Positions 1 to 43,038 of a stretch of DNA of 43,038 nucleotides are shown piece after piece. The stretch lies in contig DATKAB010000026.1 of the NCBI GenBank assembly GCA_035498555.1, forward strand, positions 1 to 43,038, given 5' to 3'. The translations under genes and the position numbers were made by a program. The stretch's first letter is position 1. Each line of letters starts with the position of its first letter. This DNA is from Candidatus Sulfotelmatobacter sp. Its GTDB lineage: Bacteria > Eisenbacteria > RBG-16-71-46. The notes under the pieces are model-generated. The model had not been told where the DNA came from and made no database searches. It saw only the letters and a program-made list of their open reading frames with translations.

Positions 1-165
1 GCGCGCCGCCGCCACGTCGGCGGCCGTGTTGCTCGGCGCCGCGTGCCCACCGCCAGGGCCGGGCGGCGGGGCGGTCGCGCCCAGGACCGCCAGCGACAGT
101 GTAGCGAGCACGAGGCCGGCCAGCGACTTGGCGCGGCGAACCGGGTCGTGGGCGGCGGGCGTCAC
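1..165 (-). CDS. N-terminus of an exported protein, cut by the window edge
   Basis: Reading leftwards from a GTG at 165, an open frame of 55 codons runs off the left edge without a stop. The first residues look like a Sec signal peptide: a basic stretch (HDPVRRAKS), a hydrophobic core (LAGLVLATLSLAVLGATA), then a Pro/Gly-rich segment (PPPGPGGG) that would be the start of the mature protein. Nothing in the visible part names a function. No Shine-Dalgarno sequence precedes the GTG, but a TAGATT box lies 8 bases upstream (174-179), the same arrangement as at several other genes here. It diverges from metG with about 96 bases between the starts. The start codon is a guess; the signal-peptide character is the main support. 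Confidence 0.55.
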   Translation of the reverse strand, partial: MTPAAHDPVRRAKSLAGLVLATLSLAVLGATAPPPGPGGGHAAPSNTAADVAAAR

Positions 166-227
166 GGGGCTGCAATCTAGCTCAGCCGAATCCGCCGCGC
201 ATCGAAAACCTCCGCCCGGCGATTCGC

Positions 228-233
228 TATACT
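228..233 (+). promoter_or_regulatory. Candidate -10 box (TATACT) of metG
   Basis: TATACT matches the sigma-70 -10 consensus in five of six bases and lies about 28 bases before the metG start, which would give a short leader carrying the GGAG ribosome binding site at 252-255. I see no convincing -35 box at 16-19 bases spacing. Confidence 0.4.
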
Positions 234-261
234 CTCCGACCGCTTTTTCCTGGAGACAGCT

Positions 262-1986
262 GTGCCCAGACGCTTCTACATCACCACCGCCATCGACTAC
301 GTCAACGGCAAGCCGCATCTCGGCCACGCCTACGAAAAGGTGCTGGCCGACGCGCTGGCGCGCTACCACCGACAGCGCGGCGACGCCACGTTCTTCCTGA
401 CCGGCACCGACGAGCACGGCCAGAAAGTCGCCAACGCCGCCGCCGCGCTCGGCCAGCCCCCCAAGACCTACGTCGACGGCATCGTCGCGTCCTTCCAGTC
501 GGCGTGGAAGGCGCTCGAGCTGACGCACGACAAGTTCATCCGCACCACCGACAAGCGTCACGAGATGGCGGTGCAGGAGCTGTTCGTGCGCTTGAAGGAC
601 GCGCGCAGCCCGAAGAGCGGCCTGCCGGTGCTGTTCGAAAACGACTACGAGGGTCTCTATTGCGAGGGCTGCGAAGCCTTCAAGCAGGAGAAGGATCTCG
701 ACGAGCGGGGCCGATGTCTCATCCACCAGGTGCCGCCGAAGAAGATCAAGGAGACCAACTTCTTCTTCCGGCTCTCGGAGTACGACGAGGCGCTGCTCAA
801 GCACCTCGAGAACCATCCCGAGTTCGTCCAGCCCGACTATCGCCGCAACGAAGTGCTCAACGTCATCAAGGAGGGGCTGCAGGACATCAGCTTCTCGCGC
901 CCCAATATCAGCTGGGGGATTCCGCTGCCGCCCGAGATCGAGGGCGGCGAAGGCCACACCGCTTACGTGTGGCCGGACGCGCTCCTCAATTACCTCTCGG
1001 CGCTGGGCTGGCCCGATCGCAAGTTCTCGCTGTGGTGGCTCGCGAAGCAGAACGAGGTCGGCGGCCCGGGCGCCGCGCGACAGGACGAATTCGCCGAGCT
1101 GGATGGCCAGGGCCGTCCCGGCGCGGCGTGGGCCGGCACCGCGCAGCCGCAGTTCACCAACGCGTTCCATCTGATCGGCAAGGACATCAGCCGGTTCCAT
1201 TGCGTGCTGTGGCCGGCGATGCTGCTCGCGGCCGGCGTGCCGCTGCCGCGCCAGATCTACGTCCACGGCTTCATCTACGCGCGCGGCGGCGGCAAGATGT
1301 CGAAGTCGCTCGGCAACGTGGTGGATCCGGTCGAGCTCGCCGCCGCCTACAGCGCCGACGCGCTGCGCTTCTATCTGCTGCGTTCGTTCCCGACCGGCCG
1401 GGACGGCGAGTTCACGCTCGAGCAGTTCGTCGACCTGGTGAACGTGGCGCTGGCGAACGAGCTCGGCAATCTCGCCAGCCGGAGCATTTCCATGGTGCAC
1501 CGGTATCTCAACGGCGTGCGCCCCGCCGACTGGGCGCCCGACTCGTTGCGCGAGCCCGAGGCCCGCGCGGCGCTGGGCGCCTTGATCGCGGCGGCCGAGA
1601 CCGCGCACCGCGAGGTGCCGGCGGCGTTCGAGGAGATTCGCGTGCACGATGCGCTGGCCGCCGCGTGGGCGCCGGTGGTGCGCGCCAACGAACTGGTCGA
1701 GCGCGTGAAGCCGTGGGTGGTGGCGAAGGACGAGACGCGCCGCGCCGAGTTGGGCACGGCGTTGAACGCGCTGCTCGAGACGCTGCGGTTGGTCGCACTG
1801 TGGACCTGGCCGGTGATCCCGCAGAAGAGCGAGGCGCTGTGGTCGCAGTTGCGCCTGGCGGGAAATCCGGGCGAGCCGCGCGGTGAAGCCGCCGCACCGG
1901 CGTACGGGCGGAAGCCGCTCGGCGAGCCGGCGCTGGGAGCGGTCGAAATCCTGTTCCCGAAGATCGAGGTCAAGGCCGAGACCTGA
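262..1986 (+). CDS. metG: Methionyl-tRNA synthetase
   Basis: Cytoplasmic class I aminoacyl-tRNA synthetase that charges tRNA-Met. The 574-residue protein has the HIGH-type motif as HLGH at residues 19-22 and KMSKS at 345-349. A single zinc knuckle is visible: C134, C137, C152 and H155, in the connective-peptide position. The adenylate-side segment GHTAYVWPDALLNY is close to the family form. There is no C-terminal Trbp111/EMAP tRNA-binding domain, so this is the short form. Between the tryptophan-proline pair at 250-251 and HLIGKD at 303 there are about 50 residues, clearly more than usual at this point; the extra part is Gly/Ala/Gln-rich. The GTG start at 262 is supported by GGAG seven bases upstream and by the family-typical N-terminus RRFYITTAIDYVNGKPH. 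It faces the NTF2-like gene tail to tail with a 23-base gap. Confidence 0.97.
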   Translation: MPRRFYITTAIDYVNGKPHLGHAYEKVLADALARYHRQRGDATFFLTGTDEHGQKVANAAAALGQPPKTYVDGIVASFQSAWKALELTHDKFIRTTDKRHEMAVQELFVRLKDARSPKSGLPVLFENDYEGLYCEGCEAFKQEKDLDERGRCLIHQVPPKKIKETNFFFRLSEYDEALLKHLENHPEFVQPDYRRNEVLNVIKEGLQDISFSRPNISWGIPLPPEIEGGEGHTAYVWPDALLNYLSALGWPDRKFSLWWLAKQNEVGGPGAARQDEFAELDGQGRPGAAWAGTAQPQFTNAFHLIGKDISRFHCVLWPAMLLAAGVPLPRQIYVHGFIYARGGGKMSKSLGNVVDPVELAAAYSADALRFYLLRSFPTGRDGEFTLEQFVDLVNVALANELGNLASRSISMVHRYLNGVRPADWAPDSLREPEARAALGALIAAAETAHREVPAAFEEIRVHDALAAAWAPVVRANELVERVKPWVVAKDETRRAELGTALNALLETLRLVALWTWPVIPQKSEALWSQLRLAGNPGEPRGEAAAPAYGRKPLGEPALGAVEILFPKIEVKAET

Positions 1987-2009
1987 CCCGGCACGGCGAC
2001 TCCGCCGCG

Positions 2010-2441
2010 CTACCGCTCGATCCCACAGCGGGCGAAATATTCGTCGAGCGCTTCCACCTCGCCGGGCAGATCCTCGTGCACGATGCGGACGATCTTCCCC
2101 TCCGCACCCACGGTGAGATGCTGGCGGCAGCGATGCCGGTGCCAGCCGGCGCCGGCCTTCATCAGGTAATCGGTGTAGAGCACCGGCGCGGTGTCGCCGT
2201 GCGGCGCCTCGACCACGCTCTCGTAGCGCACCTCGTCGAGATGCTCGATCGCCCACTGATTGCTGCCCGCGTACGAAGCGATGATCGCGGCCGAGCCCTC
2301 GACGCGCTCGCCGCGCACCTCGTACACGCAGCCCGGGGCGATCAGGCCGGACGCGGTCGCGTAGTCGTTGCGGTCGAGCGCGCGCGATAGCGCGGTGGCG
2401 GCCTCGGTGACGCGGCCGGCCGGCGTTTCCCCGACGTTCAT
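2010..2441 (-). CDS. NTF2-like / SnoaL-like domain protein
   Basis: A 143-residue cytoplasmic protein with the layout of the NTF2-like (SnoaL/ketosteroid-isomerase) cone fold. An N-terminal helix pair (AATALSRALDRNDYATASGLIAPGC) is followed by the typical strand EVRGERVEGSAAIIASY, and then by strands containing DYLMKAGAGWHRHRCRQHLTV and GKIVRIVHEDLPGE. It is a single-domain protein of the usual family length. Family members are enzymes, binding proteins or stress-related proteins, and nothing here decides the substrate. The gene is alone on its strand, convergent with metG and divergent from tatD. The ATG at 2441 has no ribosome binding site but has TAGCCT six bases upstream and TCGACG a further 17 bases away, suggesting a leaderless transcript. 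Confidence 0.8.
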   Translation of the reverse strand: MNVGETPAGRVTEAATALSRALDRNDYATASGLIAPGCVYEVRGERVEGSAAIIASYAGSNQWAIEHLDEVRYESVVEAPHGDTAPVLYTDYLMKAGAGWHRHRCRQHLTVGAEGKIVRIVHEDLPGEVEALDEYFARCGIER

Positions 2442-2447
2442 TCGCCG

Positions 2448-2476
2448 AGGCTACGCCGCGCCGGGCGAGGCGTCGA
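2448..2476 (-). promoter_or_regulatory. Candidate promoter of the NTF2-like gene, leaderless arrangement
   Basis: On the minus strand TCGACG (2476-2471) is followed after 17 bases by TAGCCT (2453-2448), which ends six bases before the ATG at 2441. Transcription starting about seven bases after the -10 box would begin at or near the A of the start codon. This is inferred from sequence only. Confidence 0.4.
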
Positions 2477-2518
2477 GCCGCGTCCGGGGTCTTGACGCTG
2501 CGCCGATCGCGGCCCACG

Positions 2519-3325
2519 ATGCAGGCTGTGATCGACACTCACTGCCACCTTTGCGACAAACGCTTCGACAAGGATCGCGAAGCGGTGATCGAGCGCGCCC
2601 ATGCCGCGGGGGTGCGCGCCTTCGTCGAGATCGCGCACGAACCGAAGATCGTTCCGGAGGCGCACGCGCTCGCCGCCCGGCACCCCGATCTCTTCCTGTG
2701 CGTCGGCGTTCACCCCAGCGAATCGGGCCGCGTCCCCGACGACTATCGCGCCTCGCTGCGCGATCACGCGGGACACGCGCGCGTGGTGGCGATCGGCGAG
2801 ACCGGACTCGACTTCTATCGCGACTACGCGCCACGCGAGCGTCAGGAGCAGTGGTTCCGCGCCCAGCTCGCGATCGCCGACGAGAAGGGCCTGCCGGTGG
2901 TGATCCACCAGCGCTCGGCGCTCGATCCGACCCTCGCGATTCTCGAAGCGGCTCGCCCGCAGGCCGGCGGCGTGCTCCACTGTTTCGACGACGGCCCGCC
3001 GGCGGCCGAGCGCGCGAGCAAGCTCGGCTTCAAGCTCGGCCTCGGCGGCTGTGTCACCTATGGCCACGCGGCGCTCGATGAGGCGGTGAAGGTGGCGCCC
3101 GCCGAGATGCTGGTGCTCGAGACCGACGCGCCCTATCTCGAGCCGGAGCCGCGCACGCTCAAGCGCAACGAGCCGGCGCTGCTCACGCGCGTGGTGAAGA
3201 GGATCGCCGAGCTGCGAGGCTGGACGCCCGAGGAAGTGGTGCGCGTCACCACCGCCAACGCACTCGATCTGTTCCGATTGCCGATCGGCGGCGCGCCCGT
3301 GGCGCCGGGGAAGGTGGGATCGTGA
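2519..3325 (+). CDS. tatD: TatD-family metal-dependent hydrolase/nuclease
   Basis: TatD-type TIM-barrel hydrolase; characterised members are Mg-dependent 3'-5' DNA/RNA exonucleases acting in the cytoplasm. With the ATG at 2519 the protein is 268 residues, the family norm. The metal ligands are all in place: H8 and H10 in DTHCH, E94 in AIGETGLDFY, H130 in VVIHQRS, H154 in VLHCF, and D203 in ETDAPYLEP. A TTG at 2492 in frame would add nine unconserved residues and GTG at 2528 would start right at the first motif; neither start has a clear ribosome binding site. The last codons overlap the next gene (GTGA at 3322-3325), so the two are translationally coupled. The paralogues YcfH, YjjV and TatD cannot be told apart by eye, so the symbol denotes the family. 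Confidence 0.93.
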   Translation: MQAVIDTHCHLCDKRFDKDREAVIERAHAAGVRAFVEIAHEPKIVPEAHALAARHPDLFLCVGVHPSESGRVPDDYRASLRDHAGHARVVAIGETGLDFYRDYAPRERQEQWFRAQLAIADEKGLPVVIHQRSALDPTLAILEAARPQAGGVLHCFDDGPPAAERASKLGFKLGLGGCVTYGHAALDEAVKVAPAEMLVLETDAPYLEPEPRTLKRNEPALLTRVVKRIAELRGWTPEEVVRVTTANALDLFRLPIGGAPVAPGKVGS

Positions 3326-3702
3326 GCAACGATCGCGTGACGCGCTGGCCGATCGTGGTGGCGGTGGTGCTGGTGGCGATCGGCGCCGGCTGGATGGCGT
3401 GGACGGTGCTGCGGCCGGTGCCACGCCCGATCGAGCCGGCGATCGACGGCAACGCGCTCGACGTCACCGACTCGCTGGCGCGCTTCACCTGGCCGCGCGA
3501 GCCGCGCGCCGATGTCTACCGGCTCGAGGTCTACGATTTGTCCATGCACCTCCTCGCCGGCGCGATCGTGCGCGACACCTCGGCGCCCGCGCACGCGGTG
3601 TTGCCGGATTCGGCGCGTGCCGGCCGCTGGCGCGTGGTGCCGGTGACGCCGGGCGGCACCGAGCTCCCCCCCAATCGAACCGGCGAGTTCGTGCGGCACT
3701 AG
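3322..3702 (+). CDS. Small single-pass membrane protein of unknown function
   Basis: A 126-residue protein starting at a GTG that overlaps the tatD stop by four bases. Residues about 9-30 (WPIVVAVVLVAIGAGWMAWTV) form one membrane-spanning helix or an uncleaved signal anchor. The rest, from about residue 35, would be periplasmic and has a beta-rich look, with alternating hydrophobic residues and the phrases RFTWPREPRADVYRLEVYD and GRWRVVPVTPGGTEL. This resembles a small fibronectin-III or Ig-like fold, but I do not recognise the family. Coupling to tatD implies co-transcription, not necessarily a shared function. Confidence 0.75.
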   Translation: MSNDRVTRWPIVVAVVLVAIGAGWMAWTVLRPVPRPIEPAIDGNALDVTDSLARFTWPREPRADVYRLEVYDLSMHLLAGAIVRDTSAPAHAVLPDSARAGRWRVVPVTPGGTELPPNRTGEFVRH

Positions 3703-3742
3703 CGCCGGTTTCACGGCCCGCCCCCGGCTCAAGCTCGCCCCG

Positions 3743-3757
3743 GTTTTCGCCGAAAAC
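3743..3757. other. Short inverted repeat just before the HEAT-repeat gene
   Basis: GTTTTC-GCC-GAAAAC is a perfect six-base inverted repeat with a three-base loop, ending five bases before the ATG at 3763. It occupies the place where a ribosome binding site would be, and none is visible. It could be an operator or a translation-blocking hairpin, or chance. Confidence 0.35.
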
Positions 3758-3762
3758 TGAGC

Positions 3763-4851
3763 ATGTCCCAGGCCCAGCTTTCCCAGGGCGTCGAGGTCCT
3801 GCTCGCATTTCTCACTCTCGCCCTGGCGATCGGTGGCGGATTCCTGGTCGCCCGCGCCGGGGCCAGGCTCGGCCGCCGCGCCACCCGAGAGCGCGAGGCC
3901 GAGTTCCGCGATCAGCTCGACGTCTACCTCGAGCGAAAGCTCGGCGGCCGCGAGCTGTTGCATTCGGCGGCGGGCCTCGACCCCGATTCGTTCTGGGCCG
4001 CGCTCGACGCCTCGCTCGACGGTTTCACGTCGCGGGCCCGCCGCGAGCTCGAGCGCGTGCTCGACCACTCGCGCCACGTGAGCGCCGAGCGCCGAGCCCT
4101 GCGCGACGACGCGCCGTGGCGGCGCGAGCGGGCCGCGCGCCGGCTCGGCACGCTGGGCGCGCGACGCCATTCGCGGGCGCTGCGCCGCGCCATGGGCGCC
4201 GGCCCCGAATTCGTCACGCTGGCGGCGGCGCAGGCGCTGGGCCGCGCGCGCGATCGCCGCGCGCTCGAGTGGCTGCTCGCGCATCCGAGCGTGATCGAGC
4301 ATCGCTCGCCGCAGCTCCACATCGCGCTGCTCCAGTCGTTCGGCCGCGGCGCCGCACCGGTGCTGCTCATGGCGCTCCAGCGCGGCGTCGCGACGAGGCG
4401 CATGGAGCGCGCGGCGATCGAGACCCTGGCGTGGTGCGGCCACCTCCCCGCGGTGCCGCTCATCGCGCGGGCGCTCGGCCACGAGTGGCGCGACCTGCGC
4501 GTGTCGGCCGTGCGCGCCCTGGGAACACTGGGCGCCCGGGAATACGCGACGCGCGTGCGCAGCGCGCTCGACGACGAAGCCTGGCAGGTGCGCGCCCAGG
4601 CCGCGCGAGCGCTGGGACTGCTGCGTGACCCCGATTCGGTCATGGCGCTGGCCGCGCGGCTCGACGACCGGGCCTGGTGGGTGCGCCGGCACGCCGCCTA
4701 CGCGCTGTTCGAGCTGGGCGACGCCGGCCGCCACGCGCTGCAGCGAGCCGCGAAGGCTCACGCCGACCCTTACGCCCGCGAGATCGCGGCCGAAGCGCTT
4801 TCGGGCGGCTTCCCGGGAAACGCGCTTGGCCACCGTCGCGCCGCCCCTTAG
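3763..4851 (+). CDS. Membrane-anchored HEAT-repeat protein
   Basis: A 362-residue protein with one N-terminal transmembrane helix (about residues 11-31, VLLAFLTLALAIGGGFLV), a charged linker rich in Arg and Glu, and then from about residue 115 to 345 a run of HEAT/PBS-lyase-type repeats. The repeat signature of a helix pair with Ala-Ala-x-Ala-Leu-Gly is seen several times: RERAARRLGTLG, LAAAQALGRARDRRALEWLL, DLRVSAVRALGTLGAREY, WQVRAQAARALGLLRDPDSV and WWVRRHAAYALFELGD. Such arrays are protein-protein scaffolds, here probably on the cytoplasmic face of the inner membrane. No catalytic residues are visible. The stop TAG at 4849-4851 lies inside the proposed promoter of rsmA. Confidence 0.85.
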   Translation: MSQAQLSQGVEVLLAFLTLALAIGGGFLVARAGARLGRRATREREAEFRDQLDVYLERKLGGRELLHSAAGLDPDSFWAALDASLDGFTSRARRELERVLDHSRHVSAERRALRDDAPWRRERAARRLGTLGARRHSRALRRAMGAGPEFVTLAAAQALGRARDRRALEWLLAHPSVIEHRSPQLHIALLQSFGRGAAPVLLMALQRGVATRRMERAAIETLAWCGHLPAVPLIARALGHEWRDLRVSAVRALGTLGAREYATRVRSALDDEAWQVRAQAARALGLLRDPDSVMALAARLDDRAWWVRRHAAYALFELGDAGRHALQRAAKAHADPYAREIAAEALSGGFPGNALGHRRAAP

Positions 4852-4854
4852 GCT
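4826..4854 (+). promoter_or_regulatory. Candidate promoter before rsmA
   Basis: TTGGCC (4826-4831) and TAGGCT (4849-4854) are spaced by 17 bases. The second box ends seven bases before an ATG at 4862. It lies inside the end of the HEAT-repeat gene, and part of the -10 box is that gene's stop codon, so chance cannot be excluded. Confidence 0.4.
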
Positions 4855-4945
4855 CGGGCGCATGTCCGCGCCTCGCCCCCACGACCCGCGCCGTGGCCGC
4901 CCGTCGCGCTATATCCGGGAACGGGCCGCACAGGAAGGCAGCGCG

Positions 4946-5779
4946 GTGACGCGCGTCAAGGACGCGCTCGCCATGCGTGGACTTTCGCCGCGCAAGCGCT
5001 TCGGCCAGAATTTCCTGGTGCGCGAGGATCTCGCCGATCGGATCGTCGAGCACTGCCATCTGCGCGACGACGAGGTCGCGGTCGAGATCGGTCCCGGCGC
5101 CGGCGCGCTCACCGAGCGCATTGCGCGGCGCGTCCGGCGGCTGGTCGCCATCGAGAAGGACTTCGGCCTGGCCGAGCTGCTGCGCGAGGATCTCGCCGCG
5201 ATCGCCAACCTCGAGATCGTGACCGCCGACTTCCTCGAGTTCGATCTCGCGGCACTGGCAGCGCGAAGCGGCGTCGAGCAGCTGGTGGTGGTCGGCAACA
5301 TTCCCTACAACATCACCACGCCGATCCTCGAGCGACTGTTCGAGCAGCGCGCGGTCGTGCGCAGCGCGGTGCTGCTGGTGCAGAAGGAATACGCCGAGCG
5401 CCTGAGCGCCGCGGCCGGAACTCCCGAATACGGCGCGCTCACGCTGTTCGCCCGCTACCACGCCCTGATGGAGCCGCTGCTCCACGTGCGCGCGTCGGCG
5501 TTCTGGCCTCGGCCCGAGGTGGATTCGCTGCTGGTGCGATTCTTCCTGCGCGCGAAGCCGCCGGTCGAGGTGGCGAGCGAGTCGCTGCTCTTCCGCATTA
5601 TTCGCGGCGCGTTCCAGATGCGCCGCAAGCAGCTCGCCAACACGCTGGAAGCCTCGCTCGATCTGGACCGCGAGGGCGTGGCGCGCCTGTGCCGCGCGGC
5701 CGGCATCGACGGACGGCGCCGCGGCGAGACCCTCACGCTCGACGAGTTCGCGCGGCTCGCCAACGCGGCAGCTTCGTGA
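4946..5779 (+). CDS. rsmA: 16S rRNA dimethyladenosine transferase RsmA (KsgA)
   Basis: S-adenosylmethionine-dependent enzyme that dimethylates the two adjacent adenines in helix 45 of 16S rRNA during small-subunit maturation. Numbering from GTG 4946, the family signature GQNFL is at 20-24, the SAM-binding loop VEIGPGAGALTERI at 46-59, the ribose-binding acid in AIEKD at about 70, and the catalytic NIPYN at 118-122. I chose GTG 4946 because AGGAAGG (4932-4938) sits seven bases upstream and the resulting 277 residues match the family length. An ATG at 4862 in the same frame would add 28 basic residues and has a TAGGCT box seven bases upstream, so a leaderless longer form is possible. The stop overlaps the next start (GTGA, 5776-5779). 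Confidence 0.95.
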   Translation: MTRVKDALAMRGLSPRKRFGQNFLVREDLADRIVEHCHLRDDEVAVEIGPGAGALTERIARRVRRLVAIEKDFGLAELLREDLAAIANLEIVTADFLEFDLAALAARSGVEQLVVVGNIPYNITTPILERLFEQRAVVRSAVLLVQKEYAERLSAAAGTPEYGALTLFARYHALMEPLLHVRASAFWPRPEVDSLLVRFFLRAKPPVEVASESLLFRIIRGAFQMRRKQLANTLEASLDLDREGVARLCRAAGIDGRRRGETLTLDEFARLANAAAS

Positions 5780-6945
5780 GCGGCGCCCCCGCCCGATCGG
5801 CGCCGGCGGTCGCAGCGCTGAACCCGGCCCCCGATCCGGTGCGCGAGCGCCTGCCGGCGGTCGACGCCGCGCGTGGCCTCGCGCTGCTGCTCATGCTGCT
5901 CGACCACGCCGCGTTCTTCGCCAAGGTCAACGTGGCGGCCGAGAGCTACACGCGCCGCCCGCTGTCGCTGTGGGGGCCGGGCTGGGTGATCGCCGGACTG
6001 TTCACCAACGTCTCGGCGCCGACCTTCTGGTTCGTCGGCGGCTTGAGCGTGGCACTGATGGCGGGACGCGAGCGCTGGAAGCACGCGACCGACGACTTCC
6101 TGCTGATTCGCGCCGGCGCGCTCTATCTGATCGACATGGTGTTGGTGTCGTGGGAGTGGAATCCGCTGCACGCGCCGCACGCGGTGGTGGATTTCGAGCT
6201 GCTCTCGTGCCTGGCCACCGCGCTGTTGCTCATGATCCCGTTGCGGCGGCTGCCCGACCGGCCGCTGATCGCCGTCACCGCCATTCTGTTCGTGGGCTAT
6301 GCGGCGCTGATCCGGCTGGTGCCGACCGCGACGCTCGAGAGCTTCGCGTTCCCGGCCCGCCTGCTGGTGACCTTCGACGAGGTTCATCGTCCGGTGGTGA
6401 CCTTCCCGGTGCTGGGCTGGATGGGACTGATGACGATGGGACTGCTGTTCGGGCGGCGCCTCGTGCGCGGCGATTGGCTCACCGGCCGGCCGTACTACCT
6501 GGCCGCCGGCATCTGCCTCGCGGTGTGGTTGGCGGCGCGCCTCACCGGACTCGGCAGCGTCAACGTATGGCGGCCGGCGCAGGGGGTGCAGGCGCTGTTC
6601 ATCATGCAGAAGGGTCCGCCGTCACTCGACTACGAGGCGTTCAACATCTCGTTCGGCCTGCTGGCCCTGGGCGGCTTCCTGGATTTGGGCAGCGCGATCA
6701 AGGATCTTGCGGCGGGCCGCTGGCTGATCGCCTGGGGACAGGCTCCGCTGTTCCTGTTCGTCGCGCACCTGCTGGTGACGTTCGTGTGCGCGCGCGCGCT
6801 GCTCCATCTGCCGTACCTGCGCCAGGCCGATGTGCCGCGCTACGCGCTGACATTCGTCGTCACGGCGGCGGTGCTGCTCCCCATGGCGCGCTGGTACCGC
6901 GCGTTGAAGGAGCGCAACCCGGATCGCGTGATTCACTACCTGTAG
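5776..6945 (+). CDS. DUF1624 / heparan-alpha-glucosaminide acetyltransferase-like membrane protein
   Basis: A 389-residue polytopic inner-membrane protein with about ten hydrophobic helices. Its N-terminal signature RLPAVDAARGLALLLMLLDH is that of the DUF1624/YeiB-like group related to heparan-alpha-glucosaminide N-acetyltransferase. Members carry a conserved Arg-Gly in the first helix and a conserved His at the helix end, both present here, and are thought to move acyl groups across the membrane onto sugars. The substrate is unknown. It starts at a GTG overlapping the rsmA stop, so it is translationally coupled to that gene. The C-terminus (RWYRALKERNPDRVIHYL) is cytoplasmic and basic. It is convergent with the next gene, with 18 bases between the ends. 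Confidence 0.8.
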   Translation: MSGAPARSAPAVAALNPAPDPVRERLPAVDAARGLALLLMLLDHAAFFAKVNVAAESYTRRPLSLWGPGWVIAGLFTNVSAPTFWFVGGLSVALMAGRERWKHATDDFLLIRAGALYLIDMVLVSWEWNPLHAPHAVVDFELLSCLATALLLMIPLRRLPDRPLIAVTAILFVGYAALIRLVPTATLESFAFPARLLVTFDEVHRPVVTFPVLGWMGLMTMGLLFGRRLVRGDWLTGRPYYLAAGICLAVWLAARLTGLGSVNVWRPAQGVQALFIMQKGPPSLDYEAFNISFGLLALGGFLDLGSAIKDLAAGRWLIAWGQAPLFLFVAHLLVTFVCARALLHLPYLRQADVPRYALTFVVTAAVLLPMARWYRALKERNPDRVIHYL

Positions 6946-6963
6946 CGCGGCGCGACAGCGAGA

Positions 6964-9090
6964 TCAGCGCGCGATCACCGCCCGCGTCTGGATCGATCGC
7001 CCGCCCTGCGTGAGCCGCAGCACGTACACACCGGCTTTGAGAGCGGCGCTCTCTTCCAGCCGCACGACATGGGTGCCCGCGCCCAGCGTCACCTCGCGGC
7101 TCAGCACCCGCCGGCCCTGCACGTCCAGCAGCTCGAGCTTCGCTGCCTGAGCGCCCGGCAGCGTGAACTCGGTCGTCAGCGGGCCCGCGCTCGGGTTCGG
7201 CCGCAACGCGCCGAACGACAGCGCCAGCGTCTGCGGAACGCGCACGCGGACTTCGCCCAGCGTCCGCCACGCGCCGTTCTCCATCACCCGCAGCCGGTAG
7301 GCGTAGCTGGCGCCCGCCGTCACCGCGTCGTCTTCGTAGCTCACGTTGCCGGTGCCGTCGGCCCGCACCGTGGCGAGCGTGGCATAGCCCGAGCCGTTGG
7401 CGTCGCGCTCGAGCGTCGCCACGAAGTTGGCGCCGTTCGGCGAGAACCAGCGGAGCAGCACGCGTCCCGGCTCGGCCGACGCGCTCACCAGCGAGGCCTC
7501 GGCCGACACCGTGCCGTCGCCGAGGATCTTGCCGGCGTAGACGCGCAGCCCGCCGCGCGCGTCGTCCCACGCGCTGATCACGCCATTGGTGCCGTCGGTG
7601 ACGGCGCACGGCGTGTCCTGGTCATCGGGCGTGTTCACGATCGCCGCGCCGCCCGACGGGAAACCCGGCGGACGCGATCCGCCCGACAACATGCGCTGCA
7701 CGTAGACATCCGGATTTCCGGCACGGTTGTCGACCCACACCACGTCCACGCCGCCGGCGTTGTCGGGCAGTGCCAGGAACTCGCCCTTCGAGGTGGCCGC
7801 GTCGCAGAGCAGATTGCCGTCGGCCGCCCAGCCGGCGGCGATCGCACCCGTCGAAGTGACGTGCTGGGCGTAGAACGTGTTGGTGGTGCCGGCGCCGCGA
7901 TAATCCTGCCAGACCGCGACCGCCCCGCCGGAAAGATCGGGCACCAGCCTCGTCCCGTCCTGCAATCCCGCCGCGCCGCAGAGCTGGACGCCGTTGAGCG
8001 GCCACGGCGAGGGAATCGTTCCCGAAGGCGTAATGCACTGCGCGAAGATGTCGAGGTCGAAATTGCGATCGTCGGTCCACGCCAGCATGAAGTTCCCGGT
8101 CGAGAGCCGGGTGATGGCCGGGCTGAACTTGGTGAGCGAGCCGGTGCAGATCAGCACGCCGTTCGCGTTCCAGCCGGGCGAGAACGTGCCATCGCCCGCC
8201 AGCCGCGTGGCGAACACGCTGTCGTTCGACGCCCAGGTGAAGAGGAAGCCCCCCGAGCCGTCCAGCGTGAAGTCAATTTCCTGATTGTTGGCATTGCCGA
8301 TCGCTTTCCCGCCGCCCGGCCAGCCGGCGATCGCGTTGCCCGAGCCGTCCAGCCGCACCACCCACGGTTGCAGGTTCATGTCGGTCCAGCCGACGTAGGT
8401 GCCGTTCGAGCCGTCCGCGCGCAGGGCATAGCCCTGGAGTTCGCCGACCGCGTACCTCCTGCCATTCACCGGCCAGCCCGGGCTCAGCGCTCCGGCGCTC
8501 GTGATGCGCTGCAGATAGAGATCGCCGATCGAGCCGGAACCGGTGTGGAGCACGCTCCAGCTCACGTACATCCCGCCGGCGCCATCGGTGCACGACTGGA
8601 CCAGCACTTCAAACGAATCCGTCACCGCCACCGGGAATCCCGCCGGGTCCCAGCCCGAGACGAAATTGCCGTTCGAATCGAGATGGCTCGCGAACACGTC
8701 GGGCGCTCCGCTGCGGAAGTCCTCGAATGCGAAGATCGCGCCGCCCGATCCATCGGCGACGCCGGTCGGCTCGGCCTGGCCAATCGGGCTGGTCACCACC
8801 GGCTCGCCGTTTCCGGTCCACGACTCGATCGAGGGCAGGCCGCCCTGATCGGGGTTCGGCATCGACGCGCCCGACTTGGCCGCCGCCAGGCGTGTGCGCG
8901 CGGTCGCGACGCGCGATTGCAGCCGCGCGATCCAGGCACGGCGGGCGTCGGTGCCCTGGCGCGGAAATTCGCGGCCCATGAAGCGAACGTACTGCGGATC
9001 GCGAGCAGGCGGCGTGGCCGCGCGCGCGAACGACGGAAGGCCGAACAGCGAAACGAGAGCGGCTGCGAGAACCATCGCCTGGCGACGCAC
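6964..9090 (-). CDS. Large secreted protein with FlgD-Ig/type IX-like C-terminal sorting domain
   Basis: A 708-residue exported protein. The signal peptide ends near FARA-ATPP at about residue 25. The middle, about 95-520, is built of degenerate repeats of roughly 50 residues with phrases such as DGSGGAIFAFEDFRSGAPDVFA, VAVWQDYRGAG and VVWVDNRAGNPDVYVQRM, each followed by a Gly-Trp or Gly-Phe-Pro segment; this looks like a beta-propeller-type array. A fibronectin-III-like unit (VLLRWFSPNGANFVATLERD to SYAYRLRVMENG) follows at about 545-615. The last 80 residues (LRPNPSAGPLTTEFTLPG, LELLDVQGRRVLSRE, GVYVLRLTQGGRSIQTRAVI) form the FlgD-Ig-like domain used as a secretion or anchoring signal in FCB bacteria. 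The GTG start has GGAGGTG directly upstream. The partner secretion system is not in the window. Confidence 0.88.
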   Translation of the reverse strand: MRRQAMVLAAALVSLFGLPSFARAATPPARDPQYVRFMGREFPRQGTDARRAWIARLQSRVATARTRLAAAKSGASMPNPDQGGLPSIESWTGNGEPVVTSPIGQAEPTGVADGSGGAIFAFEDFRSGAPDVFASHLDSNGNFVSGWDPAGFPVAVTDSFEVLVQSCTDGAGGMYVSWSVLHTGSGSIGDLYLQRITSAGALSPGWPVNGRRYAVGELQGYALRADGSNGTYVGWTDMNLQPWVVRLDGSGNAIAGWPGGGKAIGNANNQEIDFTLDGSGGFLFTWASNDSVFATRLAGDGTFSPGWNANGVLICTGSLTKFSPAITRLSTGNFMLAWTDDRNFDLDIFAQCITPSGTIPSPWPLNGVQLCGAAGLQDGTRLVPDLSGGAVAVWQDYRGAGTTNTFYAQHVTSTGAIAAGWAADGNLLCDAATSKGEFLALPDNAGGVDVVWVDNRAGNPDVYVQRMLSGGSRPPGFPSGGAAIVNTPDDQDTPCAVTDGTNGVISAWDDARGGLRVYAGKILGDGTVSAEASLVSASAEPGRVLLRWFSPNGANFVATLERDANGSGYATLATVRADGTGNVSYEDDAVTAGASYAYRLRVMENGAWRTLGEVRVRVPQTLALSFGALRPNPSAGPLTTEFTLPGAQAAKLELLDVQGRRVLSREVTLGAGTHVVRLEESAALKAGVYVLRLTQGGRSIQTRAVIAR

Positions 9091-9144
9091 GCGACACCTC
9101 CGGTGGGGAAGGCGGATTCCGGGGCAGAGATCGGTCGAGCCGGG

Positions 9145-9173
9145 AGTATGGCTGCGGCCCGGCCCACGTTCAA
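9145..9173 (-). promoter_or_regulatory. Candidate sigma-70-type promoter of the FlgD-tailed protein gene
   Basis: On the minus strand TTGAAC (9173-9168) and CATACT (9150-9145) are separated by 17 bases. Both match the consensus in four of six positions. A start near 9138 would give a leader of about 48 bases containing the GGAGGTG ribosome binding site. Confidence 0.45.
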
Positions 9174-9257
9174 TAACGCGAAAAAGCCGGTCGCTTCGGC
9201 TAGCGGCCCGGGCGGCGGCGGGCTACACTCATGGGGTGATCGGGCGTCGGGCTGCCG

Positions 9258-11126
9258 GTGCGGCCCGACGCCTTTTCGTGCCGGGTGGGAGGTCGAGCCC
9301 TGAGAAGTCGCCCATTTCTCGTCTTGCCGTGCTTGCTGTGCTTCTCGCTCGCGCTCTCGTGCAGCAAGAAGAGCAGTCCCGGAAATCCAATGGCGCCGCC
9401 CGGGCCCACCGCCAGCGTGAGCGGCGTGGTGTTCAACCTGACGGGCGGCGGCTCACCGCTGGCCGGTGCGACGGTCTCATCCACTCCCGGTGCGGGCTCG
9501 AACGTCACCACCAATGGCCTCGGCCAGTACACCCTGACCATCCCCGCCGAGCAGGCCGTGAGCGTCACGGTTTCCAAGGCCGGATTCGCCTCGCACCCGG
9601 TGAACCTGAAGGCTTCGGCCGGCAACGCGGAAGGCTTGACGCTGTCGCTGCTGCCGATCGGCGTGACTCAAAACGTCGCGGCGGCCAGCGGCGGCCAGGT
9701 GATGGACCCGGTTTCCAGAACTGCGGTGACACTGCCCGCCGGATTCGTGAGCAGCAGCAGCACGGCGCAGGTTCAGGTCACCGGGCTCGATCCCACCACG
9801 GTTCAATCCATGGCGATGCCGGGCACGATCTCGGCGCTCAACCTGTTCAACGCCTCGGGCAATCTCGATCCGATCTCGGTCGCTGAAGTCACCGTCGGTG
9901 ACGCCGCGGGCAACGGCTACGCGCTCGCCAAGACCATTCATCTCGAGCTGCCGATCCCCGCCTCGCGCGTGGCCGAGCTGCTTCCCGGTTCGGCGCTCCA
10001 GTGCTTCCGCTACGATCCGACCGATGGCCTGTGGAAGGCCTTCGCCTACGGCACCGTGGCGAGCTCGGGGATCGGCGGCGTGCCGGTGGTCAAGGTCGAC
10101 GTGGATCATCTGTCGTGGTACGCGGCCGGGCTGCTCGATGGCACGCCCGCATGCGTGAGCGGGATCGTGACCGCGGGCGGCACCCCGATTCCCAACGTCA
10201 ACGTGCAGGCGTTTCCCGGCGGGCTCACCACCACCAACTCGCTCGGGCAATACGAAGTGGACGCCGCGCCCCACGCCGCCATTCAACTGGTGGCCACGCG
10301 CGTCGCCGGCGGCGCCATCACCACCGCCGGGGCCAGCGCCCAGTCCGACACCATCGGCAATCCCTGCGTGCAGCGGAACCTCGCGCTGCAATCGGGGCCG
10401 GCGCAGAGCTACATCGTGGAAGCCCAGCTGATCCGCGGGCGGGACGCGGCGACCATCATTCGAGACGAAGCGACCGTCCGCATTCGCGTCAATACCTCGC
10501 CGACCTTCCCGGCCTATAACAACGCGGTCGTGAAGCTGAACGGCGGCGGCACCGTCACGACGCTGCCCTCCATCGGCAATGGGTACTACGGCGTGATCGG
10601 AGGGGTAAGCGGCTCGCTGAGCCTGCAACGCGGATCCAGCTACGAGCTGGACCTGGATTTCGACGGCGACGGCGCGATGGATGCGTCGGCAACGGTGCTC
10701 ATGCCGGGAGGCATGAGGATCCTGTCACCCTCCAACGACGCCATCGTGGATTCGGTGTTCGCGGCGGAATGGAGCGACGACGCCAGCAGCTTCACTGGCT
10801 ACGACGCGATCTACGTCGGCTCGTTCGAGCCGCTCACCTTTCCGATTCCCCCGCAGGTGTTCGTGACGGGATGGCCGGCGGGCACCGTGACCGTCGGCGA
10901 TCGAACCGCCATCGGCGATCCCGCGCTCCACCTGTCGAACGACCCGCTGCCCACCGGCCAGTACTACTTCCACCTGTGGGCGGCCAACGGCCCGATCCGC
11001 TACGCCCTGCCCGACACCACTCTGTTCGGCACTCCCAACATCACCGGGCCGGGCGTCACCGGCTGGTTCTCGGCGATCTCGATGGCGGACAGCATCAAGA
11101 TCGGCTCCATCATCATCACGCCGTAG
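9258..11126 (+). CDS. Large lipoprotein with carboxypeptidase-regulatory-like (CarboxypepD_reg) domains
   Basis: Exported lipoprotein, 622 residues from the GTG at 9258. A hydrophobic signal (PFLVLPCLLCFSLAL) leads to the lipobox-like LALSC, then a Ser/Gly/Pro linker. Two carboxypeptidase-regulatory-like beta domains are visible: TASVSGVVFNLTGGGSPLAG at about residue 51 with GLGQYTLTIPAEQ, and ACVSGIVTAGGTPIPNVNVQ at about 296 with SLGQYEVDAAP. Between them is a long beta-rich stretch resembling ZU5-type or adhesin-like segments, and the C-terminal third has an Asp-rich DLDFDGDGAMD loop that may bind calcium. The translation start is uncertain. The best ribosome binding site (GGGAGG, about 9286-9291) fits a CTG at 9300, which would give a textbook signal peptide beginning RSRPFLVLP. 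A TACACT box lies at 9224-9229. The function is unknown; it probably faces the periplasm or the cell surface. Confidence 0.82.
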   Translation: MRPDAFSCRVGGRALRSRPFLVLPCLLCFSLALSCSKKSSPGNPMAPPGPTASVSGVVFNLTGGGSPLAGATVSSTPGAGSNVTTNGLGQYTLTIPAEQAVSVTVSKAGFASHPVNLKASAGNAEGLTLSLLPIGVTQNVAAASGGQVMDPVSRTAVTLPAGFVSSSSTAQVQVTGLDPTTVQSMAMPGTISALNLFNASGNLDPISVAEVTVGDAAGNGYALAKTIHLELPIPASRVAELLPGSALQCFRYDPTDGLWKAFAYGTVASSGIGGVPVVKVDVDHLSWYAAGLLDGTPACVSGIVTAGGTPIPNVNVQAFPGGLTTTNSLGQYEVDAAPHAAIQLVATRVAGGAITTAGASAQSDTIGNPCVQRNLALQSGPAQSYIVEAQLIRGRDAATIIRDEATVRIRVNTSPTFPAYNNAVVKLNGGGTVTTLPSIGNGYYGVIGGVSGSLSLQRGSSYELDLDFDGDGAMDASATVLMPGGMRILSPSNDAIVDSVFAAEWSDDASSFTGYDAIYVGSFEPLTFPIPPQVFVTGWPAGTVTVGDRTAIGDPALHLSNDPLPTGQYYFHLWAANGPIRYALPDTTLFGTPNITGPGVTGWFSAISMADSIKIGSIIITP

Positions 11127-11127
11127 A

Positions 11128-11168
11128 GGCGGCTTGGGCTGCGAGGAGCCGCCGAGGAGAGGGCGGCT
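11128..11168. terminator. Overlapping hairpins between convergent genes, possible bidirectional terminator
   Basis: GGCGGCT (11128-11134) can pair with AGCCGCC (11147-11153), and the same AGCCGCC can instead pair with a second GGCGGCT (11162-11168). The two hairpins are mutually exclusive. They sit just after the lipoprotein stop and before the convergent regulator gene. There is no T-run, so this is at best a weak or factor-dependent terminator. Confidence 0.4.
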
Positions 11169-11260
11169 CGGCCGCGACCAGCGAGCGGTATCCCCGCGCA
11201 CACTTCGCAGCGAGGAGCGGCCGAATCCAGCGACGTGATCGGTTGCTCTCTCGCTGCCCA

Positions 11261-11965
11261 TCAGGGCTCGACGAACTTGTAGCCGACCTTGTGCACCGCG
11301 ACGATGAACGGCTGCGCGAACCCCGCCCCCAGCTTGGACCGCAGGTTGGAGACGTGGGTGTCCACGGTGCGCGTGGTGACGCCCAGCTCCTCGTCGACGC
11401 CCCAGATCTCCTCGAGCAGCTCTTCGCGACTCACGGTGCGACCGCGGTGCTCGATCAGATACTTGAGCAGCTCGAACTCCTTGAACGAGAGCGCCACCGC
11501 CTTGCCGGTCTTGTAGACCTCGCGCGGCTCGAAGCGCACCTCGACGTCGCCGAACTTGTAGATCGTGGGACCGGGCGCCGGGCCGGTGGCCGGGCCGCGT
11601 TGGACCAGACGGCGCACGCGCGCGACCAGCTCCTTGATGCCGAACGGCTTGGTCACGTAGTCGTCGGCGCCGAGGTCGAAGCCCTTGAGGATGTCGGCCT
11701 CGAAGTTGCGCGCGGTCATCACCAGCACCGGGATGTCGCGGTGGCGCTGCCGCAGCTCCTTCAGAACCGTGAAGCCGTCCTTCTCGGGCAGCATGATGTC
11801 GAGCAGCACCACGTCGGGCTTCTGCTTGAGGGCCATGCGCAGGCCCTCCTGCCCGTTCTTCGCGGTCAGCACCTCGTAGCCTTCGTAGCGGAAATTGTGA
11901 GCGAGTCCATCGAGCAGACCTTCCTCGTCCTCCACGATCAACACGCGCTTGGCAGCGGTTGTCAC
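11261..11965 (-). CDS. OmpR/PhoB-family response regulator
   Basis: Cytoplasmic DNA-binding regulator of a two-component system. The receiver domain (about 6-115, counted from GTG 11965) has the acidic pair E12/D13, the phospho-acceptor D56 in VVLLDIMLP, T84 and K106 in DYVTKPFG. A short Pro/Gly linker precedes the winged-helix output domain with LSFKEFELLKYLIEHRGRTV and the recognition-helix region TRTVDTHVSNLRSKL. I prefer the GTG at 11965 because AAGGAGG (11977-11971) lies five bases upstream. An ATG at 11980 overlaps the kinase stop as ATGA and would add MKEEN. Either way it is coupled to the kinase gene upstream, its evident partner. Targets cannot be read from the sequence. Confidence 0.95.
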   Translation of the reverse strand: MTTAAKRVLIVEDEEGLLDGLAHNFRYEGYEVLTAKNGQEGLRMALKQKPDVVLLDIMLPEKDGFTVLKELRQRHRDIPVLVMTARNFEADILKGFDLGADDYVTKPFGIKELVARVRRLVQRGPATGPAPGPTIYKFGDVEVRFEPREVYKTGKAVALSFKEFELLKYLIEHRGRTVSREELLEEIWGVDEELGVTTRTVDTHVSNLRSKLGAGFAQPFIVAVHKVGYKFVEP

Positions 11966-11976
11966 GTTTTCCTCCT

Positions 11977-13683
11977 TCATGAACTCACGGGAGCGCGGTC
12001 GTGGGCCCGCGCCGCATCCGCCCCGTCGGTGGCCGGCAGTACCAGCGTAAACACGCTTCCCCCTCCTGGATTCGGTGTCACCTCGACGCGCCCGTGATGA
12101 GCGCGCATGATTTGCTGCACCAGCGAAAGCCCGAGCCCGGCGCCTTTGGCATCGTGCTGCAGGCCGTGATCGATTCTCACGAACTTCTCGAAGATGCGCC
12201 GGCGGTCACCGGGCGCCACCCCGATTCCGTGGTCGGCCACCGATAGCTGCACCGTGCCGTTGGATGCGGCCGCCGTCACCCGGATGTAACGGTCATCTTT
12301 CGAGTACTTGACCGCGTTGTCCAGCAGGTTGAGCAGGCAGTGAGACAGGGCGATCGCGTCTCCCCGCACGCGCGGAAGCCCGTCGGGAAGATCGGTTTCC
12401 ACCCGGAAGCCGGCATGCTCCAGTCGCGGGCGGAAGTTTTCCAGCGTTTCCTGAGCGATTTGCCGCACGTCCACCTGCGTCATCTTGAGAATATGGTGTC
12501 CCGACTCGAAGCGCGCCAGATCGAGAATGTTGTCCACCAGCCGGGTCAGCTTCTGGGTCTCGCGCTCGATCGTGGAAAGGAAGCGCTCGCTCTCGTCGGG
12601 ACTGTTGAACCGGCGCATCTGCAAGGTCTCGACCGCCAGACGGATCAGCGCGATCGGTGTCTTCAGCTCGTGCGTCACGTTCGATACGAAGCTGGCCTTC
12701 ATTTGTGCGAGCTCGAGCTGCCGGACGGTATAGCGGTAACCAAACAGCATCGCCGCCAGGATCACCAGCCCCATCAGGGTGATGATGAAGATCTCGAGCG
12801 AGATGAAGCGCAGCGTCCACGCCGCGCCGGCGCTCGAGGTGGGCGCCACGCGCACCACGTAGCGCTCGAACGGACCCGAAAGTCGCTCCATGCGGGCGGT
12901 CTTGAGATCGGCCGGCTCGCGTACCGCGCCCACGCGCTCGCCGCCCGGACCGAACACCTCGATGCTGACGTGGCGGATCGACTCGATCCCGCCGTAGATG
13001 CGCTCGTCGGCCGGGATCTTTTCCTGCACCACCTCATCGAGGTGGCGCTGGATGAACACGCCGGGGTCCACCCACCAGCCGCCCGCGCCGATGATGTCGT
13101 TGGTGCCGTTGCGGAGCAGCCAGCCCACGAAGTACTGGCCGCGCCGATGCCCCTCGCCGGGCGCGTAGGCCAGCACCTGGGACTCCACCAGCAGCACCGA
13201 CAGCCCTTCGACTTCCGACACCGGCACGAAATGCCAGCCCGCGAATCCGTCGCCGTTCATCGGCACCGCCGCCAGCGCCAGCCCCGGATCGGCACCGGCG
13301 CGAATCGCGGGATCCACCGGCTCGAGCGCGGCGCGCAGATGTGAGTTCAGCTCGAGCTCGAATGCCTCGGCGACCTGCTGTCCGACATACGAGTCGTAGG
13401 TGGCACTGTCGGTCTCGACGCTGCGCGTGACGCGCTGCGTGAGGTAGATGGCGAGCCCCGCCAGGATCACGGCCGGAATCGCCACCGCGCTCAACACCGC
13501 GGTGAGCACGCGGCGGCGGAACGGAATGTTGGCAAGCGCGTTCTTGATGCGCTCGCGCAGCGGCGCCCCCTCGGGCGCCGTGCCGGGCGCACCCGATCGC
13601 GCGCGCGCCTCGGCCAGCGCCGCTTCGAGTGCGGCGCGGCGGGCGCTCTCGGCTGCCGGATTCATCGAGTCGGAAGTCGCCAT
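11977..13683 (-). CDS. Sensor histidine kinase
   Basis: Membrane sensor kinase of 568 residues from the ATG at 13683; a TTG two codons earlier is the alternative. A cytoplasmic Ala/Arg-rich N-terminal tail of about 55 residues precedes the first membrane helix (about 57-80). A periplasmic sensing domain of about 220 residues (85-300), rich in aromatic and charged positions but of no family I can name, ends at the second helix (about 302-326). Almost directly after it, with no room for a HAMP domain, comes the HisKA helix with the phospho-acceptor H338 in NVTHELKTP. The ATPase domain has the N box NLLDNAVKYS, the G1 box DHGIGV and the G2 box GAGLGLSLV. It is transcribed with the response regulator, whose start overlaps its stop, and lies downstream of the cysteine-rich protein gene. 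Confidence 0.94.
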   Translation of the reverse strand: MATSDSMNPAAESARRAALEAALAEARARSGAPGTAPEGAPLRERIKNALANIPFRRRVLTAVLSAVAIPAVILAGLAIYLTQRVTRSVETDSATYDSYVGQQVAEAFELELNSHLRAALEPVDPAIRAGADPGLALAAVPMNGDGFAGWHFVPVSEVEGLSVLLVESQVLAYAPGEGHRRGQYFVGWLLRNGTNDIIGAGGWWVDPGVFIQRHLDEVVQEKIPADERIYGGIESIRHVSIEVFGPGGERVGAVREPADLKTARMERLSGPFERYVVRVAPTSSAGAAWTLRFISLEIFIITLMGLVILAAMLFGYRYTVRQLELAQMKASFVSNVTHELKTPIALIRLAVETLQMRRFNSPDESERFLSTIERETQKLTRLVDNILDLARFESGHHILKMTQVDVRQIAQETLENFRPRLEHAGFRVETDLPDGLPRVRGDAIALSHCLLNLLDNAVKYSKDDRYIRVTAAASNGTVQLSVADHGIGVAPGDRRRIFEKFVRIDHGLQHDAKGAGLGLSLVQQIMRAHHGRVEVTPNPGGGSVFTLVLPATDGADAARAHDRAPVSS

Positions 13684-13691
13684 CAGCAAAT

Positions 13692-13721
13692 CGGGCCGGC
13701 CCGCGCGAGCGAGCCGGCCCG
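13692..13721 (-). terminator. Strong GC hairpin between the cysteine-rich gene and the sensor kinase
   Basis: CGGGCCGGC (13692-13700) and GCCGGCCCG (13713-13721) form a perfect nine-base stem with a 12-base loop. On the transcribed minus strand it follows the stop of the cysteine-rich gene and ends about nine bases before the kinase start, followed by ATTTG rather than a real T-run. It may end most transcripts or act as an attenuator setting a lower level of kinase and regulator. Confidence 0.55.
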
Positions 13722-13738
13722 AAAACCGGGACCCTCGA

Positions 13739-14473
13739 TCAACTCTTGGCGCGGATCGTGTTCACTCCGGCCAGCTCGTGGATCCTGGCCACGACCGCCG
13801 GATCGTTCGAGGTCATGAGCGTGAGGCATCCGCCGTCGATGTTGACGACCTCGCGGGTGAGCTTACCGCTTGCCGCGGCGCCGCGCAGGGCGCGGCAATT
13901 GTCGCAGAGCTTGGCGTCCTCGCCGGCCGAGGCGAACATGACGCCGGCCTCCTTGTGCCGCGCCATTGCCGACTGGACCGCCCGCACGCGCGCGGGATCG
14001 GTGGTGTAGACGTACATCACGCCATTCTTGAGCGGCACCACCTGGACCACCGCGCCGAGGCTGCGCATCTCCTGCTCGCAGGCGTCGAGATCGTGGCAGT
14101 AGGTACAGGTAGTGTGCTGCGCGCTGGCGGTGGCGCCGTTCGCGCCCGAGCACATGTGCTGGGCGGTCGCGGCGTGCGCCGAGCAGTTCGCGCCGGCGGT
14201 CGCGGCGTTCTTCCCGGTGCACGCGCCGCCCGACATGCTCGCGGCGGTGGCCGACGCTCCGCTCCTTCCCGAGCAGTGGTCGAACGCGGCGGTGATGGCC
14301 GCGGTCGAGGCGCCCTTCGCGCCATGGGGGCAGACCGAAGCCGAGCAGGCGGTGTTCGAGGCGGCGGCGCCGGCACCCTGGGCCTTCTGCTGGTCACAGG
14401 CGAACGCGGCGACGACCCCGGCGCACAGGCCGAGCACGGTGAAAGCAGGAACAAGGGGTCGCACTAGCTTCAC
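13739..14473 (-). CDS. Cysteine-rich exported protein with a duplicated CxxC domain
   Basis: A 244-residue exported protein of no family I recognise. The GTG at 14473 has GGAGGTGC just upstream. A signal sequence (VPAFTVLGLCAGVVAAFA) ends before C26, a weak lipobox-like site. Residues about 38-120 are Ala/Gly/Ser/Thr-rich with six cysteines (43, 48, 67, 85, 97, 108) in degenerate repeats of the form Cys-Ser/Thr-Gly-x-x-x-Ala. Two related domains follow. The first starts with CxxC at 123/126 and contains NGVMYVYTTDPARV; the second starts with CxxC at 190/193 and contains GGCLTLMTSNDPAVV. In all, 13 cysteines remain after the signal, plus several His and Met, which suggests metal or thiol chemistry in the periplasm. 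It precedes the sensor kinase on the same strand and may report to it; that link is inference. Confidence 0.8.
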   Translation of the reverse strand: MKLVRPLVPAFTVLGLCAGVVAAFACDQQKAQGAGAAASNTACSASVCPHGAKGASTAAITAAFDHCSGRSGASATAASMSGGACTGKNAATAGANCSAHAATAQHMCSGANGATASAQHTTCTYCHDLDACEQEMRSLGAVVQVVPLKNGVMYVYTTDPARVRAVQSAMARHKEAGVMFASAGEDAKLCDNCRALRGAAASGKLTREVVNIDGGCLTLMTSNDPAVVARIHELAGVNTIRAKS

Positions 14474-14663
14474 GAGGCACCTCCAGGCACGCCAGCCGCG
14501 CCCGGGGTGGGCGCCGCTCAAGGGGAAGATCGGCCGAACCGAGGAAAAGCCTGTCATCAGACTCTTCGAATCGTGTCAGGGAAGGGCAAAAATCGCGGAC
14601 CGGCCAACCGGTGGGGGCCCCGCCGGCGTGCGTTTCGCCCGCTCGGGACCATCGCCCCGGGCG

Positions 14664-14692
14664 TTGACGCCCCCGCCGAGGCTCCGTAACGT
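14664..14692 (+). promoter_or_regulatory. Candidate sigma-70-type promoter of the polysaccharide deacetylase gene
   Basis: TTGACG (14664-14669) and TAACGT (14687-14692) are separated by exactly 17 bases; the -35 box matches the consensus in five of six positions. The predicted start at about 14699 would leave a leader of only about eight bases before the ATG at 14707, which has no clear ribosome binding site. Confidence 0.6.
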
Positions 14693-14706
14693 GCGGTCAC
14701 TCCTCG

Positions 14707-15891
14707 ATGAGCCCCAAGCGCCGAAAGAAGTCCGCGCCCGCCGACGCTCGCTTGCTCTTCATCCTGTTCGCCGGCGCCCTCCTGTTGTTCCTCGGCGGCG
14801 AGCTGGTCCGCTATCTGCGCTCGGATTCGGGCGCCATTCTGATCGCGCGCAGCCTCGGCCTCGGCGATCGCTCACGCCTCACCCAGATCCTCTCGCGCGA
14901 CGTGCGGCGAGGGCTGGCAGCGGTCAACGTGCCACGCGACAGCGTGCGCGAGGAGCCGCCGCGCGGTTCGGGCACGAGCGTGCACTGGCGGATCGGGATC
15001 GCGCCCGAGGCCTCGCTGATCCAGGCCAACCGTGCGATCAGCGTAGCCGTCGCCCAGGGCGGCGGTCGGGTGTTCTCGGGGCGCGAGCGTCCAACGCCGC
15101 ACGGCGGATCCGAGCTGACGCTGGTGGTGGGTGTGGGCCGCGATCGAACTCACGAACTGCTGCTGGCGCGTGCGGCGCGGCCGGAAGAGAAGAGTGAGGC
15201 TCACGCGGCGCGCATCGCGATCGTGCTGTACGGACTCGGCGATGACGAGGCCACGGCGAAGCAGGCGCTCGCGATCCCGCGTCCGTTCGCGGTGGTGCTG
15301 CCGCCCGACACCCGTTCCAGCGAAGCCCTGTTCCACGAGGCGCACGCGCGCGGCCGCGAAGTCGTGCTCCACCTGCCGCTCGAGCCCATCAACTATCCTC
15401 AGGTCAGCCCCGGGCCCGGCGCGATCCTCGTCACCATGAAGCCGGCGCGCATCGCGAGCGAGGTGCGACGCGAGATCGCGCAGGCGCGGCCGGTGGTGGC
15501 GGTGGCCAATCTCATGGGATCGCTCGCCACCCAGGACATGACGGTGATGACGGCGGTGTACGAGGAGCTGCGGCGCGAGCGCTTGCCGTTCATTCATCTC
15601 ACGCCGGTCGCAGGCGCGGTGTGCCGCCCGCTGGCGTCACAGCTCGGCGTGGTCTACGCCGAGCCCGACCTGGTGCTCGACGGCGAAGCACGGGCCGAGA
15701 AGCCGGCCGGGCTCGACCGGGCCTGGCGCCATCTGGTCGAGAACACGCCGCCCGGCGGAACCCGTGTGGTGTGGTTGCGCGCCACCGCCACCAGCCGCGG
15801 GTGGCTCGAGAAGTCGCTCGATCCGAAGCGTCTCGACGGGGTCGACCTGGTTCCGCTCTCGGCGGTGCTGAAGCGGCCGCCCGAGCTGTAG
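14707..15891 (+). CDS. Divergent polysaccharide deacetylase family protein (YibQ-like)
   Basis: A 394-residue protein with one N-terminal membrane anchor (about residues 15-35, LLFILFAGALLLFLGGELV) after a very basic cytoplasmic start (SPKRRKKS). The C-terminal half belongs to the divergent polysaccharide deacetylase family (YibQ/DUF610), recognised by IAIVLYGLGDDEATAKQAL, the phrase PFAVVLPPDTRSSEA, and EVVLHLPLEPINYPQVSPGPGAI. The family is a NodB-like barrel found near cell-envelope peptidase genes. The usual DDxG motif appears as GDDEA shifted after the glycine, so the metal site may be altered. The middle region (about 60-160) has no obvious relatives. It probably acts in the periplasm on peptidoglycan or glycan. 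The gene is alone, diverging from the cysteine-rich gene. Confidence 0.85.
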   Translation: MSPKRRKKSAPADARLLFILFAGALLLFLGGELVRYLRSDSGAILIARSLGLGDRSRLTQILSRDVRRGLAAVNVPRDSVREEPPRGSGTSVHWRIGIAPEASLIQANRAISVAVAQGGGRVFSGRERPTPHGGSELTLVVGVGRDRTHELLLARAARPEEKSEAHAARIAIVLYGLGDDEATAKQALAIPRPFAVVLPPDTRSSEALFHEAHARGREVVLHLPLEPINYPQVSPGPGAILVTMKPARIASEVRREIAQARPVVAVANLMGSLATQDMTVMTAVYEELRRERLPFIHLTPVAGAVCRPLASQLGVVYAEPDLVLDGEARAEKPAGLDRAWRHLVENTPPGGTRVVWLRATATSRGWLEKSLDPKRLDGVDLVPLSAVLKRPPEL

Positions 15892-16037
15892 GCTCGCTCT
15901 GAGGTCGGCGCCCCGGCACCCGCCCGGCGATTCGCGCGCCGGCAGGGTGGCGGTGGGCAACGGCGGCGCTCGGCGCGGCCGCCGGTCGGCACCACCGCCC
16001 CGCCGAAAAAATTCTGCTCTATCCACTGGACGCGTGC

Positions 16038-16043
16038 TATCTT
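16038..16043 (+). promoter_or_regulatory. Extended -10 box (TGC-TATCTT) of the debranching-enzyme-like gene
   Basis: TATCTT preceded by TGC (16035-16037) forms an extended -10 element ending nine bases before the ATG at 16053. No good -35 box is visible, which is acceptable for an extended -10. The 161-base gap before the gene also holds an A6 tract (about 16005-16010) and otherwise nothing I can identify. Confidence 0.4.
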
Positions 16044-16052
16044 CGCGCCGGC

Positions 16053-18086
16053 ATGCGCACAGGACAGGACGTCCGGAGCATCCCCGAGGGATGGCTGGCG
16101 CGTGAGTGGCTGATGGCGAATGGGCTCGGCGGTTACTCCGCCGGCACCGCCGCGGACATCGCCACGCGCCGCACCCAGGCCCTGCTGGTCGCGGCTTCCC
16201 CCCATGGCCGGCTCGTCACGCTGCTGCTTCGACTGGACGAGCGTCTGCAGGTGCGGGGCAACACCACCGAGCTCTCCGCGCATCGCTTCCTCGCCGACGG
16301 CTGCCGGCTGCTGGATTCGACGCTCGAGGCCTTCGAGACCGATCCGTGGCCGGCCTGGCGCTTCGTCGCCGCCGGCGTGACGATCGAGAAGGCGCTGATT
16401 CCGATCGCCGGGCACAACGCGGTGGCGATCCGTTACCGGCATCTCGGCGGACACAACGCGCGCCTGATGGTGGCCCCGATCGTGGCGCGGCGAGCCCCGC
16501 ACGCGCTCGAGCGGGTGCGCGATGTTCCCGGCGTCGCGGGCGGGGTCCCCGGGCGCGTGCATCTCGCGCTCGACGATGGCGGGCCGTCGCTCACCCTCTG
16601 GCACAACGGGGCATTCCTGCCCGCCAAGCTGTGGCGCAGCGGCCTCTCCTACCTGCATGACGACGATCCGACGCTCGGCGATGCCGGATTCGTCCCCGGC
16701 CATGTCGAGGCGACGCTGGCGCCCGGCTCGCACCTGCATCTGGTGTTCGCCGACGAGCCCGAGCTGTTCCGCACGCTGGCGCGCGAGGATCGGCTGGGGG
16801 CGCCGCCTCCGCCGACCCTCGCCGCCTGCGTGGCGATGATCGAGCAGACCGAGCGGGAGGATCTGGCGCAACGCACTCGCGCCACGCTCGCCGGCGCCGC
16901 GCACACCGCGCGCGAGGCCGCCTCCGCGCACGGCTCGAGCGGGTCGGAAGCCGCGGCGCGCGACGCCGAGCCCGGCCCCAACGGCAACGCGCCTCAGGCC
17001 GAGCCGCTGGTGCATGCCGGCGACGGCTGGACGGTGTCGCTCGCACGCGGGCTGCTCGTCGGGCTCACGCGACGCGATCGGCGTCTGACGCTGCTCGACC
17101 GACTGCCCGCGCCGCGTGAGCGCGTGGCGTCGACGCTGCGCGGCATTCCCGGCCTGCTGGCGATGCGGGCGTTCGAGCCGGCCCGCGCCGTGCTGCTCGG
17201 GGTGCTCGAGTACCTGAACGAGGGGGTCGCGCCGGAATCGTTCCATGCCGACGACGGCACCCCCGCCTACGGCTCGCCCGAGCCCTCGCTGTGGCTGATC
17301 GCGGCGGCCGAGCTCTACGCGCGGCGCAGCGAGGATTCGGCGTTTGCGCGGGACGTCTTGTTCCCGGCGCTCGAGGGCGTGATGCAGTTCTACCGTTCGG
17401 GCACGCACTACGGGATCGCCGTGGACTCCGACGGCCTGCTGGCCGTCACCCGCGACGGCGCGACACTCAAGCCGTCGGCCCTGAACGCGCTGTGGGCCTA
17501 CGCGCTGGTGGCGATGGCGCAGTTGGCCCGGCTCGCCGGCCGGCGCGAGAACGGCGCGTTCTACCTGGCGTGGGCGCACGAGCACCAGCGGCGGTTCAAC
17601 GAGGCGCTGTGGGACGATTCGCGCGGCTGCCTGTTCGAGACCCTGCGCGATGAACAGCCGGTGGCCGGCCTGAGCGCCGCCCAGGTGCTGGCCTCGAGCC
17701 TGCCGCGCTCACTGCTCGCCGACGATCGCCCGGCGCGATTGCTCGCGACCATCGAGCGCGAGCTGGCCACGCCACTCGGCTTGCGCCCCGTTCCTGACGA
17801 CGACGAAGTCGAGACCGAATGGCTTGGCGCCTTCCACACCGCACGGCTGCGCGTCGGCGGCCGGAGCGCCGAGGCCCAGGCGCGCGTTCGCGCCGATCTC
17901 GACGCGCTGCGTCACGCCCTGGTTCGCTGCGGCGAGCCGTGGCGAATTCCCGAGCGCTTCCGACTGGCCGATCGCCGCCCCGCCGGCGCCGTCCATTCCG
18001 CGATCGCCGCCGGCGAGCTGCTCCGCGTGTGGATCGAGGAAGTGGAGCACGCCTCGACCCCGGTCGCGGTCCCGCTCCCCTGGTAG
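16053..18086 (+). CDS. Glycogen debranching enzyme-like protein (archaeal-type GDE), divergent
   Basis: A 677-residue cytoplasmic protein related to the archaeal-type debranching enzymes. Residues about 17-47 (EWLMANGLGGYSAGTAADIA) match the N-terminal GDE domain, and the C-terminal (alpha/alpha)6 part has AYGSPEPSLWLIAAAELYA at about 405-423, GTHYGIAVDSDGLLAV, and LKPSALNALWAYAL. A low-complexity linker (about 275-315, Ala/Gly/Glu-rich) separates the halves. Several normally conserved points differ. The usual RRYHGLL reads RRTQALL. The Asp of the DASLWF motif is Glu (E410). The late GTVWPW motif is missing, the matching region reading ETEWLGAFHTARLRVGG. It may therefore act on another alpha-glucan or polysaccharide, or be inactive. 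No ribosome binding site precedes the ATG. A solo gene; RnfD begins 43 bases after it. Confidence 0.85.
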   Translation: MRTGQDVRSIPEGWLAREWLMANGLGGYSAGTAADIATRRTQALLVAASPHGRLVTLLLRLDERLQVRGNTTELSAHRFLADGCRLLDSTLEAFETDPWPAWRFVAAGVTIEKALIPIAGHNAVAIRYRHLGGHNARLMVAPIVARRAPHALERVRDVPGVAGGVPGRVHLALDDGGPSLTLWHNGAFLPAKLWRSGLSYLHDDDPTLGDAGFVPGHVEATLAPGSHLHLVFADEPELFRTLAREDRLGAPPPPTLAACVAMIEQTEREDLAQRTRATLAGAAHTAREAASAHGSSGSEAAARDAEPGPNGNAPQAEPLVHAGDGWTVSLARGLLVGLTRRDRRLTLLDRLPAPRERVASTLRGIPGLLAMRAFEPARAVLLGVLEYLNEGVAPESFHADDGTPAYGSPEPSLWLIAAAELYARRSEDSAFARDVLFPALEGVMQFYRSGTHYGIAVDSDGLLAVTRDGATLKPSALNALWAYALVAMAQLARLAGRRENGAFYLAWAHEHQRRFNEALWDDSRGCLFETLRDEQPVAGLSAAQVLASSLPRSLLADDRPARLLATIERELATPLGLRPVPDDDEVETEWLGAFHTARLRVGGRSAEAQARVRADLDALRHALVRCGEPWRIPERFRLADRRPAGAVHSAIAAGELLRVWIEEVEHASTPVAVPLPW

Positions 18087-18128
18087 GACGCACGGAATAG
18101 ATCGGGCGGACGCCGCGTATTAGGCGGC

Positions 18129-19037
18129 ATGACGCTCCGCGACCTCGCCGGCGCGGCGCGCGACGCGGCGGTGCGATTCGCACGCGCGTTCGCGGCCGAC
18201 CCCCGCCACTACCAGATGTCGGTGCAGGCGGCGCTCCTGCTCTTTGGGCTAGCCGCGCTCGACTTCGAGGTCACCGCGGCGCGCGCCGGGCTCACGATCA
18301 GCGCCTGCCTCGCCTCGCAATGGCTGGGCTCGCGCTTCGTGCGCCCGGCACCATTCGAGTGGCGCAGCGCCCTGATCTCGGGCACCGGGCTGTGCCTGCT
18401 GCTGCGCACCGATTCGGCGGCGCTGGCGGTCGCGACCTGCGCGCTCAGCGTGCTCAGCAAATTCTTCATAAGAGTCAACGGCAAACACCTGTTCAACCCC
18501 ACCTGTTTTGGGCTCGCCGCGATGATGGCGCTCCGTCAGGGCATCTGGGTGTCGGCGGGGCAGTGGGGCCACGCGGCGCTCGTCGGGTTCGCCATCGGAT
18601 CGCTCGGTTCGCTGGTGGTGACGCGCGCCGCACGCGCCGACGTCAGCCTCGGCTTCCTGGGTGCCTGGGCGGCGCTGCTGTTCGGTCGCGCCGCCTGGCT
18701 CGGGCAGCCATGGGCCGCGCCGCTCCACGTGCTGAGCAACGGCTCGGTGCTGTTGTTCGCGTTCTTCATGATTTCCGACCCCAGGACCACACCCGATTCC
18801 CGTCTCGGCCGACTGATCTTCGTGACTGCGGTGGCGGTCGGCGCGGGCGTGGTGCAATTCGCGCTCTATCGAACCAACGCGTTGATCTGGTCGCTGGCGG
18901 CTTGCGCTCCGCTGGTTCCGCTGCTCGATCGCTGGCTGCCGGGAGCGCGCCACGCATGGCGCAGGGACGCGAACTCCTCGCACTCGAAAGGGGGCTCTCA
19001 TGCTTCGCTTCCCACGCTGGTTCCGGCACGCGCCTGA
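18129..19037 (+). CDS. Solitary RnfD/NqrB-like membrane protein
   Basis: A 302-residue polytopic inner-membrane protein of about eight to ten helices, resembling RnfD/NqrB, the flavin- and quinone-handling membrane subunit of ion-pumping electron-transfer complexes. Family landmarks are GKHLFNPTCFGL at 118-129 (RnfD: HIFNPAAFGL-type) and FFMISDPRTTPDSRLGR at 212-228 (RnfD: MATDP.TSP-type). I do not find the Ser/Gly-Ala-Thr flavinylation motif that carries covalent FMN in RnfD and NqrB, and no other rnf or nqr gene is nearby. It is therefore not part of a local Rnf operon. Its 3' end overlaps the DUF2330 gene by 38 bases, implying co-expression. A TATTAG box lies just before the ATG; a ribosome binding site is not clear. 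Confidence 0.83.
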   Translation: MTLRDLAGAARDAAVRFARAFAADPRHYQMSVQAALLLFGLAALDFEVTAARAGLTISACLASQWLGSRFVRPAPFEWRSALISGTGLCLLLRTDSAALAVATCALSVLSKFFIRVNGKHLFNPTCFGLAAMMALRQGIWVSAGQWGHAALVGFAIGSLGSLVVTRAARADVSLGFLGAWAALLFGRAAWLGQPWAAPLHVLSNGSVLLFAFFMISDPRTTPDSRLGRLIFVTAVAVGAGVVQFALYRTNALIWSLAACAPLVPLLDRWLPGARHAWRRDANSSHSKGGSHASLPTLVPARA

Positions 19038-20349
19038 CACCCTGGTCGCGGCGCTGGTTCTCGTCCTCGCCGTCGCTCCAGCGCACGCCTTCTGCGGCTT
19101 CTACGTCGCGAGCGGCGACGCGAAGCTCTTCAACCGCGCATCGCAGGTGGTGATGGTGCGCGACGGTGATCGCACCGTGCTCACCATGGCCAACGACTTC
19201 CGCGGCGAGCCCAGCCAGTTCGCGCTGGTGGTGCCGGTGCCGACCGTGCTTGAGCGCGGTCAGATCCACGTCGGCGATCGCACCGTGATCGATCACCTCG
19301 ACGCCTATTCGGCGCCGCGGCTGGTCGAGTACTTCGATCCCAATCCCTGCGCGCCGGTGGCGCTCGAGATGGAGGCGCTGAAGTCGCGCGCCGCCGACGC
19401 GCCGGCCGCGGTGGGAGCGGCGAAACGGGATCAGGCGCGCGGCGTCACGATCGAGGCGCGCTATACCGTCGGCGAGTACGACATCTTGATTCTCTCGGCC
19501 AAAGAGAGCGGCGGGCTCGAGCGCTGGCTGATCGATCACGGCTACCGCCTGCCGGCCGGCGCCTCGCGCGTGCTCGGCATCTATCTCAAACAGGGCATGA
19601 AGTTCTTCGTCGCAAAGGTGAACCTGGGCGAGCAGAAACGGCTCGGCGTCGTCAACCTCCGTCCGCTGCAGATGGCGTTCGAATCGCCGCGCTTCATGCT
19701 GCCGATCCGGCTCGGCATGGTGAACGCCGACGGCGAGCAGGAGCTGCTGGTGTACGCGCTCACCCGTGCCGGCCGCGTCGAGACCGCCAACTACCGCAAC
19801 GTCAAGCTGCCGTCCGACATGGATGTGCCGCTCTATGTCGAGAAGGAGTTTCCACGCTTCTACACCGCGATGTTCGCTCATCAGGTCGAGCGCGAGAACA
19901 TGGCCGTGGTCTTCACCGAATACGCCTGGGACATGAGCTGGTGCGATCCGTGCGCGAGCCCGCCGCTGTCGAACGACGAGCTGCAGAAGCTCGGCGTGTT
20001 CTGGCTCGACGATGCGTCGAACGGCGCGACGCGCGTGTTCATGACGCGCCTGCACGCGCGCTACGATCGCGCGCACTTTCCCGATGACCTGGTGTTCCAG
20101 CAGACCGCGGACACCCAGAACTTCCAGGGCCGTTACGTGCTTCGCCACCCGTGGGCCGGCGACCTGAGCTGCCCGGCGGCCGCGGACTACCAGCGCCAGC
20201 TGAACGAACGCCGCGCCAAGGAAGCCCGGGCGCTGGCCGATCTCACCGGCTGGGATCTCGGCGCGATCCGCGCGCGCATGGCGGCGAGCGGCGAACCCGA
20301 CCTCGCCGTCGCCGAGCCCAAGTGGTGGGAGAAGATCTGGAAGAACTGA
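19000..20349 (+). CDS. DUF2330 exported protein
   Basis: A 449-residue protein recognised as DUF2330 by its mature N-terminus CGFYVASGDAKLFNRASQVV and the following TVLTMANDFRGEPSQFALVVPVP. A signal peptide with core DTLVAALVLVLAVAPAHA is cleaved before the Phe-Cys-Gly. Near the C-terminus are paired cysteines (WCDPCASPP) and a Trp/Lys-rich tail. The function of the family is unknown; it is exported and often neighbours membrane electron-transfer genes, as here with the RnfD homologue. The ATG at 19000 lies inside the RnfD gene in another frame and is preceded by AAAGGGGG at the right distance, so the overlap is real. Confidence 0.88.
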   Translation: MLRFPRWFRHAPDTLVAALVLVLAVAPAHAFCGFYVASGDAKLFNRASQVVMVRDGDRTVLTMANDFRGEPSQFALVVPVPTVLERGQIHVGDRTVIDHLDAYSAPRLVEYFDPNPCAPVALEMEALKSRAADAPAAVGAAKRDQARGVTIEARYTVGEYDILILSAKESGGLERWLIDHGYRLPAGASRVLGIYLKQGMKFFVAKVNLGEQKRLGVVNLRPLQMAFESPRFMLPIRLGMVNADGEQELLVYALTRAGRVETANYRNVKLPSDMDVPLYVEKEFPRFYTAMFAHQVERENMAVVFTEYAWDMSWCDPCASPPLSNDELQKLGVFWLDDASNGATRVFMTRLHARYDRAHFPDDLVFQQTADTQNFQGRYVLRHPWAGDLSCPAAADYQRQLNERRAKEARALADLTGWDLGAIRARMAASGEPDLAVAEPKWWEKIWKN

Positions 20350-20356
20350 GGCTTGG

Positions 20357-20372
20357 CCCGCTCTGGAGCGGG
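20357..20372 (+). terminator. Hairpin after the DUF2330 gene
   Basis: CCCGCT (20357-20362) and AGCGGG (20367-20372) form a six-base stem with a CTGG loop, seven bases past the DUF2330 stop, followed by TAAAAT. The A/T-rich tail is not a T-run, so this is a weak terminator candidate. Confidence 0.4.
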
Positions 20373-20390
20373 TAAAATGAGCTGTCCGCA

Positions 20391-20442
20391 AGCCCCGCAA
20401 TGGGTTGCGTCCAATTTCCAGGATTTCAGGGGGTGCGGGGCT
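20391..20442. repeat. Nine-base inverted repeat between convergent genes
   Basis: AGCCCCGCA (20391-20399) and TGCGGGGCT (20434-20442) are perfect inverted copies enclosing 34 bases that contain no gene. They sit between the ends of the DUF2330 and AsmA genes. The stem could terminate transcription arriving from either side, or hold a structured element. Confidence 0.45.
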
Positions 20443-20461
20443 CGCTCGAGAATCTTCGCAG

Positions 20462-23017
20462 CTACTTCGCGAGCGAGTCTTTCCGGGTCTTCGCGAAGAA
20501 CCCCTTCAAGACGTCGGTGATGCGCGTGCGCGCGCTGTCGGCCGCGCTCCCCTGCAGCCGTTGCAGCGCGGCGCGCGCGCTCTCGGCCGCGGCCTGCTGC
20601 CTGTCGACGAGTGCCGCGCGCGCCTCGGCCTCGAGCCTGGTGCGCTGTTCCTCGATCGCCGCCGAAGCCCGGCCCATGAGCCGCGCCTTCATCGCGTCGG
20701 TATCCCAGGTCACGCGCGGCGCCCTGGCCGAGCCCGCCACCTTGAGATCGAGCAGCATGCGGCCCTGATCGTCGGCGAGCGCCCCGGCCGCCAGCGCCGA
20801 CTTCGCCTCGAGAGCCGCCACGGCGCTCGGCGGCAGCGTGATGCTCACGGCGTAGTCGAGCGCGCCGTCGAAGCCCACGCCGCCGGCGATCAGCCATTCG
20901 CCGTAGGGCCCGTTGAGGTGGCCGGCGTCGGTCACGAAGCGGCCGCGCTCGATCTTGAACGGCAGCTTCGCGTCCTTGAAATACATCTGCTTCAAGTCGG
21001 GAATCCTCGTGACCTGCGCAATCGCCTCGAGGGCCGGGCCCGGCCCGAGCTGGCCATTGGCGAGCGCCGCCAGGCCGACCGCGGTGAGCGTGCGCTTGAG
21101 CGCTTCCGGCGTTCCACCCGCTCCCGACAGATTGAGATCGGTGCTCAGTACCCCACGCAGCAGCCCCTTGGCCGGCGTCCAAGCCGAGAGCAGCGCGTCG
21201 GCCTGCAGGGTGTCGAGCTTGGCCTTCACGTCGAAAGCCGGAGACTTCGGCTGCGTGAGATCGAAGCGCGCGTTCCCGCCGATCTTTCCGCCGTAGCCGT
21301 CCATCGCGAAGCTCGGCACGCTCAGCACCGCGGGCGCAAGCGCCACCGAGGCCGCCACGTTGCGCACGTCGAGCGCGCCGTTCTTCAGGCGCCCGATGCT
21401 CACGTTGCCGCCGCCGGTGGCGTTGGGCAGCACCGGCGCGCCGCCCGAGGACGGCATGATCTCGGCGGCGTCGAGGTAGGGCGAGCGCAGGTCGAATTTC
21501 ACCGCCGCCGCCGGCGTCGGGAAACTGCCGTCCGACTTCTGCGCCGCCATCATCGACAGCGGGCGGTCCACGGTGCCGTCGAGCGTGAACGACGACTGGC
21601 CGGCCCGCGCGCCGAGGCCGGTCACCTGCGCGCGCGTCTGCGAGAACGCGATGTCCCCGTGCAAGTCCTCGAGCTTCTTCGGCAACGCCGGGGTCTCGAC
21701 GCTGACCGCGGCGAGCTTGGCGCGGCCATCCACGTTCATTGCCGCCGGATCCCTGGCGCGGCCCCGGACGCGCACGTCGACGTCGGCGCGGCCGGCGAGC
21801 TTGGTGTCCTTCGGCGCCACCAGCGGGCCGATCGCGGCGAGGTCGAGATTGCCCTGCAGCGCGAGGTCCAGGCTCGGATCGGCGAAGTTCTCGACGTGCA
21901 GTCGCGCGCGGATCGGCTGCGACGCGACGCGTGCGCTGAGATCGCCGATGTCGAGCGAATTGCCCCCGAAATTCGCGGTGAACTGGAGCGCCTCGACCGC
22001 CGCCGGGGCGCCCGCGTACTTGAAGCGCGCGTCGCGCAGGCGCAGCGGCCCGGTGACCGCCGGGATCGCGCCGCCGGCGACCGAGCCGCGGACGGCGAGC
22101 TGGAAGTCGAGCTGGCCCGCGCCCGAGATGCCGTTCAGGAGGTGCGTGTCCGCGGCGGACAGGAAGCCGAGGATTTCGCCGAGATCGATTCCCATGCCCT
22201 GCGCTTCGAGGCCCACGACCGCCTGCGGTCCGGGATGATCCACCACGCCGCGCAACGCGATCTCGGTGCGACCGAATTCGAGCGCCAGGCGGGTCAAGGC
22301 CAGCCGCTGAAGTCCGGCGTCGTACTTGCCGGCGTGCTCGATCTTCCACTCGAGCTTCGCCAGCGACGAATTGAGATCGGCGGTGCTGCGCGCGCTCAGC
22401 GGGCCGAAGGCCAGATTCGAGAGCGTGGTCCGGCCGTCCAGCGACAGTCGCTTGCCGCCCGACTCGCTCGAGAGGCCGAGTCGTGTGCCGAGCCCGCAGG
22501 CGATGCGGCGCGCGTTCCTTACGTCGTCCACCAGCAGCCTGCCGCCGTCGATGGCGAGCTCGCGCACCGCGAAGTCCATCGGCTTCGCCGGCGGCGCCCC
22601 CGCGGGCGGCGGCTTCGAGAGACCGTCGAGGTTGGTGGTGCCGTCGGTGCGCAGCACCAGATGAAGCGCCGGATGGTCGAGATCGAGGCGCCGCACCACC
22701 ACCCGGCCGCCGATCAGCGCCAGCACGTCGAGATCGAGGTTGAGCGTCCGGGTCTGGAAGGCGGCACCGTTCGCGAATCCGCCCGGCTCGGCGAGCGCCA
22801 GGCCGGCGACGCGGAGTCGCACCGGCGGGAAGATCGAAACCGAGGCGTCGTCGAAGCGCACCTCGCGCGCCAGCGCCGCGCCCAGCTGCCGCTGCGCCAG
22901 CGCGCGCACTTTCGCGGGCGGGAACAGGATCGCCAGCGCCGCCCACGCCACCAGCACGATCGCCAGCAGAACGCCGGCGACGATCAAGAGAACGCGAGTG
23001 AAGCGCGGCGCGGCCAT
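20462..23017 (-). CDS. AsmA-family protein
   Basis: An 851-residue envelope protein. One N-terminal membrane helix (VLLIVAGVLLAIVLVAWAAL, about residues 9-29) is followed by the AsmA-like entry segment PAKVRALAQRQLGAALAREV and VSIFPPVRLRVAGLALAEP. The rest is almost all beta-rich periplasmic sequence with the repeating AsmA pattern of strands ending in short turns, for example VRRLDLDHPALHLVLRTDGT and FAVRELAIDGGRLLVDD. A final Ala/Arg/Gln-rich helix or coiled coil lies at about 780-845. AsmA-like proteins are now regarded as relatives of bridge-like lipid-transfer proteins and affect outer-membrane phospholipids. The ATG at 23017 is chosen for GGAGGA just upstream and for placing the membrane helix at the N-terminus. 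The gene diverges from eda. Confidence 0.9.
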   Translation of the reverse strand: MAAPRFTRVLLIVAGVLLAIVLVAWAALAILFPPAKVRALAQRQLGAALAREVRFDDASVSIFPPVRLRVAGLALAEPGGFANGAAFQTRTLNLDLDVLALIGGRVVVRRLDLDHPALHLVLRTDGTTNLDGLSKPPPAGAPPAKPMDFAVRELAIDGGRLLVDDVRNARRIACGLGTRLGLSSESGGKRLSLDGRTTLSNLAFGPLSARSTADLNSSLAKLEWKIEHAGKYDAGLQRLALTRLALEFGRTEIALRGVVDHPGPQAVVGLEAQGMGIDLGEILGFLSAADTHLLNGISGAGQLDFQLAVRGSVAGGAIPAVTGPLRLRDARFKYAGAPAAVEALQFTANFGGNSLDIGDLSARVASQPIRARLHVENFADPSLDLALQGNLDLAAIGPLVAPKDTKLAGRADVDVRVRGRARDPAAMNVDGRAKLAAVSVETPALPKKLEDLHGDIAFSQTRAQVTGLGARAGQSSFTLDGTVDRPLSMMAAQKSDGSFPTPAAAVKFDLRSPYLDAAEIMPSSGGAPVLPNATGGGNVSIGRLKNGALDVRNVAASVALAPAVLSVPSFAMDGYGGKIGGNARFDLTQPKSPAFDVKAKLDTLQADALLSAWTPAKGLLRGVLSTDLNLSGAGGTPEALKRTLTAVGLAALANGQLGPGPALEAIAQVTRIPDLKQMYFKDAKLPFKIERGRFVTDAGHLNGPYGEWLIAGGVGFDGALDYAVSITLPPSAVAALEAKSALAAGALADDQGRMLLDLKVAGSARAPRVTWDTDAMKARLMGRASAAIEEQRTRLEAEARAALVDRQQAAAESARAALQRLQGSAADSARTRITDVLKGFFAKTRKDSLAK

Positions 23018-23057
23018 GCGGGGTCCTCCGTGACGAGGCGGGCGAGCGACTCGGCCA

Positions 23058-23086
23058 TTGTGCCACAGCGGTCGTGGGGTTAGTGT
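23058..23086 (+). promoter_or_regulatory. Candidate promoter of eda
   Basis: TTGTGC (23058-23063) and TAGTGT (23081-23086) are 17 bases apart; the second box ends ten bases before the eda ATG, which has no ribosome binding site. Again this suggests a leaderless or nearly leaderless transcript. Confidence 0.45.
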
Positions 23087-23096
23087 CCGGCAACTC

Positions 23097-23774
23097 ATGC
23101 TTCCGACTCGCCCTGAGCCCGCGGCACTGACCCGCCTGCGCGAGCAGCGCTTCGTCGCGGTGATTCGCGCGCCCTCGCCCGAGGCGGCGCTGGGCGCGGC
23201 GCGCGCGGTGGCCGCCGGCGGCATAGGCTTGATCGAAGTCACCTACTCGGTGCCCGACGCGCCGCGCGTCATGGAGCAGCTCGCCGGGCGCGACGACCTG
23301 GTGGTCGGCGCGGGGACGGTGTTGAGCGCGATGCAGGCGCGCGCCGCGCTCGACGCCGGCGCGAAATTCATCATCGCGCCCAACCTGTCGATCGAGGTGG
23401 CGCGCATCGCGCGCGAGGCCGGCGTGATGTTCTGCCCCGGCGCCTACACCACCGGCGAGATCGTCGCCGCCAGCGACGCCGGCGCTCACGTCGTCAAGGT
23501 CTATCCGGTCGGCGTGGCCGGCGGCCCCGCCTACATCCAGGTGATCCGCGATCCGCTGCCGCACATCCCGATGCTCGCCGCGGGCGGCACCCATCTCGAC
23601 AACGTCGTGCCGTTCCTGCGCGCCGGCTGCATCGGCTGCGGACTCGGCGGCGCGCTCGCCGATCCACAACTCGCCGTGCGCGGCGAGTTCGGCGAGATCA
23701 CGCGGCGCGCCGAAGCGTTCGTGGCGCGGCTCCACGCGGCGCAACGCGCCGGGGAGATCGAGGCCCCCGTGTGA
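23097..23774 (+). CDS. eda: 2-dehydro-3-deoxy-phosphogluconate / 4-hydroxy-2-oxoglutarate aldolase
   Basis: Class I aldolase of the KDPG/KHG family. It splits KDPG to pyruvate and glyceraldehyde 3-phosphate, the last step of the Entner-Doudoroff route, or acts on related 2-keto acids. The 225-residue protein has R24 in FVAVIRA, E47 in GLIEVTY, the GAGTVL loop at 71-76, FIIAPNLS and CPGAYTTGEI, and the Schiff-base K134 in HVVKVYPVGV. The usual RFKFFPAE motif is changed around the lysine (VKVYPVG), so a substrate other than KDPG is possible. No edd gene is nearby. The stop overlaps the next start (GTGA, 23771-23774), tying it to an outer-membrane protein gene. Confidence 0.92.
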   Translation: MLPTRPEPAALTRLREQRFVAVIRAPSPEAALGAARAVAAGGIGLIEVTYSVPDAPRVMEQLAGRDDLVVGAGTVLSAMQARAALDAGAKFIIAPNLSIEVARIAREAGVMFCPGAYTTGEIVAASDAGAHVVKVYPVGVAGGPAYIQVIRDPLPHIPMLAAGGTHLDNVVPFLRAGCIGCGLGGALADPQLAVRGEFGEITRRAEAFVARLHAAQRAGEIEAPV

Positions 23775-25066
23775 GGTGTTCCGGCGTGGCACCTCCGGCC
23801 GCGCTGACGAGAATACTGGCCTTGTCGGCCGGCGCCCTGCAGGCGGCGATCGCGACGCTGGTCATCGCGCCGGCGATCGCGCGCGCCAGCATCGAGGAGT
23901 TCTCGACCTTCAGCGTCGTCAATCAGGAAAAAGACGACGAAAGCATGATCGATCACTTCCTGACGCGCGCGCCCAATCCATGGCTCGACGAATGGGCGCG
24001 CTCGCCGCAGATCCTGCGGACCGCGCAGGGCTGCCTCACCTCCGGGCGCTGGCTGATCGACACCGATCTGCGCCTGAGGGCGCCGCTGGGCCAACGCGCC
24101 TGGCTCGGCGTCAACTACCTGCAGAACCAGAGCGACATCCTCCAGTACCAGTACCTGGATCTCTACTTCAACTATCCGATGCCGGCGGGCGTCCTGGGGG
24201 TGATGTTCCGGGCGATGCCCGACAAGGCGAGCCAGGACCTGGGGTTCTCGTGGGGGTTCGGTTCGGACACCAGCGCCTATCAGCTCAACCTGACCTTCAC
24301 GCTGGAGGACGTGTTCAACAATTTCTGGGCGTTCCGGCAGACCCAGGTCGGCCAGTTGAGCGAGCCCTACCAGAAGCGTCCCTACGAGCCTGCGCTGCAC
24401 TTCGCGACGCGCCACGACCACTGGCGCGCGGAAGTGTCGGGCAAGTGGCTCACCTCCTCGCGCAAGAGCGTGTACGTCCAGTTCTACGGGGCCAATCAGG
24501 AATTCCACGAGCTGTGGGGCGCCTACGCGACCGGGCAGATCGAACGCGACCTCGGCAAGCTCACGCTCGGCGCACGCGGCTGGAATCGGCAGGCGCGCGA
24601 TCAGGACATTCCGGTGAGCCCGCTGGTGATTCCCGATCTCGGCTACCGGCGCCAGTGGCAGGCCGAAGGCTACTTCCGCCGGCCGATGAACCTGATGCGC
24701 GGCGTGCTGGTGCAGGGCAGCTACATCTATCAGGGACGATGCGAATTCAGCGGTCCGCCCGACACGCAGTACATCCTGGTCTGCGACGACCGGATGATGA
24801 ACCTCGACGTGACCGCGGTGATCAACCGGCAATTCACCTTCCGCGCCGGTGGGCTGTTCGACCGGATCGGCGTTGACGCGACGCGCGCCGCTCCCTTCAC
24901 CGAGACCGATGGCACGCGCAACGAATCACGCGCCTACTTCGGACTGATCGCCCGATTCGGCGCGGTGAGCGTCGCCGGAATCGAAGGCATCGAGCTCGAT
25001 CCCGAGCCCTATCCGGTGACGTTCCACCACGACAAGGGCTTCCTGCAATTGCAGGCGGCGTTCTAG
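23771..25066 (+). CDS. Predicted outer-membrane beta-barrel protein
   Basis: A 431-residue protein with a signal peptide (ILALSAGALQAAIATLVIAPAIARA) and then long alternating beta strands, as in WLGVNYLQNQSDILQYQYLDLYF, VRPFQYGANQ-like segments and AYFGLIARFGAV. It ends in the C-terminal phenylalanine (LQLQAAF) typical of proteins inserted by BamA. Between strands are short turns rich in Asp, Gly and Asn. I do not recognise the family. It could be a porin or a structural barrel. The GTG start overlaps the eda stop, so the two are translationally coupled, an unusual pairing of a cytoplasmic sugar-acid aldolase with an outer-membrane protein. It might admit the sugar acid that eda breaks down; that is inference. 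Confidence 0.72.
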   Translation: MRCSGVAPPAALTRILALSAGALQAAIATLVIAPAIARASIEEFSTFSVVNQEKDDESMIDHFLTRAPNPWLDEWARSPQILRTAQGCLTSGRWLIDTDLRLRAPLGQRAWLGVNYLQNQSDILQYQYLDLYFNYPMPAGVLGVMFRAMPDKASQDLGFSWGFGSDTSAYQLNLTFTLEDVFNNFWAFRQTQVGQLSEPYQKRPYEPALHFATRHDHWRAEVSGKWLTSSRKSVYVQFYGANQEFHELWGAYATGQIERDLGKLTLGARGWNRQARDQDIPVSPLVIPDLGYRRQWQAEGYFRRPMNLMRGVLVQGSYIYQGRCEFSGPPDTQYILVCDDRMMNLDVTAVINRQFTFRAGGLFDRIGVDATRAAPFTETDGTRNESRAYFGLIARFGAVSVAGIEGIELDPEPYPVTFHHDKGFLQLQAAF

Positions 25067-25082
25067 CGCTTCGCCCGCGCGC

Positions 25083-27821
25083 TCAGTTCAGCAGCACGAC
25101 CCTCGAGCTGAGCTTCCGGCCCGCCGAGCTCAACCGCAGCAGATAAACGCCGGGCGCGAGGCGCGTGTCGCCGCCGAACTCGAGCTGATGGTGGCCCGCG
25201 CCGAGGGCGCCCACTTCGCGGCGGTCGATTCGCCGTCCGGCCACGTCCCACAGCTCGAGCGAGGCGGCCTCCGCGCTCGCCAGATCGAACGCCACCGAGA
25301 AGCGCCCGCCACTCGCCGGATTCGGCCAGACCGCGGCCATCGAGAACTGCGGCGTCTCGGCGGTGAGCCACACTTCTCCCGCGAACGTCACGACCCCGCC
25401 ATCGACGATGCCCAGCCGATAGCCGTAACGCTGGCCGGCGACGATCGCGTGATCTTCATAACGAAGGATTCCGCTGCCATCGGCCACGATTTGCGCCACG
25501 ACTTGCCAATCGCCATCGAGCTGCCGGCGATAGACGGTCGCCAGCGCGCCGGGCGCGTCGCCCGAGTACCACGCGAGGCGGATGCGGGTGGCATTCGCCT
25601 CGGCGCTCAGCAGTGATGCGAGCGTCGCCACCGGCGTCTCGGGCGACACCATCGCGGCCCGGCTCGCGTTGCCATGGATGTCGAGCGCGATCAGCTTGTA
25701 CGAATAGTCGTTCGGCCCCGCGGCCACGTCGACGTAGCCGGTGTCCTGCGTGGCCACCAGCAGGTTCTGCGGCGCCAGCGGGAAACTCGGACCCATCCCC
25801 CGGTAGAGCCGGAACTCGCGGAAGTCGGCCGCGCGGCTGGCGCGCCAGTGCAGCGCCGCCTGTGAGGCGGAATAGGTCGCGACGAACGGCGTCGGCTCGG
25901 GCGGCGCCAGATTGTCCACCGAGTAGCCGCTGTCCACGTTTGAGGTGTAGAAGGTGAGGCGATCCGCGGTCAGCGCCTGCACGAAGAACGCCGTGTAAGG
26001 ATTCGCGTCTGCAGTCGAGTCGAACGGCGTGGCCGCCGTGTACGCGTAGCCTGGGAGAAACGCCGCGGGCAGATCCGCGAGCGGCTCCCAGTAGTCCGCG
26101 GCCTGGACGTGATCGCCCGGCGACGCCGAGAGCGCGGCCGGAGCGCGGCGCCACACGCGATAGCTGGTGATGGTGCCGGTGGAAGGCTCGTCGAAGTCGC
26201 TCGCCTCCCAGCGCAACGTGACGCGCCCACCCTGATCGTTGGGAACGTCTCGCACCGGGAGCAGGCGGGGCGTCGCGATCGCGGCCAGAACATGGAACTC
26301 GAACGCCCCGACGGAGCTGCCAACCGGATTCGCGACCGTGACGTGCCCGGTGGTGCCGTTGAGTCCGACGAACGCGAGGATCGTTGTATCTGAGGTCACT
26401 GAGAAGGCGGTCGGGCTCGAGCCGCCGAACGAGACGCGCGTCGCACCCGTGAAATTTCTCCCGGATAGGAGGATTTGAGCACGAGGTCCGCCGGAATCCG
26501 GCTCCGCGCCAAGCAGCACGGGCGGATCACCTATGAAGAAATCGGTGGCGCTCTCGGCGAAGCCCGTCGCCGAGGTGCAACGAATGCGCCCGGTGGTGGC
26601 GCCCGCCGGTACCTGCGCCTGCGCCTGGAGTGGAACTGCAGAGAAGACCGTTGCAGGTACGCCATTGAATGAGACTCCGGAGACCTCGTCCAGGTGATGT
26701 CCGTGAATGATTACGGTCGCACCCACCTGGCCTCCCGCTGGCTCGAAAGAGTCGATCTCGGGCAGCAGCGGGGCCGCCGGAGGGAATTGGAGGGACCAAA
26801 GGTCGTTGGTGACGACGGTGGCGTCGTTGAGGCCACCAAAGAGGATCATGCGGCTATTCTGCTCGTCATACACGGCCATGTGATTCCGCCGTGCCGACGG
26901 ACGAGGTCCGGCCGGGCCGAGGGAGACCCACGCTCCCGACCCCGCGTCTTCCAGATCCCAAAGGTCGCTGAGCGGGCCAAGCGCGCCGAATCCTCCGAAC
27001 AAGAGAAACCGCTTGTTCGGCCGATCGTAGACCGCAGAAGCGATGAAGCGACTCTGTGGATGAAGCCCTGGGGGATCCATCAGCGTCCACTGCAGCGAGA
27101 CGCCCAGCGACAGGGCCCACACGTCGGTGGTCCCGGCGGGATCATCGGTGGCGCTACCCGAGGTGATGATGAAGCGGTCGTTCTCGGGATCGTACCCGCC
27201 GACGGCGCCCCACCGGGGCGAGGGAAGAATGCCTGTCACGCCGAGCTGATCCCAGCTTGGGGCACTCCCGAGACTGAGCGCCCAGACGGTCGAGCCCGAA
27301 GTCGCCGGGGGGTACCCCGCGAACACGAGCAGACGATCTCTAACCGGATCGTACATGCCGGTGGCAGCCATTCTGGCGGTAGGAAGACTTCCGGCGGGCG
27401 TCAACGGAGTCCAGTCGGGCGTACCCGTGAGATTCAGCACCCACACGTCGTTCACGTAGGAATTGCCCTGGTTTCCGCCGAACAGGATCATCTGTCGACG
27501 GCGAGAGTCGTAGACCATCAACGCGCCAGAGCGCGCCGTGGGCGAATGCGCGGTGATCAGCTGTGTCCAGGTCGGAGAGCCGGACAAATCGAGCGACCAG
27601 GTGTCGTTCAGCGCTTCACCGCCAAACAGAATCATTTGCTCGCCGATGGGGTCATAGGCGACGGCGCCGGCCTGGCGCGGAGAGGGCACTGGGTCTGGGG
27701 GGGCGAGCGGGATCCAGGTGCCGCTATCGAACTGGAGCGAACTTGGGCGCGCATGAGCAGCGCGGGCCAGCGGGGCGGGAAGCAGAAGCAGAACAAGAAG
27801 GAACGCGGCCGAGCGGCGCAT
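25083..27821 (-). CDS. Secreted kelch-propeller/IPT protein with FlgD-Ig/type IX-like C-terminal domain
   Basis: A 912-residue exported protein from the ATG at 27821, which has GGAGGA upstream and a clear signal peptide (AAFLLVLLLLPAPLARA). Six kelch repeats at about 30-370 carry the Tyr-Asp and Gly-Gly marks (VAYDPIGEQMILFGG, MVYDSRRRQMILFGG, MYDPVRDRLLVFAG, GYDPENDRFIITSG, VYDRPNKRFLLFGG, VYDEQNSRMILFGG), enough for one closed propeller. Two IPT/TIG domains follow (IDSFEPAGGQVGATVIIHG and LLGAEPDSGGPRAQILLSG), then two or three fibronectin-III-like units, and a C-terminal FlgD-Ig-like domain (WPNPASGGRFSVAFDL, LELWDVAGRRIDRREV, GVYLLRLSSAGRKLSSRVVL). The kelch part is a little less GC-rich than its neighbours. 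It is probably secreted or surface-bound; the ligand is unknown. Confidence 0.88.
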   Translation of the reverse strand: MRRSAAFLLVLLLLPAPLARAAHARPSSLQFDSGTWIPLAPPDPVPSPRQAGAVAYDPIGEQMILFGGEALNDTWSLDLSGSPTWTQLITAHSPTARSGALMVYDSRRRQMILFGGNQGNSYVNDVWVLNLTGTPDWTPLTPAGSLPTARMAATGMYDPVRDRLLVFAGYPPATSGSTVWALSLGSAPSWDQLGVTGILPSPRWGAVGGYDPENDRFIITSGSATDDPAGTTDVWALSLGVSLQWTLMDPPGLHPQSRFIASAVYDRPNKRFLLFGGFGALGPLSDLWDLEDAGSGAWVSLGPAGPRPSARRNHMAVYDEQNSRMILFGGLNDATVVTNDLWSLQFPPAAPLLPEIDSFEPAGGQVGATVIIHGHHLDEVSGVSFNGVPATVFSAVPLQAQAQVPAGATTGRIRCTSATGFAESATDFFIGDPPVLLGAEPDSGGPRAQILLSGRNFTGATRVSFGGSSPTAFSVTSDTTILAFVGLNGTTGHVTVANPVGSSVGAFEFHVLAAIATPRLLPVRDVPNDQGGRVTLRWEASDFDEPSTGTITSYRVWRRAPAALSASPGDHVQAADYWEPLADLPAAFLPGYAYTAATPFDSTADANPYTAFFVQALTADRLTFYTSNVDSGYSVDNLAPPEPTPFVATYSASQAALHWRASRAADFREFRLYRGMGPSFPLAPQNLLVATQDTGYVDVAAGPNDYSYKLIALDIHGNASRAAMVSPETPVATLASLLSAEANATRIRLAWYSGDAPGALATVYRRQLDGDWQVVAQIVADGSGILRYEDHAIVAGQRYGYRLGIVDGGVVTFAGEVWLTAETPQFSMAAVWPNPASGGRFSVAFDLASAEAASLELWDVAGRRIDRREVGALGAGHHQLEFGGDTRLAPGVYLLRLSSAGRKLSSRVVLLN

Positions 27822-27861
27822 GGCGGACTCCTCCGTGAGTGCCGTGGTCTCGTGCAAGAGG

Positions 27862-27880
27862 CGATCTCATCCTGAGATCG
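27862..27880. other. Perfect eight-base inverted repeat (possible operator or hairpin)
   Basis: CGATCTCA-TCC-TGAGATCG is a perfect eight-base stem with a three-base loop, 41 bases upstream of the kelch-protein start. It has no T-run, so an operator or a leader hairpin is more likely than a terminator. Confidence 0.5.
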
Positions 27881-28015
27881 ATTGCGCGAGTCTCTCGCCG
27901 GGCGCCCCGGCATACAAGGGCAATGTCGGTCTCGGCTGCGCAGGGAAGAACTGTCGCAGTTCCTTGCCGGAATTATGGCAACGCGTCGCGCGCCGCTTCG
28001 CCCCCGAGCGGAGTC

Positions 28016-28044
28016 TTGCTTCGCGTCCCCAGCGCCGCTATCGT
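28016..28044 (+). promoter_or_regulatory. Candidate promoter of the OmpA-family gene
   Basis: TTGCTT (28016-28021) and TATCGT (28039-28044) are 17 bases apart. Transcription from about 28051 would give a leader of about 88 bases carrying the AGAGGAGG ribosome binding site (28123-28130), fitting a strongly expressed outer-membrane protein. Confidence 0.5.
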
Positions 28045-28138
28045 GCCGCCCGATTGCCGCCGGTTCCGGCGGAACGCGCCGCGAGTGAACACGATTTCAG
28101 CTCGCGGTCGCCTCTCATGGACAGAGGAGGCAACGCCT

Positions 28139-29593
28139 ATGAAGCGCCCATGGCGAGTCGTAACGCTGATGCTGACCGCGGCTCTATGCGCGAGGGCGGC
28201 TTCCGCCGAGCCGCTCGGGAAATACTGGACCGTCACGCCCTTCGGGGGCTTCACGCTGTTCGACAGCGGCCTCAAGTTCCCCGGCACGAACCAGCTGAAA
28301 GACAACGCCTACCTGGGCGGCCGCGTCGGCTACCAGGCGTTCAAGTGGGGCGGCATCGAAGCCGCGGGCGGTTTCACGCCGACCGAGGAGGACGTGGCGA
28401 GCGGCGGCACCAACGTGGACTGGATGCACCTCACCGGCGACCTGGTCGCGACGCCGTGGGCGGGCCGCTATGGCGGGCCGTTCGTCTTCGCCGGCGCCGG
28501 CTGGGGCCAGCTCAAGCCGAGCAGCGGCGGCTCCAAGGCGGATCAGGGTCTCGGCGAGTACGGTGCCGGGCTCAATTTCTGGCTCAACGACGGCATCGGC
28601 CTGCGCGCCGAATTCCGGCAGCTGATCTGGGTGCCGAAAGACAACGGCGGCACCAAGACCACCTTCACCGTGCTCGGCGCGGGCGTCACCTTCGCCCTTG
28701 GCGCGAAGGCGCGCGACACCGACGGCGACGGAGTCCCCGACAAGTCCGACAAGTGCCCCGACACGCCGAAAGGCGCGAAGGTGGACGCCGAGGGCTGCCC
28801 GCACGACGCCGACAAGGACGGCGTGCTCGACGGCCTCGACCAGTGTCCCGAAACCCCGGTCGGCGCGACCGTCAACCAGTACGGCTGCCCGAGTGACGCC
28901 GACAAGGATGGTGTGTTCGACGGGATCGACAAGTGTCCGAACACGCCGGCCGGCGCCAAGGTCGACGCCACCGGTTGCCCGATCGACAGTGATGGTGACG
29001 GTGTCTACGACGGCCTCGATCAGTGCGCCAATACGCCGGCGGGCTGCAAGGTGGACGCCAACGGCTGTCCGATGGACTCCGACAACGACGGCGTGTGCGA
29101 CGGGCTCGACAAGTGCCCCGACACGCCGGCCGGCGCCAAGGTCGACGCCACCGGCTGCCCGATCGTGGTGAGCGAGAAGGAAACCGAGCTGCTCGACACC
29201 GGCATGATCCGGCTGCACGAGGTGAACTTCGCTTCGGGCAAGGCGGTGCTCACGCCGGATTCGTACCCGGCGCTCGACGAGGTCGGCCAGATCCTGAGCA
29301 AGTGGCCGGAGCTCAAGATCGAGGTCGGCGGCCACACCGACTCGCAGGGCGTGCCCGCGAAGAATCAGAAGCTGAGCGAGCAGCGCGCTCAGGCGGTGCT
29401 CGACTACCTGACCAAGAAGTTCCCCGACCTCAAGGCCGACCAATTCACGGTCAAGGGCTACGGGCAAACCAAACCGATCGCGCCGAACAACACCGCGCTC
29501 GGCCGCGCCAAGAACCGCCGCGTCGAGTTCGTGGTGCTTAACAAGGAAGCGCTGAAGCGCGAGACGCAGAAGCAGAACATGCTGCAGAAGTAA
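28139..29593 (+). CDS. OmpA-family outer-membrane protein with thrombospondin type 3 repeats
   Basis: A 484-residue protein linking the outer membrane to peptidoglycan. The signal peptide (VVTLMLTAALCARAASA) is followed by a small beta barrel at about 22-190 (YWTVTPFGGFTLF to GAGVTFALGAKA). Five thrombospondin type 3 repeats of exactly 30 residues at 193-342 follow, each with DxDxDG calcium-binding acids and one or two cysteines. The C-terminal OmpA domain at about 345-475 has VNFASGKAVLTPDSYPALDE, the peptidoglycan-binding GGHTDSQG and LSEQRAQAVLDYL, and GRAKNRRVEFVV. A short basic, Gln-rich tail (KRETQKQNMLQK) ends the protein. The ATG is set by AGAGGAGG eight bases upstream. The gene is monocistronic, with a terminator-like hairpin behind it. 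Confidence 0.95.
   Translation: MKRPWRVVTLMLTAALCARAASAEPLGKYWTVTPFGGFTLFDSGLKFPGTNQLKDNAYLGGRVGYQAFKWGGIEAAGGFTPTEEDVASGGTNVDWMHLTGDLVATPWAGRYGGPFVFAGAGWGQLKPSSGGSKADQGLGEYGAGLNFWLNDGIGLRAEFRQLIWVPKDNGGTKTTFTVLGAGVTFALGAKARDTDGDGVPDKSDKCPDTPKGAKVDAEGCPHDADKDGVLDGLDQCPETPVGATVNQYGCPSDADKDGVFDGIDKCPNTPAGAKVDATGCPIDSDGDGVYDGLDQCANTPAGCKVDANGCPMDSDNDGVCDGLDKCPDTPAGAKVDATGCPIVVSEKETELLDTGMIRLHEVNFASGKAVLTPDSYPALDEVGQILSKWPELKIEVGGHTDSQGVPAKNQKLSEQRAQAVLDYLTKKFPDLKADQFTVKGYGQTKPIAPNNTALGRAKNRRVEFVVLNKEALKRETQKQNMLQK
28715..29164 (+). repeat. Five tandem 90-base repeats encoding thrombospondin type 3 units
   Basis: Five in-frame units of 90 bases run without a gap inside the ompA-like gene. Each encodes a D-x-D-x-D-G start, a CP-x-TP centre and a GCP end. 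Units three and five share the long phrase TPAGAKVDATGCPI, which points to recent duplication or gene conversion. Confidence 0.85.
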
Positions 29594-29621
29594 GGGCGAG
29601 GGATCGCCCGTCAGCACGGCG

Positions 29622-29649
29622 AGAGCCCGGGGCGCAGGCTCCGGGCTCT
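29622..29649 (+). terminator. Rho-independent-type terminator after the OmpA-family gene
   Basis: AGAGCCCGG (29622-29630) pairs perfectly with CCGGGCTCT (29641-29649) across a ten-base loop, and is followed by TCCGTT. It lies 29 bases after the stop and directly before map. Confidence 0.7.
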
Positions 29650-29666
29650 TCCGTTGGGAGGCGCGC

Positions 29667-30410
29667 ATGTGCATCGAAACCGAAGCCGAGCTCGAGGCGC
29701 TGATCGAGGCCGGGCGCGTGGTGCGCCGCGTGCTGGAGGATCTGCGCGCGGCGGTGCGGCCCGGAATCACCACCGCCGCGCTCGACGCGATCGGCGCGCG
29801 CACGCTGCGGGCCCAGGGCGCGCGCTCGGCGCCGCGGCTGGTCTACGGATTCCCGGGCGACAACTGCATCAGCGTCAACGACGAAATCGTGCACGGCGTC
29901 CCTTCGGAGCGAGCCCTCGAAGCGGGCGATCTGGTGAAGCTCGACGTCACCGCCGAGAAGGATGGCTTCATGGCCGATGCCGCGATCACCGTCCCGGTCG
30001 GACGCGTGGCGGCACGCGCGCGGGCGCTGGCCGAGGCCGCCGAGCACGCGTTCCACGCCGCGCTGCGCGAGGTGCGGCCCGGCCGGCGGGCCTGCGACGT
30101 CGGCGCGGCGGTGGAAGCGGCGGTGCGGCGCCGTGGCTTCCGCGTGGTGCGCGCGCTCACCGGCCACGGCATCGGCCGCACGATTCACGAAGCGCCGACC
30201 ATTCCCAACTGGGGCGATCCCACCGAGCGCGCCTGGCTCGAGGAGGGGCTGGTGATCACGCTCGAGCCGATCATCAGCGCCGGCTCCGCTGACGTGGTCG
30301 AGGGTCCCGACGGCTGGACCCTGCGCACCGCCGACGGGGCGCTCGCCGCGCACTTCGAGCACACCCTGGTGGTGCGAAAGGGCGCGCCGCTGCTGCTGAC
30401 CGCGGCCTAG
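29667..30410 (+). CDS. map: Type I methionine aminopeptidase
   Basis: Cytoplasmic metalloenzyme that removes the initiator methionine from new proteins. The 247-residue protein has every active-site residue of the type I family: H76 in NDEIVHG, D93 in KLDVTAEKDG, D104 in FMADAA, H167 in GHGIG, H174 in TIHEAP, E200 in TLEPII and E231 in HFEHTLVV. There is no N-terminal zinc-finger or SH3-binding extension. The ATG is supported by GGGAGG (29656-29661) five bases upstream. The gene follows the terminator of the OmpA-family gene and seems to stand alone; it is not in a ribosomal-protein or infA cluster. In the KLDV segment, Thr-Ala-Glu replaces the usual Gly; the consequence is unknown. Confidence 0.96.
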   Translation: MCIETEAELEALIEAGRVVRRVLEDLRAAVRPGITTAALDAIGARTLRAQGARSAPRLVYGFPGDNCISVNDEIVHGVPSERALEAGDLVKLDVTAEKDGFMADAAITVPVGRVAARARALAEAAEHAFHAALREVRPGRRACDVGAAVEAAVRRRGFRVVRALTGHGIGRTIHEAPTIPNWGDPTERAWLEEGLVITLEPIISAGSADVVEGPDGWTLRTADGALAAHFEHTLVVRKGAPLLLTAA

Positions 30411-30546
30411 GCCCGGTCTGAGCGTGCCGCGGGGGGTCTCGGGGCCCCGGGCTCCGCATCGGGCGCAGGAGAGGATTGCGGAGCCCGCGACGACAGCGAG
30501 ACCGAGGCAGGAGGTCGCAGTCGAGCGCGCCCGACGCCATCGGATT

Positions 30547-30574
30547 CCGGTAGTGGGTCAGACCCACTAGCCGG
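30547..30574. repeat. Near-perfect palindrome, REP-like
   Basis: TAGTGGGT-CAG-ACCCACTA (30551-30569) is a perfect eight-base stem with a three-base loop, extended by CCGG on both sides (30547-30550 and 30571-30574) with one unpaired G. The octamer CGGATTCC also flanks it as a direct repeat (30541-30548 and 30572-30579). It lies alone in the 267-base gap between map and the M20 gene. The gap also has a TAGGCT box at 30610-30615, and otherwise nothing I can identify. Confidence 0.55.
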
Positions 30575-30677
30575 ATTCCCCGCGCGGCGTGCTCAGACAG
30601 TCCGTGTGCTAGGCTCGCGCCGCTCATCGGCAGTCCATCCGCGCCCGACCCGCGCACCCGAAGCCCGGAGTCTTCTC

Positions 30678-31850
30678 ATGGCCACGCTCACTCACAGCGC
30701 CATCGACCTGAACGAGCTGGTCGCAGTCCGCCGCGACCTGCACATGCATCCCGAGACCGCGTTCGAAGAGGTGCGCACCTCCGGCATCGTCACCGAGAAG
30801 CTGAAGGTTCTGGGGCTCACGCCGCGCACCGGAATCGGCAAGACCGGCGTGATGGCCACGATCCAGGGCGGTCGCCCGGGCAAGACCGTGATGCTGCGCG
30901 CCGACATGGACGCCCTGCCGATCCACGAAGAGAACGACGTTCCCTACCGCTCGCAGACGCCCGGCAAGATGCACGCGTGCGGGCACGATTGCCACACTTC
31001 GATCCTGCTCGCGGTGGCGAAGCAGCTGGTGCACGACGCCCCCCAGCTCCCCGGCAAGGTGGTGCTGTGCTTCCAGCCCGCCGAGGAATGGGGCGGCGGC
31101 GCCGAAGCCATGATCCGCGACGGCGCGCTCGACTACGCGAAGCCCGATGCCACCTTCGGCATGCACGTGTGGCAGGACCTGCCGGTCGGCACCATCGGCG
31201 TCACCTCGGGCCCGTTCATGGCGGCGGTCGATGAATTCGCGATCACCGTGCACGGCAAGGGCGCGCACGGCGCCATGCCCCATCTCAGCTCCGATCCGAT
31301 CGTCGCGCTCGCGCACATCGTGACCGCGCTCCAGACCATCGCCAGCCGCAACACCGATCCATTCCGCGAGATCGTGGTGAGCGTCACGCAGCTGCGCGCC
31401 GGGACCGCGTTCAACATCATTCCGCAGAACGCCTGGATGAACGGCACCATCCGCAGCTTCGATCCCGACGTCTGGAAGGAGATTCCCGGCCGGGTCGAGC
31501 GGATCGTGAAGGGCGTCGCCGAGGGCATGGGCTGTCGCGCCGAGCTCAAGCTCGATCGCATGAATCGCCCGACCGTCAACGACTCGGCCATGGCCGAGCT
31601 GGCGCGCGGCGTCGCGATCGAGATGGTGGGCGCCGATCACGTCCGATCCAACGTGCGCACCATGGGCGGCGAGGACTTCTCGGCGTTCCTGGCGCGCGTG
31701 CCGGGCTGCTTCATCGCGGTCGGCTCGCGTAACGAATCGAAGGGCCTGGTGTGGGATCACCACCATCCGCGCTTCGACGTGGACGAGCAGGTGCTGGCGC
31801 TCGGCGCCGAGATGATGCTGCGCACCACCCGGAAATTCCTCGGCGCGTGA
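30678..31850 (+). CDS. M20-family amidohydrolase/carboxypeptidase
   Basis: A 390-residue cytoplasmic zinc hydrolase of the M20D group (hippurate hydrolase / N-acyl-amino-acid amidohydrolase / IAA-amino-acid hydrolase type). The signatures are RRDLHMHPETAFEEVRTS, VMLRADMDALPIHE, KMHACGHDCHTSIL with the metal ligands Cys, His and His, and QPAEEWGGGAEAMI with the catalytic Glu. A dimerisation insert contains GKGAHGAMPH, and the C-terminus has MGGEDFSAFL and HHPRFDVDE. There is no signal peptide. Substrates are probably N-acylated amino acids, but the sequence does not fix which. The ATG at 30678 has a modest GGAG upstream. The stop overlaps the start of the following TPR/protease-like gene (GTGA). 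Confidence 0.94.
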   Translation: MATLTHSAIDLNELVAVRRDLHMHPETAFEEVRTSGIVTEKLKVLGLTPRTGIGKTGVMATIQGGRPGKTVMLRADMDALPIHEENDVPYRSQTPGKMHACGHDCHTSILLAVAKQLVHDAPQLPGKVVLCFQPAEEWGGGAEAMIRDGALDYAKPDATFGMHVWQDLPVGTIGVTSGPFMAAVDEFAITVHGKGAHGAMPHLSSDPIVALAHIVTALQTIASRNTDPFREIVVSVTQLRAGTAFNIIPQNAWMNGTIRSFDPDVWKEIPGRVERIVKGVAEGMGCRAELKLDRMNRPTVNDSAMAELARGVAIEMVGADHVRSNVRTMGGEDFSAFLARVPGCFIAVGSRNESKGLVWDHHHPRFDVDEQVLALGAEMMLRTTRKFLGA

Positions 31851-33232
31851 GCGACGGGCGGCCGCGGGCTCGGCGCGGTGCGCTCCGGGCGGTGCGTTTT
31901 CCGCTCGCGGCGCTGGCGTTGGCGGCGCTGACGATCGCGGTCGCGCGCGCCGACTGGCTGCAGCCCGATCCGACCCTGCGCGACGCCCAGCTCCAATTGC
32001 GCGAGGCGACGCGCGACACGGTCGGCCACGCCGATGATGCGGCGCGGCTCGACACGCTGGGCGTGGCGCTGCTGCGGCTCGGGCGCGGCCCCGACGCGCG
32101 CAAGCTCTTCACGCGCGTGCTGGCGCTCAAGCCCGGCGATCCCTCGGCGCTCGCCGGGCTCGGCAAGCTCGCCCTGTTCGACAACCACCTCGCCGAGGCC
32201 GAGAGCCTGCTCACCGCCGCCGGCAATGTCGAAGAGGGAACGATCGCCGATCTCTACTCGACGCGCCTGCGCCGCGGCGAGTGGGCGGACGCCGCCAGGC
32301 TCGCCGAAGACGCCGACGACGCGGGCCGCGCCTCGCTGCTCGAAAACCTGGCCGAGGCCCCGCCGTTCCAGATCGTTTCGCCGCCGAAGGAAGTGTCGCT
32401 GATGTGGTCGCGCAGCTATCCCGTGCCGCTGGTCTCGGTGAGGCTCAATGGCGAAGTCGTGCTGATGGCGCTCGACACCGGCGCCTCGGACCTGCTCATC
32501 GATCCGATGTGGGCGTCGCGGGCCAACGTCACGAAGCTGCCGGGCCAATCGCTGGCCTTCTGGTGCGGCTCGCGCTTCGCGGTCAAGAACGCGATCGTCC
32601 AGAAGCTCGAGATCAACGGCATCAAGATCGAACGCATCCCGGCGGGCATCCTGTCGCTCCACAAGTGGAGCATCGAGGTGAATCCGACCGGCGAGCAGGT
32701 GGCGGGCGTGATCGGCCTCAATCTGCTGCGGCGCTTCACGCCCACCATCGACTACAAGCGCAAGCGGCTCGAGCTTCGACCTCTCGAAGGCGGGGTCGCG
32801 GCCGCGGCCGGCCCGGACGCCATCCGCGTGCCGTTCGAGCTGTGGGGCGAGTGCGAGCTGATGGTGCGCGGCACGGTCGGCGGCAGTCGCAAGATGGCGA
32901 TGGTGGTGCAGACCGGCGTGCCGGGCTGCGGCTTCGCCGCGCCCAACGAGGTGTTCGAGGAGCTGGGGCTCAAGGGCGGCGCGATCTCCAAGTTCATGAA
33001 GAGCATGGGCACCATCATGCAGGGCCGCCCGTGGGTGGGCGTCACGGTGCCCTCGATCACGGTCGGACGGATGGTCACCGATCACGTGGCCGGCTGGTCG
33101 AATGCCATGGATTCCGCCGAGATGTGGCGACATGGCGTACGGCGGGACGCGATCCTGGCCGGCGAGTTCTTCGAGAACACGCGCATCACGATCGACTGGG
33201 CCAAGCAGGAACTGGTGTTGGAGCAATTCTAG
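31847..33232 (+). CDS. TPR plus retropepsin-like aspartyl protease domain protein
   Basis: A 461-residue exported protein starting at a GTG that overlaps the M20 stop. A hydrophobic signal (FPLAALALAALTIAVARA) is followed by two or three TPR-like helix pairs (about 45-165: AARLDTLGVALLRLGRGPDARKLF and KPGDPSALAGLGKLAL). The rest is a retropepsin-like domain: the active-site loop MALDTGASDLLID with D210, then GVIGLNLLRRFTPTIDY and KRLELRP, the usual end of one lobe. A second, similar lobe follows (RVPFELWGECELMVRGTV) in which the matching loop reads VVQTGVPGCG, with Q355 in place of the aspartate. A two-lobed enzyme needs both aspartates, so activity may depend on dimerisation through the first lobe, or be lost. 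It is probably periplasmic. The substrate is unknown. Confidence 0.86.
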   Translation: MSDGRPRARRGALRAVRFPLAALALAALTIAVARADWLQPDPTLRDAQLQLREATRDTVGHADDAARLDTLGVALLRLGRGPDARKLFTRVLALKPGDPSALAGLGKLALFDNHLAEAESLLTAAGNVEEGTIADLYSTRLRRGEWADAARLAEDADDAGRASLLENLAEAPPFQIVSPPKEVSLMWSRSYPVPLVSVRLNGEVVLMALDTGASDLLIDPMWASRANVTKLPGQSLAFWCGSRFAVKNAIVQKLEINGIKIERIPAGILSLHKWSIEVNPTGEQVAGVIGLNLLRRFTPTIDYKRKRLELRPLEGGVAAAAGPDAIRVPFELWGECELMVRGTVGGSRKMAMVVQTGVPGCGFAAPNEVFEELGLKGGAISKFMKSMGTIMQGRPWVGVTVPSITVGRMVTDHVAGWSNAMDSAEMWRHGVRRDAILAGEFFENTRITIDWAKQELVLEQF

Positions 33233-33922
33233 GTGGAAGCTCCGCGGCCCTCCCCCCCGGCCCGCGGAACTCGAGCGGCGGCGGTGCTGGCCGCGTTCGC
33301 CGCCACCGCGCTCGACGCCGCGCTGCTCGCCTGGGCGCTGGGCGGCATCCCGATCCTGCTCGGCCACTGGCGCGCGCTGGCGCTGCTCGGGGTGTGGTTC
33401 GGCGGGGCGCTGCTGCTGGCGATCGCCCAGCCGGTGCGCGCGGTCGAGGGCACGCGCCGCGCCAGCGATCCGCTGCGGATCCTCGGGCTCTTCGTGCTGC
33501 CGGTCGCGACGCCGCCACTCGCGGCCTGGGGCGAACGCCTGAACCTGGCGATGATTCCCGGCGGTGACGCGCGCGGCTGGTTCGGCGTCGCGCTCGCGGC
33601 GGCCGGGCTCGGGCTGCGTATCGCTGCGATGGCGCAGCTCGGCTCGCGTTTCGATCCCACCATCGCGATCCTGCCCGGACACGCGCTGGAGTCCCGCGGC
33701 CTGTACGCCCGGATGCGGCATCCCGGCTACGCGGGGGCATGGCTCGCCGCGGCCGGCGCGGTTCTGGCGTTCGGGAGCGCGCTCGGCCTGATTCCACTCG
33801 CGCTCATGGCGATGTTGCTCGGCGCGCGCGCAACCGATGAAGAGCGGGCGCTGCGCGAACATTTCGGCGGGGCCTGGGAGGCCTATCGCGCGCGCACCGG
33901 CGGATTCGTTCCGCGCCTGTAA
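33233..33922 (+). CDS. ICMT-like isoprenylcysteine carboxyl methyltransferase family membrane protein
   Basis: A 229-residue inner-membrane protein with about five helices. The C-terminal signature LESRGLYARMRHPGYAGAWL, followed after two helices by EERALREHFGGAWEAYRART, is the phospholipid-methyltransferase/ICMT fold motif, where the His-Pro and the two late acids bind S-adenosylmethionine. Bacterial members methylate small lipids, isoprenoids or unknown acceptors. The GTG follows the TAG of the upstream gene with no base between, so it is the third gene of the M20 operon. No function links the three genes obviously. Confidence 0.85.
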   Translation: MEAPRPSPPARGTRAAAVLAAFAATALDAALLAWALGGIPILLGHWRALALLGVWFGGALLLAIAQPVRAVEGTRRASDPLRILGLFVLPVATPPLAAWGERLNLAMIPGGDARGWFGVALAAAGLGLRIAAMAQLGSRFDPTIAILPGHALESRGLYARMRHPGYAGAWLAAAGAVLAFGSALGLIPLALMAMLLGARATDEERALREHFGGAWEAYRARTGGFVPRL

Positions 33923-33968
33923 CCACCGCGGCGCGGTTTCCCGCTTCTCAACACGCGCGCGGCCGGGT

Positions 33969-33997
33969 TTGGAGCGCTCGTGAGCCTCGGCTATGCT
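33969..33997 (+). promoter_or_regulatory. Candidate promoter of ogt, leaderless arrangement
   Basis: TTGGAG (33969-33974) and TATGCT (33992-33997) are 17 bases apart; the -10 box ends eight bases before the ogt ATG, which has no ribosome binding site. Confidence 0.45.
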
Positions 33998-34005
33998 CCC
34001 GCCGC

Positions 34006-34830
34006 ATGCGCATCGCCTACCACGTCATGTCGGCTCCCGGGCCCCTCGGTCTCCTGTTCCTCGCCGCGACCGAGAACGGCCTGCGCTACCTCGAGTTCCT
34101 CGACAAGCGCAGCATCAAGCGCGCGGTGGATTCGCACCGTGACGAGAATCCCGGCGCCGAATGGGAAGCGTCGTTGCTCGACCTCAAGCCGGTCGTCGAT
34201 CAGCTCGAGGGTTACTTCTGCGGCGCGCTGACGCAATTCGACGTGGCGCTCGATCCGGTCGGCTCGGAATTCCAGCTCCAGGTGTGGAACGCGCTGCGCG
34301 AGATTCCCTACGGCGAGACTCGCACCTACGGGCAGATCGCGAAGGCCGTGCATCAGCCCAGGGCGGCGCGGGCCATCGGGCTCGCCAACCATCAGAATCC
34401 GATCGCCATCATCATTCCCTGCCACCGCGTGATCGGCTCGGACGGCAGCATGGTCGGCTACGGCGGCGGCGTGCCGCGCAAGCGCTGGCTGCTCGGCCAC
34501 GAAGCGCACTTCGCGCGGCTGAGCGGCGCCTCGCTCGATCTGTTCGCCGGCGCCGGCGTCGCGCCCACCAATCGGGTCGCCTCCGGCGACGGGCCGCCGC
34601 TCGGCGTCGCCCGGCTCACCTCGGCGACCCAGGCGGAGCCCTCGCGCGCGAGTCGCGCGGGCGCGGCCTCGCGCCCCCCAACCGCTTCACGCGCCGCGAC
34701 TCGTACGCCGGCTCGGCCGGCGGCCTCCTCCACCTCCAAGACTTCACCCAGGGCCGGCGTGAAGGCGGCCGCGCGTGGCTCGACCGGGAGCCGAACGCGG
34801 GTCGCGAAGACCAAACGATCTGGGCGCTGA
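34006..34830 (+). CDS. ogt: O6-methylguanine-DNA methyltransferase with a long basic C-terminal tail
   Basis: DNA-repair protein that transfers alkyl groups from O6-alkylguanine in DNA to its own cysteine. Residues 1-175 form a complete enzyme: an N-terminal ribonuclease-like domain (GPLGLLFLAATENGLRYLEF), the DNA-binding helix pair (PYGETRTYGQIAKAV and RAARAIGLANHQNP, with the flipping arginine) and the acceptor C139 in IPCHRVIG, followed by GYGGGVPRKRWLL. From about residue 180 a further 95 residues are added, almost entirely Ala, Arg, Ser, Thr, Pro and Lys (ASRPPTASRAATRTPARPA), like a histone H1 tail. The family normally ends near residue 170-180. It is not a shift in frame: the frame stays open to the TGA at 34828. 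The tail probably binds DNA non-specifically. Confidence 0.94.
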   Translation: MRIAYHVMSAPGPLGLLFLAATENGLRYLEFLDKRSIKRAVDSHRDENPGAEWEASLLDLKPVVDQLEGYFCGALTQFDVALDPVGSEFQLQVWNALREIPYGETRTYGQIAKAVHQPRAARAIGLANHQNPIAIIIPCHRVIGSDGSMVGYGGGVPRKRWLLGHEAHFARLSGASLDLFAGAGVAPTNRVASGDGPPLGVARLTSATQAEPSRASRAGAASRPPTASRAATRTPARPAASSTSKTSPRAGVKAAARGSTGSRTRVAKTKRSGR

Positions 34831-34852
34831 GCGCCGTACTCCGAGGTTCATC

Positions 34853-35842
34853 ATGCGTAGGAAGCCTCTCTTCCGGTCCGCGGTCGCCGTCGTGCTCGCG
34901 CTTTCCTGCTGGTCGCCGGCGTTCGCCGGGCAGGCGACCGTCTTCGTCGGCGCCGGCGGGCTCAGCTTCACTCCCAGTACGCTGAGCGCCAACGTCGGCG
35001 ATCAGGTGGTGTGGGTCTGGTCGGGCAGCAACCACACCGTGACCAGCGGCACGGACGGAAGCTCAGGCGGAACCGGGGTATTTCGCAGCACGGGCAGTGC
35101 CGCAGGCCAGCCCGCCGGCACGGGTTTCTTCTGGAAGGTGGCGGGAAGCGGATCCGTGCCCTATTACTGCTTTCCGCATTTCCCCACCATGGTCGGCACC
35201 CTCAACATCAATCCCGCCGGGACCGCGAGCGTCGCGAACTACCGCATCACCGAGGTCGAATTCGCCGGAGCCGCGGGCGCGGATCGCGTCCAGATCACCA
35301 ACCTCGGAACGAACGGGGACTTCCTGGACCTTTTCCGAGTCACCCCCAACAGCACCGCGACGACGCTGGGCACGGGGATCTTCCTCGGCGCCAATTCGAG
35401 TCTGACCCTTCACCTCAACGCCAGCGGCACCAATGACGCGACCAACATCTATCTGCCGAGCATCGGCGACATGGGTGCCGCGGGATCGTTCGCGCTCTAC
35501 GTACCCAACAGTACGACCGGCCCGGGGGGCTCGACGGCGCCCGCGTCACTCACCGACGCCAATCAGATGGTGGACTACGTCGAGTGGGGCGTCGCCGGTC
35601 AGGCGGCGCAGCCGAACCGCGCCACCGCGGTGACCGCCGGGCTCTGGAACACCGGCGACGTCGTCGACGTCACCGATCTGCCGAATGGCGGCAGCGGCTA
35701 CTCGATCACGTTCTGCGGTGCGGCCACCGACCACGGCGCCAGTTCCTGGCAGAAGGCGCATCCGAACTTCGGCACCTCGCTGCTCTGCACCACCGCGGCG
35801 CGCACTTCGACCTGGGGAAGGCTGAAGGCGCTGTACCGCTAG
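34853..35842 (+). CDS. Exported cupredoxin (plastocyanin-like) protein with a lamin-tail-like C-terminal domain
   Basis: A 329-residue exported protein. The signal peptide (AVAVVLALSCWSPAFA) is followed by a blue-copper domain at about 27-121. It begins with VFVGAGGLSFTPSTLSANVGD and has the type 1 copper ligands H61 in SNHTV, then C106, H109 and M113 in YYCFPHFPTM. After a short linker, residues about 128-300 (NYRITEVEFAGAAGADRVQI, NLGTNGDFLDLFRVTP, ANQMVDYVEWG) look like a lamin-tail domain, an Ig-like module common in secreted bacterial proteins. Two late cysteines may form a disulfide. It may carry electrons or copper in the periplasm or at the surface. The ATG has GAGG upstream. There is no FlgD-like tail. 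The stop codon shares bases with the thiL stop on the other strand. Confidence 0.87.
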   Translation: MRRKPLFRSAVAVVLALSCWSPAFAGQATVFVGAGGLSFTPSTLSANVGDQVVWVWSGSNHTVTSGTDGSSGGTGVFRSTGSAAGQPAGTGFFWKVAGSGSVPYYCFPHFPTMVGTLNINPAGTASVANYRITEVEFAGAAGADRVQITNLGTNGDFLDLFRVTPNSTATTLGTGIFLGANSSLTLHLNASGTNDATNIYLPSIGDMGAAGSFALYVPNSTTGPGGSTAPASLTDANQMVDYVEWGVAGQAAQPNRATAVTAGLWNTGDVVDVTDLPNGGSGYSITFCGAATDHGASSWQKAHPNFGTSLLCTTAARTSTWGRLKALYR

Positions 35843-36843
35843 ACAAAATGCTCGAACCCGCGCGCCCGCAGCGGGCGCCGGGTACCGCCCTCGAGCCACT
35901 CGATCACGCCGGCATCGGGCGTGAAGCGGCCCACGAAGTGGAGCGGGACACCCGCCTCGCGCGCCACGGCCTCGCAGGTCGCTCGCCCGGAAGCGCGCAC
36001 CGCCAGCAGCAGCTCGTAGTCGTCGCTGGCGCCGGCGCGCAGCTCTTCGAGCGGAACCGAGAGCGTGCGAGCGGCGGCTTCGAGCGGCGGATCGTCGCCC
36101 CAGGCCGACGCCTCGAGCTCGGCGCCGACGCCACCTGCCGCGCACAGGTGGCCGAGGTCGCCGGCGACGCCGTCGGAGAGGTCGATGGCCGCGACCACCA
36201 CGCCGCTGGCGGCCAGCGCGCGCGCGAAGTCCACTCGCGGGGTGGGCCGCCGCCAGGCCTCGAGCAGCGGCGACCATTCCGCGGCGCGCGCGCCCGCGCC
36301 GAGTCTCCGGATCAGTCGCGGCGCCGCGCCGGCGCGTCCCGGCGAGCCGGTGACCGCGATCAGGTCGCCGGCCCGAGCGCCACGGCGCGTCCACGCCCGC
36401 TCCGGTTGCACGTCGCCGATCAGAGTGAGGCAGAGCCACTCCTGAAGCTCCACCGAGCCGAGATTGCCGCCGACCAGCCAGGCGTTCTCGCGAGCCAGCG
36501 TCGATTCCACGCCGGATTGCACCGCGCTCACCCACGCCTCGAGTCGGTCGGGCTTGAGGCCCATCGCGATCACCGCCCAGCGCGGGCGCGCCGCCATCGC
36601 CGCCACGTCGCTCAAGTTGGCGAGCGCGAGCCGCGCGCCGAGGTCGGCGGGCTCGATCCACTCGTCGAGCCAGTGACGGCCGGAGATCAGCGCATCGTTG
36701 GTGATGACGAGGTCGCGGCCGGGATCGGGCCGCACCACCGCGGCGTCGTCCCCCGGGCCCTCGCGCACGTCCGGGCCGAGCCGAAGGTTCGCGGTGAGCC
36801 TGCGAATCAATTCGAACTCGCCGAGCTCCTCGAGTCGGGTCAT
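35839..36843 (-). CDS. thiL: Thiamine-monophosphate kinase
   Basis: Cytoplasmic enzyme that phosphorylates thiamine monophosphate to thiamine diphosphate, the last step of cofactor synthesis. The 334-residue protein has the ThiL marks in order: EFELIRRLTA, GPGDDAAVV, VITNDALISGRHW, LANLSDVAAMAARP, then IDLSDGVAGDLGHLC and SDDYELLL. Two sites deviate from the common family form. GGDT is GGNLG at about residue 125, and GEDYELL is ASDDYELLL. Both bear on metal or nucleotide binding but keep similar residues. The gene starts eight bases after the stop of the non-catalytic M16 gene and is the last of a three-gene minus-strand run. No other thi gene is in the window. Confidence 0.93.
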   Translation of the reverse strand: MTRLEELGEFELIRRLTANLRLGPDVREGPGDDAAVVRPDPGRDLVITNDALISGRHWLDEWIEPADLGARLALANLSDVAAMAARPRWAVIAMGLKPDRLEAWVSAVQSGVESTLARENAWLVGGNLGSVELQEWLCLTLIGDVQPERAWTRRGARAGDLIAVTGSPGRAGAAPRLIRRLGAGARAAEWSPLLEAWRRPTPRVDFARALAASGVVVAAIDLSDGVAGDLGHLCAAGGVGAELEASAWGDDPPLEAAARTLSVPLEELRAGASDDYELLLAVRASGRATCEAVAREAGVPLHFVGRFTPDAGVIEWLEGGTRRPLRARGFEHFV

Positions 36844-36851
36844 GCGCGCGC

Positions 36852-38246
36852 CTATCGGATGTCCTTGACCGACAGCGGCCCGAGCCCGGCCAGCGCGCTC
36901 TTCCCCAGATCCGGCGGGGTCACCACCAGGATCTTCAGCTCGTCGGTGCAGAAGTAGGCCTTGAGCACGCGGCGGCAGTCCTCGAGCGTCACTGCGTTCA
37001 CGCGGTCGGCAAAGGTCTGCAGGTAGTCGGGCGGAAGACCATAGAACTCGACGTCGAGCAGTTGCTCGGCCAGCTCGTCCGGCGCCTGCAGTCCGAGCGG
37101 GAACTGGCCGGCCAGATAGCGATGCGCCTTGTCGACCTCTTCGGCCGTCGGGCCGTCGTCGCGCAACTTCTTGATCACCTCGATCACGGCGTCGATCGTC
37201 TGGCGCAAGGTCTCGTTGCGCGTGAACGTGCTGATCACGTACTGGCCGCTGTTCCGCTGCATCCGAAACTCGCTTCGAATCGAATAGGTGAGGCCGCGCT
37301 GCACGCGGATCTCGTTCACGAGCCGCGACGTGAACCCGCCGCCCAGGATCGTATTCGCGACCAGTACCGGGAAATAGTCGGGGTGATTGCGCGCCAGCGC
37401 CGGACAGGCGAAGCGGATCTGGCTCTGCGTGGCCTCGGGGCGCGAGACCACCCGCACTTCGCGCTTCGGCGCCGATGCCAGCGGCGGATAGGGCTGCGAC
37501 CTCTGGCCGCCCTGCGACTTCCAGTCCTTGAATGCAGCCTCGAGCGCGGGAATCACGACCTTCGGCTCGACGTCGCCGACCACCGCGAGCAGCGCGTTGT
37601 CGGGCGCGAAATTGCGGCGGTGGAACGCGATCACGTCGTCGCGCGTCATCGCGCTCACCGACGCCTCCCAGCCGAGCACCGGATGGCCGAGCGGATGCGC
37701 GCCCATCAGGAACGGAAGCAGCTCGCGATCCGCCACCTCTTCCGGGTCGTCGGCGGCGCTGGCGATCTCGCCGAGCGCCTCGGACCGCCTGCGCTCGAAC
37801 TCCTCGACGGGGAAAGTGGGGCGCGCCGCGACGTCACGCAGCAGCTCGAGCCCGACCGCGAAGTCCTTCTTGAGCACCTCGCACGAGACCCGGATGCGCT
37901 CCTCGCCGCTCTCGGACTCGAGCGTCCCGCCGACGTAGGCGATGTCCTCGGCGATCTGCCGGGCACTGCGCTCGCCCGCCCCCTGCGTCAGGAGCTCGGC
38001 GGTCAGATGAGCGAGCCCCTCCTTCCCCGGGGGATCACCGACCGAGCCGGCTTTGACTTCGAGCAGCATGTCGACCAGCGGCAACCGCGCGGTCGGCATG
38101 ATCAGCACGGTGAGTCCGTTCCTGAGCGTGGTGCGCGTCGCCGGCGGCAGCGTGAGCGCCCCGGCGCCGGCGACCGCCGGAAGCGCGGAGGCGAGCGCGA
38201 TGCCGAGCGCCAGCACGCCGGCGCGCGCCTGACTCCCGCGCCTCAT
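36852..38246 (-). CDS. M16-family peptidase, non-catalytic subunit
   Basis: A 464-residue exported M16 protein with a signal peptide (VLALGIALASALPAVAGAGA) and two M16 halves. At the place of the zinc motif HxxEH it has GLAHLTAELL: the first His (H80) remains, but Glu-His is replaced by Ala-Glu, so it cannot bind zinc in the normal way. The C-terminal half keeps the substrate-positioning Arg and Tyr (GGGFTSRLVNEIRVQRGLTYS). This is the pattern of the non-catalytic partner of heterodimeric M16B peptidases. Its ATG overlaps the stop of the catalytic gene upstream (ATGA, 38243-38246), as expected for subunits made in equal amounts. It is probably periplasmic and degrades peptides. Confidence 0.92.
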   Translation of the reverse strand: MRRGSQARAGVLALGIALASALPAVAGAGALTLPPATRTTLRNGLTVLIMPTARLPLVDMLLEVKAGSVGDPPGKEGLAHLTAELLTQGAGERSARQIAEDIAYVGGTLESESGEERIRVSCEVLKKDFAVGLELLRDVAARPTFPVEEFERRRSEALGEIASAADDPEEVADRELLPFLMGAHPLGHPVLGWEASVSAMTRDDVIAFHRRNFAPDNALLAVVGDVEPKVVIPALEAAFKDWKSQGGQRSQPYPPLASAPKREVRVVSRPEATQSQIRFACPALARNHPDYFPVLVANTILGGGFTSRLVNEIRVQRGLTYSIRSEFRMQRNSGQYVISTFTRNETLRQTIDAVIEVIKKLRDDGPTAEEVDKAHRYLAGQFPLGLQAPDELAEQLLDVEFYGLPPDYLQTFADRVNAVTLEDCRRVLKAYFCTDELKILVVTPPDLGKSALAGLGPLSVKDIR

Positions 38247-39676
38247 GGCTTCGCCTCGTCGCCGGCAGCGCTCGAGTCGGGCTCCGGCACCAGCACGGCG
38301 ACGGTGCGCCGGCGCGAATCGAACAACTGGCGCGCCACGCGGCGGCAGTCCTCGGCGGTCACGGCGCGATAGCGACCCACGGTCTGGAACATGGCGCGGT
38401 AGTCACCGAACAGATGCTCGTAACTCGCGAGCATTTCGCCGACGCCGTTGTTGGTCTTGAGCGATCGCACGAAGTCGGCCTCGGCGAGATTCTTCGCCTT
38501 CTCCAGCTCGCGCGGGGCCGGCCCGTCCTTGGCGAAGGCCGCCAGTGCCGAATCCAGCGCCGCCTGTCCGTCCGCCGCGCTCCGTCCAGGCTTCATCTCG
38601 ACCGAGACCGTGAACAACCCCGGTTGCAGCCGGGTCCGGTATTCGCTCGAAACGTCGAGCGCCATCTGCCGCTCGTAGACCAGCGTCTGATGCAGTCGCG
38701 AGGACTCGCCGTCCGAGAGCAGGATCGAAAGCAGATGGAGCACGTAGAGATCCGGGCTCTGGACGCCGCCGGCCTTGTAGCCTTCGACGAAAGTCTGGGT
38801 TTCGGCCGGATAACGCACCTCGACCCGCCGCTCCCCGCGCTGCTCGGGCTCGGAGTCCACCGGCTGGGGCGGAGCCGGCTGCGAGGGGATCCCGCCGAAC
38901 GCCGCTTTGATCTGAGCCAGCGCCGCAGCGGTCTGGAAATCCCCGACCAGCACCAGAATGCAGTTGTTGGGCGCGTAGTAGGTACGGAAGTACTCGACCA
39001 TCTCTTCGCGAGGAATGCGCTCGAGATCCTTCATCCATCCCACCACCGGCCAGTGATAGGGGGAGGCGACGAACGCGCCCGCCCACAGCGCCTCGTCGAG
39101 CATGCCGCTCACGTCGTTGTCCACGCGCAGTCGGCGCTCCTCCTTCACGACCTCGATCTCGCTCTTCAGCTGCTCGGGCAGCAGCGAGAGCGCCGCCATG
39201 CGATCCGAGTCGAGTCGCAACGGCACGTCGAGGTGCTCGGACGCGACCTCTTCGTAGTAGCCGGTCATGTCGCGGTCGGTGAAGGCGTTCGAGTAGCCGC
39301 CGTTCGACTCGAGGATCCGGTCGTACTCCTTGGGCGGAACGTTCTTCGAGCCGTTGAACATCATGTGCTCGAAGAAGTGCGAGAGCCCGGTGATGCCCGG
39401 GCGCTCGTTGCGGGAGCCCACGCGGTACCACTGCCAGAACGCGATCGCCGGGACCGCGTGGTCCTCGTGAGTCAGCACCACCAGGCCGTTGTCGAGCACC
39501 TGCCGTTCGACCTTGAAGCGCTCGGGGCTGATCGCCGCCGTCGCCTGGGCGGGCGGCGCGGGAGCCGGGCGTTTGGCGGCCGACGCCGCCCGGCAGGCCG
39601 CGAGCGCGATCGCCAGCGCGGCGATCACGAGCAGGATGCGAGGCGCCGCGCAACTCCGACCACGGGTGTCGATCAA
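38243..39676 (-). CDS. M16-family zinc peptidase, catalytic subunit (lipoprotein)
   Basis: A 477-residue exported peptidase. The signal ends in the lipobox ALAAC with C28, so it is probably membrane-anchored. The inverted zinc motif H100-F-F-E103-H104 and the third ligand in the segment EVVKEERRL (about 174-182) are intact, as are the flanking ITGLSHFFEHMMFNGS and APNNCILVLVGDF. It pairs with the following gene, which lacks the zinc site. The start is a TTG at 39676, supported by CCTCCC on the plus strand (GGGAGG on the coding strand) eight bases upstream and by the signal peptide. No ATG lies close by. The gene heads a run with the second M16 gene and thiL, diverging from the HlyD-like gene. 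Confidence 0.93.
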   Translation of the reverse strand: MIDTRGRSCAAPRILLVIAALAIALAACRAASAAKRPAPAPPAQATAAISPERFKVERQVLDNGLVVLTHEDHAVPAIAFWQWYRVGSRNERPGITGLSHFFEHMMFNGSKNVPPKEYDRILESNGGYSNAFTDRDMTGYYEEVASEHLDVPLRLDSDRMAALSLLPEQLKSEIEVVKEERRLRVDNDVSGMLDEALWAGAFVASPYHWPVVGWMKDLERIPREEMVEYFRTYYAPNNCILVLVGDFQTAAALAQIKAAFGGIPSQPAPPQPVDSEPEQRGERRVEVRYPAETQTFVEGYKAGGVQSPDLYVLHLLSILLSDGESSRLHQTLVYERQMALDVSSEYRTRLQPGLFTVSVEMKPGRSAADGQAALDSALAAFAKDGPAPRELEKAKNLAEADFVRSLKTNNGVGEMLASYEHLFGDYRAMFQTVGRYRAVTAEDCRRVARQLFDSRRRTVAVLVPEPDSSAAGDEAKP

Positions 39677-39791
39677 TCCGTTTTCCTCCCACTGCGGCCG
39701 ACGATCGAAGCGCGCAGTCTAGCCGCTCGATGTTCGGCGAGCGAGCCGGCGGCGGTTTGCGCACGCCTATCTCTTGACCGATCCTGAGGCC

Positions 39792-40775
39792 ATGTCCGCC
39801 CGCACCGTGCTGCACTCGGCCACCCCCCCGCTGCTCGTGTTCCTGCTCGTGACGCTGGCCTGCTCCTGCTCGCGCAACGGCGAGATCCGCGCGTCGGGCA
39901 CCATCGAGATGGACGAGGTGGACGTGTCGTCGCTGGCCGGCGGCCGGGTGCTCGAGATCCGCGTGAACGAGGGCGACTCGGTGCGCGTCGGCGACACGCT
40001 CGCGGTGCTCGACCACGGCGAGCTGGTGGCGGATCTCCAGGCACAGGCGGCGCGCGCCCAGAGCGCGGCCGCGCAGTATCACGACCTGCAGGCCGGCGCG
40101 CGCCCCGAAGAGGTGCTGGCCGCCCGCGCCGATCTCGCCGCCGCCCGCGCCGACGCCGAGCTCGCCGACTCGAACCTCGTGCGCATGCAGAAGCTGGCCG
40201 CGTCGCGGGTGGTTTCGCAGCAGGACCTCGATCGCGCCCGAGCGCAGCGCGACGCCGCGGCCGCCAAGGCGCGCGCCGCCGCCGAGAACTTGCGCATGCG
40301 CGAGACCGGCTTCCGCACCCAGCAGATCACGGCGGCGCGCGACGCCGCCACCGCCGCCCAGGCGCAGCTGGCGGGAGCGAAGAGCCGCGCCCAGGAGCTG
40401 GTGCTGACCGCGCCGATTTCGGGCGTGGTGCTGCTCAAGAGTTTCCAGCCCGGCGAGGTCGCACAACCGGGCGCACCGCTGGTGACGCTCGGCAATCCCG
40501 ACTCGCTGTGGATGCGGGTGTACGTCGCGGCGCCGAAACTCACCGACGTGCGGCTCGGCTCGCCGGTCGAGGTGCGCCCGATCGGCGCGAAGCGCGCCTA
40601 CCCGGGCCGCGTGGTGGAGATCGCCTCGCGCGCCGAGTTCACGCCCCGCGCCGCACTCACCGAGGAGGAGCAGGCCAACCTGGTGTTCGGTGTGAAGGTG
40701 CAGCTGGCGCCGAGCGGCGGCGCGCTCAAAGCCGGTCTTCCGGCGGATGCTCGAATCCATGGTCACGTGGAGTGA
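39792..40775 (+). CDS. HlyD/RND-type membrane fusion (adaptor) protein
   Basis: A periplasmic adaptor of 327 residues from the ATG at 39792; a TTG at 39774 would add six. An N-terminal signal or lipid anchor (LLVFLLVTLACSC, an imperfect lipobox) precedes the lipoyl-like half VDVSSLAGGRVLEIRVNEGDSV. A long Ala-rich coiled-coil hairpin follows at about 75-200 (AARAQSAAAQYHDLQAGARP to REAVARDAAT-like turns), then the second lipoyl half LTAPISGVVLLKSFQPGEV and a beta barrel with VRPIGAKRAYPGRVVEIA. Together with the two ABC genes that follow and overlap, it forms a YhiI/YbhG-type export system; the outer-membrane partner is not in the window. The substrate is unknown. Confidence 0.92.
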   Translation: MSARTVLHSATPPLLVFLLVTLACSCSRNGEIRASGTIEMDEVDVSSLAGGRVLEIRVNEGDSVRVGDTLAVLDHGELVADLQAQAARAQSAAAQYHDLQAGARPEEVLAARADLAAARADAELADSNLVRMQKLAASRVVSQQDLDRARAQRDAAAAKARAAAENLRMRETGFRTQQITAARDAATAAQAQLAGAKSRAQELVLTAPISGVVLLKSFQPGEVAQPGAPLVTLGNPDSLWMRVYVAAPKLTDVRLGSPVEVRPIGAKRAYPGRVVEIASRAEFTPRAALTEEEQANLVFGVKVQLAPSGGALKAGLPADARIHGHVE

Positions 40776-41568
40776 CGCGAGTCCCAGTCCGGCTCCGGCG
40801 GGCGGCCCGCTGCGCGGCGGCTCGTCGCCCGGCCCGGCGGTGGACTCGGTCATCGAGGTCCACGATCTGGTGCGGAAGTTCGGCCCCTTGATCGCGGTCG
40901 CCGGCATCACGTTCGGAATCCGCCGCGGCGAGATCTTCGGCATCCTCGGGCCCAATGGATCGGGCAAGACCACCACGATCCGCATGCTGTGCGGTCTGCT
41001 GGCGCCGACCTCGGGCGACGCCACGGTCGCCGGCATCGACGTCGTGCGCCATCCCGACCTGGTCAAGACCCGGATCGGTTACATGTCGCAGGCCTTCGGT
41101 CTCTATCGCGATCTCACCGTCGAGGAGAACCTGCGCTTCTACGCCGGCGTCTACGAGGTGGGCGATCGCGCGCCGGCGCGCATCGACTGGGCGCTCCGGA
41201 CGATGCGGCTCGAAGCGTCACGCTCGCAACTCGCCGGCACGCTGTCGGGCGGCAACAAGCAGCGGCTCGCGCTCGGCTGCTCGCTCCTGCACGAGCCACC
41301 GGTGCTGTTCCTCGACGAACCCACCGCGGGCGTGGACCCGGCCGCGCGGCGCGTGTTCTGGCAGATCATCCGCGAGCTCTCGGAGAGCGGCACCACCATG
41401 ATCGTGACCACGCATTACATGGACGAGGCCGAACGCTTCGATCGGCTCGCGATGTTGTCGCGCGGCCATCTCACCGCGATTGGAACGCCCACCGAGGTCA
41501 AGGCGGCGTTCGGAACCAATGTTTCACTCGAGGACATCTTCGTCAGGCTGCAGGAGGCCGAGTCATGA
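40747..41568 (+). CDS. ABC transporter ATP-binding protein (ABC-2 type)
   Basis: A 273-residue cytoplasmic ATPase of the YbhF/YhiH-related drug or lipid export group. It has Walker A GPNGSGKTT at 68-76, the Q loop in YMSQAFGLYRDLT, the signature LSGGN at 166-170, Walker B VLFLDEPTAGVD with D190/E191, and the switch His H223 in TTHYMDEAE. It carries a single nucleotide-binding domain, whereas YbhF-like proteins often have two. The first 35 residues are Pro/Gly/Ser-rich and unconserved, so a later start is possible. The start at 40747 overlaps the end of the adaptor gene by 29 bases, and the stop overlaps the permease start (ATGA). The three genes are clearly one operon. Confidence 0.95.
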   Translation: MLESMVTWSDASPSPAPAGGPLRGGSSPGPAVDSVIEVHDLVRKFGPLIAVAGITFGIRRGEIFGILGPNGSGKTTTIRMLCGLLAPTSGDATVAGIDVVRHPDLVKTRIGYMSQAFGLYRDLTVEENLRFYAGVYEVGDRAPARIDWALRTMRLEASRSQLAGTLSGGNKQRLALGCSLLHEPPVLFLDEPTAGVDPAARRVFWQIIRELSESGTTMIVTTHYMDEAERFDRLAMLSRGHLTAIGTPTEVKAAFGTNVSLEDIFVRLQEAES

Positions 41569-42743
41569 GTGTCGCCGCCCCGAGCGCGGTCCGGCGCGTC
41601 TCGTTGCTCGGCCGGATCTTCCCGGAGCGACTTCGCGCCATCTTCTGGAAGGAATTCATCCAGATGCGGCGCGACCGCGCGACGCTGCGCATGATGCTGG
41701 GCGTGCCGGTGATGCAGCTGATCCTGTTCGGGTACGCCATCACCACCGACGTTCGCAATCTCCCCACCGTGGTGTTCGACCAGAATCGCACCCAGGAGAG
41801 CCGCGACCTGGTCCAGCGCTTCGTGGCCACCGGCAATTTCCGGCTGCACCGCGATGTGCTCTCCTACGCGGACGCGCTCGAAGAAGTGAATCGCGGGCGC
41901 GCCCGCGCCGCGGTGGTGATCCCCGCCGACTACGCGCAGAGCGTGAAGCGCGGCCGGCCGGTGGCGGTCCAGGTGCTGGTGGACGCCACCGATCCCACCT
42001 CGTCGCAGGCCGCGATCGGCGCGGCCCAGCTGGTCGGGCAGCGCCAGAGCCTACAGATCCTCGAGCAGCGCGAAGGAGTGCGCGCCGTGAACGAGGTGCC
42101 GCCCATCGACGTTCGCATCCGACCGCTCTACAACCCGGCGCTCAAGAACGCCCTGTTCATGGTGCCGGGCATCATCGGTGCGCTGCTCTCCAACATGCTC
42201 ATCATCACCACCGCGATGGCGGTGGTCCGCGAGCGCGAGACCGGCACCCTCGAGCAGCTGATCGTGACCCCGCTCACCCGCAGCCAGATCATGCTCGGCA
42301 AGATCGCGCCCTACCTGCTGGTCGGCTACGTGCAGATGACCACGGTGCTGATCGCGGGGTCGCTGCTGTTCCACGTGCCGATCCGCGGCAGCCTGTTCCT
42401 GATCTACGCGGTCTCGCTGCTGTTCATCACCGCCAGCCTCGGGCTGGGACTCTATTTCTCGACGGTGGCGCGCACCCAGGCGCAGGCGATGCAGGCCTCG
42501 ATGTTCATCCTGCTGCCCAACATCATGCTCTCGGGCTTCATGTTTCCGCGCGAGGCGATGCCGGCGTTCGCGCGCTGGCTGGGCTGGTTCCTGCCGCTGA
42601 CCTACTACCTGCAAACGCTGCGCGGCATCATCCTGAAGGGAGTGGGCCTCGCCGCGATCTGGCCGCAGACCCTGGCCCTGGCCGGGTTCGCGGCGCTCCT
42701 GTTCACGATGAGCGTCCAGCGCTTTCACAAGCAGCTCGAGTAG
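41565..42743 (+). CDS. ABC-2 type transporter permease
   Basis: A 392-residue inner-membrane permease of the YbhR/YhhJ type. A cytoplasmic amphipathic start (RLRAIFWKEFIQMRRDRATL) leads to the first membrane helix (MLGVPVMQLILFGYAITTD), then a large extracytoplasmic domain of about 150 residues, then five more helices. The family phrase ERETGTLEQLIVTPLTRSQIMLGKIAPYL lies at about 222-250 and is typical of this group, as is MLSGFMFPREAMP. The ATG overlaps the ATPase stop and has AGGAGG upstream. It works as a dimer with the ATPase and the adaptor to export a hydrophobic compound across the envelope. Confidence 0.95.
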   Translation: MSVAAPSAVRRVSLLGRIFPERLRAIFWKEFIQMRRDRATLRMMLGVPVMQLILFGYAITTDVRNLPTVVFDQNRTQESRDLVQRFVATGNFRLHRDVLSYADALEEVNRGRARAAVVIPADYAQSVKRGRPVAVQVLVDATDPTSSQAAIGAAQLVGQRQSLQILEQREGVRAVNEVPPIDVRIRPLYNPALKNALFMVPGIIGALLSNMLIITTAMAVVRERETGTLEQLIVTPLTRSQIMLGKIAPYLLVGYVQMTTVLIAGSLLFHVPIRGSLFLIYAVSLLFITASLGLGLYFSTVARTQAQAMQASMFILLPNIMLSGFMFPREAMPAFARWLGWFLPLTYYLQTLRGIILKGVGLAAIWPQTLALAGFAALLFTMSVQRFHKQLE

Positions 42744-42745
42744 GC

Positions 42746-43038
42746 ATGAGCCTGCCGCCGCATCTTGCCCGGCTCGCGCGAGACTGCACCGTGACCCCCT
42801 ACAAGTCGTCGGGGCCGGGCGGGCAGAAGAAGAACAAGACGGAGTCGAGCGTGCGCGTCACCCACCGCCCCTCCGGGCTCACCCGGATCGCCACCGAGTC
42901 GCGCTCGCAGTCGCGCAATCGCCAGCTGGCGCTGGAGCGCGTCTGGCAGGCGCTCGAGCGGCGGCGGCGGCGCCCCCGGCCGCGCGTCGCGACCCGCCCG
43001 ACGCGTGCGAGCGTCGAGCAACGGCTGCAGGAGAAGCG
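42746..43038 (+). CDS. Peptide chain release factor-like protein with GGQ motif, cut by the window edge
   Basis: An open frame of 97 codons starting two bases after the permease stop and running off the right edge. Residues about 19-38 (YKSSGPGGQKKNKTESSVRV) are the domain 3 motif of class I release factors, with the catalytic GGQ that releases the peptide from peptidyl-tRNA on the ribosome. There is no codon-recognition domain before it; the protein begins almost at the GGQ domain, like ArfB, PrfH-like and C12orf65-type rescue factors. A basic Arg-rich region (ERRRRRPRPRV) follows at about 72-82, as in the tails of ribosome-rescue proteins. The residues after GGQ are KKNKT, not the common HVNKT. 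Its probable role is stalled-ribosome rescue. Its place in the export operon is probably fortuitous. Confidence 0.88.
   Translation, partial: MSLPPHLARLARDCTVTPYKSSGPGGQKKNKTESSVRVTHRPSGLTRIATESRSQSRNRQLALERVWQALERRRRRPRPRVATRPTRASVEQRLQEK

Follow-up and report, generated by a model that had tools for sequence, protein, structure and literature searches.

Within the stretch of DNA analysed here (43,038 nucleotides, hereafter the window), a minus-strand gene encodes a small cysteine-rich exported protein for which the name CysP (gene cysP) is coined, and genes for a histidine kinase and a response regulator follow on the same strand (Table 1). cysP reads from 14473 to 13739 and opens with a GTG codon preceded by a good Shine-Dalgarno sequence (GGAGGTGCCTCGTG), while an upstream ATG (14557) is an unlikely start because it lies inside a conserved promoter element. 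It is a real gene, with orthologues in all 19 family genomes in which it is readable, 40–58% identity across the family, and 23 invariant alignment columns. CysP contains 14 cysteines, one of them in the signal peptide and 13 past the predicted cleavage site (AFA↓CD, of the pattern AxA↓CD), which agrees with the count of thirteen in the original prediction. Most relatives share the AxA↓C pattern and two carry Gly at +1, for which reason the signal peptide is read as a type I (signal peptidase I) substrate rather than as a lipobox, and CysP would accordingly be located in the periplasm. An identity as a bacterial lipoprotein of the NlpE kind was rejected on the same residues, there being no lipobox before the first Cys.

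Table 1. Coordinates of the cysP locus in the window, and exported relatives of CysP in other families
Feature	Position	Strand	Description
cysP	13739..14473	-	244 aa; signal peptide 1-25, Cys-rich linker 26-122, tandem CxxC domain ~119-244
Tandem CxxC domain (two α-β-β-α halves)	13742..14119	-	CxxC residues 123/126 and 190/193; from alignment, model and half-half similarity
Promoter element TTTGC-N7-TGACA-N17-TGACA (11-bp frame)	14551..14590	-	Once per genome
[AG]CCGAT block, possible -10 region	14528..14535 (approximate)	-	~18 bases after last TGACA
G+C-rich hairpin	13693..13720	-	Directly 3' of cysP stop codon; in nearly all relatives
Histidine kinase	11977..13689	-	Extracytoplasmic dCache-like sensor (~88-298), HisKA, HATPase_c; listed start TTG, alternative ATG 13683
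Response regulator	11261..11980	-	Receiver and winged-helix (OmpR/PhoB type)
Polysaccharide deacetylase	14707..15891	+	Divergent, conserved neighbour across the promoter region; not counted in the module
Distant exported relatives in other Eisenbacteria families	G026: L053/L054; G023: L055		

The C-terminal part of CysP is a duplicated domain, as had been proposed from the sequence of this one protein. Both CxxC motifs recognised at the outset (residues 123/126 and 190/193) are invariant in the 19 relatives, and an hhalign comparison of the two halves, each represented by a profile of 19 sequences, gave P 2.4e-4 with a score of 23.4, far outside the null obtained by shuffling the half 2 columns 200 times (mean 9.7, SD 2.0, maximum 16.6). 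The alignment of the halves keeps the CxxC motif, the hairpin turn (NG/GG) and a T..DP segment in register, the last corresponding to the Thr/Ser-Asp-Pro segment that the original prediction had picked out in each half. An AlphaFold2 model built on the domain alignment (mean pLDDT 88, pTM 0.76) shows a helix-strand-strand-helix arrangement in each half, with the first helix beginning at the CxxC in both. The two halves are thus homologous. A c-type cytochrome, or haem c binding, was rejected as an explanation for the motif, since the sequence CTYCH occurs in the window protein only and its His is not conserved.

The expectation that no known family has this plan stood up to comparison with Pfam, NCBIfam, the PDB and viral structures. 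CysP itself found no significant match in Pfam or NCBIfam, nor did the 19 aligned domains and two distant relatives in Pfam; sequence comparison with the PDB returned chance matches only (best E 0.3), and a fold search of the CysP model against the PDB and viral structures gave nothing at E <= 1e-3. No LTXXQ/Spy (CpxP/Spy/ZraP) Pfam match was found in CysP or in any of the 19 relatives. Among CxxC families, HMA, thioredoxin, TusA and glutaredoxin were considered and set aside, the best scores being those of single members (TusA E 0.057, Glutaredoxin E 0.17), with no PDB fold at E <= 1e-3. CysP represents a real, undescribed protein family.

Between the signal peptide and the first CxxC lies a linker whose properties were derived from 18 genomes. 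It varies in length from 64 to 202 residues and holds 2–13 Cys, in keeping with the anticipated variation in Cys number among homologues, and its composition (Ala 31%, Cys 6.9%, Met 4.6%, His 3.0%) is nearly devoid of aromatic residues. The unit Cys-Ser/Thr-Gly-x-x-x-Ala, originally read as its repeat, is not conserved as such; instead, the 18 linkers are enriched over their shuffled counterparts in CxxH (25 vs 4.0, present in 14 of 18 linkers vs 3.6), CxxxM (29 vs 6.5) and C-x7-C (28 vs 7.3), as well as in CxM (19 vs 6.6), and contain no CxxC (0 vs 7.7), although these counts overstate independence, with copies related by duplication within each protein and the proteins by descent. Because His and Met stand at fixed distances from Cys, the pattern favours soft-metal binding by the linker over pure disulfide or redox chemistry. 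One linker, in genome G014, is nearly Cys-free, with two Cys only, and is not of low complexity, and for this reason the domain pair is the essential conserved part of CysP. The two-part plan of an exported protein with a linker followed by a domain pair is supported. As to the two roles suggested with it, a periplasmic metal store or a thiol-redox sensor, metal binding is favoured by the CxxH and Met content of the linker, whereas a simple store would not suffice to account for the conservation, since G014 has lost most linker Cys and yet retains the CxxC pair as well as the operon with kinase and regulator.

The distribution of CysP was followed by several searches. A profile search found the domain in 19 of the 20 genomes of this Candidatus Eisenbacteria family. 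The twentieth (G006) was rejected as a cysP-free genome, its contig ending inside the gene, where the promoter element is followed by the signal peptide in the matching frame, and its match at L020 (E 0.008) is due to chance and is not a true cysP. Contigs end at or inside cysP in 3 of the 20 genomes (L002, L004, L103); perhaps the low-complexity Cys/Ala-rich stretch breaks assembly at this point, and cysP is easily missed in metagenome-assembled genomes (MAGs). A single-sequence scan of genome contigs gave no CysP relative, and an alignment scan gave 14 loci, all in Candidatus Eisenbacteria MAGs; such a pattern scan reaches close relatives only, so that a restriction to Eisenbacteria is not implied. 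The sole genome of another family within the order is without the domain. The class comprises 47 genomes in total, and elsewhere in it the profile detected one more distant relative, in G026 (E 1.9e-7), which as a query in turn found a relative in G023 (E 1.5e-25) and the window CysP (E 6e-6). The G026 and G023 proteins resemble CysP in their signal peptide and in a tandem domain with both CxxC pairs kept, but they lack the Cys-rich linker and are Met-rich (9–14%). They are also unlinked to the kinase found next to cysP, to which G026 has no match and G023 kinase-core matches on other contigs only. No plasmid relatives of these two distant homologues were found, nor were relatives found on viral contigs.

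Within the family, cysP is closely tied to the kinase and regulator. The order cysP-kinase-regulator, on one strand, occurs in 14 of 14 named MAG loci, with the divergent polysaccharide deacetylase gene upstream wherever the contig reaches far enough, and it is kept across 13 genera. Each of the 19 genomes in which cysP is readable contains the kinase (including its extracytoplasmic part) and the regulator, and no others do; the remaining 27 members of the class are without this pair, giving kinase-core matches only and no regulator at E <= 1e-60. In being exported, and in being both encoded and conserved with one kinase-regulator pair, CysP resembles the accessory proteins of two-component systems. 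A comparison of distance matrices (mirror-tree) did not place CysP closer to the sensor than to the kinase core. The regulator is 82–93% identical across the family, compared with 46–58% for the kinase (extracytoplasmic part included) and the range given above for CysP; so high a degree of conservation is unusual and would befit a regulator whose targets are numerous or essential. Its identification as the phosphate regulator PhoB was dismissed, its score (187 bits) lying far below the NCBIfam equivalog cutoff of 296.

The predicted model of the kinase sensor (pLDDT 87) matches the double-Cache domains of KinD (E 1.7e-5) and CqsR (E 1.3e-4), although the TM scores are modest (0.39–0.44). With this predicted fold, together with HisKA and HATPase_c, the protein can be classed as a dCache histidine kinase. 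The KinD and CqsR domains bind small molecules, and the module sensor contains no conserved Cys.

Neither a metal transporter or metal efflux gene nor a Dsb gene lies beside the operon. Farther along the window, a gene for a plastocyanin/azurin-type copper-binding domain (34775-35842, plus strand; PF00127, E 1.3e-6) is found ~20 kb from cysP. An NQR2/RnfD-type membrane domain (18129-19037, plus strand; PF03116, E 4.4e-9) is encoded between glycogen debranching enzyme and DUF2330 genes, with no further Rnf/Nqr gene among its scanned neighbours, and two adjacent M16 peptidase genes (36852-38246 and 38243-39676, minus strand) overlap at their ends, as in paired M16 proteases.

Conservation extends to the non-coding sequences on either side of cysP. 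The register of the promoter element is fixed among relatives, in which it begins 110–136 bases before the cysP start codon, with its two TGACA units 22 bp apart, and the [AG]CCGAT block follows it in most of them. A search at <=1 mismatch gave a single copy per genome in 16 family genomes and none in the reversed control, and even at <=3 mismatches a longer form has no second copy in the genome of the window; no other gene carries an element of this type, whether at <=3 mismatches in its own genome or at <=1 mismatch in the family. Pho boxes have an 11-bp period, and since the units of the element likewise sit in an 11-bp, PhoB-like frame, the analogy suggests that the regulator of the module autoregulates through this site. 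Pho boxes consist of direct repeats to which PhoB binds when phosphorylated (PMC10294691). The element may instead be a promoter recognised by a specialised sigma factor. The strong hairpin, whose sequence pattern is single within the window, is possibly a partial terminator or mRNA stabiliser, and may allow more CysP than kinase to be made. Elsewhere in these genomes, a near-identical palindromic motif (TGACATCAnnnTGATATCATAATGACA), unlike the cysP element, was seen at L133 (G000:C127:9532-9558) and L129 (G015:C184:8493-8519), ahead of a gene region that shows ~79% identity between two genera, and may be the site of another regulator.

These observations make it somewhat probable, in our judgement, that a two-component system has in CysP an exported third component, one that carries metal or thiol information to the kinase. 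Linkage and conservation are what the data show; we infer the periplasmic location of CysP, its contact with the kinase, its ligand, the sign of its control and the binding of the element by the regulator, and envisage the following course. cysP is probably co-transcribed with the dCache-type histidine kinase and the PhoB/OmpR-type regulator from one promoter, and this operon promoter is probably controlled by the regulator itself. In the periplasm, the two CxxC half-domains, aided by the CxxH-, Met- and Cys-containing linker, would bind a soft metal, most likely copper or zinc, or change their thiol state. The sensor domain of the kinase would then read the loaded or the unloaded form of CysP, which would most likely exert feedback control, much as CpxP or ZraP does.

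Each of the known systems resembles this proposal in part. CpxP is a periplasmic inhibitor of CpxA (PMC6737893), and in the CpxP-CpxA-CpxR envelope stress module, too, the exported protein is small and its gene lies next to those of a kinase and an OmpR-type regulator. CpxP is regulated by the very system that it modulates, as is proposed for CysP, but it is Spy-related and has no tandem CxxC domain, and cpxP is divergent from cpxRA whereas cysP leads its operon. ZraP, according to the references in PMC7657598, is a periplasmic accessory protein linked to zinc that represses its own kinase system, the zinc-responsive ZraSR, and in this it is like the CysP proposed here; ZraR, in contrast, is a sigma-54-dependent regulator, unlike the OmpR/PhoB type of the module, and no similarity is detectable between the CysP and ZraP proteins. 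In NlpE, Cys residues report the periplasmic redox state (PMC6737893) and signal it to a kinase, as those of CysP may do, but NlpE is an outer-membrane lipoprotein, while CysP has a predicted type I signal peptide and a different predicted fold. CysP belongs to none of the CpxP, ZraP and NlpE families.

Other explanations of the locus have to be set against the accessory role. CysP could be an output of the system, a periplasmic metallothionein-like buffer induced by the kinase and regulator under metal stress and with no action on the kinase. The wealth of CxxH, CxxxM and Cys in the linker agrees with such a buffer, as do the position of the genome's sole promoter element upstream of cysP and a hairpin that could favour an excess of CysP. 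We nevertheless regard it as unlikely: a storage protein need not hold two CxxC pairs and 23 columns invariant, G014 keeps the domain pair with hardly any linker Cys, and no metal efflux gene is nearby. A signalling role is likelier than storage because cysP shares an operon with a kinase and regulator, has a private promoter element, and co-occurs completely with its partners. The same domain architecture might serve as an envelope thiol-redox sensor or oxidoreductase, in which cycling of the CxxC motifs between dithiol and disulfide reports disulfide stress to the kinase. NlpE sets a precedent, and the start of a helix at the CxxC of both halves, in alignment and model, speaks for it; but the linker Cys avoid CxxC and pair with His and Met, and no thioredoxin-like fold or family match was found, making this reading quite improbable.

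The confinement of the linkage to one bacterial family is the reason that it may represent a single inherited arrangement, and it could be argued that CysP is a mere neighbour with an unrelated envelope function, its operon position a product of the history of one lineage, the more so as its relatives outside the family do not accompany this kinase. Against this stand the gene order kept across 13 genera despite the divergence of cysP, and the conservation of both promoter element and hairpin, so that coincidental neighbourhood seems very unlikely. The accessory role itself has points against it, the strongest being this same confinement, the mirror-tree comparison with its lack of preference for the sensor, and the distant relatives from other families that are unlinked to this kinase. 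The sensor also lacks conserved Cys, and the operon has no metal transporter or Dsb gene beside it. To these may be added that dCache sensors usually bind small molecules.

Taken at its fullest, and here we are rather doubtful, the proposal is of an undescribed three-component envelope system, in which a dCache kinase would have as its ligand a secreted protein that combines a new tandem α-β-β-α dual-CxxC fold with a metal-binding tail, rich in CxxH and Met and variable in length, a sensor of the small-molecule type thus reading a protein that carries metal or redox information, and in which the whole would be autoregulated through a once-per-genome promoter element. CysP in any case adds a domain family that has no coverage in Pfam, NCBIfam or the PDB. 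With no more than three genes and one promoter element, the module is compact and self-contained, and it is found throughout a family of uncultured bacteria, which makes it directly testable. If the proposal is right, these bacteria would possess a further, unrelated answer to the problem that CpxP, ZraP and NlpE each address, that of how an envelope protein informs a sensor kinase about metals or thiol status.
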